NCBI GenBank assembly: GCA_010672825.2
Contig: JAAHFU020000002.1
Location: 1,004,001 to 1,068,000, forward strand
Direction of reading: 5' to 3'
DNA length: 64,000 bases
Source: Leptolyngbya sp. SIO1E4
GTDB lineage: Bacteria; Cyanobacteriota; Cyanobacteriia; Phormidesmidales; Phormidesmidaceae
The notes below the pieces were generated by a model that ran no database searches, was not told the origin of the DNA, and worked only from the letters and a program-made list of their open reading frames with translations. Shown here piece by piece: positions 1 to 64,000 of the stretch; within the stretch, counting starts at the first letter, position 1; each line of letters starts with the position of its first letter. A program made the position numbers and the translations under genes.

Positions 1-46
1 AGGCAAGCTCCGGTAAACGAGATGTTTTTGCATTGAGAAAGTCTTC

Positions 47-1783
47 ATGGTGGCAATTGTTGATTCGCTCCAAGCCTTGCGTCCCCAGGGACGCTTGACC
101 CTACAAACCGCTGCGATCGCGTCAGATACAACGGCGATTCGATGCTTAGATTGGGATCGCGATCGCTTCGATATCGAATTTGAGCTGCAGAACGGCACAA
201 CCTATAACTCATTTCTCATTCGCGGCGACAAGACAGCGCTGGTGGATACCTCCCATCAGAAGTTTCGTGACCTCTACTTGGATTATTTAACTCAGCAGAT
301 TGATCCAGCCGATTTGGATTATCTGATTGTGAATCACACCGAGCCAGATCACAGTGGCCTGGTGAAAGAGATTTTAGCCTGGGCACCCCACCTCACAGTT
401 GTGGGGTCTAAGGTCGCCATCCAATTTCTAGAGAATATGGTGCATCAGCCCTTTGACGCACAGGTGGTGAAGAGTGGGCATCAGCTAGATTTAGGCCGAG
501 GGCATGTCTTAGAGTTTGTCTCTGCCCCTAATTTGCACTGGCCAGATACCCTTTTTACCTACGATACTGAGACGCGTGTGCTGTATACCTGTGATGTATT
601 CGGCATGCACTACTGCGATGATTTGCTCTTTGATGAAATTCCCCATCTGCTTGAAGACGACTTTCAGACGTACTATGACTGCCTGATGGGGCCCAATGCC
701 CGTTCGGTTTTGATGGCCCTGAAACGCATTCAAAAATTCTCTGTAGATTTAATTGCCACCGGGCATGGGCCATTATTACAGCATCACCGAGCTGATTGGA
801 TCGAGCGATATCGCACTTGGAGTCGAACCCAGACGCAGACAGAGACATTTGTCGCGCTCTTTTATGTCGAAGACTATGGGCATAGCGATCGCCTTGTGCA
901 CGCGATTGCCGATGGCATTGCCAAAACTGGGGTCGCCGTCGAACTTGTGGATATGTCGGTGGCTGATCCCCATGAAGTCAGAGAGTTAGTCAATTGTGCA
1001 GCTGGGTTAGTGATTGGTATGCCGCCCCAATCGCGTCAGACCGCCGCCACCCATCCCCTCTTGAGTACGCTGCTGGCCACGGTGTCGAGTCGGCAAGTGA
1101 TGGGGCTGTTTGAAACGGGTGGTGGGCAAGATGAACCGCTGTATCCCTTGCGGAACCAGCTTCAAGAGATTGGCCTGACTGAAGCGTTTCCGCCCATTTT
1201 GATCAAGGCAGCGCCCACTCCGGCCACTGATAAGCTATGCGATGAAGCAGGCATCGACTTGGGACAGTGGCTCACCCGCAGCCAAGTCGTTGAGCATAGT
1301 AAATCTTTGGATGCGAATTTGGATCGAGCTTTAGGGCGGATGAGTAATGGGCTCTACATCATCACGGCCCAAAAAGACAATATCTCTAGTGCGATGCTGG
1401 CGTCTTGGGTGATTCAGGCCAGCTTTAAACCCCTCGGCGTGGCGATCGCTGTATCTAAAGATCGTGCCATTGAAGCACTATTACAGGTGAATGATTGCTT
1501 TGTGTTGAATGTGCTAGAAGAAAGCAACTATCAGCTGTTGATGAAGCACTTTCTCAAACGCTTTCCCCCAGGGGCTGATCGCTTTACGGGCATCGAAACC
1601 TATGCGGCAGTCAACGGTTCTCCGATTTTGGCCCAGGCATTGGCCTATGTGGAATGCCAAGTAACCAGTCGCCTGGAGTGTAGCGATCACTGGATTGTCT
1701 ACGGCACTGTGCAGACTGGACGGGTCGCCAAACGGGAGGGACTAACGGCTGTTCACCATCGTAAGGTTGGCAATCATTACTAA
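47..1783 (+). CDS. flv3: Diflavin flavoprotein Flv3 (canonical iron ligands)
   Basis: A-type flavodiiron protein that, with Flv1, reduces O2 to water with electrons from the acceptor side of photosystem I and so protects it under changing light. Three domains are visible in 578 residues: a metallo-beta-lactamase-like di-iron domain (about 30-255), a flavodoxin-like domain (about 265-410) and a C-terminal flavin reductase domain (about 430-578) typical of cyanobacterial enzymes. The di-iron ligands are all present: H97, E99, D101 in the HTEPDH motif, then H164, D183 and H240. The N-terminal half resembles Synechocystis Flv3 from memory. The start is the first ATG of the frame. It is followed by flv1 in the same orientation after 305 bp. 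Flv4 is the alternative, but no sll0218-like gene lies between the two flv genes, which favours Flv3. Confidence 0.93.
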   Translation: MVAIVDSLQALRPQGRLTLQTAAIASDTTAIRCLDWDRDRFDIEFELQNGTTYNSFLIRGDKTALVDTSHQKFRDLYLDYLTQQIDPADLDYLIVNHTEPDHSGLVKEILAWAPHLTVVGSKVAIQFLENMVHQPFDAQVVKSGHQLDLGRGHVLEFVSAPNLHWPDTLFTYDTETRVLYTCDVFGMHYCDDLLFDEIPHLLEDDFQTYYDCLMGPNARSVLMALKRIQKFSVDLIATGHGPLLQHHRADWIERYRTWSRTQTQTETFVALFYVEDYGHSDRLVHAIADGIAKTGVAVELVDMSVADPHEVRELVNCAAGLVIGMPPQSRQTAATHPLLSTLLATVSSRQVMGLFETGGGQDEPLYPLRNQLQEIGLTEAFPPILIKAAPTPATDKLCDEAGIDLGQWLTRSQVVEHSKSLDANLDRALGRMSNGLYIITAQKDNISSAMLASWVIQASFKPLGVAIAVSKDRAIEALLQVNDCFVLNVLEESNYQLLMKHFLKRFPPGADRFTGIETYAAVNGSPILAQALAYVECQVTSRLECSDHWIVYGTVQTGRVAKREGLTAVHHRKVGNHY

Positions 1784-2088
1784 AGCCCAACATGCTAAAC
1801 CCTCGCAACTGGGGCAAAAAGCAGAAGGCAGAGGGCAAAAGGCAGAATATAACGCTCTCTGTGAAAGGTTTTCAGCTACCTAATACCAATTCGACGATAT
1901 TGGCGATCTCTATTTGCCCATTGCAGGGTGTATCTAGCGCTGCTCTTTGCCTGGCGCTATCCCCATCCCCAATACGACCCATTCGACACCATCAAATGAC
2001 GCCTCAAATCCCATGGGATTCCCCCCATTTCCTTCGAGATTTCTGGCGATCGCACAGTTCATCATACGGACGTACTTAGGAGAGGTCG
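1784..2088. other. flv3-flv1 intergenic region
   Basis: This gap holds a short purine-rich stretch near 1816-1850 made of imperfect GGCAGA/GGCAAA repeats, of a kind often seen between cyanobacterial genes. The TTAGGAGAGG just before 2089 is a strong ribosome-binding site for flv1. I see no coding potential and no clear terminator, so co-transcription of the two flv genes is possible. Confidence 0.5.
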
Positions 2089-3855
2089 ATGATTCTTTAT
2101 TCTTCCAATTCCCAATATCAGCCCATCGCAACACCGCTGCCTTCCCGCGATGTACAGGTGGCAGACATCGGACAGCACACCACTGTCCTAAGATCACGCC
2201 TGTGGGAACGGCTTCGATTTGAGGTGGAATACAACCGTCGCCAAGGAACAACTGCCAACTCCTATCTGATTCGAGGCGATCGCACCGCATTGATCGATCC
2301 CCCCGGTGAATCATTCACGCAAATTTATCTGAAAGAGCTGTCCCCTTATCTGGAGCAAACACCCCTCGATTACATCATTCTCGGGCATGTGAATCCCAAC
2401 CGCATGGCAACCCTGGCAGCTTTAGTAGAGCGGGTTCCTGAGGTGACCCTGGTGTGTTCTCGTCCAGCAGCCCAAGCCCTCAAAACCACCTTTCCTCACT
2501 GGGACCGTCGGCTTCAACCCGTGTGTCCGCCTCAGATCACCTTAGATTTAGGGCAAGGTCATCAGCTGCAGGTGCGCACGGTGCCGACCCCTCGCTGGCC
2601 AGATGGGCTATGCACTTACGACCCCGCAACCCAAATTTTGTTTAGTGGCAAATTCTTTGGAGCCCACGTTTGTAGCGATGCCTTATTTGATGAAGACTGG
2701 CGACGTCTAGAAGTGGATCGGCGTCATTATTTTGACTGTCTGCATGCCTCACAGGCTAAACAGGTAGAAACTGCCTTGGATCTTCAAATGACTAAATCAG
2801 CGGTTAAATGCTTTGCGCCAGGTCATGGCCCTTTGGTGCGCTCTAGTCTCAGTCGCTTGCACAACGATTATCGCCAGTGGTGTCAGCAGCAGGCCCATCA
2901 AACCTTTCGGGTCGTCTTGCTCTATGCGTCAGCCTATGGCAGTACTGCCATCCTGGCAGATGCGATCGCACAAGGGTTAATTCAATCCGGTGTGTTTGTA
3001 GAATCTATTAACTGTGAATTGACAGATCCGGCTGAATTAGCCCAGGCCATTGAAACCAGCGATGGCTTTATTATTGGCTCACCCACCTTAGGCGGACATG
3101 CCCCAGTACAGATTCAAACTGCTTTGGGAATTGTGCTCTCATCTGCAGTCAAGACCAAATTAGCGGGTGTGTTTGGCTCCTATGGCTGGAGTGGTGAAGC
3201 CCTTGATCTCATTGAAGGAAAATTACGAGACAACAACTACCGCTTCGGGTTTGACACCATTCGCGTCCGCTTTAGCCCAAATGCAGCCACCCTAGAGATG
3301 TGTCAGCAGGCAGGCAGCCAGTTTGCGCAGCAGCTCAGAAAGCAAAAGAAACGACAAACTCCCCGTCAGGTTTTTACCGAAACCCAGGCTGATCGCACCG
3401 AACAAGCCGTTGGACGCATTGTGGGGTCAATTGGCGTGATCACCACCCGTCAAGGTGATCACCAAAGCGGTATGCTGACGTCCTGGATATCCCAAGCTAC
3501 CTTTAACCCCCCCGGCATAATGATGGCGATCGCATCCCACCATTATGCGCAGCGGCTAATTCAACCCAATGCCAAGTTTGTTGTGAATATCCTGAAAGAG
3601 GGGCGCACAGTTCGCCGTCATTTCTTCTATGAGCCCCAGCCAGGGAATAACCCGTTTGCTCATGTCGCTTGTCGGGTGGCCTCAAACGGATGCCTGATTC
3701 TAGAAGATGCCTTAGCCTACTTGGAATGTACCGTGCAAAGCTGGATGCAGTGTGGTGATCACTGGCTGATTTCTGCGGTTGTTAACACGGGGGATGTGTT
3801 AGAGCTAACCGGTGTAACCGCCATTCAACACCGTACATCGGGTAGCCAATATTAA
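2089..3855 (+). CDS. flv1: Diflavin flavoprotein Flv1 (non-canonical iron site)
   Basis: Partner of Flv3 in the light-protective O2-reducing heteromer. The same three domains are present in 588 residues: beta-lactamase-like, flavodoxin-like and flavin reductase. The motif that is HxExDH in Flv3 reads H100-V-N-P-N-R105 here, so E, D and H are replaced by N, N and R. This is the hallmark of the Flv1/Flv2 group, whose di-iron site is thought to be altered. Long stretches such as GSPTLGGHAPVQIQTALG and GVFGSYGWSGEA match Synechocystis Flv1 from memory. The start is fixed by a GGAGAGG ribosome-binding site about 4-9 nt upstream. It faces the gene ending at 3914 on the other strand. Confidence 0.94.
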   Translation: MILYSSNSQYQPIATPLPSRDVQVADIGQHTTVLRSRLWERLRFEVEYNRRQGTTANSYLIRGDRTALIDPPGESFTQIYLKELSPYLEQTPLDYIILGHVNPNRMATLAALVERVPEVTLVCSRPAAQALKTTFPHWDRRLQPVCPPQITLDLGQGHQLQVRTVPTPRWPDGLCTYDPATQILFSGKFFGAHVCSDALFDEDWRRLEVDRRHYFDCLHASQAKQVETALDLQMTKSAVKCFAPGHGPLVRSSLSRLHNDYRQWCQQQAHQTFRVVLLYASAYGSTAILADAIAQGLIQSGVFVESINCELTDPAELAQAIETSDGFIIGSPTLGGHAPVQIQTALGIVLSSAVKTKLAGVFGSYGWSGEALDLIEGKLRDNNYRFGFDTIRVRFSPNAATLEMCQQAGSQFAQQLRKQKKRQTPRQVFTETQADRTEQAVGRIVGSIGVITTRQGDHQSGMLTSWISQATFNPPGIMMAIASHHYAQRLIQPNAKFVVNILKEGRTVRRHFFYEPQPGNNPFAHVACRVASNGCLILEDALAYLECTVQSWMQCGDHWLISAVVNTGDVLELTGVTAIQHRTSGSQY

Positions 3856-3913
3856 TTCAGCATTCATTCAGCGATGGCCGACTGCTTCTACCGGTGAGGC
3901 AATAGATGAAGGA

Positions 3914-4591
3914 TTAAAGATAAGGCGTCACATCCTCACCACAATCATCTGCTAAATAAGACAGCGATCGGAACCGTAGCCCCACAAGCTGCTCATATAG
4001 AGGGTTCAACTTACACATCGGAGGAATATGGACAATCTTGCGCCCAAACAGAACAACATCTCGCTCAAACGGGCACTGAGAAGGCACTAACTTGCAGATA
4101 AAGCGAGCCAAGCGAGGATCCTTGACATCTAACTGATCCAGCCATTCCCTTGCCGGTTTCAGAGGATCTACCTCCTTTTCAGACGGCTGGTGTGTGGTGA
4201 CTTCGCTGGCGTCTTTCAGGTTGTACAGCGTTGATCGCACCGACTCCAAAATCTGGTCTTCAAGACCTAGCGCTGTACAAAACCCATGGAGTTTCTCGTC
4301 TTCCTCAGTCGAATAGACGCCATCCGCCAGGGCCACCATGACAGCCATCCGTAAAAAGTTCTCAGCGGTATTGCCCTTTTCCCCCAGAGCGGTTGCCAAT
4401 TCTTGAGAAGAAACAGGCTCCAACGCATCAAAAAAATTCAGATTGGGTGCGAGTTCCTCCTGAGTCATGGAGGTAATCAGGTCTTTTTCATCTTCGTCAA
4501 AGTGTCCGTCTGCCCAAGCAACCGTCAGCAACCCGCGAAACCAAACCTTGATTTGGTCGGGTGTATAGGGAGACTCAATTATGGATGACAT
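3914..4591 (-). CDS. TerB-like / Mo-dependent nitrogenase C-terminal domain protein
   Basis: A 225-residue soluble protein of two parts. The N-terminal part (about 1-125) is acidic and helical and repeats an AWADGHFDEDEKDLI / ALADGVYSTEEDEKL pattern, as in TerB-family domains with paired acidic metal-binding motifs. The C-terminal part (about 140-225) is the cyanobacterial Mo-nitro_C domain, with conserved RFICKLVPSQCPFERD and IPPMCKLNPLYEQL segments and several cysteines. The Pfam name refers to nitrogenase, but the domain is widespread in cyanobacteria that do not fix nitrogen, and no nif genes are in this window. Function is unknown. It is a single gene convergent with flv1. Confidence 0.8.
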   Translation of the reverse strand: MSSIIESPYTPDQIKVWFRGLLTVAWADGHFDEDEKDLITSMTQEELAPNLNFFDALEPVSSQELATALGEKGNTAENFLRMAVMVALADGVYSTEEDEKLHGFCTALGLEDQILESVRSTLYNLKDASEVTTHQPSEKEVDPLKPAREWLDQLDVKDPRLARFICKLVPSQCPFERDVVLFGRKIVHIPPMCKLNPLYEQLVGLRFRSLSYLADDCGEDVTPYL

Positions 4592-4705
4592 AAGACAATG
4601 TCAAGCTATACAGCAACTACAACACCGAATGCAGTTCAATTCTATGTTCTAAGCCTATCTAGGATAAAAGATTTACCAATGAATTCACAACATCAGGTGA
4701 ATACC

Positions 4706-5278
4706 TCAAGATTTGCTCAAAAATTGCCCCAGAGAGGATCCGGTTTGTCCTGTGAAGACCCACCAGACTGCCCTAGCGCCATCGCGTAAACCATGTAGAA
4801 GAGGTTCTGGGTAAGAATTTTCGGAAGGCACAGGGACAGGCTGAAAGGCAATATCATGTCGACCCAATACAATCTGCCCAATAATTGCAGCACGACGCAT
4901 GTGATAGTCAGAGGTCACAAGGTACACACTTTGAATGCCCTCTGCTTTCAAATCCTCAACAACGGTGGTGAAATTGGTTACCGTATCGACTGCGCGATAG
5001 TCCAAGTGGATCCGTTTTCCATCAATGCGCGCTTCCTGAAAGAGCCACTCAGCATATTCAGGGTTAGTTCCTGACGAAACCCAAACGTCCAGAGTGGGGT
5101 TTTGACGGGCAAATTCTGCTGCAAAGTGCTCTCGCTCAGTGGCCCCACCCAACACCAAAATAGCTTGAGGGCTTCTCAGCCTGGCTTTTATCCGGCTTTG
5201 CCCCACCCAGACTAAGGGAAACAGCAGCAGCAGCAACCCAAAATGCCAGTACCGCCTGTGTTGTCGCCGCCCTCGCAT
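4706..5278 (-). CDS. YdcF/SanA-like DUF218 protein
   Basis: A 190-residue protein with a basic N-terminus and one hydrophobic segment (about 12-27), then a DUF218 fold. Family features visible are the AILVLGGAT strand-loop, DTVTNFTTV and LVTSDYHMRRA. E. coli relatives (YdcF, SanA, ElyC) are linked to envelope maintenance, but the biochemical activity is poorly defined. The hydrophobic segment suggests a membrane anchor with the domain on the periplasmic side. It has no obvious operon partner; the gene downstream on the same strand is 114 bp away. Confidence 0.82.
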   Translation of the reverse strand: MRGRRQHRRYWHFGLLLLLFPLVWVGQSRIKARLRSPQAILVLGGATEREHFAAEFARQNPTLDVWVSSGTNPEYAEWLFQEARIDGKRIHLDYRAVDTVTNFTTVVEDLKAEGIQSVYLVTSDYHMRRAAIIGQIVLGRHDIAFQPVPVPSENSYPEPLLHGLRDGARAVWWVFTGQTGSSLGQFLSKS

Positions 5279-5530
5279 ATCTGATGTTGTCCTAGATCTG
5301 AGAATATTAGTTTTCTAGAATAACTGCATTATCCTACTGCAGTATAGCCACCCGCAAAAAATTAAGGGTGTTATTCAACATTGCAAAAGGGTCGGGGTTG
5401 GTTACGCTAAAGTTGCCCTGAGCCTGATAGGCGATAGCAAACTTCAGAATACGCAGCCGACTCCGACCCCAATAATCCTTAGTTTTTTGAAATACCTCAG
5501 TGAGGTAGGAATCTCACATCCCTGTCGAGC

Positions 5531-5998
5531 TTAGCCCATAGAAGCGGACTTCTTACCCATTTGCTTTGCCATGTCTTTGAATGGAGAAACGCTAGGCCCA
5601 GGACGACGGCGAGGAGCCCCATTCAGCTTTGGATTCACCAGAAAATCAGTGGCAAAATTCGTTAACTGTGGAGTGGCTGCAGCCTGAAGCTCAGCTGGGG
5701 ATTTGGGCGTGACTAGAGGCTTATCAGGAGCCAGCGTTGGCGACATTACTTGGGGTTGAGCAGGTGCCGAGGCCCCGTTGTTATTGGCAGCGGCTGGAGC
5801 CTTTTGGGCTTGAGCCGGGACTGCAACGGCTTGAGAGGTGCCATTGTTTGCAGTCAGAGCAGGCTCCGACGCACTGCTTTCATCGGCTTCTATGTAAAAG
5901 TCACCCTTTTTGCCAAATCCCAATAGTTTGGCAATTCCGCCCAACACGCCACCGATGAGGGCAAAAATTCCACCAAAAATCTTTTTGATCAGACCCAT
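5531..5998 (-). CDS. Cyanobacterial conserved hypothetical with amphipathic N-terminus
   Basis: A 155-residue protein of unknown function. Residues 1-28 form a glycine/isoleucine/phenylalanine-rich segment (IFGGIFALIGGVLGG) that could lie on or in a membrane. The middle (about 45-105) is low-complexity Ala/Pro/Asn and probably disordered. The C-terminus has a conserved-looking TDFLVNPKLN segment followed by a basic Arg/Pro stretch. The start has a GGGAG ribosome-binding site 8 nt upstream. It lies downstream of clpC on the same strand but beyond a strong hairpin, so it is probably transcribed separately. Confidence 0.65.
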   Translation of the reverse strand: MGLIKKIFGGIFALIGGVLGGIAKLLGFGKKGDFYIEADESSASEPALTANNGTSQAVAVPAQAQKAPAAANNNGASAPAQPQVMSPTLAPDKPLVTPKSPAELQAAATPQLTNFATDFLVNPKLNGAPRRRPGPSVSPFKDMAKQMGKKSASMG

Positions 5999-6146
5999 AC
6001 CAATACTCCCAACTGGACTTGTATCCAGAACTAACTAGCAAAGCGTCGAGAAGCAACGCTGCCACAAACCTATGTGAACCATTATTAAGTCTGGTTCACA
6101 GACAAGGCAAGCTATCTGAGGATTCCATTTAAGAAAGTTAATGAGA

Positions 6147-6174
6147 ACGGCGACCCTGTTATCAGGATCGCCGT
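6147..6174 (-). terminator. Probable clpC terminator hairpin
   Basis: Twelve-base arms (6147-6158 and 6163-6174) pair with one mismatch around a TTAT loop. On the minus strand the hairpin starts about 33 nt after the clpC stop codon and is followed by a modest T-rich stretch. Stem strength and position fit an intrinsic terminator; the weak T tract keeps confidence moderate. Confidence 0.6.
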
Positions 6175-6206
6175 CAATAAAGCCAACTCACTTGGGAGTT
6201 TGGATG

Positions 6207-8675
6207 CTAATCAACCGCTTGAGATAACAACTCACGTCGTTCACTCGGCTGGATCATGACCTTGCCAGCGTCGTCAACATCCACAACGGCGAGGTCACCC
6301 TCCTTAAGCCGTCCAGATAGGATTTCTTCCGCCAGCGTATCTTCCAGAAGGCGCATAATGGCTCGACGTAAGGGCCGTGCACCGTAGCTCGGATTGTATC
6401 CTTCTTCCACAAGCCGCTCTTTGAACCGTTCTGTCACTTCCAGAGAAATCCCTTGCTCAGTGAGACGCCCAAAGACTTCTCTCAGCAAGATATCGGAAAT
6501 CTGCTTGACCTCGTCTTTGGTCAGCTGACGGAAGACGATGATCTCATCTAGTCGGTTCAAGAATTCAGGTCGGAAGTATTGCTTCAGCTCTTCATTCACC
6601 AAGGAACGAATTCGATTGTACTGAGATTCAGCCTGGTTTTCTTCAAAGTCGAAGCCAAGACCACCCCCACCTTTCTCAATGACCTTGGAACCAATGTTGG
6701 AGGTCATGATCAAGAGAGTATTCTTAAAGTCAACGGTGCGCCCTTTAGCATCTGTCAGACGGCCATCTTCCAGAATTTGAAGGAGCATGTTGAAGACATC
6801 CGGATGGGCTTTTTCAATCTCATCAAAGAGAACCACCGTGTATGGACGCCGCCGTACTGCTTCGGTAAGCTGACCGCCTTCGTTGTAACCGACATAGCCA
6901 GGAGGCGAACCAATCAGCTTGGAAACGGTGTGACGCTCCATAAACTCGGACATGTCGAGGCGAATCATCGCATCTTCGGAGCCAAAGAAATAGGCTGCCA
7001 AAGACTTTGCAAGTTCCGTCTTACCAACCCCAGTCGGGCCAGAGAATACGAAGCTGGCAATGGGACGATTGGGATTCTTCAAACCGACTCGGGCTCGACG
7101 AATAGCTCGCGAAATTGCTTTCACGGCTTCATCTTGTCCAACTAGCCGCTGATGCAAGGTATCTTCCATGTGCAGCAGCTTCTCAGACTCAGATTCAGTA
7201 AGCTTATTGACCGGAACCCCTGTCCAAGAAGCAACAATTTGGGCGATGTCTTCTTCGGTAACTGAAGGAGAGTCGTCTCCATTGTCCGATTCGGTTTTCT
7301 TGTTCTGGGCAATGCTGCGAATCTCAGCTTTGATTTCCATTTCTCGATCGCGCAATTCCCCTGCTCGATCAAAGTCTTGAGAGCGTACTGCGTTGTCCTT
7401 ATCTTTAAGTAGCTGGCGCAGCTCTTTATCTAACTCCTTAGCAGCAGGCGGAAGTTGAGAGTTGATCAATCTCACCCGAGAGCCTGCTTCGTCAATCAGG
7501 TCAATTGCCTTATCGGGCAAGTACCGATCTGAAATGTACCGGTCAGAGAGCTTGGCTGCAGCTTCCAAAGCCTCATCTTCAATTTTGAGCTTATGGTGCT
7601 GCTCGTAGCGATCTCGCAAACCGTGAAGAATCTCGATAGTTTCTTCAACGCTGGGCTCGCCGACCATTACTGGTTGGAAGCGACGCTCTAGGGCCGCATC
7701 TCGCTCGATATGTTTGCGATATTCATCTAGGGTGGTAGCCCCAATACATTGGAGTTCACCCCGAGCTAAAGCCGGTTTCAAAATATTGGCAGCGTCGATT
7801 GCCCCTTCTGCTGCCCCGGCTCCAATTAAGGTATGGACTTCGTCAATCACCAGGATGACATTGCCTGCTGAGCGAATCTCGTCCATGATTTTTTTAAGGC
7901 GCTCTTCAAACTCGCCTCGGTACTTGGTGCCAGCCACCAGCAGACCAATATCTAAGGTGACAACGCGCTTTTCTTCAAGGATGTCTGGGATATCGCCATT
8001 GGAAATGCGTTGCGCTAGCCCTTCAGCAATAGCTGTTTTACCCACCCCGGGTTCACCAATGAGAACCGGGTTGTTTTTAGTGCGGCGTCCTAGGATTTGG
8101 ATGACCCGCTCAATTTCAGTCTGACGCCCGACCACCGGATCGAGCTTCCCTTCCCCTGCCATCTGGGTCAGGTTAGCGCCAAATTCATCCAGAGTTGGGG
8201 TTTTAGTGCGGCCTTGGCCCCCACCTGCAGACACCTCAGCGGTTTCGCCTAACATCCGAATTACTTGGGTGCGCACCTTAGACAGATCGACTCCCAAGTT
8301 CTCCAGCACACGGGCAGCGACGCCTTCTCCCTCACGGATCAGCCCTAACAACAAATGTTCGGTCCCAATGTAATTGTGTCCTAGCTGACGAGCCTCTTCC
8401 AGAGACAGCTCTAACACACGCTTGGCACGAGGGGTAAAAGGGATCTCGACGGCAACAAACCCTGAGCCGCGACCGATAATTTTCTCAACTTCAATGCGAG
8501 CATCTTTAAGATTGACGCCCATTGATTTGAGAACCTTAGCGGCAACGCCCGTACCTTCTCCGATGAGACCCAGGAGAATTTGCTCGGTTCCCACGAAGTT
8601 ATGACCCAGGCGGCGGGCCTCTTCTTGGGCGAGCATAATGACCTTAATGGCCTTTTCTGTAAAGCGTTCAAACAT
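6207..8675 (-). CDS. clpC: ClpC, AAA+ unfoldase of the Clp protease
   Basis: Hsp100 chaperone that unfolds substrates for ClpP/ClpR. An ATG at 8675 gives [14 protein letters not shown], the normal ClpC N-terminus, and 822 residues, the usual length; the frame stays open for 35 more codons upstream, but these are not family sequence. Domains in order are a double Clp_N repeat (about 1-145), AAA-1 with Walker [10 protein letters not shown], a UVR-type middle region (about 420-460) and AAA-2 with GPTGVGKTE, ending in a ClpB_D2-small domain. All motifs look intact. Cyanobacterial ClpC is essential in the species tested and also acts at the inner envelope in plastids. rimI lies upstream on the same strand. 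Confidence 0.97.
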
Positions 8676-9113
8676 TAGCGGAAATCCAAATACCTGCTGC
8701 GCGCTGGTTAGCGTGATTCTAGCACAGGGGTATTGGTGATCTGTGGCGCAGCACACAGTGGTGAAAACCGCACAATGCAAATTCTTCCAACTGGTATTGC
8801 GTGCTTGCCAAGAGATGATCCCAGCCCTTTTGCATCAAGGGTTTCATCACCCTTAACATCAAGCGCCTGAGTAAGGTCGACAGAGGACTGTCATTTCAAC
8901 CAGCAATATTTTATGGGTTTCATAGACGTAACAACCTGTAACGCTAATCTTAAACTTTCCTTTTCGTTATAGACACTGGTATTCATTCAGAGCAGGGATT
9001 TGATGGAGAGTTGCCTGAAGATAGACGCGCTATAAAAGTGAAGTTTGCTAAGAATAATTTGACTTAATTTTCGATTTGACTACCGGTTTAAACTTGTGGA
9101 GTTGAATGTGTCC
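8676..9113. other. clpC upstream region
   Basis: These 438 bp separate rimI from clpC on the minus strand and should contain the clpC promoter and 5' leader. A TATAAC-like -10 is readable on the minus strand near 8970, but no convincing -35 partner accompanies it. No coding potential, repeat or strong hairpin is apparent. Confidence 0.35.
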
Positions 9114-9716
9114 CTAACGAAAGGGCTCATTAGGGGCTAACTCTAATGACCTTAGAGAGGAGCGGTGAGTTGCTGGAAGTTGCCAGCCCTGCAGCTGTAG
9201 TTTAGAGGCAAATTCCCTTGTCCAAACCTGTAGCGTGGCTTCAAAAATACTGGTTTGGAGTCCGCTTTTCCAAAGAATTAGCGCATCCTCGTTGTCAGGA
9301 TAGTATCGCCGCCGTTCACCTGCGACCTGAAACCCAAACTTTTCATAGAGCGATCGCGCCTGTTTGTTAGACTTGCGGACTTCCAGGGTGGCATGGGTGA
9401 GTTTGCGATCGCAGGCTGATCGCAGTAGATGGATCAATAACCATTGCCCGAGTCCCTGTCTGCGATAGGCAGGGGCAACTCCCAGTAAGGTAATATGAGC
9501 TTCCTCCAAAATTGCCCACAGGCACCCCACGCCGACGATCTTGCCAGTGCTCTGGGAAGGTGCATCGACTGTAAGCACTAGTAAGTCACTATTGGGGCTA
9601 TCCAGTTCTCGCTGATAGCCCGCCTGACTCCACAATCCACCGAAACAGGCTTGGTCTAACGCTAAAACCATCGGCAAGTCGAGTGGAGTCAGGCGGCGAC
9701 AATCTAAGGAAGTCAT
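9114..9716 (-). CDS. rimI: RimI-like ribosomal protein alanine N-acetyltransferase
   Basis: GNAT acetyltransferase predicted to acetylate the N-terminal alanine of a ribosomal protein. The acetyl-CoA loop is visible as RRQGLGQWLL, preceded by the strand ITLLGVAPAY and followed by NKQARSLYEKFGF, the standard RimI C-terminal motif. An ATG at 9716 gives 200 residues; an in-frame ATG at 9770 would add 18 residues with no family similarity. About 40 residues beyond the GNAT fold form a C-terminal extension of unknown role. It diverges from lysA about 110 bp away. Confidence 0.85.
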   Translation of the reverse strand: MTSLDCRRLTPLDLPMVLALDQACFGGLWSQAGYQRELDSPNSDLLVLTVDAPSQSTGKIVGVGCLWAILEEAHITLLGVAPAYRRQGLGQWLLIHLLRSACDRKLTHATLEVRKSNKQARSLYEKFGFQVAGERRRYYPDNEDALILWKSGLQTSIFEATLQVWTREFASKLQLQGWQLPATHRSSLRSLELAPNEPFR

Positions 9717-9823
9717 CAATGACAAGCAGCTTTCAGGCTCCCAATTGTACACTGATGTACTGGGTATCATTATCCGAAATCCACCTGTCCATTCATCACC
9801 CCTTGTGAGTCAGCAGCAATTTC

Positions 9824-11242
9824 ATGGTTTCCACAGTTGAATCCCCCCAAACAAGTCTGAATTATTTGCCAACCGCCGTACCCTCTACCGGAGAGCACAG
9901 CCCTTCTCCCAACCAAGCCCTACTGCCCTTGACGGCTGAAGTGTCTCAAGATGATCATCTGGTGATTGGTGGGTGTGATGTCAATCAGCTTGTTCAACAA
10001 TTTGGGTCTCCCCTTTATATCCTAGACGAGACGACTTTAAGGACGACCTGTCAGCAGTATCGAGACGCCATGAAGCGCCATTATCCGGGCGAGTCTTTGG
10101 TGCTCTATGCGTCTAAGGCGTGGAGTTGCTTGGCCATTTGTGCCATTGTTAATAGTGAAGGTCTAGGCGTCGATGTCGTCTCTGGTGGAGAACTCTTCAC
10201 TGCTATTAAGGCAGGGGTATCCGCTGAACATCTCTATTTTCATGGCAACAATAAATCAGCAGCCGAGCTACAGTTCGGAATCGAAACCGGCTGCCGCATT
10301 GTGGTTGATAACTGGTACGAGCTGAAGCTGCTGACGCAGTTGCTAGACAGTGCAACTGCAGCTGTCCCTATTCTGCTGCGCATCACACCTGGTATTGAGT
10401 GCCATACCCATGAATACATTCGCACCGGGCATTTAGATAGTAAGTTCGGGTTTGATCCAGATCAGATAGAGGCGGTTTTTCAGTATGTTAGCAAGCACCC
10501 TCAGCTTCGGTGCATCGGTCTTCATGCCCACATTGGGTCTCAAATTTTTGAACTACAGCCCCACGCAGATTTGCCCGCAGTGATGGTGCAGTGGATTCAG
10601 CGAGCAGCTGAATATCAGTTACCCATTACTGAATTAGATATCGGCGGGGGGTTAGGAATTTGCTATACAGAAGCGGATGATCCTCCAAGTATTGAAAATT
10701 GGGTTAAAACGGTAGCTGTAGCCGTGACAAAAGCCTGTGCTGATCAGGGGATTACATTGCCTCGTTTATTGTGTGAGCCGGGGCGATCGCTGGTGGGGTC
10801 TGCTTGCGTGACTGCTTATACCATTGGCAGCCAAAAAATAGTTCCGGATATCCGCACTTATGTTGCGGTAGATGGAGGTATGTCAGATAATCCTCGCCCC
10901 ATTACCTATCAATCAGTTTATCGAGCCCTGGTGGCCAATCGTATGTCGGCTCCACTGACTGAGAAGACCACGTTAGCAGGTAAACACTGTGAATCTGGGG
11001 ATGTGGTAATTCAAGAAGCTTGGCTACCTGCCCTAGAGGCAGAAGATATTGTCGTCGTTCCGGGAACCGGTGCCTACAATTACAGCATGGCTTCAAACTA
11101 TAACAGGGTGCCAAGACCAGCCGCAGTTCTAGTGAGTGATGGAGAGGCCCATCTCATTATTCAGCGGGAAACGTTACAAGATCTAATTCGTCAGGATTAC
11201 TTACCAACAGCGCTCGTGCCAGATGCTTCTGTTGATGCATGA
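9824..11242 (+). CDS. lysA: Diaminopimelate decarboxylase
   Basis: Last enzyme of lysine biosynthesis: it decarboxylates meso-diaminopimelate to L-lysine with PLP. The 472-residue protein has an extra N-terminal stretch of about 45 residues before the fold III PLP barrel. The PLP lysine is in LYASKAWSC, the phosphate-binding glycines in DIGGGLGICY, and the C-terminal domain carries CEPGRSLVG and the substrate-side motif CESGDV. It is the first of a lysA-cdaA-uppS run on the plus strand, with 146 bp before cdaA. A 7-bp stem at 11292-11312 lies in that gap but lacks a T tract, so a separate terminator is uncertain. Confidence 0.96.
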   Translation: MVSTVESPQTSLNYLPTAVPSTGEHSPSPNQALLPLTAEVSQDDHLVIGGCDVNQLVQQFGSPLYILDETTLRTTCQQYRDAMKRHYPGESLVLYASKAWSCLAICAIVNSEGLGVDVVSGGELFTAIKAGVSAEHLYFHGNNKSAAELQFGIETGCRIVVDNWYELKLLTQLLDSATAAVPILLRITPGIECHTHEYIRTGHLDSKFGFDPDQIEAVFQYVSKHPQLRCIGLHAHIGSQIFELQPHADLPAVMVQWIQRAAEYQLPITELDIGGGLGICYTEADDPPSIENWVKTVAVAVTKACADQGITLPRLLCEPGRSLVGSACVTAYTIGSQKIVPDIRTYVAVDGGMSDNPRPITYQSVYRALVANRMSAPLTEKTTLAGKHCESGDVVIQEAWLPALEAEDIVVVPGTGAYNYSMASNYNRVPRPAAVLVSDGEAHLIIQRETLQDLIRQDYLPTALVPDASVDA

Positions 11243-11388
11243 ACAATCAAACACTCAAAGAAGGGCTGTGCCTATAGGGAGCCTAACTTTAGATGCCTAT
11301 TATTAAGGCATCAAAGAGGTGTTTGAGCCTTGAGAGGGCTTTAAAACCTCGTTGATATCACCCGTTAGATTACGCTACGGCACTGCAC

Positions 11389-12315
11389 ATGGGTCAATTC
11401 TGGGAGCAAGGGCAGATAATCCTCGAGTTTTTGAGAGGATGGCCATTGCGACTCCTAGATGGAGTGTTGGTTGTGCTGTTGGTGTATACCATCCTGGTAT
11501 TGATCGGTGAGCGCCGAACCCTGTGGATGGTGCGGGGATTTATCATTCTGCTATTGGCGGCTACCATCAGCCACAACATCGGTCTGGCTCTGTTAGGCTT
11601 TGTCCTCGATAAATTGGTGATTGGGGCTGCCGTTGCCATGGCGTTCATTTTGCAGGGAGAGTTTCGACGCTTGCTAGAGCAGATTGGCCGGGGGCGGTTG
11701 GGGCAACTGCTGGTCATTGCTGATGGTGAACCTGCAGCGCAGTCTGATAATTTCATCGATGAACTCGTGGACGCGGTCAAAGAGTTATCGCAAAATCGGA
11801 CTGGAGCGCTCATCATGGTGGAAACCGATCAGCCGATTGATGAGCGTGATTTTTCTGTGCCTGGGGTCAGGCTCAATGCAGAGATTTCGCGGGAGCTGTT
11901 GCAAACTATTTTTCAGACGAGTACGTTGCTCCATGATGGTGCAGTGTTGATTCGAGGGTCTCGGGTGATTGCAGCAGGTGTGATTTTGCCAATTTCAGAG
12001 CGCTTGGCCTCACGCCAATTGGGGACTCGACATCGGGCGGCTATGGGGATTACCGAACGCGTAGAAAATTGCCTCTGTATTGTGGTTTCTGAAGAAACTG
12101 GATCGATTTCTCTCGCTGAACGAGGAAAGTTAAACCGTCCTCTAACCAGCAGTAAACTAAGGGAGCTGTTAGCTACCAGGCTGTCTCTGTCAGTGGATGG
12201 AGATTCTATGACACCGCAGCTACGCAGTCTTAGCAAGCGGCTACGGAGTCAGGGCCGATCGCTCCTACAGCATGTATTGCGCTTACCATCGTCCGCCTCT
12301 CGGGGAAAAAAATGA
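11389..12315 (+). CDS. cdaA: CdaA-type diadenylate cyclase
   Basis: Membrane-bound enzyme that makes the second messenger c-di-AMP from two ATP. The first about 90 residues contain three hydrophobic segments, as in CdaA/YbbP, followed by the DAC domain with both signature motifs: [10 protein letters not shown] and the RHRAAMG loop. About 60 basic C-terminal residues follow the catalytic domain. No CdaR or GlmM gene is adjacent, unlike the cdaA-cdaR-glmM order of Firmicutes. Its last four bases overlap the uppS start (ATGA), which points to translational coupling with cell-wall lipid carrier synthesis. Confidence 0.95.
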
Positions 12316-13061
12316 CCGCTGAGCCCCTTGTGAAATCGTCTTTGCCCACCGATCTACACGCTGACCGTTTGCCCCATCATGTTGCTGTCATTATGGATGG
12401 CAACGGACGGTGGGCTCAACAACGAGGGTTGCCGCGCATTATGGGCCACCGGCGGGGTGTAGATACCTTAAAAAAATTGCTGCGGCGCTGCCAAGACTGG
12501 GGCATTTCAGCCTTAACAGCCTATGCATTTTCGACAGAAAATTGGGGGCGCCCCCTTGAAGAGGTGGAGTTCTTGATGACGCTGTTTGAACGCGTGCTGC
12601 GTCAGGAGCTGGCTGAAATGATGGCGGAGAAGGTGCGAATTCAGTTTGTGGGCAATTTGGCAGCGCTCCCCCCTTCTTTACAGGAAGAAATTGATCGCGC
12701 GGTAAAACAGACGCGCGATAATCCGGGAATTCGGTTCACGGTGGCGACCAACTATGGCGGACGTCAGGAAATTGTTCAAGCTTGCCGGGCGATCGCAGCC
12801 CAAGTCAAGCAGGGCCACCTTGCTCCAGAAGAAATTGATGAATCGATGTTTAGCCACTACCTTTACACAGCCGGGCTGAGCGATCCAGACCTGCTGATTC
12901 GCACCAGTGGTGAAATGCGTATTAGCAATTTTTTGCTATGGCAGCTAGCCTATGCCGAGCTGTATGTGACGGATACGCTCTGGCCCAATTTTGATGAGGG
13001 TGAATTTCATCGAGCCCTCTGTGCCTATCAAAAGCGCGATCGCCGTTTTGGCAAGGTGTAG
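12312..13061 (+). CDS. uppS: Isoprenyl transferase (undecaprenyl diphosphate synthase)
   Basis: cis-Prenyltransferase that elongates farnesyl diphosphate to the C55 carrier lipid for peptidoglycan and polysaccharide export. The protein is 249 residues, the usual size. The catalytic aspartate is in [14 protein letters not shown], with the substrate-binding AYAFSTENW and the C-terminal [15 protein letters not shown] motif also present. The ATG overlaps the cdaA stop by 4 nt. It is the last gene of the plus-strand run; downstream is a 96-bp dispersed repeat and a convergent gene. Confidence 0.96.
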
Positions 13062-13149
13062 TCGGGTAAAGGGTTGCATTCAAATCAGGCAAGCCGTTAA
13101 GCAAGCGACGGTTCGGTATCGGGTTTACACCGAACCGCGATACACCTGT

Positions 13150-13245
13150 TATAGCCTTGTTCAGTTGAGTCCAGTACATCTGGGTCAAGACAGGGTCTAG
13201 GGTTTGGGGTCTAGGGTGTGCTTGATTAGCCTGCATACCGCTATA
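13150..13245 (+). repeat. 96-bp dispersed repeat, copy A
   Basis: This element begins TATAGCC and ends CCGCTATA, giving short inverted ends (TATAGC/GCTATA). By eye it is about four fifths identical to copy B (20017-20112, inverted) and clearly related to copy C (42059-42154); all three are exactly 96 bp. It sits in the gap between convergent uppS and the Lin0512 gene. The rest of the 13062-13299 gap holds nothing recognised. No transposase gene or target-site duplication was seen. Confidence 0.8.
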
Positions 13246-13299
13246 TCTCGCTCTGGGCTCAATCCCTTTCGCTACTTGTTGAACCGAATTTGCCAGGGT

Positions 13300-13662
13300 C
13301 TAGGCGGGAATAGACACCGTGACTGCTGCAATTGCAACGTACATGTCATCGTTTTTGTCATCGAGTTCAGGAATAGCCCGGCCTGGGACAATCATGCCCC
13401 CAGCTTCAAGGGTTAGGGTCTTTTGTCCAAAGGGAAGAACGGCTAACACGTCATCCTGGCGTACAGATTCTGGAAAGGGTACGGCAACTTGCACGGATAC
13501 CCTCATCTCGTTAGGGTGCTGGAGACCTGCGACCTCCCATACCCCGGGCAAAGCATTGTGGGCGATCGCATTGCGAACAGCACGGGCTGCCGCAACGGTC
13601 GGGTCTTGACCATGCTGGTCGACCCCCATGCCCATCTCAATCACCAATCGTTTTTGATTCAT
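13300..13662 (-). CDS. Lin0512 family protein
   Basis: A 120-residue protein of the Lin0512 family, a small widespread group of unknown function. Diagnostic features are IEMGMGVDQHGQDPT at the N-terminus followed by AAARAVRNAIAHNALPG, then a basic/acidic core ending in MYVAIAAVTVSI. Length matches the family. It is 15 bp upstream of the next gene on the same strand, so the two are probably co-transcribed with that gene downstream in the coordinate sense but upstream in transcription. Confidence 0.85.
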   Translation of the reverse strand: MNQKRLVIEMGMGVDQHGQDPTVAAARAVRNAIAHNALPGVWEVAGLQHPNEMRVSVQVAVPFPESVRQDDVLAVLPFGQKTLTLEAGGMIVPGRAIPELDDKNDDMYVAIAAVTVSIPA

Positions 13663-13677
13663 GCCTGCTGACCAAGG

Positions 13678-14190
13678 TTATGAGGCAGGGGCCTGGTAGC
13701 CCTGAAGGTTTTCAGGGCGAAACTGTCGAATAATGGGAGTCGCCAGGCGGATATCGGTTTCTGATCCTTGCACCACCAACAAATATTTGCCCTCATTTAA
13801 GCGGTTGCGGTAAGACATGGCATCCCCGCTGCCAATGGCTGCTCCGGCACCGCCGCCGACAAAGAAGGCCCCTAAGGCCCCTGAACCTGCCCCCAGCAAC
13901 CCGCCCAAAATTTGATTTCCGAAAGTGCCTGCCCAAGGGAAGGTATCCAGACCTGTGATGGCGTTAAAAGAGAACCCAGCAATAAAGCCAAAGGGCACGA
14001 GCCAAACCATCATCAGCCGTACCTGTCTCCAGGCCGGATCGGCTGGATCAATCAGACCATATTCGTCGGCGCTTTTGTAGCCCTTTCCCAAGATAGACAC
14101 TGCTTTCATGGAAAATTTGGCCGCTTCGAGGGCTGAATAAGCTGCCTCAGCTTTGATGCGATCGCTTAAAACAGCGACGAGATAGTTCAT
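13678..14190 (-). CDS. Glycine-rich small membrane protein, unknown
   Basis: The ATG at 14190 starts MNYLVAVLSDR and gives 170 residues; an upstream extension to 14274 is possible but looks non-coding. It has a soluble N-terminal portion (about 1-50) with a stress-protein-like pattern (AEAAYSALEAAKF), two hydrophobic segments (about 58-80 and 88-125), the second very rich in Gly/Ala (LLGAGSGALGAFFVGGGAGA), and a C-terminal soluble portion containing KYLLVVQGSETDI. The alternation suggests a cytoplasmic-facing two-pass protein. I do not recognise a characterised homologue. It probably shares a transcript with the Lin0512 gene 15 bp further on. Confidence 0.65.
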   Translation of the reverse strand: MNYLVAVLSDRIKAEAAYSALEAAKFSMKAVSILGKGYKSADEYGLIDPADPAWRQVRLMMVWLVPFGFIAGFSFNAITGLDTFPWAGTFGNQILGGLLGAGSGALGAFFVGGGAGAAIGSGDAMSYRNRLNEGKYLLVVQGSETDIRLATPIIRQFRPENLQGYQAPAS

Positions 14191-14311
14191 GGTTAGAAGG
14201 GATGATACACAAAACTCATTATTGCGTGGAAAGGGGATGAGGAGATGCATCGTTGACCATCTGCTATCGGTCACCCGCGATCAGCCGTACCTGTCTAATT
14301 GCCGACCTGCT

Positions 14312-15121
14312 TCACTCTTCTGCGCGCTGCCGAAACAAATGGCTATGTTCAGGGTTGTAAAGGCGCGATCGTGCAGGGGCAGCCGCTAGTGCCGGGCTGA
14401 TGACATATAAGGTCGTGCGAATTAAATCTTCTTGCTGGGTGGTAGCAGCCATTGCTGACAAAGGTACGGTCAGGATGCGCTCGTCTGGCCACCCTAGGCG
14501 ATAGCAGATGGCAACGGGGGTATCTGCTGGATAATGCGCCATTAGCTGAGCTTGAGCCGCTTCAACATGCCGAGCACTTAGGTACAGACACAGGCTGGTT
14601 TGGTGAGCGGCCAATGAAGCCAGTTCCTCCGTTGCAGGTACCTGGGTGCGGCCGCTAATGCGAGTCAAAATGATGGACTGCACTACCCCTGGAATGGTCA
14701 ATTCAGCATTGAGCTTAGCGGCGGCTGCCTGAAACGCGCTGATGCCTGGAATCACCTCAAAAGGCACGGCTGCTTCTGATAGCGCCTGAATTTGCTCATG
14801 AATAGCGCTGTAGAGGCTGGGATCTCCAGAGTGCAAGCGCACGACAGATTTGCCCGAGCGAACCCGTTCCACCATGAGGGGCAGGATGCTTTCTAGGGTC
14901 ATGCTGGCTGTCCCGATTTTTTCGGCGTCTGGTTTGGCCCAGCTGAGAACCTGGCGAGGGACGAGGGAGTTGGCATATACGATAACGTCTGCCTGTTGGA
15001 GTAACCGCTGCCCTCGAATGGTGATCAAATCAGGGTCTCCTGGCCCTGCTCCGAGAATGTAAACGCCTGGGGTGAGGGTGGGTGTGGAGGCTGAGGCAAC
15101 TGGCTCAACGGAAAGTGTCAT
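14312..15121 (-). CDS. cobM: Precorrin-4 C11-methyltransferase
   Basis: S-adenosylmethionine-dependent methyltransferase of the corrin ring pathway (CobM/CbiF), acting at C11 during cobalamin synthesis. The N-terminal GAGPGDPDLIT and the VRLHSGDPSLYSAIHEQ motif are diagnostic of the tetrapyrrole methylase fold, with the CobM-type PGISAFQAAAAKL and ISGRTQVP segments following. The protein is 269 residues, the usual length. No other cob gene lies nearby, as is common in cyanobacteria. It starts 29 bp after the VOC-domain gene at 15151-15726 on the same strand. Confidence 0.94.
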   Translation of the reverse strand: MTLSVEPVASASTPTLTPGVYILGAGPGDPDLITIRGQRLLQQADVIVYANSLVPRQVLSWAKPDAEKIGTASMTLESILPLMVERVRSGKSVVRLHSGDPSLYSAIHEQIQALSEAAVPFEVIPGISAFQAAAAKLNAELTIPGVVQSIILTRISGRTQVPATEELASLAAHQTSLCLYLSARHVEAAQAQLMAHYPADTPVAICYRLGWPDERILTVPLSAMAATTQQEDLIRTTLYVISPALAAAPARSRLYNPEHSHLFRQRAEE

Positions 15122-15150
15122 AAGGGGGGGAAGCGTTCTCCTGCAGGTAT

Positions 15151-15726
15151 TTAGCTAGAAATTTCTGCCATTTCAATTACGCGGCCTTCGTAATCTTTGA
15201 CCAGAAAATTGAGGGGCTTATCTCGTCGAATTTTGTGACGGAGACCGCGAGTTTGCACCCGCATCAAAATTTGCTCTAGACAGTCTTGGTCGAAACAAAC
15301 ATGGCGCTGGCGGTCGCGATGCCCCCGGCTAGCTCCGCTAATGACATGCAGCTGTGTATTCTTTTTGAGCTGATACCATAAGCCATCAGGCAAGTTATAC
15401 GGTTGCCCCATGCCCCCGATGTCGCTGGAGTACAGGGGGTCGATAGCGGTTGTGCCTAAGGTTTGTTCGTAGTTGTAATAGTAGTGAAGAGGCACGTCTG
15501 CCGTTTGCATTTGCAGCATCCCCTCATAGAACCGGCGAGCGACTTCTAGATCAGAAACCATAATTGTGTGGACTTTAGGTGCGCTGCTTAAGAACATCCA
15601 CATCGCCCCGGCATAGCCCACTAGCAGCAGCACCATGATGCCCTGGGTAGAAAAGAGGTCGACGGGTAATCCTAAGCCCAGCAGAAAAGCAGGCATACTG
15701 TTCCACAACACGTTTACAATACTCAC
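15151..15726 (-). CDS. Membrane-anchored VOC (glyoxalase-like) protein
   Basis: A 191-residue protein with a hydrophobic N-terminal region (about 5-48, probably two membrane segments) and then a vicinal-oxygen-chelate domain. The VOC part begins KVHTIMVSDLEVARRFYEGML and ends FLVKDYEGRVIEMAEI, with candidate metal ligands H and E at the strand ends. The substrate is unknown. The gene is 29 bp upstream of cobM, so co-transcription is likely, but no functional link is established. It diverges from the sigma-like gene across about 305 bp. Confidence 0.75.
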   Translation of the reverse strand: MSIVNVLWNSMPAFLLGLGLPVDLFSTQGIMVLLLVGYAGAMWMFLSSAPKVHTIMVSDLEVARRFYEGMLQMQTADVPLHYYYNYEQTLGTTAIDPLYSSDIGGMGQPYNLPDGLWYQLKKNTQLHVISGASRGHRDRQRHVCFDQDCLEQILMRVQTRGLRHKIRRDKPLNFLVKDYEGRVIEMAEISS

Positions 15727-16031
15727 TCGCTATTTATCTATTGACGTCTATCTTTACAAGGACTGAAAGTTGAATCAGGTGATCGTGCGCTTTCGTTGGT
15801 CGCAGTCATCACTTTCACTCCGGCTTCTTAACCCAGTTTATCAAGGGCATTTAGGTGATTTCAGAAAATTCACTATCAGCAGGCGGCAGGCCAGCCCTAT
15901 TGTGAACAAGATTAAGGACAGACTGCGCATTTAACCCGGGGTTTTGTAAAAAAATCGGTTTTCTCTTGGAAAACTGTGGTTATATTAAGAGCAATTTGTC
16001 GATCGCTATTGTCTTCGCTAACTCACCCGTC
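15727..16031. other. Divergent promoter region
   Basis: This 305-bp gap separates the divergent VOC gene and the sigma-like gene and must hold both promoters. An A-rich run near 15949-15955 is visible. I found no well-spaced promoter pair, hairpin or repeat I would defend. Confidence 0.3.
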
Positions 16032-16730
16032 GTGCAAATTCCTAGTTTCCCTGAATGTAATCACCCCATTGTCCAGCAGCTTGGGCATTTGAGCGATCGC
16101 GAATTGTTAGTGCATTTTAAGGCCGAACCAGAGGTTGGAAAATACTTTTCGACGATTTTTTGTCGCTACAGCCCGGTGGTCTACAGCCTCATCAGTCATT
16201 CTGCTCGCTCTCCGGTTCAGGCAGAATATCTATTCGCCTTAACCTGGCGGCATATCTTGAACGAACTGGGTGGCTTAGAACTTCCTCCCGCTGATGCTGC
16301 TATCGGTAGCGAGGATGCCCAGGGCCGTTCTCTGTCTCTGCAGAGCTGGTTGATTAACGTAACAGCCCTTTGCATTAACCAAGTTGTTCTCCCTGAAGTT
16401 GAAGATATTCACTATTCCTTAGCACAGGCCTCACCCCCCTTATGGTGCTATGTGGAGCGTGCGCTAGATCGGCTAGATCCCTTAGAGCGTCTTATCTTAG
16501 TCATGGCTCAAACCTTCCGGTGGAGTGATACCCGTATTTCAGCCTACTTGCAGGCAGAGGGGGAACGCATTGCTCCGGCAGAAGTGGCGGTACGACTTCG
16601 TCAGGCGGCTCAAAATTTAGAAACGGCTCTGCCCGAAGATATTCGGGCACTCTATCTAGAGCATTCATTCTTGAATGGATCTGCCCAGGATTTGCCAGAA
16701 CTGATGGCCTCTGTCCCGGTTACAGACTGA
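16032..16730 (+). CDS. Sigma-70-like regulatory protein (cyanobacterial family)
   Basis: A 233-residue protein from a GTG at 16032; the frame also opens with a TTG at 15966, but the GTG start (VQIPSFPECNHP) looks like the natural N-terminus. The region SDRELLVHF...YFSTIFCRYSPVVYSLI resembles sigma region 2 of ECF-type factors, and RALDRLDPLERLILVMAQTF followed by a degenerate helix-turn-helix (about 165-215) resembles region 4. The region 4 DNA-recognition helix is poorly conserved, so it may be a sigma-like regulator rather than a full sigma factor. A TPR gene follows 48 bp downstream on the same strand. Confidence 0.6.
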   Translation: MQIPSFPECNHPIVQQLGHLSDRELLVHFKAEPEVGKYFSTIFCRYSPVVYSLISHSARSPVQAEYLFALTWRHILNELGGLELPPADAAIGSEDAQGRSLSLQSWLINVTALCINQVVLPEVEDIHYSLAQASPPLWCYVERALDRLDPLERLILVMAQTFRWSDTRISAYLQAEGERIAPAEVAVRLRQAAQNLETALPEDIRALYLEHSFLNGSAQDLPELMASVPVTD

Positions 16731-16778
16731 TCTGGTGGTTCTCGGTTTGCGAATTCCTCCTCAGGGGTTGCCATAACC

Positions 16779-17825
16779 ATGCGCCTTAAACGTGCCTCAA
16801 ACTTGCTGACGACGACTGCGATCGCGAGCCTACTTTTGGTGTTGCCAGGTAGGGCCTCTGAGCAGCTTGAGCAGCAGCTTGATATTCACCCGAATAACCG
16901 GACTCAAAGTCAAGCCAGGGATGTTGCAGACCAGTTGCTGCGCCTTGGACATCAAGAAATCGAAACAGATAACTACGAGGCTGGGATTGCCGCTTGGTAT
17001 CGAGCCATTGATATTTACATTACCCTGGGCGACTTTGCCTCTGCGGGGCTGGCCTATGAATACATTGGCCGCATCTATGCTGACCTAGGGCGCCATAGTG
17101 AGGCAGAAGGGGCTATCCGGCGCCGCTTGGCCATTGCCCAAGATCAGGTTGACTTTCAAGGTCAAGTTGATGGATTTAATAACCTCGGCAGTGTTCTAAT
17201 TCAGCGAGGACATGTGCCTCAAGCGCAAGCAGCGTTTGAGTCGGCTTTGGTGATTGCCGAAGACATTGAAGATTGGGCTGGGCTGGGCCTATCGCTGAGT
17301 AATCTAGGGATGGTCGCCAGGATTCAAGGTGACTTGTCAGCGGCCCAAAACTATTATGAAGCGGCCACTAACTACCGTCTAAGGGCGGGAGACCTGGTGG
17401 GGCAGGCACATTCTTCCAATAGCCTGGGGCAGCTATATCAGCAGCTAGGAGAAGATGGCAAAGCCTTGGGGGCATTTTTAGTTGCTCGTCGTGCTGCTGC
17501 TGAGGCTGATCATCTGCAGACGCTGTTGCCTGCCTTAGATGGCCTCATCGACATTTACAGCGATCGCGGTGATTTGAGGCAAGTCCAGCAATATCTGGAT
17601 GAACGCATTGCAGTGACCGAAAGCAGTGATGCGAATCTAGCCCAGCGGTTAGGAACCTTGATTCAACTGGGGGAGTATTACGAACAAATTGAGGACCCCT
17701 TAGCCGCACAGGATGTCTATCAGCAGGCACTAGTCCTGGCTCAGCAATTGGAAGATGTGCGAAAGGAAACGTTTCTCCGCAATCGGCTTCAGGTCGTTCA
17801 ATTTCAGCCCAGTAACCGCCAGTAG
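16779..17825 (+). CDS. Exported TPR-repeat protein
   Basis: A 348-residue protein with a cleavable-looking signal peptide (hydrophobic core ATAIASLLLVLPG, likely cut near residue 26). The rest is tetratricopeptide repeats, about seven units, with the pattern GLAYEYIGRIYADLGRHSEA and FNNLGSVLIQRGHVPQAQAA. These form a protein-binding superhelix, probably in the periplasm. No enzymatic domain is present. It lies 48 bp after the sigma-like gene, and the pair may be an operon. Confidence 0.82.
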   Translation: MRLKRASNLLTTTAIASLLLVLPGRASEQLEQQLDIHPNNRTQSQARDVADQLLRLGHQEIETDNYEAGIAAWYRAIDIYITLGDFASAGLAYEYIGRIYADLGRHSEAEGAIRRRLAIAQDQVDFQGQVDGFNNLGSVLIQRGHVPQAQAAFESALVIAEDIEDWAGLGLSLSNLGMVARIQGDLSAAQNYYEAATNYRLRAGDLVGQAHSSNSLGQLYQQLGEDGKALGAFLVARRAAAEADHLQTLLPALDGLIDIYSDRGDLRQVQQYLDERIAVTESSDANLAQRLGTLIQLGEYYEQIEDPLAAQDVYQQALVLAQQLEDVRKETFLRNRLQVVQFQPSNRQ

Positions 17826-17878
17826 CCGTGTTGAGTAACGAGAATTGAGTGGGGGGGAGTGCTTTGTGTGCTTCACGG

Positions 17879-18643
17879 CTAGCCTACTCCGGCTAACTGC
17901 ATCCGACTGAGGAAGGTTTGTAGGCGCTCACTCTTTGGATTCGTGATGATCTCATAGGCGTTCCCCTCTTCCTCTACCAGCCCTTGATTGAGAAAAATGA
18001 CCCGATTGGCGACATCACGGGCAAACTGCATCTCGTGGGTGACGATGGCCATGGTCATGCCTTCTTCAGCGAGCTGCTTCATGACCTCAAGTACTTCTCC
18101 AACCAGTTCTGGATCGAGGGCGCTAGTTGGTTCATCAAACAGCATGATATCTGGCTGCATGCAGAGGGCTCGGGCGATTGCGACCCGCTGCTTCTGACCC
18201 CCCGAGAGTTGCTCTGGATAGGCATGCCCTTTTTCTACCAGGCCCACCTTGGCTAAAAAATGGCTGGCAAGTTCGCGACTTTCTTTCTTGGCTCGACCCA
18301 GTACTTTTTGAGGCGCCAGGGTTAAATTTTCTAGCACGGTCATGTGGGGAAACAGGTTGAACTGTTGAAAAACCATTCCCACCTGAGCCCGCAGCCGCTG
18401 CAGTTGTTTCCGGGAGAGATCAGCGCTGGAAAGATCCATCCCATTTACTTGGAGTTCCCCCCCGTTGATAGTCTCTAACCGGTTGAAGCACCGCAGCAAC
18501 GTGCTTTTACCACAACCCGAGGTGCCAATGATGGCCACCACCTCTCCAGCATTTATCTGTCCACTTAACCCTTTCAGTACTTCTAAGGGGCCATAACTCT
18601 TGTAGAGTTCGCGAAACAGAATGGCGGGTTGATTTTCTGGCAT
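17879..18643 (-). CDS. Polar amino-acid ABC transporter ATP-binding protein
   Basis: GlnQ-type ATPase that would power import of an amino acid. Walker A is GTSGCGKST, the Q-loop region [17 protein letters not shown] is typical of this class, the signature is [15 protein letters not shown], and Walker B is [13 protein letters not shown]. The ATG at 18643 is chosen over a GTG two codons upstream, giving 254 residues, the normal size. A binding-protein gene diverges from it 126 bp away, but no permease gene is adjacent on either side, so the transmembrane subunit must lie elsewhere. Confidence 0.93.
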
Positions 18644-18768
18644 GATCACACAAATCTAGTTCTGTAATGAATGCTGCATTTACAAAAGCATTCGGAAATT
18701 TATCATCAGGAGGTTTGCAGTATCGTATCGTGTATATCCAGAATTGCGGTGAGAGGAAAGATTACGTT

Positions 18769-19608
18769 ATGACCATTAAGCGATCGGCTTTTCTGCGAAA
18801 TTGGGCTTTGGGATTGGGGTTATCTGTGGCATTGGCGGCCTGTGGAGGGGCCAGTGATGAAGCAACTACCCCCGCAACAGGTGACGGTGAGACCGCTGCA
18901 GAAGAAACCACTGCTGGAGTCCTGACAGTAGCTACAGAGCCGGCTTTTCCGCCTTTTGAGTTTCAAGCAGAGAATGGAGAACTTCAAGGCTTTGACATTG
19001 ATTTGATGAATGCCATTGGTGAGACAGCAGGGCTCGAAATCGAGTTTGAGTCTTTGCCCTTTGATGGCATTATTCCGGCCCTGCAGGCGGGCACCGTGGA
19101 TGCTGCCATCAGCGGCATGACCATTACCGAAGAGCGATTGCAAACGGTAGACTTCTCGCGGCCTTACATTAAGGCAGGTCTTGCGATCGCAGTTCAAGAA
19201 GCCAATACTGAAGTCACAAGCCTAGAGGATTTGGAAGACAAAAAGATTGCGGTGCAGATTGGCACGACTGGAGCTGATCAGGCAGCTGAGATCCCGGGGT
19301 CTGAAGTTAGCACGTTTGACTCGGCGCCTCTCGCTCTCCAAGAACTCGCTAACGGCAATGTGGACGCAGTGATTAACGATGCGCCTGTGACGTTAGATGC
19401 GATCGCTTCTGGCAACATTGCTGGCCTCAAAGTTGTGGGTGAGCTGTTGACGACTGAGTTTTACGGCATTGCTCTGCCTAAGGATTCAGAGAACGTGGCC
19501 GTGATCAATGACGCCCTGGCAACGATGATGGAGGATGGCACCTATGCCGAAATCTATCAGCAATGGTTTGGTACCGAGCCCCCAGAACTACCGGAATCCG
19601 CGTTCTAG
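18769..19608 (+). CDS. Amino-acid ABC transporter substrate-binding lipoprotein
   Basis: Periplasmic type II solute-binding protein (SBP_bac_3 family). The ATG at 18769 follows a GAGAGGAAAG ribosome-binding site; the frame extends 34 codons upstream without a signal sequence, so the longer form is rejected. A lipobox LAAC near residue 23 indicates a lipid-anchored protein, followed by an Ala/Thr/Glu-rich linker. Family motifs are FPPFEFQAENGELQGFDIDL and SGMTITEERLQTVDFSRPY. Ligand residues suggest a polar amino acid, not further defined. It is divergent from the ATPase gene, a natural partner. Confidence 0.92.
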   Translation: MTIKRSAFLRNWALGLGLSVALAACGGASDEATTPATGDGETAAEETTAGVLTVATEPAFPPFEFQAENGELQGFDIDLMNAIGETAGLEIEFESLPFDGIIPALQAGTVDAAISGMTITEERLQTVDFSRPYIKAGLAIAVQEANTEVTSLEDLEDKKIAVQIGTTGADQAAEIPGSEVSTFDSAPLALQELANGNVDAVINDAPVTLDAIASGNIAGLKVVGELLTTEFYGIALPKDSENVAVINDALATMMEDGTYAEIYQQWFGTEPPELPESAF

Positions 19609-19638
19609 GCATGGGTCGATTCTAAATCTATCCAGGAC

Positions 19639-19763
19639 TGTAGGTTGGGTAGAACGACGGTGTTTTGCCAATGGCACCAAGGAAACGCCAAGTACCTCTG
19701 GGGAGGTTTCCCAACGCTTATCCAGGCTCTATCAGGAGTTACTGGCGCTGCTCCCGACCTACA
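19639..19763. repeat. 125-bp segment bounded by 11-bp inverted repeats
   Basis: TGTAGGTTGGG (19639-19649) and CCCGACCTACA (19753-19763) are inverted copies with one mismatch. A GTAGGTTGGGT end is typical of small non-autonomous elements scattered in cyanobacterial genomes. There is one copy here and no transposase gene. Confidence 0.35.
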
Positions 19764-20016
19764 AAGCTGGAATTTTCAGTTTTTGCCAATAGCCGTGTTA
19801 TTGCGCGGGCCATTTTGATTCCGTCACCGGGTGTCGTTCTGATGCTGAGTGCAGAATCAAAATGGCTTGCGGTTTTGTCCTCATCAGACAGGCGGGCGAC
19901 TGCCATCTTTCATGTATCCGCCGCTTTCAGCGGCATTGGAAGGGGCGCCTGTCCCACAGGATTTCACCAAGATGTGAATTCATCTTTAAAGCGCCTGGCT
20001 TATCGCTTTCGGATTA

Positions 20017-20112
20017 TATAGCGGTATGCATTTGGATCAAGTACACCCTGGACCCCAAACCCTAGACCCCGCCTTCACCAAAATGTACTGGATTGAACTG
20101 AATAGGGCTATA
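20017..20112 (-). repeat. 96-bp dispersed repeat, copy B
   Basis: Inverted relative to copy A, with identical length and the same TATAGC/GCTATA ends. It stops 4 bp from the purN stop codon. The core, including TCTAGGGTTTGGGGTC on the minus strand, is the best conserved part across copies. Confidence 0.8.
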
Positions 20113-20116
20113 GGTG

Positions 20117-20761
20117 TCAGTCTGGAGGGGTGGCCTGGGAGGCTGCCAGTGCGATCGCTGCCGGGTAGATGCGATGCTCTTGGACTTGAATCCGCGCCTG
20201 TAGAGAAGTTGCTGTGTCATCGCTATAGACAGGAACGGCTGCCTGGAGCAGGATCGGCCCACTGTCTACCTGAAGTTCTACATAGTGAACCGTACAGCCA
20301 GTTACTTTGACCCCTGCTGCCAAGGCTTGCTCAACAGCCCTGATTCCAGGGAAGCTGGGTAACAGACTGGGGTGAATGTTTAAAACTCGCTGAGGAAACC
20401 CATCAATGAGAACCTGGGTGACTCGCCGCATCCAGCCAGCCATGATGACCCAGTCGGCCTGATAGGATTTGATGGTTTCAATGATGGCTTTATCTAGGGC
20501 TTCTCGGGTGGCAAACTCACGGTGATTTAAAAGCACCGTTGGAATCTGATGCTGTTGGGCTCGTTCTGCAACCTTGGCGCTGGGAACGTTATAAATCACG
20601 ACCTGAATCGTGGCCTGGAGCTTGCCAACGGCGATTGCAGTGGCGATCGCCTCCATGTTGCTGCCATTGCCTGACGCCAGGATGGCAAGGCGTAAGGGAG
20701 GAGTTGGCTGGGGCAGAGCGTCAGAAATGGATGGGGAAATCAACGTTTCAGTCATCACCAA
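20117..20761 (-). CDS. purN: Phosphoribosylglycinamide formyltransferase
   Basis: Folate-dependent GAR transformylase, third step of purine synthesis. The N-terminal nucleotide site LAILASGNGSNMEAI, the catalytic region with INHPSLLPSFPG-type sequence (here LNIHPSLLPSFPG) and the ...VKVTGCTVHYVELQVDSGPI segment containing the catalytic Asp/His are intact. The 214-residue length includes about 25 extra N-terminal residues. It is a single gene whose stop codon nearly touches repeat copy B. Confidence 0.95.
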   Translation of the reverse strand: MVMTETLISPSISDALPQPTPPLRLAILASGNGSNMEAIATAIAVGKLQATIQVVIYNVPSAKVAERAQQHQIPTVLLNHREFATREALDKAIIETIKSYQADWVIMAGWMRRVTQVLIDGFPQRVLNIHPSLLPSFPGIRAVEQALAAGVKVTGCTVHYVELQVDSGPILLQAAVPVYSDDTATSLQARIQVQEHRIYPAAIALAASQATPPD

Positions 20762-20874
20762 CTATTGTCTAAAATCAGCCTGCATCAGCTTATCTTACCG
20801 ACGAAATCCGACGACTTCCGATAGCGGTCTGTCAGCGTTATGGGCACGCTGAATAGAGTGCATTTCTTGATTGA

Positions 20875-21552
20875 ATGAAATATTGGCTAAATTTCATAAC
20901 TTCCCAAAGGCTGCTTTTTCGGGGCATCGTCGGGCTAATTTGTATCGAAATTGGCCTGGCATTGGCTTACCTCATGATGGTTTTCAGACAAGGGAGTGCG
21001 GCACCGCTCCTCGACTTAAATGGAATGCGATCGCTCCCTTCACTGCTGCAGGCAACGCATCTCTTTGCCCTGGGGGCATTATCTCTGGTGCTCCTCATGT
21101 TTAGACGTCGCATGCGCTACCCAATTTCTTGGGGGTTACCCCTCGCGCTGGCCGTACTTTGCTTTTATGGCGGGATTGATGAGATAACTAAACTCCATCT
21201 TCATCTCAGCCAATACAACTGGAAGCTTATTTACATCGGGCTGCTGATAGCGATTCCGATGCTGGGCTGGCGAGATTTAATGCAAATGTGGCGGCATCAT
21301 CGTCGGTTGGTGCTGGGGGTATTCTTAGGACTGGCTATCTTTCTTCTGGGTGGATTTGGGGCCGAAATGGTGAAGGGTGCGATCGCCTCAGGAGTCTCGA
21401 CGCACAGTTCCTCCCGGATGTTATTTATCACCGAGCATCTGAGAATTACCGTCGAAGAGTTTGCTGAACTCTTAGGGGAAACCCTGATTTTGTATGCCTT
21501 TGCGCAGTTTACACAACAAACGCTTTTAAGGAAGCCATCAATCTCTGAATGA
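20875..21552 (+). CDS. Multi-pass membrane protein, unknown
   Basis: A 225-residue protein with about six hydrophobic segments (roughly 15-37, 58-77, 83-102, 117-133, 144-166 and 195-212). Polar residues within or near the membrane stand out: a GGIDEITKLHLHLSQY stretch between segments and EEFAELLGETLILYAF in the last one, which could be an active or binding site. I do not recognise the family. It has an ATG start, and a hairpin with an 11-bp stem follows the stop. Confidence 0.65.
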   Translation: MKYWLNFITSQRLLFRGIVGLICIEIGLALAYLMMVFRQGSAAPLLDLNGMRSLPSLLQATHLFALGALSLVLLMFRRRMRYPISWGLPLALAVLCFYGGIDEITKLHLHLSQYNWKLIYIGLLIAIPMLGWRDLMQMWRHHRRLVLGVFLGLAIFLLGGFGAEMVKGAIASGVSTHSSSRMLFITEHLRITVEEFAELLGETLILYAFAQFTQQTLLRKPSISE

Positions 21553-21644
21553 CCTATGCAGGAGCCTAAAAGATGATTTGGCCCGCTGCGTTTAGATGTC
21601 AAGAGGAAAGCAAAATGGCTATGCATTTAGGGGGATGTTCACAG

Positions 21645-21677
21645 ACCTAACCCACTGTGCAATAGGGTGGGTTAGGT
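21645..21677 (+). terminator. Hairpin with 11-bp stem after the membrane protein gene
   Basis: ACCTAACCCAC (21645-21655) pairs perfectly with GTGGGTTAGGT (21667-21677) around an 11-nt loop. It lies 93 nt after the stop codon and is not followed by a clear T run, so it could be a weak terminator or a palindromic repeat remnant. Confidence 0.4.
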
Positions 21678-21736
21678 GACAGAAAATCATGGGTTACGAT
21701 ACTATCCTGCGATAATAGTCTTGCCTGCCCACTCAA

Positions 21737-21994
21737 GTGAACCTTCAGCCCCTGCATGTTCTGGGGGCGATTGATGATTCCATGATCATAGATCCTCATT
21801 ATCCCGATGTTGTATTAGCGTTTTCCTATCGTGGTCTCAGTATCGAAATCGAGCAGAGTTCTGCAGAGGGGCAGCTCGTTTATGCTGCTTGGGTGAACTA
21901 TGCGCTAGGCTCGGCGGTGGCTGTCCCAAAAGCTTGGACTCAGGAAGATGCGGTTCGACGGGCAAAACGATGGGTTGATCGCAAGTTTACGTAG
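21737..21994 (+). CDS. Small hypothetical protein
   Basis: An 85-residue frame starting with GTG and lacking a strong ribosome-binding site. The sequence is compositionally normal, soluble, with a basic C-terminal helix (DAVRRAKRWVDRKF) and a hydrophobic core DVVLAFSYRGLSIEIEQ. Its end overlaps the convergent GGDEF-EAL gene by 8 bp. I do not recognise it, but codon use and the protein-like pattern favour a real gene. Confidence 0.5.
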   Translation: MNLQPLHVLGAIDDSMIIDPHYPDVVLAFSYRGLSIEIEQSSAEGQLVYAAWVNYALGSAVAVPKAWTQEDAVRRAKRWVDRKFT

Positions 21995-24900
21995 GGGTTC
22001 TTCCAGAGTTTTGACCCATCAGATATCGCGTTTCTAAGGTTTTGCCGTCAAGGGGAGGACAAAAGAAATACCCCTGACCCAACCGACAACCAATTGCTTG
22101 CAGATGTTGCGATTGTTCTTCATTCTCAATCCCTTCAGCGACCATCGTGATGTCAAATTGGCGAGCCAGGGTGCTAATTGCCTGTACCAAGCTTAAATAC
22201 TTTTGCCCTTCTCCAATGTGTTGAATGAAAGCGCGATCGACCTTGAGAATATCAATGGGAAAGCCATGGAGGGAGTTTAACGAAGAATAACCGGTGCCGA
22301 AGTCATCAATTCCCAGGTGAATACCGCGATCCTTTAAGTTTTGAAAGATTTTGATGGCTAATTCTGAATTCGCAATAATCGTACTTTCTGTAATTTCCAG
22401 CTTCAGATATTGGCTCTCTAACCCCGTTTCTCTCAAGGTTTTGTCAATTCGCTTCAGCAAGTCAGGGTCGTTAAACTGCCGCACCGATAAATTGACACTC
22501 ATAAATATGTTGGAGTTTGGTAGCTGATTATTCTGCTGCCAGGCATATAGCTGGGCACAGGCTTGTTTAAGAACCCATTCTCCGATAGGGACAATTAACC
22601 CGGTCTCTTCTGCAATGGCAATAAACTGGCTGGGAGAAACACCTCCATGGGTGGAGTTTTGCCAACGCAAGAGAGCCTCAAACCCGACAATTTGTTTGGT
22701 TTCAAGGGTAAAAATAGGCTGATAGAGTACTGAGAGTTCTTTTCTTTTTAGAGCCTGTCGCAGAGCCGTCTCAAGCTCTAAAGAATGGCGCACTTGAAGG
22801 TGCATTTCTGGTTCAAAGAGTGTGTAGCCGAATCCCCCTTGCTTGGCGCGATACATGGCGATGTCGGCATCTCGCAGCATCTCTTCAGCTTGTTTATAGC
22901 TGGGTTTGCTAATCACAATGCCGATACTACAGCCCGAATAGATTTGGTGATCTTGAATGAAAAACGGTTCTTGTAGCCGTTGTCGCATGCGCTGAGCGAC
23001 ATGGGTCGCCGATTGAGGGGTCTGGATTTTGGTCAACAAAATTGTGAACTCGTCTCCTCCAAAGCGAGCCACCATATCTGTTCGGGCAACACAGTTGCGT
23101 AAACGCTTGGCGATCGCCCTCAAGAGTGCGTCGCCGACCAAATGCCCAAATGAATCGTTGACCAACTTGAAGCGATCGCAATCTAGAAATAACACCGCGA
23201 ACTGGGGCGTTGTGTTTGTTCGAGGCTTTTCGAGGAGTTCAGTTAGCCGAGTGACGAAGCGATTCCGATTAGGCAGCCCCGTCAGCTCGTCATGGAGTGC
23301 TTGACGGGCTAATTCTGCCTGAACCTGTCTCCGCTCTGAAATTTCTCGCTGCAGATTGATATTCGTCATTTCTAGCTCTTGGGCCCGCTGCTGGATTTCA
23401 CTTTCTAATCCTTCATTCCGCACCCGTAGCTGCAATTCAACTGATTTGCGATGGGTGATATCTTCCAGCAATACCAAAAAGCTCCGGCGGGCCTGTCTCA
23501 GCATCGGACTAGGGCTGGCGATGCCCTCTAACCGCTCAAAGTGAAGTTCAAACCAGGTTTGGTCGTGCTGTCGTTCTAGAGGCACAACCCTTCCTCCATT
23601 AAGCAGAAGGCTGCGCGTCCGTTGCCAGGTTTTGCTATCTAGCCAATCAGGAACTAAGACCGGGGTTAAGGAATCGCCCAGGCTGAGCCCAAGCCATCGA
23701 GTGGCTAGCGGGTTACAAAACCAAACCTGATCGTGTTCATCAACGGCCAAGATGCCCACAGGTGCCGTTTGGGCGATCGCGGTTTGGGTTGCCTGGGATC
23801 GACCTAAAGACTCTGCCAGCAGCACCAGTTTGCGAACTTCATTTCCCAGATCATCTGACACAAGGGAAGCAGTCCCCGACTGCCCTGATAGCATGACAGT
23901 GTCCTGTCGATAGTGTTGCCAGAGATCGTCAAGTAACTGCTGAAGGGCCAGATTTTCCCGTAGGCGCTGGCCCAGAATAGTCACTGTGCCGGTTAAGCCG
24001 AGCAAGAAAGTCGGCCCAACAGTTGGCACCCAGTAATTGCCATAAAAAAGTAGTAGACTAACCCCCAGCCAAATGGCCAAACCGCCAGCTGTGATCAGCA
24101 GCTGCCAACGGAATAGCTGGCCCACAAGGGCATAGCTTACGCCGGGCATTGCTACGAGCAGCAATCCCCACAGCCAAGGGGCGTCGATCGGGCGCAAATA
24201 TCGCTGTTGCAGGACGTTATCTAATACGGTTGCGTGCAGTAATGTTCCGTTGCCGGGCGGGTTGTCATCAAATGGCGTGGGCATTGCGTTAGCGCCGGTT
24301 GCCGTTACCCCCACCAGCACCAGTTTTTCATCAAAGGCTTCTGGGTCAATTCCCCCGGCTAAAACATCAGCTAAGGAGTATTGAGGTAAATCAGCCAGGG
24401 GACCTGGCCAATTGACCCACAGGGGCTGATCAAGCGGTGGGAGCTTGACCGGTGCTCGGGTAAAGGCATAGACCTCAGCTAGCGTAATGCCGAGCGCTGT
24501 TTGTTGCCCGGCCCGAGGCTCCAAGGTGTGAACGAGACCATCTGCCTTGAGTTGGGTGAAGGTGTGCCCAGTGGCGATCGCAGCTGTCTGTAGAGGTGCC
24601 GTAGGCATGAGCAATTGCCCCTCAGAGTCTACCCCCATCGCCATAACGACGTTGCCTTGTTGTGTCATTGCAGCTGCCAGGGCAGCATCTGCAGGACTCG
24701 GTTCAATAAATAGGATGTTAAAGCCAACTGCAATGGTCTGAGAGGCTGCCAACTGCTCCAGTAGTTGGGTGTAAATGTCACGCGGTAATGGAAACTGCCC
24801 TAACTCTGCCAAGGTGGCATCATCAATCGTGACGAGTACAATTCGATTGTCCCAGGACAGCGCTCCTCGCAGATGGAATACCCAGCGATAGCTGGCGTAT

Positions 24901-25004
24901 TCAAGGGGGGTGAGCACCCCAAAGTGGGTTAGTCCCAGGGTTGTAATCGCTGCAAAGCTCCCTGGCAGTAATCGCCATAATCGTCTAAAGAAGCGAGATG
25001 TCAT
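21987..25004 (-). CDS. CHASE2-PAS-GGDEF-EAL cyclic-di-GMP protein
   Basis: A 1005-residue membrane sensor from the ATG at 25004, which has GGAG about 15 nt upstream. Order: short cytoplasmic N-terminus and a first membrane segment (about 15-35), an extracytoplasmic CHASE2 domain (about 40-290), three membrane segments (about 285-350), a PAS-like region (about 400-510), a coiled coil (about 520-560), GGDEF (about 565-735) and EAL (about 745-995). The cyclase motif is intact (RFGGDEF), as are the EALLRW and DDFGTGYSSL phosphodiesterase motifs, so it could have both activities. The signal sensed is unknown. It diverges from the ABC permease gene. Confidence 0.92.
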   Translation of the reverse strand: MTSRFFRRLWRLLPGSFAAITTLGLTHFGVLTPLEYASYRWVFHLRGALSWDNRIVLVTIDDATLAELGQFPLPRDIYTQLLEQLAASQTIAVGFNILFIEPSPADAALAAAMTQQGNVVMAMGVDSEGQLLMPTAPLQTAAIATGHTFTQLKADGLVHTLEPRAGQQTALGITLAEVYAFTRAPVKLPPLDQPLWVNWPGPLADLPQYSLADVLAGGIDPEAFDEKLVLVGVTATGANAMPTPFDDNPPGNGTLLHATVLDNVLQQRYLRPIDAPWLWGLLLVAMPGVSYALVGQLFRWQLLITAGGLAIWLGVSLLLFYGNYWVPTVGPTFLLGLTGTVTILGQRLRENLALQQLLDDLWQHYRQDTVMLSGQSGTASLVSDDLGNEVRKLVLLAESLGRSQATQTAIAQTAPVGILAVDEHDQVWFCNPLATRWLGLSLGDSLTPVLVPDWLDSKTWQRTRSLLLNGGRVVPLERQHDQTWFELHFERLEGIASPSPMLRQARRSFLVLLEDITHRKSVELQLRVRNEGLESEIQQRAQELEMTNINLQREISERRQVQAELARQALHDELTGLPNRNRFVTRLTELLEKPRTNTTPQFAVLFLDCDRFKLVNDSFGHLVGDALLRAIAKRLRNCVARTDMVARFGGDEFTILLTKIQTPQSATHVAQRMRQRLQEPFFIQDHQIYSGCSIGIVISKPSYKQAEEMLRDADIAMYRAKQGGFGYTLFEPEMHLQVRHSLELETALRQALKRKELSVLYQPIFTLETKQIVGFEALLRWQNSTHGGVSPSQFIAIAEETGLIVPIGEWVLKQACAQLYAWQQNNQLPNSNIFMSVNLSVRQFNDPDLLKRIDKTLRETGLESQYLKLEITESTIIANSELAIKIFQNLKDRGIHLGIDDFGTGYSSLNSLHGFPIDILKVDRAFIQHIGEGQKYLSLVQAISTLARQFDITMVAEGIENEEQSQHLQAIGCRLGQGYFFCPPLDGKTLETRYLMGQNSGRTPT

Positions 25005-25693
25005 ACTCCGCTTCGTCTCCTCAAGGCGTGACCACTGTGACCGTTTTGCCCGGCTAAACACGCAATTCTAAACTGCTGTAAAAAACTCAGTCGGTGTAAC
25101 TTACCCTTGACCGTAAGCGCTAAACCCTGATGCGTGAACCGATGCCAGTTGAGGCTTATCCCTGCTGCTGGCCCCTTTAGATGCAGAATATGTTCATTAT
25201 CAGGGGTGCGGTCTAGATTTTGTCCTGAGATACCTGTGTTTTCACGGGACCAACGTGTGCTCATGGCGGTGCCCCCTGCAAAGGGGCTGAAGACCTGTTC
25301 CTCCTCTTCCAGGGCAGTCACCAGCATTCAAACAATTCCTCCCCTCCAACCAGCCCGAGATTTAATCCTAAACATTGGCCGTGCCCAAATGAAGATGAGG
25401 TCACTCATGCAAGAAACTCGTGAGACTATCTCAGACCTCGGAAAGAACAGGCATCCTTGAAAGGACTCAAAGACTGGGCAGCCACCGATTGCAAACGCCA
25501 ATCCTTACGCAAGGGAACGGAGTGGCAGCCGGTATCAATCATGACTCAGTTGAGAGGGAAATAAATGATCAGCAGGTGACAGGGGGAAGATATCGTCCCG
25601 GTCTCCACATAGGGTTGGGGGCTTAAATAAACTCAGGCAATGACCGGATGTGTTTACCTAGAGATAATAACTATCTCATTGCACCCACCCACT
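25005..25693. other. Long divergent intergenic region
   Basis: This 689-bp gap separates the GGDEF-EAL gene and the ABC permease gene. Open frames of up to about 108 codons exist on both strands but overlap each other, have no ribosome-binding sites and do not look like proteins. I see no repeat or strong hairpin. Confidence 0.4.
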
Positions 25694-26917
25694 ATGGATC
25701 TTGCAGAAAGCTTGCGCATAGCGGCTAAAACCCTGATGGCGAATAAACTCCGAAGTAGCCTCACGATGCTTGGGATCGTGATTGGTAATGCCTCTGTGAT
25801 TGCCATGGTGGGGATTGGGGAGGGGGCGCAACGGTACATCAATGACCAATTACAAACCTTGGGGCCCAATGTTTTATTTATTATCGCTGGTAATCGAGAA
25901 ACTCGAGAATTAGGAGGGCTAGAAGTTCCCCGAACCTTAGTGGTCTCGGATGCGATTGCGATTCAAAATCAAGTGCCGTCTGTGGCTGGAGTGGCGCCTG
26001 AGTTCAGTGGGCGAGAGCTTGTGACTTACCGCAATCGCAGCGCCAACGTCAGTGTTGTGGGCACTAACGAGCAGTTTCTTAAAGTCAGAGCATTTGAAAT
26101 CGGCCAAGGACGCTTCATGACAGAGCTGGATTTAGAACGGCGTAGTCAGGTGGTTGTGTTAGGGGCAACCCTGGCAGAGCGACTGTTTGATCAAGCCTCC
26201 CCCGTTGGCCAGTCCATTCGCATTAAGGGCACCAGCTTTGAAGTGATTGGGGTAACGGCCCAGAAGGGATCAAATTTGGGGCTAGATTACGACAATGCTG
26301 TCTTGATCCCGATTACGACCCAGGCTAGCCGATTGGTGGGGCAGCGACAGTCTCCTTATGGCATCGAGGTTTCGTTTATTTCTGTGTCTACTCGAGATCG
26401 AGAAAGCATGAGTACGGCTGAGTTTCAAATTACGAACTTGCTGCGACTCCGCCATAACATTCGTGGGGAAGATGACTTTTTTATTAATAGTCAGGACACA
26501 TTGCTCAGTATTGCCGAAACGATTACTGGGGCGTTAACGACGATGCTGGCAGCGATCGCTGGAATTTCTCTATTGGTTGGGGGCATCGGCATTATGAATA
26601 TCATGCTGGTGTCTGTTAGAGAGCGCACGCAAGAGATTGGGCTACGCAAGGCGATCGGGGCCTCCCAGCAAGATATTCTAGGGCAGTTTTTGATTGAGGC
26701 CATCATTTTATCGATAGCGGGGGGGCTGATTGGAACCGGGTTAGGAATTAGCGGCATCCTCATCATCAGTGCCTTGTCCCCCTTTGAGGCAGGGGTTTCC
26801 GTCGTGGCTATCACGATCGCCGTTGGGGTTTCGGGGGGGATTGGTCTGTTCTTTGGCGTTTTCCCCGCGCGCCAGGCAGCCAAGTTAGACCCCATCGTGG
26901 CCCTACGAAGTGCTTAA
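25694..26917 (+). CDS. MacB-like ABC transporter permease
   Basis: A 407-residue FtsX/MacB-type permease. The ATG at 25694 starts MDLAESLRIAAKTLMANKL; an 18-codon upstream extension is not family sequence. The topology is one N-terminal membrane segment (about 22-42), a periplasmic MacB_PCD domain (about 50-250) and three C-terminal segments in the FtsX domain, including GGIGIMNIMLVSVRERTQEIGLRKAIGA, the signature coupling region. Such permeases export peptides or lipoproteins or act as mechanotransmitters. No cognate ATPase or membrane-fusion gene is adjacent. Confidence 0.9.
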   Translation: MDLAESLRIAAKTLMANKLRSSLTMLGIVIGNASVIAMVGIGEGAQRYINDQLQTLGPNVLFIIAGNRETRELGGLEVPRTLVVSDAIAIQNQVPSVAGVAPEFSGRELVTYRNRSANVSVVGTNEQFLKVRAFEIGQGRFMTELDLERRSQVVVLGATLAERLFDQASPVGQSIRIKGTSFEVIGVTAQKGSNLGLDYDNAVLIPITTQASRLVGQRQSPYGIEVSFISVSTRDRESMSTAEFQITNLLRLRHNIRGEDDFFINSQDTLLSIAETITGALTTMLAAIAGISLLVGGIGIMNIMLVSVRERTQEIGLRKAIGASQQDILGQFLIEAIILSIAGGLIGTGLGISGILIISALSPFEAGVSVVAITIAVGVSGGIGLFFGVFPARQAAKLDPIVALRSA

Positions 26918-27069
26918 GGTGATTTCTGAGCCAGAAAATACCCCGCTCGCTGGGGCCGGGTTAGCCAAAACTCGATGCCCATCACCGAGAGATGTCAGCA
27001 AACCCTGCCTGTACCGGTATTTTGTTAACGAGAAATCTTCTAAAAAGCCGTACCCCTATCGCGTGTTCT

Positions 27070-28479
27070 ATGTTTCAAGCTACTCGCAGACGTTTAGCCC
27101 TTTGGTACGCGACCGTTACTGCCGTTGTGCTGCTGGTGTTTGCTAGCGGTGTCTATCTCTATGTGCGCACTACGCTCGTCGAACGCGTGGATGACACCCT
27201 CAACCATGTGGTGGAAATTGTGCAGCGATCGCTGGTGATTCAACCCGGTGGAGATGTGGGTGATCGCGTGCTTACGGCTGTGGGGGTGGTTGAACCGCCT
27301 GTGCGGGTGAACGTCGAAGCCAGTTTTCGGGATAATGCCCAGGCGGTCGAAGATGATCACATTGACTTGGAATGGTTTAGCCCTACGGGAACGTTATTGT
27401 GGTCAACCCTGGCTGCCCCGTTAGAGGTTGCCATCAAGGTTAATCCAGCTGGGGAAACGGTGCGGGTTAACCCTGAGCAGGTGGTGCGGCAAGTCACGGA
27501 ACGAGTGGTTGCAGGCCACCAGGTAGTTGGCTATCTGCGCGTCAGCCATCCCTGGTTTGAAGTGACAAAACCCAGCCGTCGACTCATTTTAGATTTGGCA
27601 TTGGGCACCAGCTTGATGGTGACAGCCGTTGCTTTCATCGGATGGCTGTTGTCGGGGATCGCGATCGCTCCGGTGCGAGACTCTTATCATCAGCTCAAAC
27701 AATTCACCGCCGATGCTTCCCATGAATTGCGAAACCCAATTGCGGTGATTCAAACCAATGTGCAGGTGGCCCTGGCGGATCCGGAACCCGATGCGATCGC
27801 CCAACAGCAGCAGCTTCAGGTGATTGAGCGGCTGACCCGGCGTCTAGGGCGTTTGGTGGATGATCTGCTCTTTTTAGCGCGGCAAGAAAGTGGTCTGGTA
27901 CCGCTGAGGCAAGACCCTGTAGATTTAGCTCTATTGCTGGCAGACGTGATAGAAGAACAAGGGGCGATCGCTGAAGAGCAAGCCATTGAACTCACCTGCG
28001 AGGTTTGTGAAGATGCTCTGTTTGCCCTTGCCAGTGAAGAGACTGCGGTCACCATTAAGGCAAAGCCCAACTGGATGGTTTTAGCAGATGCCGACCAGCT
28101 AACGCGGCTCTTTACCAATTTGATTAGTAATGGGCTGCGATATACTCCCGCTGGTGGTCGAGTTATGGTCAGTTTGCAGCCAGGACGCTTGCAGAATCAA
28201 CCCATGCTTCGGGTGCAGGTGCAAGATACCGGCATCGGTATTCCTGAGGAGGCCTTGCCCCATCTATTCGACCGCTTTTATCGGGTTGATCCAGCGCGCC
28301 AGCGCGCTGGCGCCTCGGGATCTGGGTTAGGATTAGCGATCGCAAAGGTGATTGTTGATAATCATCGCGGGAACATCCAGATTAAGAGCACCCTCGATCA
28401 AGGGACGACGGTGACGGTGATGTTGCCGCTCAAATCTGATGTGCAAAAGAGTCGAGAACGCCTTAACACTCATGCATAA
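27070..28479 (+). CDS. Sensor histidine kinase, no adjacent regulator
   Basis: A 469-residue kinase from the ATG at 27070 (MFQATRRRLALWYATVTAV). It has two membrane segments (about 12-32 and 180-202) flanking a periplasmic sensor region, then HisKA with the H-box DASHELRNPIAVIQT, and HATPase_c with N-box NLISNGLRYTP, VQDTGIGIPEEAL and GSGLGLAIAK. The H-box reads HELRNP, a known variant of HELRTP. A perfect GC-rich 14-bp palindrome interrupts the codons for residues near DPARQRAG (about 28294-28307). No response regulator gene is adjacent, so it is an orphan. The signal is unknown. Confidence 0.88.
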   Translation: MFQATRRRLALWYATVTAVVLLVFASGVYLYVRTTLVERVDDTLNHVVEIVQRSLVIQPGGDVGDRVLTAVGVVEPPVRVNVEASFRDNAQAVEDDHIDLEWFSPTGTLLWSTLAAPLEVAIKVNPAGETVRVNPEQVVRQVTERVVAGHQVVGYLRVSHPWFEVTKPSRRLILDLALGTSLMVTAVAFIGWLLSGIAIAPVRDSYHQLKQFTADASHELRNPIAVIQTNVQVALADPEPDAIAQQQQLQVIERLTRRLGRLVDDLLFLARQESGLVPLRQDPVDLALLLADVIEEQGAIAEEQAIELTCEVCEDALFALASEETAVTIKAKPNWMVLADADQLTRLFTNLISNGLRYTPAGGRVMVSLQPGRLQNQPMLRVQVQDTGIGIPEEALPHLFDRFYRVDPARQRAGASGSGLGLAIAKVIVDNHRGNIQIKSTLDQGTTVTVMLPLKSDVQKSRERLNTHA

Positions 28480-28587
28480 AGGGGGGCAATGTCACAGCAT
28501 AATCATCGTTGACCAGATTTATATGAACATTGCTTGAAGTTTTGGGCCTAACGATTAAGCGTTTGCCCTGTATTACCTGGGAGTCCA

Positions 28588-28616
28588 TTGGCGTGATGAA
28601 CTCGACTTTATATAAT
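28588..28616 (+). promoter_or_regulatory. Predicted sigma-70-type promoter
   Basis: TTGGCG (28588-28593) and TATAAT (28611-28616) are separated by 17 bp. The -10 is a perfect consensus and the -35 matches 4 of 6. It lies about 160 bp upstream of the acyltransferase start and would drive the polysaccharide-type gene set. The remainder of the 28480-28773 gap shows nothing else. Confidence 0.5.
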
Positions 28617-28773
28617 TGGGGGCATATAGGCATAGGGAAGATGCACGATAAAAGTGACGCTTAATATCAGACCAGCCTTTCTTAAACCTTGATCTTCCTC
28701 CAAACCGTTTTGTATTGACCCTGCGAGTTTATTCCAGAGGACGTTTAATACTGTGAATTTATTGTCAGGAAAA

Positions 28774-29553
28774 ATGGTAAACGTAGATAAATCTCAATCC
28801 AGCGTCGATTGGGAACGGATTAAAAAGGCTGTTGTTAAGGTCTGGCTGTCCGCCAAGGAAAATGTTGTTCTAGCCTTGCTGGATGGAATGCCGACCATGC
28901 TCGGAAGACTCCTTCGAGGCGCGCTTTATTCGACAATTTTTGAGCACTTAGGCAAGTCTTCTGTGATTAGACCTCGCGTGCAATTCTTTGGGACCCATCG
29001 AATAGAAATGGGAGACTTTGTGAGTCTTCATCCGGGGGTTCGAATTAGAAGCCTGAACCATAAAAGTTCTATTTCCCTTGCTAATAAGGTGTCTCTAGAT
29101 ATTGGGGTTGATATCAAATCAAATTGCGGTCGCATCAAGATTGGTAACCGCGCCTACATCGGCCCTTACACCTGTTTATCTGGTGGCGATATCAGCATTG
29201 GGGATAATTGTCTGATTGCATCTCATTCAGGGATTTATGCCAACAACCATGAGTTTTACGACGCGGATCGTAAAATCATCGATCAAGGCAGCAGTTTTAA
29301 GGGAATCATAATTGAAGAAGATTGTTGGCTTGGGAGTGGCGTTCGAGTGTTGGACGGAGTCACGATTTCTAAGGGTAGCGTCATTGGTGCAGGTGCTGTG
29401 GTGACTAAGGATATTCCGCCTTACTCAGTTGCCGTCGGCGTTCCGGCCAAGGTTATTTCTCAGCGGAAGGCCTTCTCTGAAAAGTCCCCTGATCAATTAT
29501 TGAAAGATGCGAGCACTCCAGATCCGCTGCCCCAACCCCAAGAAGTGGTTTGA
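28774..29553 (+). CDS. Left-handed beta-helix acyltransferase
   Basis: A 259-residue acyltransferase of the hexapeptide-repeat (WcaF/CysE-like) type. The C-terminal half repeats the [LIV]Gxxxx pattern, for example IKIGNRAYIGPYTCL, VSIGDNCLIAS-like and IGAGAVVTKDIPPYSVAVG, ending with the usual VPAKVI. Such enzymes add acetyl groups to sugars of surface polysaccharides. The ATG at 28774 has AGGAAAA 5 nt upstream; a GTG at 28753 is the alternative. It begins a run of three genes with two glycosyltransferases. Confidence 0.85.
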   Translation: MVNVDKSQSSVDWERIKKAVVKVWLSAKENVVLALLDGMPTMLGRLLRGALYSTIFEHLGKSSVIRPRVQFFGTHRIEMGDFVSLHPGVRIRSLNHKSSISLANKVSLDIGVDIKSNCGRIKIGNRAYIGPYTCLSGGDISIGDNCLIASHSGIYANNHEFYDADRKIIDQGSSFKGIIIEEDCWLGSGVRVLDGVTISKGSVIGAGAVVTKDIPPYSVAVGVPAKVISQRKAFSEKSPDQLLKDASTPDPLPQPQEVV

Positions 29554-29609
29554 GCAATCCACCTGTGGGCAGCAACTCGGGTTGATTTCAGACTTGTAGA
29601 TTAAACATT

Positions 29610-30881
29610 ATGAAAGCTGGTTCTCAAAAGCCCCGGATTTGCATCGCCCTACCTGGCACTGACTACGTCCCTCATGCACCGCTTCTTTTTGCCAATACGT
29701 TACCGATGCTTCCCTACTTAGAGGAAGAGTTTGACGTTACAGTTCTGTTTCGAAAAGTTTTAGGGAAGCCACAACTTGACTATAAGTATTCAACGATTCT
29801 TGATTTAAGCACGCTCCCAAATTCAGAAAAAACTCAAAGTAATGCTAACTTTAGCCCTACTGGTTTTTTTAGTGCTCGCAGATATTTGAACACTTTAAAT
29901 GCGTTTTCTAAAACCCATGCCAAAGAGTTCGACTTAATCATTGAAAGGCAATGGTCTCTGGTTGGAGCATTGTCTAATGCTTTCAAACGACATGGGGTTC
30001 CCTCAATATTCGTAGTTGAAGCCGAGTTCTACACGACTAAAGACGTGAGGATCGAGCATCCCGTCAAACGGCTCTCAACGGCGCTGTTCAAAAAGTGGCT
30101 GCCTTGGCTCAGACGACAATGGATTCAGAAGGCCGATGGCATTATTGTTGAAACTGAGCAAATGAAGTCTTTTCTCATTGAGAAGCACTACGCTCGTCCA
30201 AATAAGCCTGTGTACCCTATCCCAAATGGGATTGACCCTAGCATCTTCTTCCCTCGCGATCGCCGCACCTGCCGTGAAAAGTTGGGCATTGATCAAGACA
30301 GCATTGTGCTCACCTATGTGGGCTCATTAAACCGTTTTATTCAAGAACCTGGCCCAATTATTGAAGCGTTAGGACGTGAACAGCCCCATAACGTAGTCTT
30401 TCAGGTGATTGGCGATGGGATGAAGCGAAAAGAGCTGGAGCAGATTGCGACAAAGTTTAACGCACCTGTTGTTTTTCGGGGGAGACTCCCGCAGCAGGAA
30501 GCGGCCTTATATATTGGTGCGGCTAATCTTTGTATTGCTCCCTACAACAAAAGCCTGTTCCCAGAAGAGAAATTTACGAGTGCCAGCCTAAAAGTCTGCG
30601 AATATCTGGCGTGTGGTCGTCCTGTGGTGACGATTCCCTGTGGGCGAATGGAACATTTACTGAATCGCAGCCAATATGGCTTCCTCGTTCAGAATGATGT
30701 GGCGAGTTATCAAACTTTCTTCAGAGATTTTCCAGATATTGACAAGATAACAACCCTAGAAGATTCATTGATAACCGGTTTAGAGAACTCCACCTTAAAG
30801 GCTCAAAGGATCGTGATGAGTTGGCAAGATATTGCGGAAATCTATACACAGGTCATCAAGGAAAATTTAACCCAGCAATAA
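29610..30881 (+). CDS. Family 4 glycosyltransferase
   Basis: A 423-residue GT-B fold retaining glycosyltransferase. The donor-binding half has VLTYVGSLNRFIQEPG, VFRGRLPQQEAALYIGAANLCIAPY and FTSASLKVCEYLACGRPVV, the last carrying the E-x7-E-type motif of GT4 enzymes. The acceptor-side N-terminal half is divergent, as usual. Substrate unknown. It lies 56 bp after the acyltransferase gene and likely acts in synthesis of the same extracellular or surface glycan. Confidence 0.88.
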   Translation: MKAGSQKPRICIALPGTDYVPHAPLLFANTLPMLPYLEEEFDVTVLFRKVLGKPQLDYKYSTILDLSTLPNSEKTQSNANFSPTGFFSARRYLNTLNAFSKTHAKEFDLIIERQWSLVGALSNAFKRHGVPSIFVVEAEFYTTKDVRIEHPVKRLSTALFKKWLPWLRRQWIQKADGIIVETEQMKSFLIEKHYARPNKPVYPIPNGIDPSIFFPRDRRTCREKLGIDQDSIVLTYVGSLNRFIQEPGPIIEALGREQPHNVVFQVIGDGMKRKELEQIATKFNAPVVFRGRLPQQEAALYIGAANLCIAPYNKSLFPEEKFTSASLKVCEYLACGRPVVTIPCGRMEHLLNRSQYGFLVQNDVASYQTFFRDFPDIDKITTLEDSLITGLENSTLKAQRIVMSWQDIAEIYTQVIKENLTQQ

Positions 30882-31110
30882 AGTCTAAGGAGATCTGGAG
30901 GTATTATCGAGTCGATCGCGTTCTGGATGCTTGCACCTAATAGATTGAAGGATTCATGTCGTCGCTCTCAGCTACTCTTACCTACTCTTTAAAAGGAGAC
31001 TATAAAGGACAACCTGTGTCGTGATTACATAGTAGATATTACATGTATTCCTTGAGTTTATTGGGTTTCCTGTGTGGTGAATGTTGGCGTTAAAACCTGT
31101 ATAACTAATC

Positions 31111-32166
31111 ATGGATGAATCAGCTACAGTGGTTCCTGAAAATTGTCAAGAGAATCAATCTCATCCTCTAATATCAGTAGCGATATGTACTTATAACCGA
31201 GCAGATCGCTTGATCTTAGCTTTGGAGGCGCTTTGTCAACAATCCTTAGAATCTCAATTCTTTGAGGTCTTGGTGGTAGATAATGCGTCTACCGATCAAA
31301 CTCAGAAGGTCTGTACTGACTACCAGGAGCAGCTCTCTAATTTACGGTACATTTATGAGCCGGTTCAAGGACTTTCCAAAGCGCGTAACACAGCCTTGGA
31401 GCAGGCCCGTGGCGAATATATCTCTTATTTAGATGATGATGCGATTCCCTGTCAGACTTGGGTAGAAGAAATTCGCAATACATTTCAAACGGCGAAGCCA
31501 ACCCCTGTAGGTGTTGGTGGCCCTATTTATCCGCTGTGGGAGATGGGACAACCAGAGTGGATGCAGGAAGAAATGAACTTTCTATTCACGATTCTGGATT
31601 ATGGAGATGAGCCGCATTGGTTAAAGTTTCCAAGATTTCCCTTTGGGGCAAACATGAGTTACCAGCGTCAGGTACTTTGCCAAGTTGGTGGGTTTCATGA
31701 AAACTTAGGGCGAAAGGGCGGGAGTCTGCTGTCGTGTGAGGAGTATTTACTCAACAAAACCCTGACCAGACAAGGGGGACGGTTTTACTACAATCCCCAG
31801 GCTTCGGTGCAACACTGGATTCCTCAAGAGCGGAGCCGTTCGGAGTGGGTTATTCGTCGCAGTTACTGGCAAGGTCGCTCTGAAGCTGTGGTTGACCAAC
31901 TTGTCGGAAAATCCTGGAAACGTCAGCGATGGGATAGTCTCTGGAAATTCTGGCATCCCCAACGCATTCTAAATTCAGCCCTAGGAGCAGAGAAAGTGCA
32001 TGTTTTGGCCAGAGCCTGGCTGAGCCGGAGTTGGGGGTATTTTTTCCATGTCTGGTTCCGTCATTCCCTCTCGGTTGAAATTAGTAATGGGTTCAAGTAC
32101 CCTAACCAGAAATCCTTTAGAGTCGCTCCCGATCAGCAACCGTCTGAGAGTTCGTCAGGGGCTTGA
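31111..32166 (+). CDS. Family 2 glycosyltransferase
   Basis: A 351-residue GT-A fold enzyme. The N-terminal VAICTYNRADRL, VVDNASTDQT and the metal-binding YLDDDA (DxD) motif define GT2. The C-terminal portion has EEYLLNKTLTRQGGRFYYNP and basic segments that may contact the membrane. It is 229 bp after the GT4 gene, with a separate upstream region, and probably belongs to the same glycan pathway. Confidence 0.88.
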   Translation: MDESATVVPENCQENQSHPLISVAICTYNRADRLILALEALCQQSLESQFFEVLVVDNASTDQTQKVCTDYQEQLSNLRYIYEPVQGLSKARNTALEQARGEYISYLDDDAIPCQTWVEEIRNTFQTAKPTPVGVGGPIYPLWEMGQPEWMQEEMNFLFTILDYGDEPHWLKFPRFPFGANMSYQRQVLCQVGGFHENLGRKGGSLLSCEEYLLNKTLTRQGGRFYYNPQASVQHWIPQERSRSEWVIRRSYWQGRSEAVVDQLVGKSWKRQRWDSLWKFWHPQRILNSALGAEKVHVLARAWLSRSWGYFFHVWFRHSLSVEISNGFKYPNQKSFRVAPDQQPSESSSGA

Positions 32167-32497
32167 AATTCTGAACTCAGTCAGCTGAGGGGATGCACAA
32201 AAAATTGGAGCGTTGCTGAACTGTGGCCTTGATCGCTTCGAAGTTTGTGACAGGATGCTTAACAATTATCGATTAGATAATTTAGAGCATAAGCTAAGGT
32301 GTCTAGGCCGTGGCTATGGGTTGCGGTTACCAGGTATGGCTGCCTGATAACGCGAACTCATCGGTGGCAGCCGCCTGAGCCTGCAAACAAATTCGGTAAG
32401 TAACGTCAGTCGCTAAGGCTGAGCGTCAGATTTGTTCTGCTGTCTGAAATGTTAAGTACAAGCCGAAACGTTGGCCAGTCTAAATCATAGACGGAAA

Positions 32498-32518
32498 TGT
32501 TGTCACACTGTTGTCACA
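32498..32518. repeat. Tandem direct repeat TGTTGTCACA x2, 11-bp period
   Basis: TGTTGTCACA occurs at 32498-32507 and 32509-32518. A spacing of 11 bp, one helical turn, places both copies on the same DNA face, as for a regulator binding side by side. A reverse-complement core (TTTGTGACA) lies near 32244. Confidence 0.45.
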
Positions 32519-32808
32519 TTGGGTCGTTATACCTTAAGTTTATTGTCCAAAAGGCAGTTTAGGGAGTGATTTTCTGACTTTCCATTAAACTAAGTCTGAA
32601 AGTCTCGCCTGAAGTACACCAGGTGGTTGTAACCTAGCTGTTTTCTGAATGTCTTAACAGAGTTTGCAGGGATTGATAGGGTGTGTCCATAGGCATCTTT
32701 GGTGTACTGTTAGATGCTGTAAATAACACAGGTGCGCTGACCAGTGCAGTCAGTGACTTGTTATTGATTTTCCATTAGGGTTTCATTCAATAACGAAGGC
32801 CGACTCAT

Positions 32809-32832
32809 CTAAGAAGTGCATGCACTTCTTAG
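32809..32832. promoter_or_regulatory. Perfect 24-bp palindrome, candidate operator
   Basis: CTAAGAAGTGCA (32809-32820) is followed directly by its reverse complement (32821-32832), with no mismatch and no loop. It lies 44 bp upstream of the preferred start at 32876, and would overlap the start if the alternative GTG at 32816 were used. Symmetry without a loop fits a dimer-binding operator better than a terminator. Confidence 0.5.
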
Positions 32833-32875
32833 CAGTGGGTGGTGCCAGCGCACGAATCGATTTTTATCAAAAAGA

Positions 32876-33883
32876 ATGCCGCAAAGTGATTGGGTCGCTT
32901 CTATCTTAGACTTTGTCTATGCATGCCTTAGCCCCCTGAGGCGTTTCTCTAAACAAAGGTTCCTGCTGATTTTTATTGCCGCATTGTTGGCAGTGCAGCT
33001 TATTGCGTGGGGAGAGAGTTTTCTTTTACCACTGAGTTCTGGCTCGGTTTATGCTCAGAGCATTCCTAACCAGGCCGGTGCCAATGTTGTTGATCCCGCA
33101 GGTAATCCAGGCACACCCATTGTTTCTAACGAAACGCTGATCGAGGCACCCAGGGGGCCTGCTTTAACGATTATTAAAGCGGCTGATCGAGGCGCGGCAG
33201 AACCGGGGGATGTGGTGGTCTACCGGCTGCTAATTCGTAATTCTTCTGATCGAGATGCAACGCCCATCACGGTAACGGATGAATTGCCGCTAGGGCTACA
33301 GCTAATTGAAGAGTCTTTGCTCAGTGAGCCGTTTGAAATCACGAACGTTTCCACGAGTGACCGTAGCTTCATGCTGGAATTTGGGGCAGCTGTGTTACGA
33401 CCTGGGGATGAATTGTCGGTGGTCTATGCTGCCTTGGTAACCCCTGACGGAGTGCGGGGATCAGGCCGTAACGTGGCGCAGGTTTCGACTCCAGGAACAA
33501 CCAGTACGGCCACTTATCAACTGGCTATTCGCCCTGGAATTTTGGCCGACTGCGGCACCATTGTGGGCCGAGTTTTTGTAGACAAAAACTTTGATGGTGA
33601 GCAGCAGCCTGGTGAGCCGGGAGTGCCAAATGCAGTGTTGTTTATGGATGATGGCAATCGCATCCTTACGGACACAGACGGCCTGTTTTCGCTCGCGAAT
33701 GTGCTGTCCGGAAATCGCGTTGGCACTCTGGATTTATCGAGCCTGCCTGGCTATACCCTTGCTCCCAACCTATATCGCTTGTCGGACAACAGCCAATCTC
33801 GATTAGTGCGGCTTGAACCGGGAGGGTTGGCACGGATGAATTTCGGTGTGACCCCAGCATTTGGGGAGGAAGAAAGATCATGA
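32876..33883 (+). CDS. Exported DUF11 / SdrD_B-like domain protein
   Basis: A 335-residue secreted protein. After a basic N-terminal stretch there is a hydrophobic signal segment (about 28-50, cleavage likely at VYAQS). The mature part has one DUF11-type beta-sandwich (TIIKAADRGAAEPGDVVVY to VAQVSTPG) followed by an SdrD_B-like domain with GTIVGRVFVDKNFDGEQQPG and GEPGVPNAVLF, typical of calcium-stabilised adhesin domains. There is no membrane or wall anchor. The start is uncertain: ATG 32876 is preferred over GTG 32816. The stop overlaps the next ATG by 4 nt (ATGA), indicating translational coupling to the barrel protein. Confidence 0.75.
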   Translation: MPQSDWVASILDFVYACLSPLRRFSKQRFLLIFIAALLAVQLIAWGESFLLPLSSGSVYAQSIPNQAGANVVDPAGNPGTPIVSNETLIEAPRGPALTIIKAADRGAAEPGDVVVYRLLIRNSSDRDATPITVTDELPLGLQLIEESLLSEPFEITNVSTSDRSFMLEFGAAVLRPGDELSVVYAALVTPDGVRGSGRNVAQVSTPGTTSTATYQLAIRPGILADCGTIVGRVFVDKNFDGEQQPGEPGVPNAVLFMDDGNRILTDTDGLFSLANVLSGNRVGTLDLSSLPGYTLAPNLYRLSDNSQSRLVRLEPGGLARMNFGVTPAFGEEERS

Positions 33884-36800
33884 AGACATTGATGGCAACC
33901 ATCGGCTGGCTGATGGTCTGGGCGATCGCAGCGGATGTCTCAGGATTCACGCCAGTCCGCGCCGATGATTTGGAGGCTGCAGACGATACTGAGCCTTCCC
34001 TGTCAGCTGGGGCCACTCAGCTAGAAGGGGTTGAGGAGCGCGGTGGTCTTTTCTTACCCCTCGAACAGCCGGGGGAGACCCTTGCTCAAGAAGAGATACC
34101 CCCCTCGTCTGAAGGGGAAGTGGAACCTGGGCCCTCAGGGGATGAGCCTGTAGAGGGTGAGCCTGTAGAGATTGACCCCTCAGCGAGTGAGCCAGAAACG
34201 CCTGAGGGAGAGACGTCAGCTTTCACAATGGAGCTTTCCCCCCTCAGCAGCCCCGTGATCCCCGCTAATCAGCGTTCAACGGTGAGTTTGGAAGGGCGCA
34301 TTACCGACGAGATGGGCAATCCACTGCCTCGAGATGTCGTGGTCACCCTAACAACGGCTGCTGGAGAATTTCAAGGGGCTGATTATGACCCTGATCGCGC
34401 AGGCTTTCAGGTTTTGGCCCGCCAGGGCCAATTTCAGGTGACCTTACGCTCTACCTTAGAAGCGCAGCAGGTGCGAATTCGAGCTGCGGCCTCGGGGTAC
34501 GACGTCCGGGGGATTGAGCCAAATCCGACCCTGGAGCCGCTGCCGGAGGTAGAAACCTTTACCCAGGTTGAATTTATTACCAATCTGCGCCCTTCTCTGG
34601 TGGCCGGGGTGGTTGACTTTCGCTTGGGGCCTGGGGCCACTAACTACTGGGGCAGCTTTGAGGACTTCTTGAATCCTGACGAAATTGGGGAGGTTGACTT
34701 TGATTTAGGGGCTGCTCTCTTTGCCACGGGCACCCTGGGAGACTGGCAGTTCACAGGGGCGTTGAATACCCGTCGTGCCCTGAATGAAACCTGTGATGGC
34801 AACCGCCTGTTTCGGGATGATCAGCTTTGCGAAAATACTTACCCCGTCTATGGGGATAGCTCTCAGGTTGATTATCTGACCCCCTCCATTGATAGCTTTT
34901 ATTTGCGGTTTCAGCGGGATTCTCTGGTGCCAGGGGGAGAGCCCGATTATGCGATGTGGGGCGATTTCCATACGGAGGAATTTGCGCGATCGTCCCAAGA
35001 TTTCACGGCTATCACTCGCCAGCTCCATGGTTTTAAGGGCAATTACACCCTGGGCAATCTGCAGATAACCGCAATGTATGCCAACAATCTGCGCCCCTTT
35101 CAGCGAGATACCCTGGCCCCGGACGGCACCAGCGGGTACTACTTCTTGTCTCGGCGCGTCATTTTGCCCGGCAGTGAGGATATTTTCATTGAAACAGAGG
35201 AGATTAATCGTTCAGGTACCGTCGTTGAGCGGCGGCGCTTGAACCGCGTCAGCGACTATGAAATTGACTACGATCGCGGCACCCTGCTTTTCCGGGAACC
35301 CATTTATCGAACCGAGGTAGATCCCTTTGGTAAAACCCTGGTGCGGCGCATTGTCGCGACTTACCAGGTGGATGACACCAACGGTGATGGCAACCTCTAT
35401 GCAGGTCGCCTGCAGTACAATTTTAAAGCTGGGGCACCAGAGACCGGTGGCTGGGCTGGAATCACGTTACTGTCTGAAGATCAAGGCGATCAGGACTTTG
35501 AGCTGTACGGAATTGATGTGAGTGTGCCCCTGGGAGCCACCGGGCAGTTCACGGGGGAATTTGCGCACTCCTCGTTTGATCGCTTTGGGGAATCTGCCGA
35601 TGGTAATGCCTATCGTCTCGAAGCCGAAGGGCCTTTGTTTTCGCCAAGTGTGTTAGGGCGTGCCTACCTCCGCAGTGCGGAGAGTGGTTTTTCTAACACG
35701 GCAACGACAAGCTTCCGCCCAGGGCAGACCCGCTGGGGGGGGGCGTTGAGTGCAGGGCTTGGTTCCACCACCCGTCTCAACTTCCAGTTTGATCAAGAAA
35801 TTAACCGGGGACGGGCACCCGAAGTCACGACAGACTTATTTGATCTGCTATCGCCGGGGCAGTTTGAAACCCCAGGTGAGTTTGTTGATAACACCCTGAC
35901 CACCTATCAAGTGGGGATTGCACAAAGGTTGGGCAGTGTGGATGTTGGGCTGGACTGGGTGAATCGCGATCGGGTGGATCGAATTGATGATGTCGACACC
36001 CGCTCTAACCAACTGATTCCTCGCCTGGCGATTCCAATTTCTTCAGACCTCAGCTTCCGGGCCCAGAGCGAACTCAACTTTGGTGCTGATGACGATCCCC
36101 TGTATCCCGATCGCACGACCCTGGCCCTCGACTGGGCTGTGCAGCCTGGGGTCACCATGCGTCTGGCGCAGCAGTTTGTCACTGGAGGCAATGACCCCCG
36201 TAACATTACCAGTCTGGACACCTTGGTGGACTATGCCCTGGGGGACAACACTTCTCTACGCAGTCGATATTCCCTGATTGGTGGGTATGGTGGGCTCATC
36301 GGGCAGGCGGCGTTGGGCCTGAACCACCGAATTGTGCTGGCACCTGGCCTGCGGGCCACCCTTGGGGTTGAGCATGTCATTGATGATGCTTTCAATGAAA
36401 CGGGAACCGGAGAGCAGTTTGAGCAGCCCTATGCCGTGGGCACGAGTGTTGCGGCCCTGGGAATTCAAGGGGGAACCTCTTTCTCCGTCGGGTTGGAATA
36501 TACAGATAATCCTGACTTCCAGGCCAGTGCCCGCCTTGAGCACCGCAACTCCTCCTCGGGTAACAACACGGTCTTTACAGCGGCAGCAGCGGGCAAAATT
36601 ACGCCAGCGCTCACGACCTTGTTTCGCTATCAGCAGGCAAACTATGCCAACCAAACCATTACCGGTTTGCTAGGAGGGTCCATTGATCTCAAGCTGGGGA
36701 TGGCCTACCGCAACCCAGTGAGTGACCAGTTCAATGCGCTGCTGAGCTATGAATATCGCCGCAACCCCTCAACCACGCCTGACACGATTTTGATTGATAG

Positions 36801-37434
36801 CGACATTGGTTCTTCTGACCACACGCTGTCGATGGAAGCTATTTACGCCCCTAACTGGCAGTGGGAGTTTTACGGCAAGTATGCGTTCCGCATTAGCAAT
36901 GCGGATTTAGCTGACGATTTAGAGTTTTCGAATTCAATTCATTTGATGCAGCTGCGGGCGGCCTATCGGTTTGCCTATCGGTGGGATGTTTTGGGCGAAA
37001 TTCGATATATCACCCAACCGGCTGCCAGCTATAACGAGGTGGGGACGTCGGTTGAGCTGGGATACTATCTGACCCCAGATCTTCGTTTCGGTGTTGGCTA
37101 CAGCTTTGGAGCTGCTGATAATGATGGCTTTGGTGGCGGCGGCTATCGGTCTGCCAGCGGCCCCTATCTGGGAGTGCAGCTTAAGGTCAATGAGTTGCTG
37201 AATGACTTTGGCTTGCAGCAGGTGACCCCGGCTCAGCAGGAAGAATCCTATACAGAGACCGAGGAGGTTGCCCCCATAGACGTAGAGGCTGACCCCCCTG
37301 AGGATGCGGAGTCTTCTGACGAGGGTGCCAATTCGACTTCATCAGAAACCGATCACGTCGCCGCTGATGATATCGACGAGGCGCCTGCCACTGTCCCCTT
37401 ATCCTCAACCACTGAGCCAGGAGGTTCCCGATGA
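33880..37434 (+). CDS. Predicted outer-membrane beta-barrel protein with Ig-like domain
   Basis: A 1184-residue exported protein. A signal peptide (hydrophobic core ATIGWLMVWAIAADV, cut near residue 28) is followed by an acidic Glu/Pro-rich linker (about 30-115), an Ig- or carboxypeptidase-regulatory-like beta domain (about 127-215, RITDEMGNPLPRDVVVTL) and a very long region (about 230-1105) of alternating polar/hydrophobic strands with aromatic girdles, such as SVGLEYTDNPDFQASARLEH and LRFGVGYSFGA, as in large outer-membrane barrels. An acidic tail of about 80 residues follows the last strand. No TonB box or plug domain is recognised. It overlaps both neighbours by 4 nt, so the three genes form a coupled unit. 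Confidence 0.7.
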   Translation: MKTLMATIGWLMVWAIAADVSGFTPVRADDLEAADDTEPSLSAGATQLEGVEERGGLFLPLEQPGETLAQEEIPPSSEGEVEPGPSGDEPVEGEPVEIDPSASEPETPEGETSAFTMELSPLSSPVIPANQRSTVSLEGRITDEMGNPLPRDVVVTLTTAAGEFQGADYDPDRAGFQVLARQGQFQVTLRSTLEAQQVRIRAAASGYDVRGIEPNPTLEPLPEVETFTQVEFITNLRPSLVAGVVDFRLGPGATNYWGSFEDFLNPDEIGEVDFDLGAALFATGTLGDWQFTGALNTRRALNETCDGNRLFRDDQLCENTYPVYGDSSQVDYLTPSIDSFYLRFQRDSLVPGGEPDYAMWGDFHTEEFARSSQDFTAITRQLHGFKGNYTLGNLQITAMYANNLRPFQRDTLAPDGTSGYYFLSRRVILPGSEDIFIETEEINRSGTVVERRRLNRVSDYEIDYDRGTLLFREPIYRTEVDPFGKTLVRRIVATYQVDDTNGDGNLYAGRLQYNFKAGAPETGGWAGITLLSEDQGDQDFELYGIDVSVPLGATGQFTGEFAHSSFDRFGESADGNAYRLEAEGPLFSPSVLGRAYLRSAESGFSNTATTSFRPGQTRWGGALSAGLGSTTRLNFQFDQEINRGRAPEVTTDLFDLLSPGQFETPGEFVDNTLTTYQVGIAQRLGSVDVGLDWVNRDRVDRIDDVDTRSNQLIPRLAIPISSDLSFRAQSELNFGADDDPLYPDRTTLALDWAVQPGVTMRLAQQFVTGGNDPRNITSLDTLVDYALGDNTSLRSRYSLIGGYGGLIGQAALGLNHRIVLAPGLRATLGVEHVIDDAFNETGTGEQFEQPYAVGTSVAALGIQGGTSFSVGLEYTDNPDFQASARLEHRNSSSGNNTVFTAAAAGKITPALTTLFRYQQANYANQTITGLLGGSIDLKLGMAYRNPVSDQFNALLSYEYRRNPSTTPDTILIDSDIGSSDHTLSMEAIYAPNWQWEFYGKYAFRISNADLADDLEFSNSIHLMQLRAAYRFAYRWDVLGEIRYITQPAASYNEVGTSVELGYYLTPDLRFGVGYSFGAADNDGFGGGGYRSASGPYLGVQLKVNELLNDFGLQQVTPAQQEESYTETEEVAPIDVEADPPEDAESSDEGANSTSSETDHVAADDIDEAPATVPLSSTTEPGGSR

Positions 37435-39482
37435 AAGCCCTATGGACAGCTGTTGCCTTGGGAACCGGTCTGGGTGTTTGGGGGACAGCGGCGATCGCCC
37501 AATCCCCTACGGGGTTGAACATCGTCGTTAACAGTGCCCAAGACGGTGCGCCCAGGCCCGATGAAGGCTTGACCCTGCGGGAAGCAATCGCCCTTGCAAA
37601 CGGCACGCTCCTAATTGAGGCCCTTTCCCCGGCTGAGCAGGCCCAGGTAACGCCCGCTGACAATCATCGCATCACCTTTGATTTACCCCCAGAGGACACC
37701 ACCATCTACCTGACGGAGGTGCTGCCACCCCTAGAAGCCGCAGGGCTCGTTCTCGATGGCACCACCCAACCGGGTTATGGTGGCACCGTACCCGTGTTGC
37801 CTGAGATTCCGATCCCAGTGGTCAGTCTGACGCCAGCCCCGGATGCTGAGGTCTTCCGAGGCTTAACCGTTGCGGGGAATGGCATCACCGTGCGCGGGCT
37901 GAATCTGTATGGGTTTTGGTCGGCAGCGCGGTCAACCCTGACGACCCCCCCGGCAGATATTTTTATTGCCAGCGCCCCCCCGCCAGCGGATGCCAGCCCA
38001 GAGGCTCCCCCAGTGACCACTTTTGATCTGGAGGATCCCACGGTTGCGACACAACAGACGGTGATTGAGCAAAACTGGTTAGGCTTTATGCCCGATGGCT
38101 CTATCCCTGAACGACGGTCTGCCTTTGGCGTCTCCATTTTCAACGGGGTCAATGTTCGGGTGGCGAACAACTGGATTCAGCACCACGAAGGGAGTGGGGT
38201 GATTACCGGGTTTCGGGCGGAAGGGTTGCAGCTAGACGGTAACGCCATTATTGCCAATGGGGTGGCGGGGATGCCCGATGGGGTGCGTCTAGAAGGTGAG
38301 GTGTCAGGGGCCGAGATTACCAATAATCTCATTTGTGCCAACGATGGTAGCGGCGTTTTCCTCTTTAAGCCGGACGGCACCACCTTGATTCAAGGCAATG
38401 ATATCCGCTTCAACGGACGTCGGTTTGAGCGGGCCGCGGTGTACGTGATGGGGCGGGGACACCAGATCCTGGACAACGAGATTGCCCACCAGCCTGGCCC
38501 CGGTGTGGCTGTGGCGGCCTACCCCCTCAGCGATCGCAACCTCATTCGAGGGAACCGATTTACCCATCTGGATGGCCTCAGCATTGATTTGGTGGCCCAT
38601 CACAATGTCACGGTACAGGACTTTCAGCGGGCTGATGGGCCTAACCCGCCCCGCAACTCCCACCGTCGCCGCACGGATACTGCCAATGGAGCCATCAATG
38701 CACCGGAATTCGCGCAATATGCGTTTGGGCGAGATGCGGATACGGTACAGCTCACCGGTAAAGCTGACCCCGGTAGCGAAGTCGATCTCTATTTGGTGCA
38801 GTCAGATGAGGGGGTTTATCGCCCCCTGAACGAGCCCATCATGACGGCCACTGCCGATGACAACGGGGATTTTGAGTTTCTCTGGGATGCCAGAGAGGGG
38901 GCCATTGTCAGCGCGATCGCCTCTGATCCGCTGTATGGCACCTCAGAGCCTTCCCCGGTGGTCAGTGTCGCGGGGATAGACTCTGGAATGCCCCAACCTG
39001 GCCAAGTGCCCTATGACGCTAGCTGTTTTCGGCCAGAGCCTGTGGTCGAGGTGCCGCCGCCTGAACCGGCTCCCCCCCCGGCACCCATCCAGCTCCGCAT
39101 TCCTCGCAATATTCACTTTGCGCTGGATCGATCCAACATCAGTGCCGAAAGTGCCATCATCCTTGACCAGATTGCTGAAGCCATGCTGACTTATCCCTCA
39201 TTAATCGTTGAGTTGCATGGGCATACCGATCCTCGGGCCAGTGATGCCTATAACCAGGCACTGAGCGAACGGCGGGCTCTGGCAGCCCGTGATTACCTGC
39301 TGCGTCGAGGCATTGTTTCAGAACGGATGCGGATTGTGCCCTTTGGAGAAAGCCAGCGGCGCACCCAAGGGAGCACCCGCCTCGACTATGCCCGCGATCG
39401 CCGGGTGGAATTTATCTTTGAAGACACTCAAGGCCTCGAAATCATTTTCGAAGACGTTGAAACCGACCTGCAGCTTGAGTAA
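37431..39482 (+). CDS. Parallel beta-helix protein with C-terminal OmpA domain
   Basis: A 683-residue exported protein. The signal peptide ends at AIAQS (about residue 25). Residues 25-420 form a CSLREA/right-handed beta-helix domain, beginning with GLTLREAIALAN and carrying repeats such as NNWIQHHEGSGVITGF and NLIRGNRFTHLDG. A carbohydrate- or Ig-like segment follows (about 430-520), then a Pro-rich linker and an OmpA peptidoglycan-binding domain (about 560-670) with HGHTDPRASDAYNQALSERR, whose Asp and Arg contact the diaminopimelate peptide. The protein could link peptidoglycan to an exposed helix. It is coupled to the barrel gene by a 4-nt overlap. Confidence 0.82.
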   Translation: MKALWTAVALGTGLGVWGTAAIAQSPTGLNIVVNSAQDGAPRPDEGLTLREAIALANGTLLIEALSPAEQAQVTPADNHRITFDLPPEDTTIYLTEVLPPLEAAGLVLDGTTQPGYGGTVPVLPEIPIPVVSLTPAPDAEVFRGLTVAGNGITVRGLNLYGFWSAARSTLTTPPADIFIASAPPPADASPEAPPVTTFDLEDPTVATQQTVIEQNWLGFMPDGSIPERRSAFGVSIFNGVNVRVANNWIQHHEGSGVITGFRAEGLQLDGNAIIANGVAGMPDGVRLEGEVSGAEITNNLICANDGSGVFLFKPDGTTLIQGNDIRFNGRRFERAAVYVMGRGHQILDNEIAHQPGPGVAVAAYPLSDRNLIRGNRFTHLDGLSIDLVAHHNVTVQDFQRADGPNPPRNSHRRRTDTANGAINAPEFAQYAFGRDADTVQLTGKADPGSEVDLYLVQSDEGVYRPLNEPIMTATADDNGDFEFLWDAREGAIVSAIASDPLYGTSEPSPVVSVAGIDSGMPQPGQVPYDASCFRPEPVVEVPPPEPAPPPAPIQLRIPRNIHFALDRSNISAESAIILDQIAEAMLTYPSLIVELHGHTDPRASDAYNQALSERRALAARDYLLRRGIVSERMRIVPFGESQRRTQGSTRLDYARDRRVEFIFEDTQGLEIIFEDVETDLQLE

Positions 39483-39581
39483 TGGGGCACGCTGTCCCTT
39501 GCTGATCTGCTGACTGGATTGCTGATTTGTTGTCTGCTCCACCAACTTGAGTATGCCTGCTTGTGAACAAGGCCCAATGCC

Positions 39582-42056
39582 ATGAAAAACCGTCTTTTGA
39601 ATCGATTGTGGACCCGTCTCTACCAGGTTTTAGGTGGTTCAGGGTTAGCCCTCACAACAGCCTGCCTGGTGCCTTCGGCTGCCTCTGCCGCGACGCTCAT
39701 CTGGAACCCTGGCCCCAATAACTGGCTCGCTGGAAACGAACCTACATTTAACGGGGCTATCAATTTCTTTACGGTTGAGCAGGTATTTCCAGAGAACGGC
39801 ACCTTAAATGGTGTCCGCATTAGAATCCGCTTGACCCCCCTGGCGAATGACGCTGCTGTGACAAATGCCCCTGGTATTTTGTCTTCCACCAATGCCCCGG
39901 CTGGAGAAGATCGCTTCAACACCTTAAGCGACATGGCAGGAGCCAGTGGGGGAGCCAACCCACAATCCTCGCTGAGTGTCGGTTGGGCAGGGACAGACAC
40001 CGATAACGTGGTCAGGATTGACTTCATTTATGAGGACTTAAATGGCAATCCTATCGCGGTAGAGAATGCGGCCTTTGCCATTATTGACGTTGATACAGAT
40101 GCCACGAACCAGTGGCAAGACCAGGTCACTGTTTTGGGGTATAACCAAGCTACCCCGGTGTTGCCAGGTACGTTACCGGTAGGGTCAGTCGGGGTGACGC
40201 TCAGTGAAGTCCCTCCGCCATTGATTACGACCTTGGCAGGTCCTAACGCGCCTGCCTATACCATTACAGGCAATACCGTTACTGGTAACCCCAATGCTGC
40301 CGCGCCGAATGCAGGGCCTGACGGGAATGTCTTTGCCACATACGCTGGGGCGATTACGCAGGCCCGGTTTGATTATGGCTATGGGCCAGTATCTGCAGGG
40401 CCGAATCCTCACGGTATTGGGTTCTTTAACTTCGCCTTTAGCCCGGTTCTGATTGGCACGGCTAAGGAAGCCACCAATGTGGTGAATAATCCTGATGGCA
40501 CCGCCACGATTACATACCGAGTCCTGGTCGAAAACTTTGGGGAAGTGGATCTCCAAGGTGTCCAGGCGACTGAAGATTTAAGGCCAACTTTTGCCAATGC
40601 CCAGGACTTTACGGTGACGGATATTCGTCTGGTAGGGACGACGGGAACCGGGGCTCCAGCCCCTAACATCAACCCAGGGTTTGATGGAGAAACCGATTTT
40701 AATCTCTTAGATGGAGCGGGGACGCTATCGGCTCGGGTGGTTGACAATACAGATAACTCCATTACCACCCCAGGGGGCACCGTCACGGTGGAATTTGACG
40801 TGACCCTGACCCCTGGCGCTGGCCCCACTGGGTTAGGCCCGTTTGAGAACCAGGTAACCGCCACGGGGACTAGCCCCAGCGGCACAGTGGTGACCGATGA
40901 GTCTACCGATGGTGCCAACCCTGATGCGAATGGCGATGGCAGCCCGGCTGATAATGAGCCGACTGTGGTTAACCTCAGCCTCGTCCCTGCGATTGGGGCG
41001 GCTAAAGCTGTTGCAACTCCGGTTAACAACGGGGATGGCACATTCACTCTGACCTACACAGTGGTGGCTGAAAACGTCGGGGGAATTGCCGTGACTAACG
41101 TGCGTCTTACGGAAGATCTTGACGCGACTTTTGCCGAAGCCGAGAGCTTTGAAGTGGTGAATGGCAGCATTACGCTGGTGGATGCCCCGGCTGGTTCTGG
41201 CATTGATGTCAATCCAAACTTCACGGGTACCGGTGGCGACACCGAACTGCTCAACGGCACCGGTACCTTGGCCCCCACTGAACGGTTGACCGTTTCCTTT
41301 GCGGTGATTGTTGACCCCGATGAGACGGATCCGGTGAATGGGGCTGGCCCGTTTCTGAACCAAGTTACTGTTACGGCTACGGGGCCCAATGGAGAGGTCA
41401 CGGATGAGTCTGATGATGGCAGCGAGGTAGATGCGGATGGCGATGGCAACCCCAATGAGCCTGGGGAAAATGACCCCACTGGCGTCACCTTAAATGCCCA
41501 GCTAGATCTCAGGGTCATCAAACGCATTTCCGGCGTCTTCCGCAATGGGGCAGCCTTAAACGTGCTGGGCATTGATGGGTTTAATGATCAGCCCAACACC
41601 GATGACGACAATGGGCTGAATAATGCCTTTGGGGCTGTTTCTGATCCGGCTGGGCTGTTTCTGCTGCCGACGGGGTTTGAGCTTGAGCCTGGCGATCAGG
41701 TTGAGTACACCATCTACTTGTGGAATAACGGCAATCTTACGGCCAATAATGCCTTTCTCTGTGATGAGCTGCAGCCGCCGAGCGTGTTGGATAGTAACAC
41801 CTTTGCGCTGCAGGCGGTGGGGCCGTTTACCGGGAGCCCAACCTTTACAGATCCAGTGGGGACGCTGATTCAGGCCCGGAACCCCTTAGAACCCATCGAT
41901 GGGGTGGCTGATCCTTTAGAGTCAGGCTGTAGTTCAAACGTCTTTCCGAGTGGGCCTCCAGGGCCTGCAGATGCTGGGGGAGGGGTTGTAGCTGGGCCAT
42001 TTACAGTGCCTGCCAACCAGTATGGTGCTATTCGTTTTCGGGTGACTGTTCCATGA
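39582..42056 (+). CDS. Exported protein with DUF11 repeats
   Basis: An 824-residue secreted protein. The signal peptide has an unusually long basic N-region (MKNRLLNRLWTRLYQVLGG) and ends at ASAAT (about 36). A unique N-terminal beta domain (about 37-270) is followed by two similar DUF11 repeats (about 285-465 and 470-640), each ending in an acidic Ca2+-type segment (DADGDGNPNEPGEND), and a third, more divergent one to the end. There is no wall, lipid or PEP-CTERM anchor. It follows the OmpA-domain gene by 99 bp and probably belongs to the same surface complex. Repeat copy C begins 3 bp after the stop. Confidence 0.8.
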   Translation: MKNRLLNRLWTRLYQVLGGSGLALTTACLVPSAASAATLIWNPGPNNWLAGNEPTFNGAINFFTVEQVFPENGTLNGVRIRIRLTPLANDAAVTNAPGILSSTNAPAGEDRFNTLSDMAGASGGANPQSSLSVGWAGTDTDNVVRIDFIYEDLNGNPIAVENAAFAIIDVDTDATNQWQDQVTVLGYNQATPVLPGTLPVGSVGVTLSEVPPPLITTLAGPNAPAYTITGNTVTGNPNAAAPNAGPDGNVFATYAGAITQARFDYGYGPVSAGPNPHGIGFFNFAFSPVLIGTAKEATNVVNNPDGTATITYRVLVENFGEVDLQGVQATEDLRPTFANAQDFTVTDIRLVGTTGTGAPAPNINPGFDGETDFNLLDGAGTLSARVVDNTDNSITTPGGTVTVEFDVTLTPGAGPTGLGPFENQVTATGTSPSGTVVTDESTDGANPDANGDGSPADNEPTVVNLSLVPAIGAAKAVATPVNNGDGTFTLTYTVVAENVGGIAVTNVRLTEDLDATFAEAESFEVVNGSITLVDAPAGSGIDVNPNFTGTGGDTELLNGTGTLAPTERLTVSFAVIVDPDETDPVNGAGPFLNQVTVTATGPNGEVTDESDDGSEVDADGDGNPNEPGENDPTGVTLNAQLDLRVIKRISGVFRNGAALNVLGIDGFNDQPNTDDDNGLNNAFGAVSDPAGLFLLPTGFELEPGDQVEYTIYLWNNGNLTANNAFLCDELQPPSVLDSNTFALQAVGPFTGSPTFTDPVGTLIQARNPLEPIDGVADPLESGCSSNVFPSGPPGPADAGGGVVAGPFTVPANQYGAIRFRVTVP

Positions 42057-42058
42057 CC

Positions 42059-42154
42059 TATCACCTTGTTCAGTTGAGTCCAGTGCATCTGGGGCAAGGC
42101 AGGGATTAGGGTTTCGGGTCTGGGGTATGCTTTATCCGAATGCAATCGGCTGTA
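42059..42154 (+). repeat. 96-bp dispersed repeat, copy C
   Basis: Exactly 96 bp, collinear with copy A, more diverged at the ends (TATCAC and GCTGTA). It begins 3 bp after the stop codon of the DUF11-repeat gene and lies between that gene and a convergent hydrolase gene. Confidence 0.75.
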
Positions 42155-42216
42155 GCTCAGAGCAGGCCTTATGGGCCTGCTCTGGCTGGTATTATGGCCC
42201 TTTTAGAGTTGCTGTT

Positions 42217-43110
42217 TTAGAGCTGTTGTAACCACTCTGTTACTAAGGCATTGACGACCTCAGGGCGCTCATCATGGGGACAGTGTCCCGTTTCAGGGAT
42301 GGTGTGGAAGGTTACTGCAGGCTGGGCCGCCGGGGTTTCACTCAGGGTGCGATATACCTGTGCACCTTGGATGGGCGTCCAGGGGTCATTTTCGCCCCAT
42401 AGCACCAGCAACGGCTGCTGAATTTTGGGTAGCAGCTCGGTGGGTTTTGGCCCAGGAGGGGCCGTCACGATGGAGGCAAACACTTTTTGAGCCCCTGGGT
42501 CACAAGCTGGACGGTAGAGCATCTCTACCAGTTCATCCGTAATGGCTGCTCGGTCATGATAGACCTGTTGCAGGGAGCTGCGAATTCGAAATTTACGCCG
42601 GACTTCGTTAAAGATGAGAGGCCCCACCAGGTTAGAACTGACCAGCTTAGTGAAGGTTCCCAGAATGACGCGCAACGGCAGATTGAGTTCTTCTGGACGA
42701 TGGTTCAGGCCCCCGGCGCAGTTCAGCAGCACGCCTGCACATGCCATCTCCGGTGAATTAGCGAGCATCATCAGGGTGATGAGCCCCCCAATCGAGTTGC
42801 CGACGAATACAGCGGGTTGCCCAATGTGCGATCGCCAATAGTCTTGCAGTAGCGACTCCCACACCTCAACGGAGTAAGGTAACGCGGGTTTATCAGAGTC
42901 TCCAAACCCCAATAAATCTAGGGCGTGAACCTGATAGCCAGCCTCGGCCAACATCGGGATATTTTTGCGCCAGTGGCCAAGAGAGGCCCCAAATCCGTGA
43001 ATCAAAACAAGGGGTAGCCCAGTGCCCTGCACTGTGTAGTAAATGCGATGCCCTTGCCAAGTCCAGGCATGTTTTTCAAGGAAACTGGATTGAGTCAGTT
43101 GAGCGGTCAT
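42217..43110 (-). CDS. Alpha/beta-fold hydrolase
   Basis: A 297-residue hydrolase from the ATG at 43110; a longer frame to 43179 adds unrelated residues. Motifs: oxyanion LIHGFGASLGHW, nucleophile elbow GNSIGG, acid in GENDPW and catalytic histidine in ETGHCPHDERPE. The family includes pheophytinase-like and haloperoxidase-like enzymes common in cyanobacteria, and the substrate cannot be told from sequence. It is a single gene, convergent with the DUF11-repeat gene. Confidence 0.85.
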   Translation of the reverse strand: MTAQLTQSSFLEKHAWTWQGHRIYYTVQGTGLPLVLIHGFGASLGHWRKNIPMLAEAGYQVHALDLLGFGDSDKPALPYSVEVWESLLQDYWRSHIGQPAVFVGNSIGGLITLMMLANSPEMACAGVLLNCAGGLNHRPEELNLPLRVILGTFTKLVSSNLVGPLIFNEVRRKFRIRSSLQQVYHDRAAITDELVEMLYRPACDPGAQKVFASIVTAPPGPKPTELLPKIQQPLLVLWGENDPWTPIQGAQVYRTLSETPAAQPAVTFHTIPETGHCPHDERPEVVNALVTEWLQQL

Positions 43111-43328
43111 AGATGAATTTCTGGGGGAAATAGAATCAGGATTAATTGCCTCGCGCAATATAAAATCCTCCTTCATCATAAAGCTGTTGAAGATTTGTTA
43201 CAGAATTCTCCGATCTTTCATTTTGATTGTCACGTGAATCCTTGCCCCCAAGGGTGGTCGTTAATCCCCACGCAGCAACGGATTCCGTGGGGGCAGCAGG
43301 GACCGCAAATTTTGTCGGGATGGGCAAA

Positions 43329-43364
43329 TAATATCGGGTCAGCAAATTTGCTGACCCGATATTA
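43329..43364 (-). terminator. Perfect 36-bp palindrome, probable terminator
   Basis: Arms of 18 bp (43329-43346 and 43347-43364) are fully complementary. It starts 42 bp beyond the stop codon of the minus-strand gene ending at 43406 and is followed on that strand by a short T-rich stretch, so a terminator for that gene is most likely. The remainder of the 43111-43405 gap shows nothing else. Confidence 0.6.
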
Positions 43365-43405
43365 CGGTACCTCTGACTAAAGGAATTGGGCGATTACCAC
43401 CCGCC

Positions 43406-44899
43406 TCACAAAGTCTTGGCCTGATTCTGCAGCCCCAAGCGACTCTGCAAAATGGGATATAGCCCTCGAGACAGGTGCCGTCGCCGCGCTGGAGTCTCGT
43501 CTTGGGGCCAGGGTGGCAGCACTACATCAGGCGGATAGAGCGGTCGTAGAACCTCCCACAATTCACGCTTGGAGAGGACTTTACCTGGGCAAAAGTAGTC
43601 ACGGGGGGTTGTGGTCATCACGTCCAGCGCGATCGCCTGTTGAATGGCTGTAAAGGCCCAATGATTGGGGGAAACATCCTGAATTGCTGGGTCAGAAGTT
43701 GCGGCTGGGTCTCGATTCTGTGGCAAGCGTATGAGTGCAGAGGCCACCACAGATCGAGTGACAGGGGTTTCGGGGCGAAACCTGAGATCTCGCTGCCGCA
43801 TGGTGCGCACTACATCTGCGATCGCTCCCATTTGGATGGCTTCAAAATCCGGGTCTTCTAACCCCACATCGTCAAATGCAAACAGCGGTATCCCTCGCTG
43901 CACCAATTGCTGTTGAAGCTGCCATCGCCAATGGGGTTGAGTCATCAATTTTTGCAAGGCGTGATTGACCCCTACGATTCTGGCTGCTACATGCCCAACC
44001 GCCTCGCCCAACGTCCATCGCACTAAAGGTTGCTGAAAAAGTGGGCGTAATGCAGGCTCACAGCCGGGTTGGCTAACGCACAAAAATCCCTCTGTATTCT
44101 GGGGAATTAAGGCTCGCAAAGGGATTGAAACGGGGCGCGATCGCGCCCGACCAGAGGGTGACTGCGCCAGGGTAAGGGCAATGGCATCCTCAAAAAAAGT
44201 ACCCCGCGCAGATCCTGATTGGGCCGAAGCTAAGTGTTCGGCTTTCAGCGTAAATTCTGTTTGGGGAAAGTTTCCAGGGGAGTCTGTCAGCAACTGTTGC
44301 AGCGTGGCGTCACGGGTGGCATCTAGGGTGAGTTTGGCATGAACCTGAAAGCCCTGCCCTGTACCCCGGTCTCGGAATACCACCTGATATACCCGCCGCT
44401 GTCCGTGAGTTTCGGCATAGAGCACCCGCACCGGCTCCCCTTGGGGAATAAACATGAGCTGGCGGCTACTCAGGTAAGGGGCGATCGCCTGCTGCAGCTG
44501 CACCCCTTTAGAGACTCGCTGAGAGCGCTCGGAGTCAGCCGCTGCATCCTTGGAGGAAGGCTTGGGTAACAGTGGCTGGGCTTGCCAGTTTGCCCAAAAT
44601 CGTTGTTGACTCCGGGATAAGATAACAGCGGTTTCCCAAGGAGAAACGGAGCGTCCGAGCCGCCAACTAAACCGCGATCGCAGAGCTGTTAAGGTTAACG
44701 GCTGTTCCTGATTCAAATAGTCTGTAATATCGAGCTTGCCTGGCTGTACCCAACAAACCTGCCCGCCTGCCTGCAAAATGGCGAGCGTCGCTGTGTAGGC
44801 CGCCACCGTATTCCCCACCACCAAACTTTTGCAAAACAGGGTTTCGTGATCGGCTGGTCGGAACGAATTGGAGCTAATAAGAGAAAGGCGATTAGCCAC
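43406..44899 (-). CDS. FAD-oxidoreductase-like protein fused to an SLH domain
   Basis: A 497-residue protein. The N-terminal region (about 22-320) has the outline of an FAD-dependent oxidoreductase (SLVVGNTVAAYTATLAILQAGG, LTLDATRDATLQQLL), but the dinucleotide-binding GxGxxG is replaced by GNTVAA, so FAD binding is doubtful. The C-terminal 110 residues include an SLH-like unit with SPNHWAFTAIQQAIALDVM. SLH domains bind cell-wall polymers, yet no signal peptide is visible, an unexplained contrast. Function unknown. A perfect palindrome follows the stop. Confidence 0.65.
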   Translation of the reverse strand: MANRLSLISSNSFRPADHETLFCKSLVVGNTVAAYTATLAILQAGGQVCWVQPGKLDITDYLNQEQPLTLTALRSRFSWRLGRSVSPWETAVILSRSQQRFWANWQAQPLLPKPSSKDAAADSERSQRVSKGVQLQQAIAPYLSSRQLMFIPQGEPVRVLYAETHGQRRVYQVVFRDRGTGQGFQVHAKLTLDATRDATLQQLLTDSPGNFPQTEFTLKAEHLASAQSGSARGTFFEDAIALTLAQSPSGRARSRPVSIPLRALIPQNTEGFLCVSQPGCEPALRPLFQQPLVRWTLGEAVGHVAARIVGVNHALQKLMTQPHWRWQLQQQLVQRGIPLFAFDDVGLEDPDFEAIQMGAIADVVRTMRQRDLRFRPETPVTRSVVASALIRLPQNRDPAATSDPAIQDVSPNHWAFTAIQQAIALDVMTTTPRDYFCPGKVLSKRELWEVLRPLYPPDVVLPPWPQDETPARRRHLSRGLYPILQSRLGLQNQAKTL

Positions 44900-45033
44900 A
44901 GTGGGAAACCGGCATAACAGTCTGCTGGAATAACCTTATCTCAAGGGGCGATCGCCCGGCATCACTAACCCCCAGAGTGTGAAAATTCTTTGGATGCTCA
45001 AGGGATTCTCTAATCTTTGACATAGAAGCCTGG

Positions 45034-46158
45034 CTAGTAAAGTTCATATTTCATTAACTGGCAGGGCAAGGTGCCGTTGTATACCGGAATGCGCTGGGAT
45101 GACTTTAACCCAATGGATTTTGCTAGTGCTTTGTTGCCGCTCAGCACAAAAGCTGTCCAGCCTTTAAAGCGCTGCTTGAAGACATCCCCCAATTGTTTGT
45201 AGAACGCACCTAAATCGGCATCCTTACCTAAGCGCTCACCGTAGGGTGGGTTACAGAGCACAATCCCGCTATCGGCCGGGGCTTCCACCGCTGCCAGATC
45301 CATTTCGGTAAAGGTGACTTGATCCGGTACCCGGCTATTGTGTGCGTTGGTGCAAGCCTGGCGAATCACCTCCCCATCGCGATCGCACCCCACAATCGGT
45401 ACCCCCAGGGCCTCCCGCTGGGTGGCTTGGGCTTGCTGACGCAGTGTTTGCCAGAGCGCCCCATCAAAATCGGGCCAGCTGACAAACCCAAAGCGATCGC
45501 GAAATAGGCCGGGGGCACGGTTAAGCCCTATTAATGCTGCCTCTAGCGGCAGCGTGCCAGAACCGCACAGGGGGTCACAAAACGCCTGGGTCGGCTGCCA
45601 TCCTGAGAGGTAAATCAAGGCCGCCGCGAGGGATTCTTTTAGGGGCGCTTTGCCTACGGCGGGGCGATACCCGCGACGATGGAGGCTACTGCCAGAGCTG
45701 TCCAGGCTGACAATGGCGCGATCTCGGTTGAGATGCACATTGACCTGCACGTTTGGATTTTGGGTATCGATGCTAGAGCGCTTGCCAACGCGATCACGCT
45801 GCTGATCTACAATCGCATTTTTGACTTGCAGAGCGGTGAAGTGGGTATGGTTGAGCTGCCGTGTCTTGCCAGTTGCGGTCACTGCCAGGGTATGGTCAGT
45901 GGTCAAGTAGGGTTGCCAGTCAAGGGCATACACCGCCGAATATAGGTCATTGGCATCTCGACAACGAAACGTCGCCACCTGCACCAAAATGCGGAAGGGC
46001 AGCCGCGCCCACAGATTGACCCGGTAAAGCAGTTCTCGGTCGCCCGTAAACGCTACCCCACAGAAGCCTGGCTGCACAGATAAGGCCCCGAGGGTGACTA
46101 ATTCTTGAGCAGCAATTTCCTCCAGCCCCCGTGCCACCGTTGCAAAGTACTGCCCCAT
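45034..46158 (-). CDS. THUMP-domain RNA guanine-N2 methyltransferase
   Basis: A 374-residue class I methyltransferase of the RlmL/YpsC group. The N-terminal ferredoxin-like and THUMP region (about 1-155) is followed by the SAM-binding core, with CDPLCGSGTLPLEAALIGL as motif I and the catalytic LCNPPYGERLG (NPPY) motif. These enzymes form m2G in 23S rRNA. It lacks the second methyltransferase half of E. coli RlmKL. Single gene. Confidence 0.9.
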   Translation of the reverse strand: MGQYFATVARGLEEIAAQELVTLGALSVQPGFCGVAFTGDRELLYRVNLWARLPFRILVQVATFRCRDANDLYSAVYALDWQPYLTTDHTLAVTATGKTRQLNHTHFTALQVKNAIVDQQRDRVGKRSSIDTQNPNVQVNVHLNRDRAIVSLDSSGSSLHRRGYRPAVGKAPLKESLAAALIYLSGWQPTQAFCDPLCGSGTLPLEAALIGLNRAPGLFRDRFGFVSWPDFDGALWQTLRQQAQATQREALGVPIVGCDRDGEVIRQACTNAHNSRVPDQVTFTEMDLAAVEAPADSGIVLCNPPYGERLGKDADLGAFYKQLGDVFKQRFKGWTAFVLSGNKALAKSIGLKSSQRIPVYNGTLPCQLMKYELY

Positions 46159-46274
46159 AGCCCTGTCGAATTCAATCCATTACTGTATATCACGGAGTCT
46201 GGGTTGCTAAAGGCCGATCGCTAATAGATCTTGTTAAGCTGAGGGCAAGCATAATTCAGTGTGAGGACAGTCTG

Positions 46275-46598
46275 ATGATGCGCTTTCTTTTGGTCACTCT
46301 ACTGGCTACCGTATCGGTTAGCAGTCTGGCAGGGTTTGTGTTGGCAGACAATGAGCCCTCTATAGAGGATACTTACCCGGTGGTAGCCCAGCTGCAATTG
46401 CGCGATCGCACTGTTACCATCACTTCAGCGCCAGCTGGTTATCAGTACACCATTGCGGATGAGTCAGGAGCTGTCTTAAGTGCTGAGTTGACGGAAGATC
46501 AGCTTGCTGAACAGTATCCTGAGCTGGTGGATATGCTACGCCCCGCTGTTGCCGGTGAGGGCTCAGGGCTGATGATGCTGGCTCCGATCAAGAACTAG
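46275..46598 (+). CDS. Small exported hypothetical protein
   Basis: A 107-residue protein with a classic signal peptide (MMRFLLVTLLATVSVSSLAGFVLA, cleavage about residue 24). The mature part is small, acidic and beta-rich, with no known motif. A GAGG ribosome-binding site lies 9-12 nt upstream of the double ATG. It diverges from the methyltransferase gene. The family is not recognised. Confidence 0.6.
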   Translation: MMRFLLVTLLATVSVSSLAGFVLADNEPSIEDTYPVVAQLQLRDRTVTITSAPAGYQYTIADESGAVLSAELTEDQLAEQYPELVDMLRPAVAGEGSGLMMLAPIKN

Positions 46599-46949
46599 AC
46601 AGCTTACTTGCTAGATGACGCTATCTCAGTCCCGCGATCGCTCAGCAGGGTTTCGATAGTGAAATCTACATCCAAGCGATATCAGGGCGATCGCCTTCAA
46701 ACAGGGCAAATGGCTGCAGCCGTTTGTCCTGTTTGAGCGCTTCATGAGAATGAAAAGCAAAACGTGCTCAGGAGAGCATGCTAGAAAAATGGTGCGAGTT
46801 TAGAGGGTAGATTTTTTAACAGTTTTGATCCACAAAGTTCACCTCTTAATTCAGGAGAGAATCTGGGTGGGGACACGGGTAGGTGTAGTGTAGGATGCGG
46901 CATACCTCTGAATAGTTGCTCTTTACACTGCAGTTATCTATTCATGTGG
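46599..46949. other. Intergenic region, nothing recognised
   Basis: A 351-bp gap between convergent genes with two HIP1 sites (around 46636 and 46689). I see no repeat, hairpin or coding potential. Confidence 0.4.
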
Positions 46950-47294
46950 TTAATCCGGAAATGAGCATTCAACCGTAATTTTAAGATTGCACTCAGCACT
47001 GCCTTTGGTGATGTAGGGTACTCCTCCCTCCCCAGCCACTTTGATGCCAAACTCCAGGGTCACCTTGTCCACATTGGCTGTTGCCACACCTCTAAAGGCA
47101 TTCAGGGTAGAAGCTGTGTAGGTGCGAATCGTGTTTTGCATCGCCTGAAAGCTTCGTAGCGCCTGCTGACTCACGCCTTTTTCAGTGCGAGTCGGGCCTT
47201 CTGTCGTGGTATCGGGTGGGGCAATCACCGCTTCCTCCGCCTCAATGTAGAGAATGCTGCCGTCATCAAGCTGAATGGGAGCTAATTGGGTCAT
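46950..47294 (-). CDS. Trypco1 (CU044_2847-like) conflict-system protein
   Basis: A 114-residue protein from the ATG at 47294. It begins with the family's beta hairpin (PIQLDDGSILYIEAEE), has a helical middle region (ALRSFQAMQNTIRTYTAS) and ends with the strand-rich VTLEFGIKVAGEGGVPYITKGSAECNLKITV. This is the layout of trypsin-co-occurring domain 1 proteins, found beside trypsin-like proteases, caspases and STAND NTPases in predicted biological-conflict systems. It diverges from the caspase-STAND gene across 90 bp, which supports a shared locus. Its biochemical role is not established. Confidence 0.7.
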   Translation of the reverse strand: MTQLAPIQLDDGSILYIEAEEAVIAPPDTTTEGPTRTEKGVSQQALRSFQAMQNTIRTYTASTLNAFRGVATANVDKVTLEFGIKVAGEGGVPYITKGSAECNLKITVECSFPD

Positions 47295-47384
47295 GGCGGG
47301 TAACAGGAGATAACAAACGACTGCAACGGGTGGGGTTACAGTTGAAGACAATTATGCTGCCAAATTTGATATGAGTCCCCACCT

Positions 47385-50165
47385 ATGAGCCGTGATGCTC
47401 TTATCGTTGGAATTAATTCCTATAAGTACTTATCTACCCTCAAAGCCCCAGCTGTAGATGCTGAAGCCATCGCCCAAAGGCTTGAACAAGATGGCGATTT
47501 CCAGAAAGTCACCCGACTACCCGAGGCGATCGCACCGGCTGAGGTCAATAAGTCAGTGGTTTCTGAAACCAGTTCGGTTTCTCAACGCCAGCTAGAACAA
47601 GCATTAAAGCAGCTCTTTTTACCTGACAGTCCACTAGCCCCAGAAACCGCTCTGTTTTACTTTTCGGGCCATGGTCTTGCCGATAGGGAGGGTTATGAAA
47701 AAGGTTATCTGGCCACCAGCGACACCAATCCTCGCCATCCTCGTGGTTCTGCAATCTCCTTGGGGTGGCTGCACTGGCTGTTATCCAAGAGTTCGGTCAG
47801 GCAGCAAATCATCTGGCTGGATTGTTGTCATAGCGGGTCTTTAATCGTCAATGTGGGGGCGGCTAACCCCGGCAATAGTGCCAGCCGAGATCGCTGCTTC
47901 ATTGCTTCCTCCCGTGACTTTGAAAGCTCCTGGGAAGACCTCAATAGTCAGTACAGCGTGCTCACGAAAGCGTTGCTGGAGGGGCTTGACCCGACCCGGT
48001 TGCCAGGGCGCTGGGTGGATACCTTTGCTCTGGTGGATTACGTCAACCAAGCCCTTAAGGGTGAGCTACAAACCCCCGTCTGCACTAACTTTGGTGAGGC
48101 GATTCACCTGACTCGAACCTGGCAGGTGGCTGACCAGACATCCCAGACAGCCTCAGCCGACCAGGGGATTTGCCCCTATAAGGGGCTGGAGTTCTTTGAT
48201 TGCAATGAGGAAGACCCCAAATACTTCTTTGGTCGTGAGCAGCTAATTGGTCAACTTCTAGACCATGCCAGAACCCATTCTTTTATGGCCCTGGTGGGAG
48301 CCTCAGGCAATGGGAAGTCTTCCGTCCTGCGGGCTGGACTCTTGCATCAACTGAAACTGGGGCGACGTATTGCAGGCAGCGATCGCTGGCGCATTCGCAT
48401 CACCCGTCCAGACAGCCACCCAATGCAGAATCTGGCCCTGGCCTTTGTCGAAGAAGGCTTATCAGACTTGGATCGAGCTGAGGCACTTGGGCGAGCAACG
48501 GGCCTGCTCAATGAAGGGGGCGCTGGCTTACAGCGGTTGGTGCAAGCTTCCAGTGCTCCCCGCACCATCCTGGTCATCGACCAATTTGAAGAAGTCTTTA
48601 CCCGCTGCGCCGACCTTGAGGAGCGAGAGCAGTTCTTTGCCTGTTTGATGGGGGCGTTATCGGGCGCTGACGATAAACTCTGCCTCATCATTGCCATGCG
48701 AGCTGATTTTGTCGGTAAGTGCTTAGAGCGTCGGTACAGTGGCTTAGCTCAATTCATCCCACCCCATACGATTAGTGTGTTGCCGATGGAGCCCGATGAC
48801 CTCAAAGCTGCCATCTGCAAACCGGCTAAGCAAGTCGGGCTGACAGTTGAACCGGCATTAGTCACCCAAATTCTGAACGACATTACCGGGGCACCTGGCA
48901 GTTTACCCCTGCTGCAATACACCCTCAAAGCACTATGGCAGCAGCGACAAGGAAATCAGTTAGTCTTCACCGCCTATCAAGCATTGGGTGGCATTAACGG
49001 CACCTTGGATAAACGAGCCACTGAGATTTACAACGGCTTTGAGGCAACAGAACAGCACACGGTTCAGCATATTTTCCAGCAGCTCACCCAGCTCGGTGAA
49101 GGCACCGAAGATACGCGACGGCGGGTGTTTCAGGCAGATTTAGTGGCTGCCCCCCAACATCCTGAAGAGCAAGTACAGCAGGTTATCAGTCGCTTATCGA
49201 GTCCAGAAAATCGCCTCTTGGTCACCAGTGAGGTGATGAGTAAAGCCGATCAATCAGCCCGCATGGCGATCGTGGATGTGGCCCATGAAGCCCTGATTCG
49301 CCATTGGCAACTCCTACGTCGATGGCTGGAGCAAAACCGAGACCGGCTGCGACAACAGCGCAAAATTGAAGCGAGTACGGTAGCTTGGCGCGAACAGGGC
49401 CGACAACCAGGCTATCTCTTGCAAGGGCTACCCCTCATCGAAGCCATGCACTTTGACAAGCAGCAACGAGAGACGTTTCCCCTCTCTGACTCTGCCAAAG
49501 CGTTTATTAAAAAGAGCATTCAGCAACGACGCTGGAATTACCTCAAACTTGCTAGTTGGTTAGTGATTCCAGCCATGATCGGCCTTGGTATTGTCGAGCA
49601 CAATCTCCGTGAAAACAGCGTCAAAGCTGATTATGCTCGATTGGATCAAGAAGGAGGCTATGGAGAGAAACAAGCCGTGGAAGCGTTAGTGGAAGGGTGT
49701 GCGTCTCAGCAATTAAGGAAGTGGCTCCCGTCTTATTTTGCAGAACGGCTATTTGGGAACTGTCGCTCTCTTGAGAGAACCCCTTTAGCAAACGCCGACC
49801 TCCGCTCCGCCGACCTCCGCTCCGCCATCCTCTTCTCCGCCAACCTCCGCGCCGCCGACCTCCGCGCCGCCGACCTCCGCAGAGCCTACCTCCGCAACGC
49901 CGACCTCCGCGCCGCCGACCTCCGCTCCGCGATCATCTTCAATGTAGACTTACGCACCACTCAAAACCTTACTCAGCCGCAACTAAAGGGAAACAACCCT
50001 CCGCTGATCTGCAATTCCCCGCTTCCCGAAGGCATTGATATTGCTCGCAACAGAGACTGTGATAGGTTAGCTCCAGTCTTACTGGCAAGATATCCAGGGA
50101 CGTTTCAGAGTTTTGATCAGGCCCAAGAATACGTCACTCAACAACGCCAAAAAGCTTGGGAATAG
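47385..50165 (+). CDS. Caspase-STAND NTPase-pentapeptide repeat protein
   Basis: A 926-residue multidomain protein. The caspase/metacaspase domain (1-245) has the catalytic H96 (YFSGHGLAD) and C148 (LDCCHSG). A STAND NTPase follows (about 262-650) with Walker A GASGNGKSS (305-313) and Walker B ILVIDQFEEV (395-404), resembling the nSTAND1 type. A predicted membrane segment (about 718-740, LKLASWLVIPAMIGLGIVE) precedes about 11 pentapeptide repeats (ADLRx, about 803-858) and a short C-terminal region. This layout suggests a self-inhibited sensor in which ATP-driven oligomerisation activates the protease. Role in defence or programmed death is inferred. It diverges from the Trypco1 gene. Confidence 0.85.
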   Translation: MSRDALIVGINSYKYLSTLKAPAVDAEAIAQRLEQDGDFQKVTRLPEAIAPAEVNKSVVSETSSVSQRQLEQALKQLFLPDSPLAPETALFYFSGHGLADREGYEKGYLATSDTNPRHPRGSAISLGWLHWLLSKSSVRQQIIWLDCCHSGSLIVNVGAANPGNSASRDRCFIASSRDFESSWEDLNSQYSVLTKALLEGLDPTRLPGRWVDTFALVDYVNQALKGELQTPVCTNFGEAIHLTRTWQVADQTSQTASADQGICPYKGLEFFDCNEEDPKYFFGREQLIGQLLDHARTHSFMALVGASGNGKSSVLRAGLLHQLKLGRRIAGSDRWRIRITRPDSHPMQNLALAFVEEGLSDLDRAEALGRATGLLNEGGAGLQRLVQASSAPRTILVIDQFEEVFTRCADLEEREQFFACLMGALSGADDKLCLIIAMRADFVGKCLERRYSGLAQFIPPHTISVLPMEPDDLKAAICKPAKQVGLTVEPALVTQILNDITGAPGSLPLLQYTLKALWQQRQGNQLVFTAYQALGGINGTLDKRATEIYNGFEATEQHTVQHIFQQLTQLGEGTEDTRRRVFQADLVAAPQHPEEQVQQVISRLSSPENRLLVTSEVMSKADQSARMAIVDVAHEALIRHWQLLRRWLEQNRDRLRQQRKIEASTVAWREQGRQPGYLLQGLPLIEAMHFDKQQRETFPLSDSAKAFIKKSIQQRRWNYLKLASWLVIPAMIGLGIVEHNLRENSVKADYARLDQEGGYGEKQAVEALVEGCASQQLRKWLPSYFAERLFGNCRSLERTPLANADLRSADLRSAILFSANLRAADLRAADLRRAYLRNADLRAADLRSAIIFNVDLRTTQNLTQPQLKGNNPPLICNSPLPEGIDIARNRDCDRLAPVLLARYPGTFQSFDQAQEYVTQQRQKAWE
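49793..49932 (+). repeat. Tandem 15-bp repeats encoding pentapeptides
   Basis: Near-identical 15-bp units built on GCCGACCTCCGC run through the pentapeptide segment. Codon use here is strikingly GCC/CGC-biased compared with the flanking gene, as expected if units expanded recently by slippage or unequal crossover. Confidence 0.7.
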
Positions 50166-50708
50166 CTGCGCCACTTGGCAACTATTCATTGAGCAGAATT
50201 GGCCTCCATCGGGCCTCTAACTCTGATACATCGGGAAGTCTCAGGATAAGACCGCATTGAGACAGCGATAACGAGATTTCAAGGGTTTCAGCGAATCGTC
50301 TACTCTCTTGGATGGCAGTCTCAGGCCAGTCTTAGTCCGGTGATTTTCCCGGATTGGCACATCAGCAATTTTTGAGCCCCCACCGGAATTCCGATGAGGG
50401 CTGGTGCCGGTCGAGGCTATCTCTAGGGTGCCTCAATGTCTCAATTCTGTTGCAGACTGGCTTTCTTTAGCTGGCTCGACTCCCCCACCCCAGTTCCCTC
50501 AGCCAAGCCACAAAGGCCCGAGGATCCGGGCGACGCTGCATCAATCGACGGGCCAACAGCTCATCATCCATGAGCTGCTCATATTGAGCGATCGCTTTCA
50601 CCAGGGCATTGGCGATCGCCCCACCAGCAACGCAAAAAACTTAATTCACATCTTTGATAAATGGATGCGAATTGGGGTCTTGCCATAGTGCATATGACTG
50701 GAAAGCTA
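50166..50708. other. Gap before tRNA-Ala with a possible gene remnant
   Basis: This 543-bp gap contains HIP1 sites and, on the minus strand at 50467-50640, an open frame described separately. A GC-rich symmetrical patch near 50380-50420 could fold weakly. Nothing else is supported. Confidence 0.35.
50467..50640 (-). pseudogene. Possible C-terminal gene remnant
   Basis: A 57-codon frame on the minus strand, open between stops at 50643 and 50467, reads like a real protein C-terminus: a helical stretch AIANALVKAIAQYEQLMDDE, then LARRLMQRRPDPRAFVAWLR. The only ATG in frame is at 50571, and no upstream coding part remains, so it may be a decayed gene or a short unannotated one. The family is not recognised. 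Confidence 0.3.
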
Positions 50709-50781
50709 TGGAGAATAGGAGATTCGAACTCCTGACCTCTGCGGTGCGATCGCAGCGCTCTACCAGCTGAGCTAATTCCCC
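50709..50781 (-). tRNA. tRNA-Ala (anticodon CGC)
   Basis: A complete 73-nt cloverleaf on the minus strand. The acceptor stem GGGGAAT/ATTCTCC includes the G3-U70 wobble pair that identifies alanine tRNAs. The anticodon stem CTGCG/CGCAG carries loop ATCGCAC, so the anticodon is CGC and GCG codons are read. The T-arm AGGAG-TTCGAAT-CTCCT is intact, and the discriminator is A; CCA is not encoded. The anticodon stem-loop contains a HIP1 octamer (GCGATCGC). Its 5' leader is the last unit of the tandem array at 50782-51613. Confidence 0.97.
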
Positions 50782-51613
50782 AGATTTTACAGACGGCTAG
50801 GGTAACAGCTGATGACCTCTGCGGTGCGAATCGCCTCCGGCGAGGCTTCGCCAACGCAGCGCTCTACCAGCTGAGCTAATTCCCCAGATTTTACAGACGG
50901 CTAGGGTAACAGCTGATGACCTCTGCGGTGCGAATCGCCTCCGGCGAGGCTTCGCCAACGCAGCGCTCTACCAGCTGAGCTAATTCCCCAGATTTTACAG
51001 ACCGCTAGGGTAACAGCTGATGACCTCTGCGATGCGAGTCGCCTCCGGCGAGGCTTCGCCAACGCAGCGCTCTACCAGCTGAGCTAATTCCCCAGATTTT
51101 ACAGACCGCTAGGGTAACAGCTGATGACCTCTGCGATGCGAGTCGCCTCCGGCGAGGCTTCGCCAACGCAGCGCTCTACCAGCTGAGCTAATTCCCCAGA
51201 TTTTACAGACCGCTAGGGTAACAGCTGATGACCTCTGCGATGCGAGTCGCCTCCGGCGAGGCTTCGCCAACGCAGCGCTCTACCAGCTGAGCTAATTCCC
51301 CAGATTTTACAGACCGCTAGGGTAACAGCTGATGACCTCTGCGATGCGAGTCGCCTCCGGCGAGGCTTCGCCAACGCAGCGCTCTACCAGCTGAGCTAAT
51401 TCCCCAGATTTTACAGACCGCTAGGGTAACAGCTGATGACCTCTGCGATGCGAGTCGCCTCCGGCGAGGCTTCGCCAACGCAGCGCTCTACCAGCTGAGC
51501 TAATTCCCCAGATTTTACAGACCGCTAGGGCAACAGCTGATGACCTCTGCGATGCGAGTCGCCTCCGGCGAGGCTTCGCCAACGCAGCGCTCTACCAGCT
51601 GAGCTAATTCCCC
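50782..51613 (-). repeat. Eight 104-bp tandem units of partial tRNA-Ala plus leader
   Basis: Units begin at 50782, 50886, 50990, 51094, 51198, 51302, 51406 and 51510, each exactly 104 bp. Read on the minus strand, each has the first 49 nt of tRNA-Ala (acceptor 5' strand, D-arm, anticodon stem, variable loop), a 24-nt net insertion in the anticodon loop at the HIP1 site, and the 31-nt leader of the intact gene in place of the T-arm and acceptor 3' strand. Units 1-2 match the intact gene at GCGGTGCGA; units 3-8 share GCGATGCGAGTC and CCGC for CGGC changes. The insertion contains GGCGA/TCGCC and GCCTC/GAGGC palindromes. None of the units can form an acceptor stem. Confidence 0.9.
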
Positions 51614-51623
51614 CAGTCGATTT

Positions 51624-51652
51624 GTTATCGTAGCAGAGTCTTCCCATGTCAC
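51624..51652 (-). promoter_or_regulatory. Predicted promoter of the tRNA array
   Basis: On the minus strand GTGACA (51652-51647) and GATAAC (51629-51624) are 17 bp apart, matching 5 and 4 positions of the consensus. The first unit begins about 10 bp further on, so transcription would run through all eight units into the intact tRNA. It overlaps the upstream region of the divergent kinase gene. Confidence 0.45.
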
Positions 51653-51666
51653 GATAATACGCTGCC

Positions 51667-52353
51667 ATGCACGACGGTACTCAGCCTTTGATTGAGCGCA
51701 TTCAACAAGCGTTGCTACCTGATCTGCACCTCGAAAGCCAAGACCCTCATAATCCCGTTGTTGTTCACCAGCTGCCAGTTCCTTGGCGCTGCCTAGGCGT
51801 TGGTAACTACGCCGCCGTTTTTGTCCATCCTGACTATCCAGAGCAGGTGGTTAAAGTGTATGCGCCAGGACGGCCTGGCATCGCTGATGAACTTGAGGTT
51901 TATCGTCGCCTTGGAGAGCATCCCGCATTTTCTGAGTGCTACTACGGCGGAGCCGATTTTCTAGTATTGAAGCGGTTGCACGGCATCACTTTGTATGACT
52001 CTATGCATCGAGGGATAGTTATTCCTCCCCAAGTGATTCAAGACATCGATGAGGCGTTGGACTATGCCCGGAGTCGGGGGTTGTTTCCCCATGATGTGCA
52101 TGGTCGTAACGTAATGATGAGCGAGGGGCGGGGGTTAGTTGTAGATATTTCTGACTTTTTACATCAAAGTCCGTGCCTGGCTTGGCAAGACTTGAAGTGG
52201 GCTTATCGGTGGATTTATCGCCCGGTTTTTGGGCATTTGCGCCTGTGTGTACCGTATTTCTTGCTGGATGGGGTGAGAGCAGGGTATCGACTATTCAAGC
52301 GTTTACGACCCCGCCACAAGAAGCGATCTTTGCCCCATTACAGTCGTTTGTAG
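51667..52353 (+). CDS. Protein kinase-like (RIO-type) protein
   Basis: A 228-residue protein with a compact kinase fold. Visible motifs are GVGNYAAVFVHPD (glycine loop-like), VVKVYAPG (ATP lysine), HDVHGRNVMM (catalytic loop with Asp) and VVDISDF in place of DFG. The C-terminal tail is basic (KRLRPRHKKRS). Substrates are unknown. Its start lies 54 bp from the tRNA array, in the opposite orientation. Confidence 0.78.
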   Translation: MHDGTQPLIERIQQALLPDLHLESQDPHNPVVVHQLPVPWRCLGVGNYAAVFVHPDYPEQVVKVYAPGRPGIADELEVYRRLGEHPAFSECYYGGADFLVLKRLHGITLYDSMHRGIVIPPQVIQDIDEALDYARSRGLFPHDVHGRNVMMSEGRGLVVDISDFLHQSPCLAWQDLKWAYRWIYRPVFGHLRLCVPYFLLDGVRAGYRLFKRLRPRHKKRSLPHYSRL

Positions 52354-52400
52354 AGCCTGCTTTTGTATCGCTTTGCGGTTGAAGGCAGTGTCTCTTGTGA

Positions 52401-52445
52401 GTCAGACAGGGTTTGGGGTTTGGGGTTTGGGATCTGGGGGTGTTT
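52401..52445 (+). repeat. Partial copy D of the 96-bp repeat
   Basis: The sequence from 52401 (GTCAGACAGGGTTTGGGG...) resembles the central part of the 96-bp repeat, with an extra TTTGGGG unit. It lies between convergent kinase and fumC genes. Similarity is partial and judged by eye. Confidence 0.4.
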
Positions 52446-53868
52446 AATCGGATTCGATAGTGTGAGCCTGGGGAGAAACCATCTCTGCGGGGCGCACCTG
52501 CTGATCGAACTCTGCTGCTGTGAGGAACCCTAGCTCGACGCAGGCTGCTTGTAAGGTTTTGCCTTCGCGGTAGGCTTTTTTGGCAACTTGGGCGGCTCTG
52601 TCATAGCCAATTATCGGATTCAGCGCAGTCACCAGCATGAGGGAATTTTTGAGGAATGTTTGGATTTGCTCGTGATTGGGTTCTAGACCGATGATGAGGT
52701 AATCCGTGAAGGTGCGGCAGGCATCGGTGAGGAGGCGAATTGACTGGAGCAGGTTATGAATCATCAGGGGTTTGAACACGTTGAGCTCAAAATTGCCCTG
52801 ACTGCCCGCGATCGCGATCGCCGTATCATTGCCCATCACTTGCACACACACCATCGTCATTGCCTCGCACTGGGTCGGGTTGACCTTGCCCGGCATAATA
52901 GACGAGCCGGGTTCATTGGCCGGTAGGTGCAGTTCGCCTAGGCCGCAACGGGGGCCAGAGCCGAGCCAGCGCAGGTCGTTGGCAATTTTCATCAGGGCTG
53001 TGGCCAGGGTTTTGAGGGCACCGCTTGCTGCCACGATCGCATCATGTGCGGCCAACGCCGCAAACTTGTTGGGGGCAGAGGTAAAGGGCAGTTGAGTGTA
53101 TTGAGCAATCTCAGCGGCGACTTTCTCCGCAAACTGGGGATGGGTGTTGAGGCCAGTGCCCACGGCTGTACCTCCCAGGGCCAGTTCGTATAATTCTGGC
53201 AAGCTCGCCTTCAGGCGTTGCAGCCCCTTCTCGATCTGGGCGACGTAGCCAGAAAATTCCTGACCCAGGGTAAGAGGGACGGCATCCATCAGGTGAGTGC
53301 GGCCAATTTTGACGATCGCATCAAAGTCTTGGGTTTTTTGAGCCAGGGCATCTCGCAATCGGCCTACCGAGGGCAGTAGACCATGGACGAGTTGCTCGAC
53401 GGCTGCAATATGCATCGCTGTCGGAAAGGTGTCGTTGGATGATTGCCCTTGATTGACATGATCATTGGGGTGGATGGGGTTTTTGCTGCCCAGGGTGCCG
53501 CCGAAAAGCTCAATGGCCCGGTTGGCAATTACCTCGTTGGCGTTCATGTTGGTCTGGGTGCCACTGCCCGTTTGCCATACCCGCAGGGGAAAGTGATCGT
53601 CTAGTTGAGCCGTAATCACCTCATCGGCTGCCTGAATGATCAGGGCTGCCTTGTCTGGGGAGAGTTTGCCCAACGCCTGATTCGTCAAGGCCGCCGCCCG
53701 CTTTAAGATGCCAAATGCGCGGATCAGCTCGCGGGGCATAAGGTCGTGACCAATATCGAAGTGCTGCAGCGATCGCTGGGTCTGAGCCCCCCAGTAGCGA
53801 TCGCTCGGGACTTCAATTTTCCCCATGCTGTCGGTTTCAGTGCGGGGAGCGTCAGGGCGAGTCGTCAT
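52444..53868 (-). CDS. fumC: Fumarate hydratase class II
   Basis: TCA-cycle enzyme interconverting fumarate and malate. The ATG at 53868 gives 474 residues, close to the usual length; an extra 6 codons upstream are possible. Class II signatures are intact: [33 protein letters not shown] and the [16 protein letters not shown] loop. Single gene. Confidence 0.96.
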
Positions 53869-53901
53869 GAGCCGGATATGTCCCACGTGCGATAAGGGTA
53901 A

Positions 53902-55131
53902 TCATAGGAGGCGTTCTGCCAGAATTGTTGCGATCGCCGCTGCGGCACCAGGTTGCCCCATACGCCGCAAGCCGTTTTGGTGAATGGCAGCCAGGCGATC
54001 GGGATCGTGTAACACATGCTCCATCGCAGGCCCCATCTGGTTGGGATGTTGCACCAGCACCACCGATGGCCCCAGCAGACGGGTTTGCAGTTTAGCAAAG
54101 GTGGGAGTGAACTGGGGGCCTTGACCCGGTGTGATCAATGCTGGTTTACCCAGCCCCACAAATTGTTCGGTCGCGGTGCCTGCCATGGCGATCGCCACCT
54201 CTGCTCGATGCAGGCAGTCGGCATAGGCGGTTTGGGTCAGCAGTAGGCGACCGTTCCCTTTTTGAAACTGGGTCTCAGGGGCATGGGGGTCAGGTTGCCA
54301 GCCTGCTGTTGCGAGCAATTGCCTGAATTTAGTCAGGTCTAGGGCTGGGGCGATCGCCCCCAGACACTGCACCCAGCGGGGATAAAACTGCTGGAGTACG
54401 CTTTCCACAGCCTTCAGAATCTGGTGCCAGTTGTCATAGGCTTCCGGCGCGCGGGATCCTGGTAATAGAAGTACCGTCAGGGCATCCTCGGTGGGGGGCT
54501 GTAGCGTGTCTACCTGGGTCGGGGGGGTGAGGCCATCCATCATTGGATTGCCTGAGTAAACGTGAGAAACGCCTAAGCGTTGCAGTTCTTGGGCGGTCAA
54601 CTCATCCCGCACAATCACGGCTCGGCAGCGATCGCGGGTCATCCCCCAGCGCTCCCAAGGCAGGTAAACCGAGCCTGCCCAACCGGTGTACCGAGGCAGC
54701 CCGGGCAAGGGGCCTTGCTCGTCTCGCAGGTAGTAGGCCGACTTCGCCGTTCCCACGACTCCATAGGGCAATCTACTCCACCAGGCAAACGCCATAGGAA
54801 TCAAGTCTCCCACTGCCAGCACCGTGCCGCCTGCTTTGGCCCAGGTTTTCATGGCCCGCAGCTGGGCCAGGGTGAGCTGCACCAAACCGCCTTTCAGGTC
54901 TCGCGCCAATTGACGACTATCCATATAAATGAAGCCCCCCGACGGCAGCGTTTTAGTGGCTGCAATCAAAGGAATGTTGGCTTTGAGAAATGCATTGCCT
55001 TCACCCACAATCGGCAATGCCGCCAGGTCAACTTCAGGCACCTGCGATCGCAGGGCGCTGAGAATGCGCAGGGCGATGGCATCTTCACCGTGGCCATTAC
55101 TAATACACAGCAATCGAGGAGGTGCAGTCAT
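53902..55131 (-). CDS. Lipid-A-disaccharide-synthase-related protein (paralogue 1)
   Basis: A 409-residue GT-B fold protein of the cyanobacterial LpxB-related family, which has LpxB-like architecture without proven lipid A synthase activity. Features are CISNGHGEDAIALRILS, LPSGGFIYMD and a C-terminal sugar-nucleotide region with VAIAMAGTATEQFVGLGKPAL and TPGQGPQF. The start at 55131 is the first ATG. A paralogue diverges from it at 55311. The acceptor is unknown. Confidence 0.85.
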   Translation of the reverse strand: MTAPPRLLCISNGHGEDAIALRILSALRSQVPEVDLAALPIVGEGNAFLKANIPLIAATKTLPSGGFIYMDSRQLARDLKGGLVQLTLAQLRAMKTWAKAGGTVLAVGDLIPMAFAWWSRLPYGVVGTAKSAYYLRDEQGPLPGLPRYTGWAGSVYLPWERWGMTRDRCRAVIVRDELTAQELQRLGVSHVYSGNPMMDGLTPPTQVDTLQPPTEDALTVLLLPGSRAPEAYDNWHQILKAVESVLQQFYPRWVQCLGAIAPALDLTKFRQLLATAGWQPDPHAPETQFQKGNGRLLLTQTAYADCLHRAEVAIAMAGTATEQFVGLGKPALITPGQGPQFTPTFAKLQTRLLGPSVVLVQHPNQMGPAMEHVLHDPDRLAAIHQNGLRRMGQPGAAAAIATILAERLL

Positions 55132-55310
55132 CGTTAGATCGGCAGAGGTTTGGGGTGACCAACAGTGAAGGGGCTGGGGGGAACAATCCAGATTTTGTAG
55201 GGGATGGCGTTATCTGGCTTCTACTAGGGGTTATCGTACTACCTCGTCCCTTGTCCCTGACAGACAAACACGCAGTACCCTATTTTGAGTGGTTGCAGAA
55301 GGAATCGGTG

Positions 55311-56555
55311 ATGCCCCAGCGGGTATTGTTTCTCAGTAATGGGCACGGAGAAGATCTAAATGCCACGCTGGTGTTGCGTGCCCTGGCTCACCTAGTCCCA
55401 GAAATTGAAGCCGCCGCCATGCCCATTGTCGGGACAGGGCGAGCTTATCGAAAACTAGGGGTGCCTATCATTGGCCCCACCCAGCAGTTGCCCTCTGGGG
55501 GGTTTAATTACATCAATGTTGGGCGCTTGCTGAATCCGGTGAATTGGTGGCGGGATACGAACCCGGTGAGTTTGCTGAAAGATCTCTTTGCTGGGCTGAT
55601 TGGTCTCACGTGGAAACAATTGCGGGCGGTGCGTCGCTATAGTCAATCCTGCGATTTGCTGTTTGCGACTGGTGATGTGGTGCCCATTTTGTTCGCACGC
55701 TTGACGGGGCGACCGTTCCTGGTCTTTTTGGTCAGCACCTCCAGTTATTACGAAGGCAAGGCGCGATTGCCGCTATTAACCCAGTGGGCGCTGCGATCGC
55801 CCCAGTGCCACCAAATTTTCACCCGCGATCGCTACACCGCCCAAGACTTACAACAGCGAGGCTTTAACCAAACCCGGTTTTTGGGCTATCCGATTATGGA
55901 TATGCTGACCCCCACCGGTAAGCCCCTGCAATGTGTGCCCCCGGCAGCCCTGATTGCGTTGTTGCCGGGGAGCCGCCTGCCTGAAGCCCAAACTAACCTG
56001 GGACTGATGCTGAAGCTGTGTGAGGCGATCGCTGCTTTGCGACCGGCTTACTTTCATGCGGCGCTGGTGCCGAGCTTCACGGCTGAGCATCTGCAAACCT
56101 TAGCCCATACCCATGGCTGGGACGCTACCCACCCCGGAGGCCTGAAAAAAGCAGGCATGACCGTTCACTATCACTACGATGCCTTTGCCGACATTCTGCA
56201 CCAGTGTGACTTGGTGGTTGGCATGGCCGGAACCGCCGTTGAACAAGCCGTGGGTTTAGGGAAGCCGGTGGTTCAAATTCCAGGGCATGGGCCTCAATTC
56301 ACCTATCTATTTGCGGAAGCGCAGATGCGACTGTTGGGAATATCGGTACTCATGGTCGGCAATCGTCCGGCGACCCACCACACTTTAATGACGGCTGCCG
56401 AGAAAATTGACCAAACCCTGAATGATCCAGCCTATCTGCAACAATGTGGGGTAAACGGTCGTGAACGGGTGGGGCCGCCAGGGGGGTCGAAGGCGATCGC
56501 CAGGGCTGTCCTCAATACGCTCAAACATCTTTCAGAAAAGGCATCCACCCCCTAG
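55311..56555 (+). CDS. Lipid-A-disaccharide-synthase-related protein (paralogue 2)
   Basis: A 415-residue paralogue of the gene at 53902. The ATG at 55311 follows AAGGAATC; a longer frame from 55122 adds about 63 residues without similarity. FLSNGHGEDLNATLVLR, LPSGGFNYINV and VGMAGTAVEQAVGLGKPVV/PGHGPQF correspond position for position to the neighbour. Head-to-head orientation with a diverged sequence suggests an old inverted duplication. UbiB-like gene follows 41 bp downstream. Confidence 0.85.
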   Translation: MPQRVLFLSNGHGEDLNATLVLRALAHLVPEIEAAAMPIVGTGRAYRKLGVPIIGPTQQLPSGGFNYINVGRLLNPVNWWRDTNPVSLLKDLFAGLIGLTWKQLRAVRRYSQSCDLLFATGDVVPILFARLTGRPFLVFLVSTSSYYEGKARLPLLTQWALRSPQCHQIFTRDRYTAQDLQQRGFNQTRFLGYPIMDMLTPTGKPLQCVPPAALIALLPGSRLPEAQTNLGLMLKLCEAIAALRPAYFHAALVPSFTAEHLQTLAHTHGWDATHPGGLKKAGMTVHYHYDAFADILHQCDLVVGMAGTAVEQAVGLGKPVVQIPGHGPQFTYLFAEAQMRLLGISVLMVGNRPATHHTLMTAAEKIDQTLNDPAYLQQCGVNGRERVGPPGGSKAIARAVLNTLKHLSEKASTP

Positions 56556-56596
56556 CAAAACTTCGTTAGCATCAAGGCAATGTGTTTGGAGGCTCA

Positions 56597-58240
56597 ATGC
56601 TGGCACCGTCTCGCATGTCCCGACAGGGGGAAATTGTTGAAGTTGTCTTGCGCAACGGCTGGGACTATATGCGGCAGCTCCTCAGCGGCGGCAAAGCCGA
56701 TGAACCCGAGATTCCGACGCCAGAGGTGTTACGCAATATCCTGACGGAGTTGGGGCCGGTCTACGTCAAGCTGGGGCAACTGCTGAGTACACGCCCCGAC
56801 CTCTTGCCTACCCGATACATTGAAGCCCTGAGTAGCCTCCAGTCTACGGTGCCCCCCGTCCCTGCGAGTCAGATGGAAGGGTTTATTCGCCAAAATTTGC
56901 CCCATCCCCCGACCGAAATTTTTGACTCTATCGACTACACGGCGATCGCGGCTGGATCTATTGGCCAAACTCACCGGGCGATCTTGAAAGGGGGGCGACA
57001 GGTGGCCATTAAAGTCCAGCGCCCTGGGATTGATCATCTAGTTGAGCGCGACATGGCCCTGATTCGAGATGTGGCCCGGCTAATGTCGGCGACTCAATTT
57101 GGGCAGCGCTATAACGTGATGGACTTGGCCTATGAATTCAGTGAGGCGATTCGAGCTGAGCTAGACTTCACCACGGAAGCTGAATATACGAACCTGCTCC
57201 GGCGCAACTTGCAAAACAGCCCCTGGTATGACCCCAAAGAGATTGTGGTTCCGGAAATTATTTGGGAGTTGACCAGCCCCAAGCTGATGGTGATGGAATG
57301 GTTAGAAGGGGCTCCGATCTTGACGACACCCATCGCGCAGGACGCCTCAGAAAAAGCCCGGCGCAAGCGAGAGCAAGTCACCACGCTGCTGTTTCGAGCC
57401 TTTTTCAAACAATATTTTATTGATGGGTTCTTTCACGCTGACCCCCACCCCGGTAATGTCTTTTTTCTCAAGGATGGGCGGGTTGCCCTGCTGGACTGCG
57501 GCATGATGGGGCGGCTCGACCCCCGTACCCGCACGGTGATGACTGAGATGGTGTTAGCGATCGCCAGTTCTGACGCTCAGCGCTGCACGCAACTCACGCT
57601 CAGCCTGACAGAACCCCTCCAGCCCACGGATATCTCAAAATTAGAAAGTGACTTTACCCGCCTCATGGGGCGCTATTACGGCCTCAGCCTGGAGAAGGTA
57701 AACACCGCAGAAGTGTTTGGGGAAATTCTGGAGGCAGGCACTCAAAACCACCTCCGCTGGCCCGCCAACATCGGCCTGTTTACAAAATCTCTGGCTAATT
57801 TGGAAGGGGCTGCCCGCCAGTTCAACCCCCATGTGAATCTGATTGGCGAAATTCGCCCGCTGATGGCCGACTTGTTCCGTCAGCAGCTCATCGGTGAAGA
57901 TCTGCTGCAAACCCTGCTCCGCACTGGGCTAGAGTTTCGCAATCTCTCCCTAGAATCGCCCCGTCAGTTTGGGTTCTTGCTCGATCGCCTCAGTACCGAA
58001 ACCCTGAGATGGAACCTGAGCCTGAGTGGCCTAGAAGGGCTCCGCCGCAGTATCGATGATGCCGCCAATCGCCGTGCCTACAGTACGGTGGTGGCGGCGC
58101 TCATTATTGGCGCAGCCATTGTCTCTACCAATCAACAAAGCTCCCAGGGCATCATTCTCAGTAATATTTTGTTCGCCGCCGCTACGTTTTTAGGGCTGTG
58201 GCTGATTGTCAGTATCTTGCGATCAGGCCGCCTCAGGTAA
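56597..58240 (+). CDS. ABC1/AarF/UbiB-family atypical kinase
   Basis: A 547-residue protein of the UbiB/ABC1K family, implicated in quinone and membrane isoprenoid metabolism. The ATG at 56597 has a strong GGAGG 4 nt upstream, so it is preferred over the GTG at 56582. Family motifs are present: YVKLGQLLSTRPD (KxGQ), AAGSIGQTHRA (in place of a glycine loop), VAIKVQRPG (ATP lysine), HADPHPGN and LLDCGMMG. Two C-terminal membrane segments are likely (about 495-545). It is 41 bp after the LpxB-related gene and may be co-transcribed. Confidence 0.92.
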   Translation: MLAPSRMSRQGEIVEVVLRNGWDYMRQLLSGGKADEPEIPTPEVLRNILTELGPVYVKLGQLLSTRPDLLPTRYIEALSSLQSTVPPVPASQMEGFIRQNLPHPPTEIFDSIDYTAIAAGSIGQTHRAILKGGRQVAIKVQRPGIDHLVERDMALIRDVARLMSATQFGQRYNVMDLAYEFSEAIRAELDFTTEAEYTNLLRRNLQNSPWYDPKEIVVPEIIWELTSPKLMVMEWLEGAPILTTPIAQDASEKARRKREQVTTLLFRAFFKQYFIDGFFHADPHPGNVFFLKDGRVALLDCGMMGRLDPRTRTVMTEMVLAIASSDAQRCTQLTLSLTEPLQPTDISKLESDFTRLMGRYYGLSLEKVNTAEVFGEILEAGTQNHLRWPANIGLFTKSLANLEGAARQFNPHVNLIGEIRPLMADLFRQQLIGEDLLQTLLRTGLEFRNLSLESPRQFGFLLDRLSTETLRWNLSLSGLEGLRRSIDDAANRRAYSTVVAALIIGAAIVSTNQQSSQGIILSNILFAAATFLGLWLIVSILRSGRLR

Positions 58241-58409
58241 ATAGCCCACCACCCAGCAGCCTCACTGCAGGTCAATTGTAGAGAACCGGCAATCACCTCG
58301 TAATCTTGATGTCGGAGCAGTTTTTTGGGGATGAAAGAATACTGATTCTATGGGCGTTGGAAAACGATTTTTGATGGGTTTTAGTCAGTTTCTCAACGAC
58401 TTATGTGAA

Positions 58410-58449
58410 AATCATGGCCTCGCTTAATTTCCTAAGCGAGGCCATGATT
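58410..58449 (-). terminator. 17-bp perfect hairpin, probable terminator
   Basis: AATCATGGCCTCGCTTA (58410-58426) pairs perfectly with 58433-58449 around a 6-nt loop. It follows the minus-strand gene ending at 58544 by 95 nt, with a short T run on that strand. It may also stop the plus-strand UbiB-like gene. The rest of the 58241-58543 gap shows nothing else. Confidence 0.65.
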
Positions 58450-58543
58450 GATGCGAACAGGCACAGACAAAATGTCGATAGAACATAGAAAAGTCTGACG
58501 GAAATGTCAATGTTCATAGGCTAAATGACGACACCTTTGTGCC

Positions 58544-58777
58544 TTACTGTAGTGCTTCCCAGGTAATAATCACAGAGAGCACACACAATAGTGTCAGCCC
58601 TGTTCTCCAGAACAAATTCCACACACTGCTGTAAAGGCTTAGCGCGACATCGGGAGCCCCAAATGCCGCAGTTAAGAGACACACAACGGTGCAAATGAAC
58701 ATGCCGACAAACAGAAACTTGGCAATAACGCCGATGAGACGTAATAAAGTGTTGTAAGAAACCTGCTGACGTTTCAT
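58544..58777 (-). CDS. Small two-pass membrane protein
   Basis: A 77-residue protein with two hydrophobic segments (about 13-38 and 50-72), GVIAKFLFVGMFICTVVCLL and LFWRTGLTLLCVLSVII. Family not recognised. Only 12 bp separates it from the NfeD-like gene upstream in transcription, so they form an operon. A strong hairpin follows. The operon diverges from the vMAP-type gene. Confidence 0.65.
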   Translation of the reverse strand: MKRQQVSYNTLLRLIGVIAKFLFVGMFICTVVCLLTAAFGAPDVALSLYSSVWNLFWRTGLTLLCVLSVIITWEALQ

Positions 58778-58789
58778 GGATATCCTCCT

Positions 58790-59080
58790 CTAAGCAGCAG
58801 AACTCGATACATTCTCATCGGTGACGGCTTTTACCAGCCACGTGTTGCCTTCCCGCGCCAGCAGCTCAACCACAGTCCCCGCAGGGATGCCGAGGTTGTC
58901 GTTTGAGATGGCGAACCAGGTTGTATTACTCCACGAGATTCGACCCCGTCGCTCGGGTAAAATGTCACGAACGACCCTCGCCCGGTCTTTTTTCCCAAAC
59001 ATCAACAATTGCTGAGACTGGAAGCGGTTTCGCGGCTGGCGAGGAACTGTACTTGTGTTAAAACTATTCAGGGCTGTCAT
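58790..59080 (-). CDS. NfeD-like OB-fold protein
   Basis: A 96-residue protein. Residues 35-95 form a small beta barrel like the NfeD C-terminal domain: ARVVRDILPERRGRISWS, then IPAGTVVELLAREGNTWLVK. There is no membrane segment of its own, unlike full NfeD, but the partner gene 12 bp on encodes a two-pass protein. It diverges from the STAND gene at 59367. Confidence 0.7.
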   Translation of the reverse strand: MTALNSFNTSTVPRQPRNRFQSQQLLMFGKKDRARVVRDILPERRGRISWSNTTWFAISNDNLGIPAGTVVELLAREGNTWLVKAVTDENVSSSAA

Positions 59081-59366
59081 GATTTGAACTCCTAAAAATT
59101 GGATGTGTCCTCTCTGACTAGAAAGGCTATTTGAGTTTTATCGTAGAGTTTTGGAACTATTTTGTCTGTAGGTAAAAGTGAGTTATTTTGCCTTTATATT
59201 TATTTTTTAATTCAGGTTTTATGGTCGATTTTAGTTGACTTTGGTGGGACTTGGTGGGAGTTAGTTGACTAAAGTGAGTTCAGAAGTCGTAAAAGGTGAG
59301 GAAAAGTCAGGAAAGTTGAGTTAGACTGCAGGTCAACGCGAAGCAAACAGGGTCTACCAGAAGGAT
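59081..59366. other. Divergent region with direct repeats
   Basis: A 286-bp gap between divergent genes, rich in short direct repeats (see 59231-59280) and T-rich between 59150 and 59230. It must hold promoters for both the NfeD-like operon and the STAND gene. A GAAGGAT sequence sits directly before the ATG at 59367. Confidence 0.5.
59231..59280. repeat. Direct-repeat cluster, candidate operator
   Basis: TTAGTTGACT occurs at 59231-59240 and 59261-59270, exactly 30 bp apart. TTGGTGGGA occurs at 59241-59249 and 59251-59259, 10 bp apart. AAAGTGAGTT occurs at 59271-59280 and again at 59175-59184, with a variant at 59312-59322. Helical spacing suggests binding of a multimeric regulator, possibly the HTH domain of the adjacent protein. 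Confidence 0.5.
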
Positions 59367-62171
59367 ATGAAGGAGCGCGCGCTTCAGCGTGAGCGCATTG
59401 TTCAGGCTGTTAATCGGGTACTCACCATCCGTAGAAATGGTCGGTCACTGCCGGATAGGTGGCTGGAAGTTTTGCGTGGCTGCTTGGATGGTAAAACCTA
59501 TAGCCAGATTGATGATCTGGTTCAGTTTGGCCAGGGGGGAGCTAAGGATGCCGCAAATCAAAATCTCTGGCCGCAGCTTAGTGAGGTGTTAGGGGTTCAG
59601 GTTGGCAAGCGCAACTGCCTCAGCGTTCTACAGAGTCATTTGCCAAGGTTAGAAGCGATCGCAGCCAGGTCAGCAACCGAGGCTGAACCGGAGCCTCTGT
59701 CTCAGCCTGAACCTGAGCCTGAACCTGAGCCCGAACTCGAAACGCCCAGATCAGGCATTCCAACCCCTGAGCTGGCTTGGGCCACTCAGCAGACAGCAAC
59801 CACCCTCACCGCTAACAATGAGGGTTTACCCCCTACGCCTGCACTCATTCATAGCCAAGCCGTTGCGCTAGATAACATCAGCTACCAGATTCGGCACCAT
59901 TGTCGGCTCATTGTTCTGACAGGGCTACCAAAAACGGGAAAGACCCTGCTGGTTGAGCATCTCAGGCAAGCGATGAGGGGAGACTTTGAGCAAACTCTGC
60001 TGTATTCAGCAGAGGAAGTCAGAACGTTGGACTCTCTTGCCCGCAGGGTGTTAAACGATATTCAGGGGCAGGATCACAACGGCCGCTATCAGGGGCTGTC
60101 TGCCCAAGAGAGGCTGCAGGAAGTTTTTCGCCGTCACATGCTCCTGATTGCGATTACCAATGCAGACAGGTTATATCGTCGCGGTGTTTTTGCTGGGCAT
60201 TTCAATGATGCAGCCGTCGGCTACGAGTCTTTTCTCCGAATGTTAGCGACGTCGCATCCTGGCGCAGGCTGTTTAATCTGGAGCAGCCTGTCACCCCCCT
60301 CCTGTTTACACGCCCTGACGCAATCATCGCAATGGGTATATCGATACAAGTTTCCGACGCTAGAGGATGTGGACTTTGCTGCCTTGGCTGAGGATTATGG
60401 GCAGTCAGCGACGGCTCCTGGGTGGGTAAAACTGGTCAAATTTTGTGGGGGGCACCATGAATGGATTCAGCGCAGCTTGCAATCGATAGAACGCGAGCAC
60501 CGTGGTGCCATCGAGTCATTTTTGGCCTCTCCTCAACTGTGGGATCCAGAACTGTACAGCAGTCTTCAAGACGTCTCGCCAGAAGAGAAAGATATCCTCA
60601 CGTGGGTTGTGCTCAGAAAGTTAACCCTAGCATTTCTGCAGCGGTTGGTTCCAGGCTATACCCTACGCAACCAAGCGATTAGTTCCCTAGAAAAACGGGG
60701 GCTTTTACGATGGCAAGATGACCGCTATCAGCTGACGGCCCAAGCCTTGCGCTATATTCTTGCGGCCTTCATTGTGGATGAACTCAAGCAAGAGATAGAG
60801 CGGGAAGAGTTCGACCGACTGCATCGCTATCCGTTGTTTCTGGTTGAAGCCCCGACCTATCAACAACACTGGCATCGTTGTTATTTATTGAAGCCTTTGG
60901 CCGCGCACCTGCAGCGACGATATCCAGACTCAGACAGCCAAAAATCCTGGCTGATGCGAACCTTAGCCATCGTACGCATGATGCCTGCATGGCATGAAAA
61001 TTACGCTGCTAGCAATGTGTTGAATATTGCGGGCTGCTGGGGATTAAACTTCGCGGAATGTGATTTGTCAGGGTTATCTTTTGACCAACTGAACCTGAGA
61101 ACGGTGAATCCGCAAGGGCTAAACTTCCAGAACTGTCATTTTGGAGGCGGAATTGCCTGGCCGATTTTACTCAGCCGCCCCCTGCGGGCAAAGATGTCAG
61201 CGTCTGGCAAGACAATTGCTGTCAGCGATCGCACTGGGCAGCTTCTGGTCTGGCGTCAAGCAGACGATGTGCTTAAGTGGCAACTGATGGACTGTATTGC
61301 TTGCGGTCAGGAAATTCAAGATTTAGCCGTGTCTGAGAATATGATCGTTTTCGCGGTAGCTCAGAGGGTGTATTGCTGGTGGCCAGACCCAGATTCGCAG
61401 ATTAATGCCCTACACGAGCTAGACTCCTATGACTTTTCTGGTGTGGTGAATGCCTTAGCGATCACCTCGGCAGACCCCCCCAACAAAGTCGCTGTTGCTA
61501 CCAGCCAGGGGGAGATTGCTGTGTTGAATTTAGTCACAGAACAGCAGCTACTGATACAGGCATATAGCGATCAACTGTCCCTAAGCCCTGATGGAACAAC
61601 ACTTGCAAGCTTTGGCTTTGATAACAGCATTCGCTGTTGGACGCTGCTTGAAGACGAATTGCAGCCACTCCCCACTGAATGCCTCGAACAAAGTTTTGAT
61701 GGCGTGTTTATAGGCTTTGGCTGGCAAGGGTCCCGGATATATGCCGCAGAATCTTTGGACGCGCAAGTCGGGTTGTGTTACCCCCGCAAAGAACGCTGGC
61801 CTTTACACCAAGCCTCTTGGGTGAAAGCCATATTTAGTGGTGATGGCCGATGGATTGTGGGGCAACAGCAATCGGGTGATATTGCGATTTGGCGCCGGAA
61901 CCAAGATCACCCCCCTGAGCAACACGGTGTGATTACGAGTGATGCCACGCCCATACAGGTGACTCATCAAGGTGAGCGGTTGCTTCTGGAATCTGAAGGC
62001 AAAGTTCAGTTTTGGGATATCTTGTCTCGACGATGTATCTGGGAGATTGCTGCAACATCTCCTGAGTGGTCTGTCGCTGGTATTAACTGGCAGGGGGCAA
62101 CGGGCCTGCCTGATGTTGAGCAAAAGCTTTGGCGTTTACAAGGTGACCCCCTGCCATCACCGGCTGGATAA
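59367..62171 (+). CDS. vMAP-type HTH-STAND NTPase-WD40 protein
   Basis: A 934-residue protein. The N-terminal about 95 residues (RSLPDRWLEVLRGCLDGKTYSQI, LWPQLSEVLGVQVGKRN) match the HTH domain of vWA-MoxR-associated proteins. A Glu/Pro linker (EPEPEPEP) leads to an NTPase domain (about 160-480) with Walker A GLPKTGKT (186-193) and a divergent Walker B (LLIAITNADRL, 259-269). A winged-helix-like segment (about 410-465), a few pentapeptide-like units (about 555-590) and degenerate WD40 repeats (about 600-925) follow. No vWA or MoxR gene is adjacent. A conflict or defence sensor is the likeliest role. Confidence 0.75.
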   Translation: MKERALQRERIVQAVNRVLTIRRNGRSLPDRWLEVLRGCLDGKTYSQIDDLVQFGQGGAKDAANQNLWPQLSEVLGVQVGKRNCLSVLQSHLPRLEAIAARSATEAEPEPLSQPEPEPEPEPELETPRSGIPTPELAWATQQTATTLTANNEGLPPTPALIHSQAVALDNISYQIRHHCRLIVLTGLPKTGKTLLVEHLRQAMRGDFEQTLLYSAEEVRTLDSLARRVLNDIQGQDHNGRYQGLSAQERLQEVFRRHMLLIAITNADRLYRRGVFAGHFNDAAVGYESFLRMLATSHPGAGCLIWSSLSPPSCLHALTQSSQWVYRYKFPTLEDVDFAALAEDYGQSATAPGWVKLVKFCGGHHEWIQRSLQSIEREHRGAIESFLASPQLWDPELYSSLQDVSPEEKDILTWVVLRKLTLAFLQRLVPGYTLRNQAISSLEKRGLLRWQDDRYQLTAQALRYILAAFIVDELKQEIEREEFDRLHRYPLFLVEAPTYQQHWHRCYLLKPLAAHLQRRYPDSDSQKSWLMRTLAIVRMMPAWHENYAASNVLNIAGCWGLNFAECDLSGLSFDQLNLRTVNPQGLNFQNCHFGGGIAWPILLSRPLRAKMSASGKTIAVSDRTGQLLVWRQADDVLKWQLMDCIACGQEIQDLAVSENMIVFAVAQRVYCWWPDPDSQINALHELDSYDFSGVVNALAITSADPPNKVAVATSQGEIAVLNLVTEQQLLIQAYSDQLSLSPDGTTLASFGFDNSIRCWTLLEDELQPLPTECLEQSFDGVFIGFGWQGSRIYAAESLDAQVGLCYPRKERWPLHQASWVKAIFSGDGRWIVGQQQSGDIAIWRRNQDHPPEQHGVITSDATPIQVTHQGERLLLESEGKVQFWDILSRRCIWEIAATSPEWSVAGINWQGATGLPDVEQKLWRLQGDPLPSPAG

Positions 62172-62420
62172 TCACCGACTGGATCTAAGGATACCCGTAT
62201 TTTCACTAACTATTTTTGTTGGGATAGAGATCAGTTTTTGATCCCTATGCTATACAAGAAGTAGTATTTTCCCTGAAGGGTGACCAGCGTTAGGATCGGT
62301 TAACCCAGTATTCTCTGGCGGCTATGGCTTCAATCATGGCCACATTATGCATTCCCGTGATTTGTGGAAACCTCTTTTTTCGGAAAGAGGCGAATGTTCT
62401 AGGAATTGAGGGAGCGGGGC

Positions 62421-63677
62421 GTGTTTATCGACGATTCAGAAGCCATTGAGTTTGGAAGGCGTATTGCAGAATTGCCTGAGGAACGCATTCTGTACGATTA
62501 CGTTCAGGGCATCGCCCGTCGCATGCCCCACAAGAGTGCTATCGATGACTTCTACCGGCTGTTACTGGATGGCAACAGCTATCCCAAGCAGGATGCAAGT
62601 CGGGCGCTAGCGCAAATTTTAGACTCACCGCAATTTTCGCGGACGGGCAAATTTGTGCTAAATCGCCTGTTCTACATCATGGGGAACACGTCTGTTCACG
62701 ACCCTAATAAGCAGGAAGCGCTCTATGAAGTCATTACCCGCATTGCTCAGAAGCCACCACCGCTGAATGCTCAAAATCGATTTGTCCGCAAATTACGCCA
62801 ATTAGCCCATGACTATGTGGCCAGTGATTTGTATTTGGCGCTGCAATGGCAGATGAAGCTCTTGAAAGTTGAGCGTGCAGAACCAGCGGCGGCTACTTCA
62901 GAAGCCAGCAGCCCCTTGGGAACCCGGTTTAAGGGGTTGTTTTTCTTACAAGAGGCGTTAGCCACCACTCGGGATATTCCGGCGTCAAAACGAGTCGGAA
63001 TTCGAAAATTACAGGCGAAGCAGGCCCGGATTTTGGAAAGGAGGCTGCTGGCACTGACGGATAACCCCGATCGCGGTGATCAAGCCTTTATAAACTCAAC
63101 AAGCTTGAGCCATCAAGAAATTAGGGAATCCGTGGAAATTTATCGGCCTAAACAGGATGGGCCTAGCATTGATAAAGAGGCTCATAAATTTTATGACGAG
63201 GTGCGCAAGCAAAATCTGGGTTATTTAAGACAAAAGCTGTTTCGGTTCCTTCTAGAACCGCTGGCTGCAGCTGATAAAAGATTTAATCCAGATAGTCATG
63301 GCCATTTCCAAGCAGCTTTAAAGAATTGCTTGAAAAAGGGGCTTGCCGATAAGATGAGCTTCAATCATGTGGCAGTTACAAAGATAGGCAAAAATTTGCT
63401 GCAGTTCCTGATTGTCAAAAGTCTAAAGCAGCCTAGTTCGCCCTATTTTCAACAGCTGCTAAAAAAGGTGGGTCATACCGCTGTGACTAAGATGTTGCTG
63501 CGGTTAACGCTGTTTTTCCCAAAGCTGCGCTTCTGGCTCAGTGAGCGGTTTGCGATTTTGTTTCATGTACACCAAAAACACCGCAAAAATGACCAAAAAG
63601 TTAACTGGCTAGTGCGGGCTTTAGATCACCTCAATATAGGACTGGCCTTGAATCGAGTGCAGTTAGGCTACATCTAG
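62421..63677 (+). CDS. Cyanobacterial conserved hypothetical protein
   Basis: A 418-residue, highly basic, largely helical protein with no membrane segment or known motif. The GTG at 62421 has GGGAG 6 nt upstream and is preferred over a TTG at 62406. A Pro/Ala/Ser-rich linker (about 155-170) separates an N-terminal helical part from a second part with long amphipathic helices (RFLLEPLAAADKRFNP, LLRLTLFFPKLRFWL). It follows the STAND gene by 249 bp with a weak 7-bp hairpin (62371-62390) just before the start. Function unknown. Confidence 0.65.
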   Translation: MFIDDSEAIEFGRRIAELPEERILYDYVQGIARRMPHKSAIDDFYRLLLDGNSYPKQDASRALAQILDSPQFSRTGKFVLNRLFYIMGNTSVHDPNKQEALYEVITRIAQKPPPLNAQNRFVRKLRQLAHDYVASDLYLALQWQMKLLKVERAEPAAATSEASSPLGTRFKGLFFLQEALATTRDIPASKRVGIRKLQAKQARILERRLLALTDNPDRGDQAFINSTSLSHQEIRESVEIYRPKQDGPSIDKEAHKFYDEVRKQNLGYLRQKLFRFLLEPLAAADKRFNPDSHGHFQAALKNCLKKGLADKMSFNHVAVTKIGKNLLQFLIVKSLKQPSSPYFQQLLKKVGHTAVTKMLLRLTLFFPKLRFWLSERFAILFHVHQKHRKNDQKVNWLVRALDHLNIGLALNRVQLGYI

Positions 63678-63752
63678 CCCTCTAGATGGAAATCTCAGAT
63701 TGACAGAACCCTGGAGTATAATACGCTTGTATTGTTCTCCGCTGTGGAACCT

Positions 63753-64000
63753 ATGGCGATCGCACGTTTGATTCCTAATATTTGCTCTCAAAGATTGGTG
63801 GAAAGTCGTGACTTCTATGTGAACCTGCTGGGGTTTGAGGTGGCCTTTGATAGCGATTGGTATGTACAGGTTGCCTCGCCAACCAACCCCAGGCTGGAAT
63901 TAGGGATCATTCAGCAAGACAATGAGCTGGTGCCGCCCTCTTTCCAAGCCGCGCCCCGAGGGCAATATCTCACCCTCGTTGTAGAGGATGTCGATGCAGT
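63753..64000 (+). CDS. VOC-family protein, truncated by the window end
   Basis: The first 82 codons of a vicinal-oxygen-chelate protein. ARLIPNICSQRLVESRDFY and FLVGFEVAFDSDWY-type sequence (here LLGFEVAFDSDWYVQV) are typical of glyoxalase/bleomycin-resistance proteins, ending at YLTLVVEDVDA. The stop lies beyond the window. The substrate is unknown. Confidence 0.8.
   Translation, partial: MAIARLIPNICSQRLVESRDFYVNLLGFEVAFDSDWYVQVASPTNPRLELGIIQQDNELVPPSFQAAPRGQYLTLVVEDVDA

Follow-up and report, generated by a model that had tools for sequence, protein, structure and literature searches.

The only full-length tRNA-Ala(CGC) copy found in the 8.2-Mb genome of Leptolyngbya sp. SIO1E4 is located at 50781-50709, on the minus strand of the window (the whole 64-kb stretch of DNA that was analyzed), and is preceded, with no gap in the minus-strand reading, by a tandem array. 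TRF reported this array at 50751-51613 (period 104, 8.3 copies, 99% matches, 0 indels, score 1677), and a direct parse of the minus strand resolved it into eight head-to-tail 104-nt units running from 51613 down to 50782, with starts at 51613, 51509, 51405, 51301, 51197, 51093, 50989, and 50885. The eight tandem units leading into an intact tRNA gene, as described in an earlier note on this DNA, were thus found at the same positions, and eight copies that are 99% alike cannot be due to chance. The features of the locus are the following:

50709-50781, minus strand: intact tRNA-Ala(CGC) gene (ARAGORN, Rfam, and genome-wide match search)
50746-50753, no strand assigned: HIP1 octamer GCGATCGC in the anticodon arm of the intact tRNA, nt 29-36 (motif scan)
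50782-50885, minus strand: unit 8, adjoining the intact gene
50831-50854, minus strand: 24-nt SDR5-type hairpin insert of unit 8, TTGGCGAAGCCTCGCCGGAGGCGA; the same insert recurs in units 7 to 1 in steps of +104, up to 51559-51582
50886-50989, minus strand: unit 7, identical to unit 8 in sequence, tRNA-like TTCGCACCGCAG arm kept
50990-51093, minus strand: unit 6
51094-51197, minus strand: unit 5
51198-51301, minus strand: unit 4
51302-51405, minus strand: unit 3
51406-51509, minus strand: unit 2
51510-51613, minus strand: unit 1, outermost and promoter-proximal, with 4 differences from unit 8
51614-51665, minus strand: native leader and presumed promoter, with an extended −10-like sequence TGCTACGAT 13 nt before unit 1 (position conserved in relatives)

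Each unit starts with tRNA nt 1-31, continues with a 24-nt double hairpin and tRNA nt 32-49, and closes with a 31-nt linker. When compared to the intact gene, the units matched at 31 of 31 positions in nt 1-31 and at most positions of nt 32-49, and all of them lacked nt 50-73, corresponding to the T-arm and the 3′ acceptor strand, in agreement with the initial description of the units as the 5′ part of the gene. The count of 49 tRNA nucleotides per unit was also correct, but these nucleotides are not contiguous, being split by the hairpin. The units are 96-100% identical to each other. Those nearest the gene, units 7 and 8, do not differ and retain a more tRNA-like arm; three changes relative to this pair are common to units 2-6, and unit 1 carries one more.

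Lacking the T-arm and the 3′ acceptor strand, the units cannot become tRNAs, and no ARAGORN or Rfam match was found within them, the intact gene alone being scored as a tRNA. They are tRNA-derived and unable to form a tRNA, as expected of tRNA pseudogenes. The intact tRNA was the sole known RNA family detected at the array in the Rfam scan, a Guanidine-II match at 51862 falling under the cut-off (E 0.98). A protein-coding reading was rejected, as the unit length of 104 is not divisible by 3 and no long frame runs through the array. Near the array, positions 47385-50165 encode a protein of 926 aa that combines caspase-like (PF00656), nSTAND1 NTPase (PF20703), and pentapeptide-repeat domains, and a 15-bp tandem repeat at 49793-49930 corresponds to the pentapeptide part of its gene.

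The length of the 24-nt segment had been reported correctly, but its nature had been missed. The segment splits HIP1 precisely between its bases 3 and 4 (GCG^ATCGC), and the octamer interrupted in the units is that of the anticodon arm, which is left whole in the intact gene. HIP1 octamers are abundant in the window (75 versus 1 expected). The units read GCG-24 nt-TTCGC where the intact gene reads GCGATCGC and relatives read GCG-24 nt-ATCGC, the first base 3′ of the insert having mutated from A to T/C in the Leptolyngbya sp. SIO1E4 units. In its statement on SDR5, a very small mobile cyanobacterial repeat that it credits to Elhai et al. 2008, PMC4390886 reports insertion between the third and fourth HIP1 bases.

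Outside the array, elements of the same pattern were found in a HIP1 context eight times in Leptolyngbya sp. SIO1E4 (at most 2 mismatches to a degenerate pattern), and elements of the same form in 13 of the 14 genomes tested, with 0 matches for a reversed control pattern. The exact 24-mer was not found elsewhere in the genome beyond the array, the nearest sequences having 2-3 mismatches. The two short hairpins of the insert covary, with 4 pairs changed on both sides among 20 aligned units (for example, GGC/GCC to CCC/GGG between species), and the dispersed copies show concerted variation of the 3′ stem. SDR elements are reportedly 21-27 nt in size. Judged by its insertion site, size, dispersal, and hairpin form rather than by a published consensus, the insert is best read as an SDR5-type element.

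A hairpin at the border of the anticodon stem-loop might also represent a removable RNA intron, in which case interrupted copies would still yield tRNA, and some downstream copies in relatives do keep the acceptor and the T-arm. This is extremely unlikely. The upstream units are devoid of the T-arm and of the 3′ acceptor strand, so that no splicing can make a tRNA from them, the downstream copies have a second insert in the T-loop, and the element is dispersed outside tRNA genes too.

Elsewhere in the same genome (locus L159, C1:1036400-1037100), three tRNA-like genes in a row were observed with a common insert of ~36 nt in the anticodon region (CTTGTCCGCAAGGGCCGAAGAATGAGGGTTATCG), these inserts being 94% and 64% alike. 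Similar inserts occur in six other genomes (G002, G015, G016, G028, G033, and G465) and lie in tRNA-like genes in the three whose context was read (G002, G016, and G465), and their motifs resemble "introns" listed in PMC5733544.

The remaining 31 nt of the unit had been taken for the leader of the gene, with a breakpoint at −31. This assignment does not hold, since the segment is unlike the sequence before unit 1 (7/34 identical positions, with an alignment score no better than that of shuffles); by this comparison it is a linker common to the units and not the native leader, which is present solely before the outermost unit. In most genomes that carry units, the −10-like box is found 13-14 nt ahead of the first of them, in most genomes without units it is found 11-15 nt ahead of the gene, and none was found at a workable distance in the linkers of the genomes compared. 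As a generic sigma-70 scan detected no promoter before the array, the promoter call rests on this conservation. The placement of the box sets the units between promoter and gene and suggests that they would be transcribed ahead of tRNA-Ala(CGC), as an oversized tRNA leader.

The units might then be a selected leader RNA that tunes the supply of tRNA-Ala(CGC), with tRNA-like structures in competition over folding or over RNase P and the dose set by the number of units. Wherever units are present, they separate the presumed promoter from the gene, their nt 1-31 are conserved, and in equilibrium folding of the full leader with at least two units the 3′ acceptor strand of the gene pairs with an upstream unit (about 0.9). 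However, the gene folds natively (0.83) when the pairing span is limited to 110 nt, and the folding effect is inconsistent across species, its outcome shifting with the span allowed. Moreover, unit folding is only mildly better than that of shuffles (z −2.1 here and −0.7 for the 77-nt unit), and many relatives that share the promoter box and the gene either lack units or hold decayed ones. We thus regard selection for such a leader as unlikely.

Within the same family, 21 genomes have the unit before tRNA-Ala(CGC) (genera g1, g2, g8, g11, and g12), as does a single genome outside it, G316 (family f16); Nodosilinea, Shackletoniella, and Oscillatoria sp. CS-180 are among the named carriers. Copy counts in relatives, which had been proposed as a check, gave 8 units in Leptolyngbya sp. 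SIO1E4, 5 in G316, and 3 in Shackletoniella. Three genomes have 2 units, Nodosilinea sp. LEGE 07088 being one of them (at least 2 in G027, where the contig ends), and the others have 1. Units measure 75-80 bp in one set of genomes, 85-91 bp in another, and 101-127 bp in the group of Leptolyngbya sp. SIO1E4. In a phylum-wide sample, the exact unit pattern was detected in 3 of 386 genomes (Leptolyngbya sp. SIO1E4, G001, and G316), and in the genomes searched with tRNA nt 1-31 no unit was found away from the tRNA-Ala(CGC) locus. In several relatives there are also spare copies downstream, in which an SDR interrupts the anticodon arm and another insert the T-loop.

The unit is decaying in five genomes (G011, G034, G064, G072, and G078), in G066 the outer copy is worn and the inner one fresh, and G013 seems to retain the linker scar alone. 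Decay in several species argues against a strict function. From this distribution, the unit itself is old and family-wide, its copy number alone being recent. The proposal, from the near identity of the units, that the array is recent and/or homogenized was right, but the age of the unit itself had been missed.

Tandem repeats are prone to assembly errors, and the array might have been produced in this way. This is very improbable given that the unit variants are ordered along the array, that the genome was assembled in 12 contigs, and that independent assemblies of other species hold 2-5 units, the recurrence of the same kind of array in relatives arguing against an artefact.

In most relatives, the 3′ end of the unit, after the SDR, was observed to be a perfect triloop hairpin, GCACCG-NNN-CGGTGC, at a place where the tRNA has a mere quasi-palindrome; template-switch correction would leave such a hairpin. 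This third hairpin of the unit is absent in Leptolyngbya sp. SIO1E4. In addition, no full-length tRNA-Ala(CGC) match was seen in some near-complete genomes (G065 and genera g3 and g13), which may be able to do without this tRNA or have a strongly diverged form of it.

The relationship between unit and gene was also examined within each genome. In 20 of the 21 genomes compared, the unit nearest the gene and the gene itself had the same base at nt 16 (Fisher p = 1.3e-4, phylogeny ignored), a private T25 is common to unit and gene in G084, and the downstream copies in G007, G008, and G029 carry the private 3′ bases of their own genome. Between species, nt 1-31 diverge by 0.03-0.10, against 0.20-0.25 in the SDR part, a 2- to 7-fold difference, and about 0.4 in the remainder of the unit. 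Because species-specific bases are common to unit and gene, gene conversion by the intact gene most likely keeps the 5′ part of the unit close to it. Purifying selection on the RNA would likewise be compatible with the low divergence of nt 1-31.

The single occurrence outside the family points to lateral transfer. The 3.0-Mb G316 genome has five units with the same SDR sequence as Shackletoniella, no further SDR5-type element was found in it and none in its congener G050, and six of its congeners are without a unit. It is thus likely that the unit moved between families in this one case, and recombination at the tRNA gene would be the simplest account. Further, tRNA-Ala(CGC) is an attachment site for islands in this family: 42-nt copies of its 3′ part (nt 32-73) with conserved flanks were found in several genomes, one of them about 77 kb from the gene in G032 (C1:1890058-1967178), and in Nodosilinea LEGE 07088 the gene is followed by one for a tyrosine integrase (PF00589, 3.9e-19). 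The 42-nt island core was observed to start at the same bond as the SDR insert, GCG^ATCGC, and a degenerate 3′ tRNA-Ala(CGC) piece is present at C3:8919 in Leptolyngbya sp. SIO1E4.

The transfer into G316, together with the tyrosine-integrase islands that attach at tRNA-Ala(CGC) and whose common core begins at that bond, could mean that the unit is a laterally mobile or selfish sequence that invades tRNA-Ala(CGC) loci, perhaps along with integrative elements. We consider this quite improbable, as units were not found off this locus and ordinary homologous recombination at the tRNA gene accounts for a single transfer. An origin in viruses or plasmids was likewise rejected, as viral contigs gave no exact match to the unit pattern and plasmids no match covering the unit. 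In the same way, the presence of 3′ pieces in several genomes could suggest that the units were left behind as tRNA-targeting islands repeatedly integrated and excised. There is very little likelihood of this: att remnants are 3′ halves, whereas each unit is a 5′ half that contains an SDR insert and lacks the 3′ half, units occur in genomes both with and without islands, and none was seen inside islands beside an integrase. The argument that the units are not a phage attachment duplicate was thus well founded, pieces of that kind being 3′ and occurring elsewhere in these genomes. The idea that the units serve as a decoy attB was discarded, since the unit-bearing genomes G032, G063, and G077 also hold island att pieces at tRNA-Ala(CGC), and units are therefore no bar to integration.

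Taken together, these results make it probable that the array is an amplified tRNA-Ala(CGC) pseudogene, broken by an SDR5-type element, truncated, homogenized, and expanded by recombination, most likely without a selected function. Of the three proposals of the earlier note, the amplified pseudogene is the best supported, ahead of a source of tRNA-like RNA and a control of the tRNA-Ala supply. A tandem duplication would first have placed a spare tRNA-Ala(CGC) copy between promoter and gene. The 24-nt hairpin would then have inserted in the HIP1 octamer of the anticodon arm of this copy, inactivating it, and everything 3′ of the variable loop would also have been lost. The truncated unit was then inherited in the family, as its presence in relatives shows, while its tRNA-derived 5′ part was homogenized with the neighboring intact gene, most likely by gene conversion. 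As the units are 96-100% identical, the rise to eight copies in Leptolyngbya sp. SIO1E4, by unequal recombination or replication slippage between units, would be recent; elsewhere, there are 5, 3, 2, or 1 units, or the units are in decay or have disappeared. The native promoter probably drives units and tRNA in one transcript, so that RNase P would have to free the real tRNA from a leader of about 850 nt.

Persistence of the unit in five genera and in one genome of another family is, however, long for pure junk, and the third hairpin, recurrent in most species though not in Leptolyngbya sp. SIO1E4, also counts against the pseudogene reading. The unit could instead be a laterally acquired leader RNA under selection that mimics a tRNA: the promoter would drive an array of 5′ halves carrying the SDR hairpin, and the small RNAs released from it would set the supply of tRNA-Ala(CGC) or serve as decoys, for instance for tRNA-targeting enzymes, with the number of units as the dial. 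We find this reading decidedly unlikely.

Read as an amplified pseudogene, the array offers a natural case in which a very small mobile repeat meets an unavoidable target, the HIP1 octamer in a tRNA anticodon arm, and in which spare copies are broken repeatedly at one bond while one intact copy survives. With 1 to 8 units, it is also a countable system for concerted evolution, for array growth and decay, and for the tolerance of a bacterial tRNA to additional leader sequence. Finally, it calls for caution, as cyanobacterial tRNA copy counts and "introns" can be SDR-broken copies.

The array is new as a combination, its parts being of known kinds. In E. coli, the tyrT locus has 178-bp tandem repeats (rtT RNA), each starting with a piece of the adjacent tRNA and co-transcribed with it. 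The likeness lies in tandem repeats that each begin with a piece of the adjacent tRNA gene, but in tyrT this piece is the 3′ end and the repeats lie downstream of the gene, whereas here it is the 5′ half, upstream, with a mobile hairpin. The attL/attR fragments of integrative elements (PMC9897764) are also partial tRNA copies, and tRNA-Ala(CGC) is such a site in relatives; they are, however, 3′ pieces at island ends, whereas the units are tandem 5′ pieces that lack nt 50-73. Group I and other tRNA introns are removable inserts in an otherwise complete tRNA, unlike the 24-nt insert in these truncated copies. The tRNA arrays of cyanobacteria, such as the trn operon of Anabaena 7120 (PMC10272220), similarly align many tRNA-derived units in a row, but these are intact and different tRNAs, whereas here one broken tRNA is repeated. 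With SDR5, the insert has in common a 24-nt hairpin between HIP1 bases 3 and 4, dispersal, and covarying stems; here, in contrast, the element is trapped inside a truncated tRNA copy and has been amplified along with it, its exact sequence being confined to the array.
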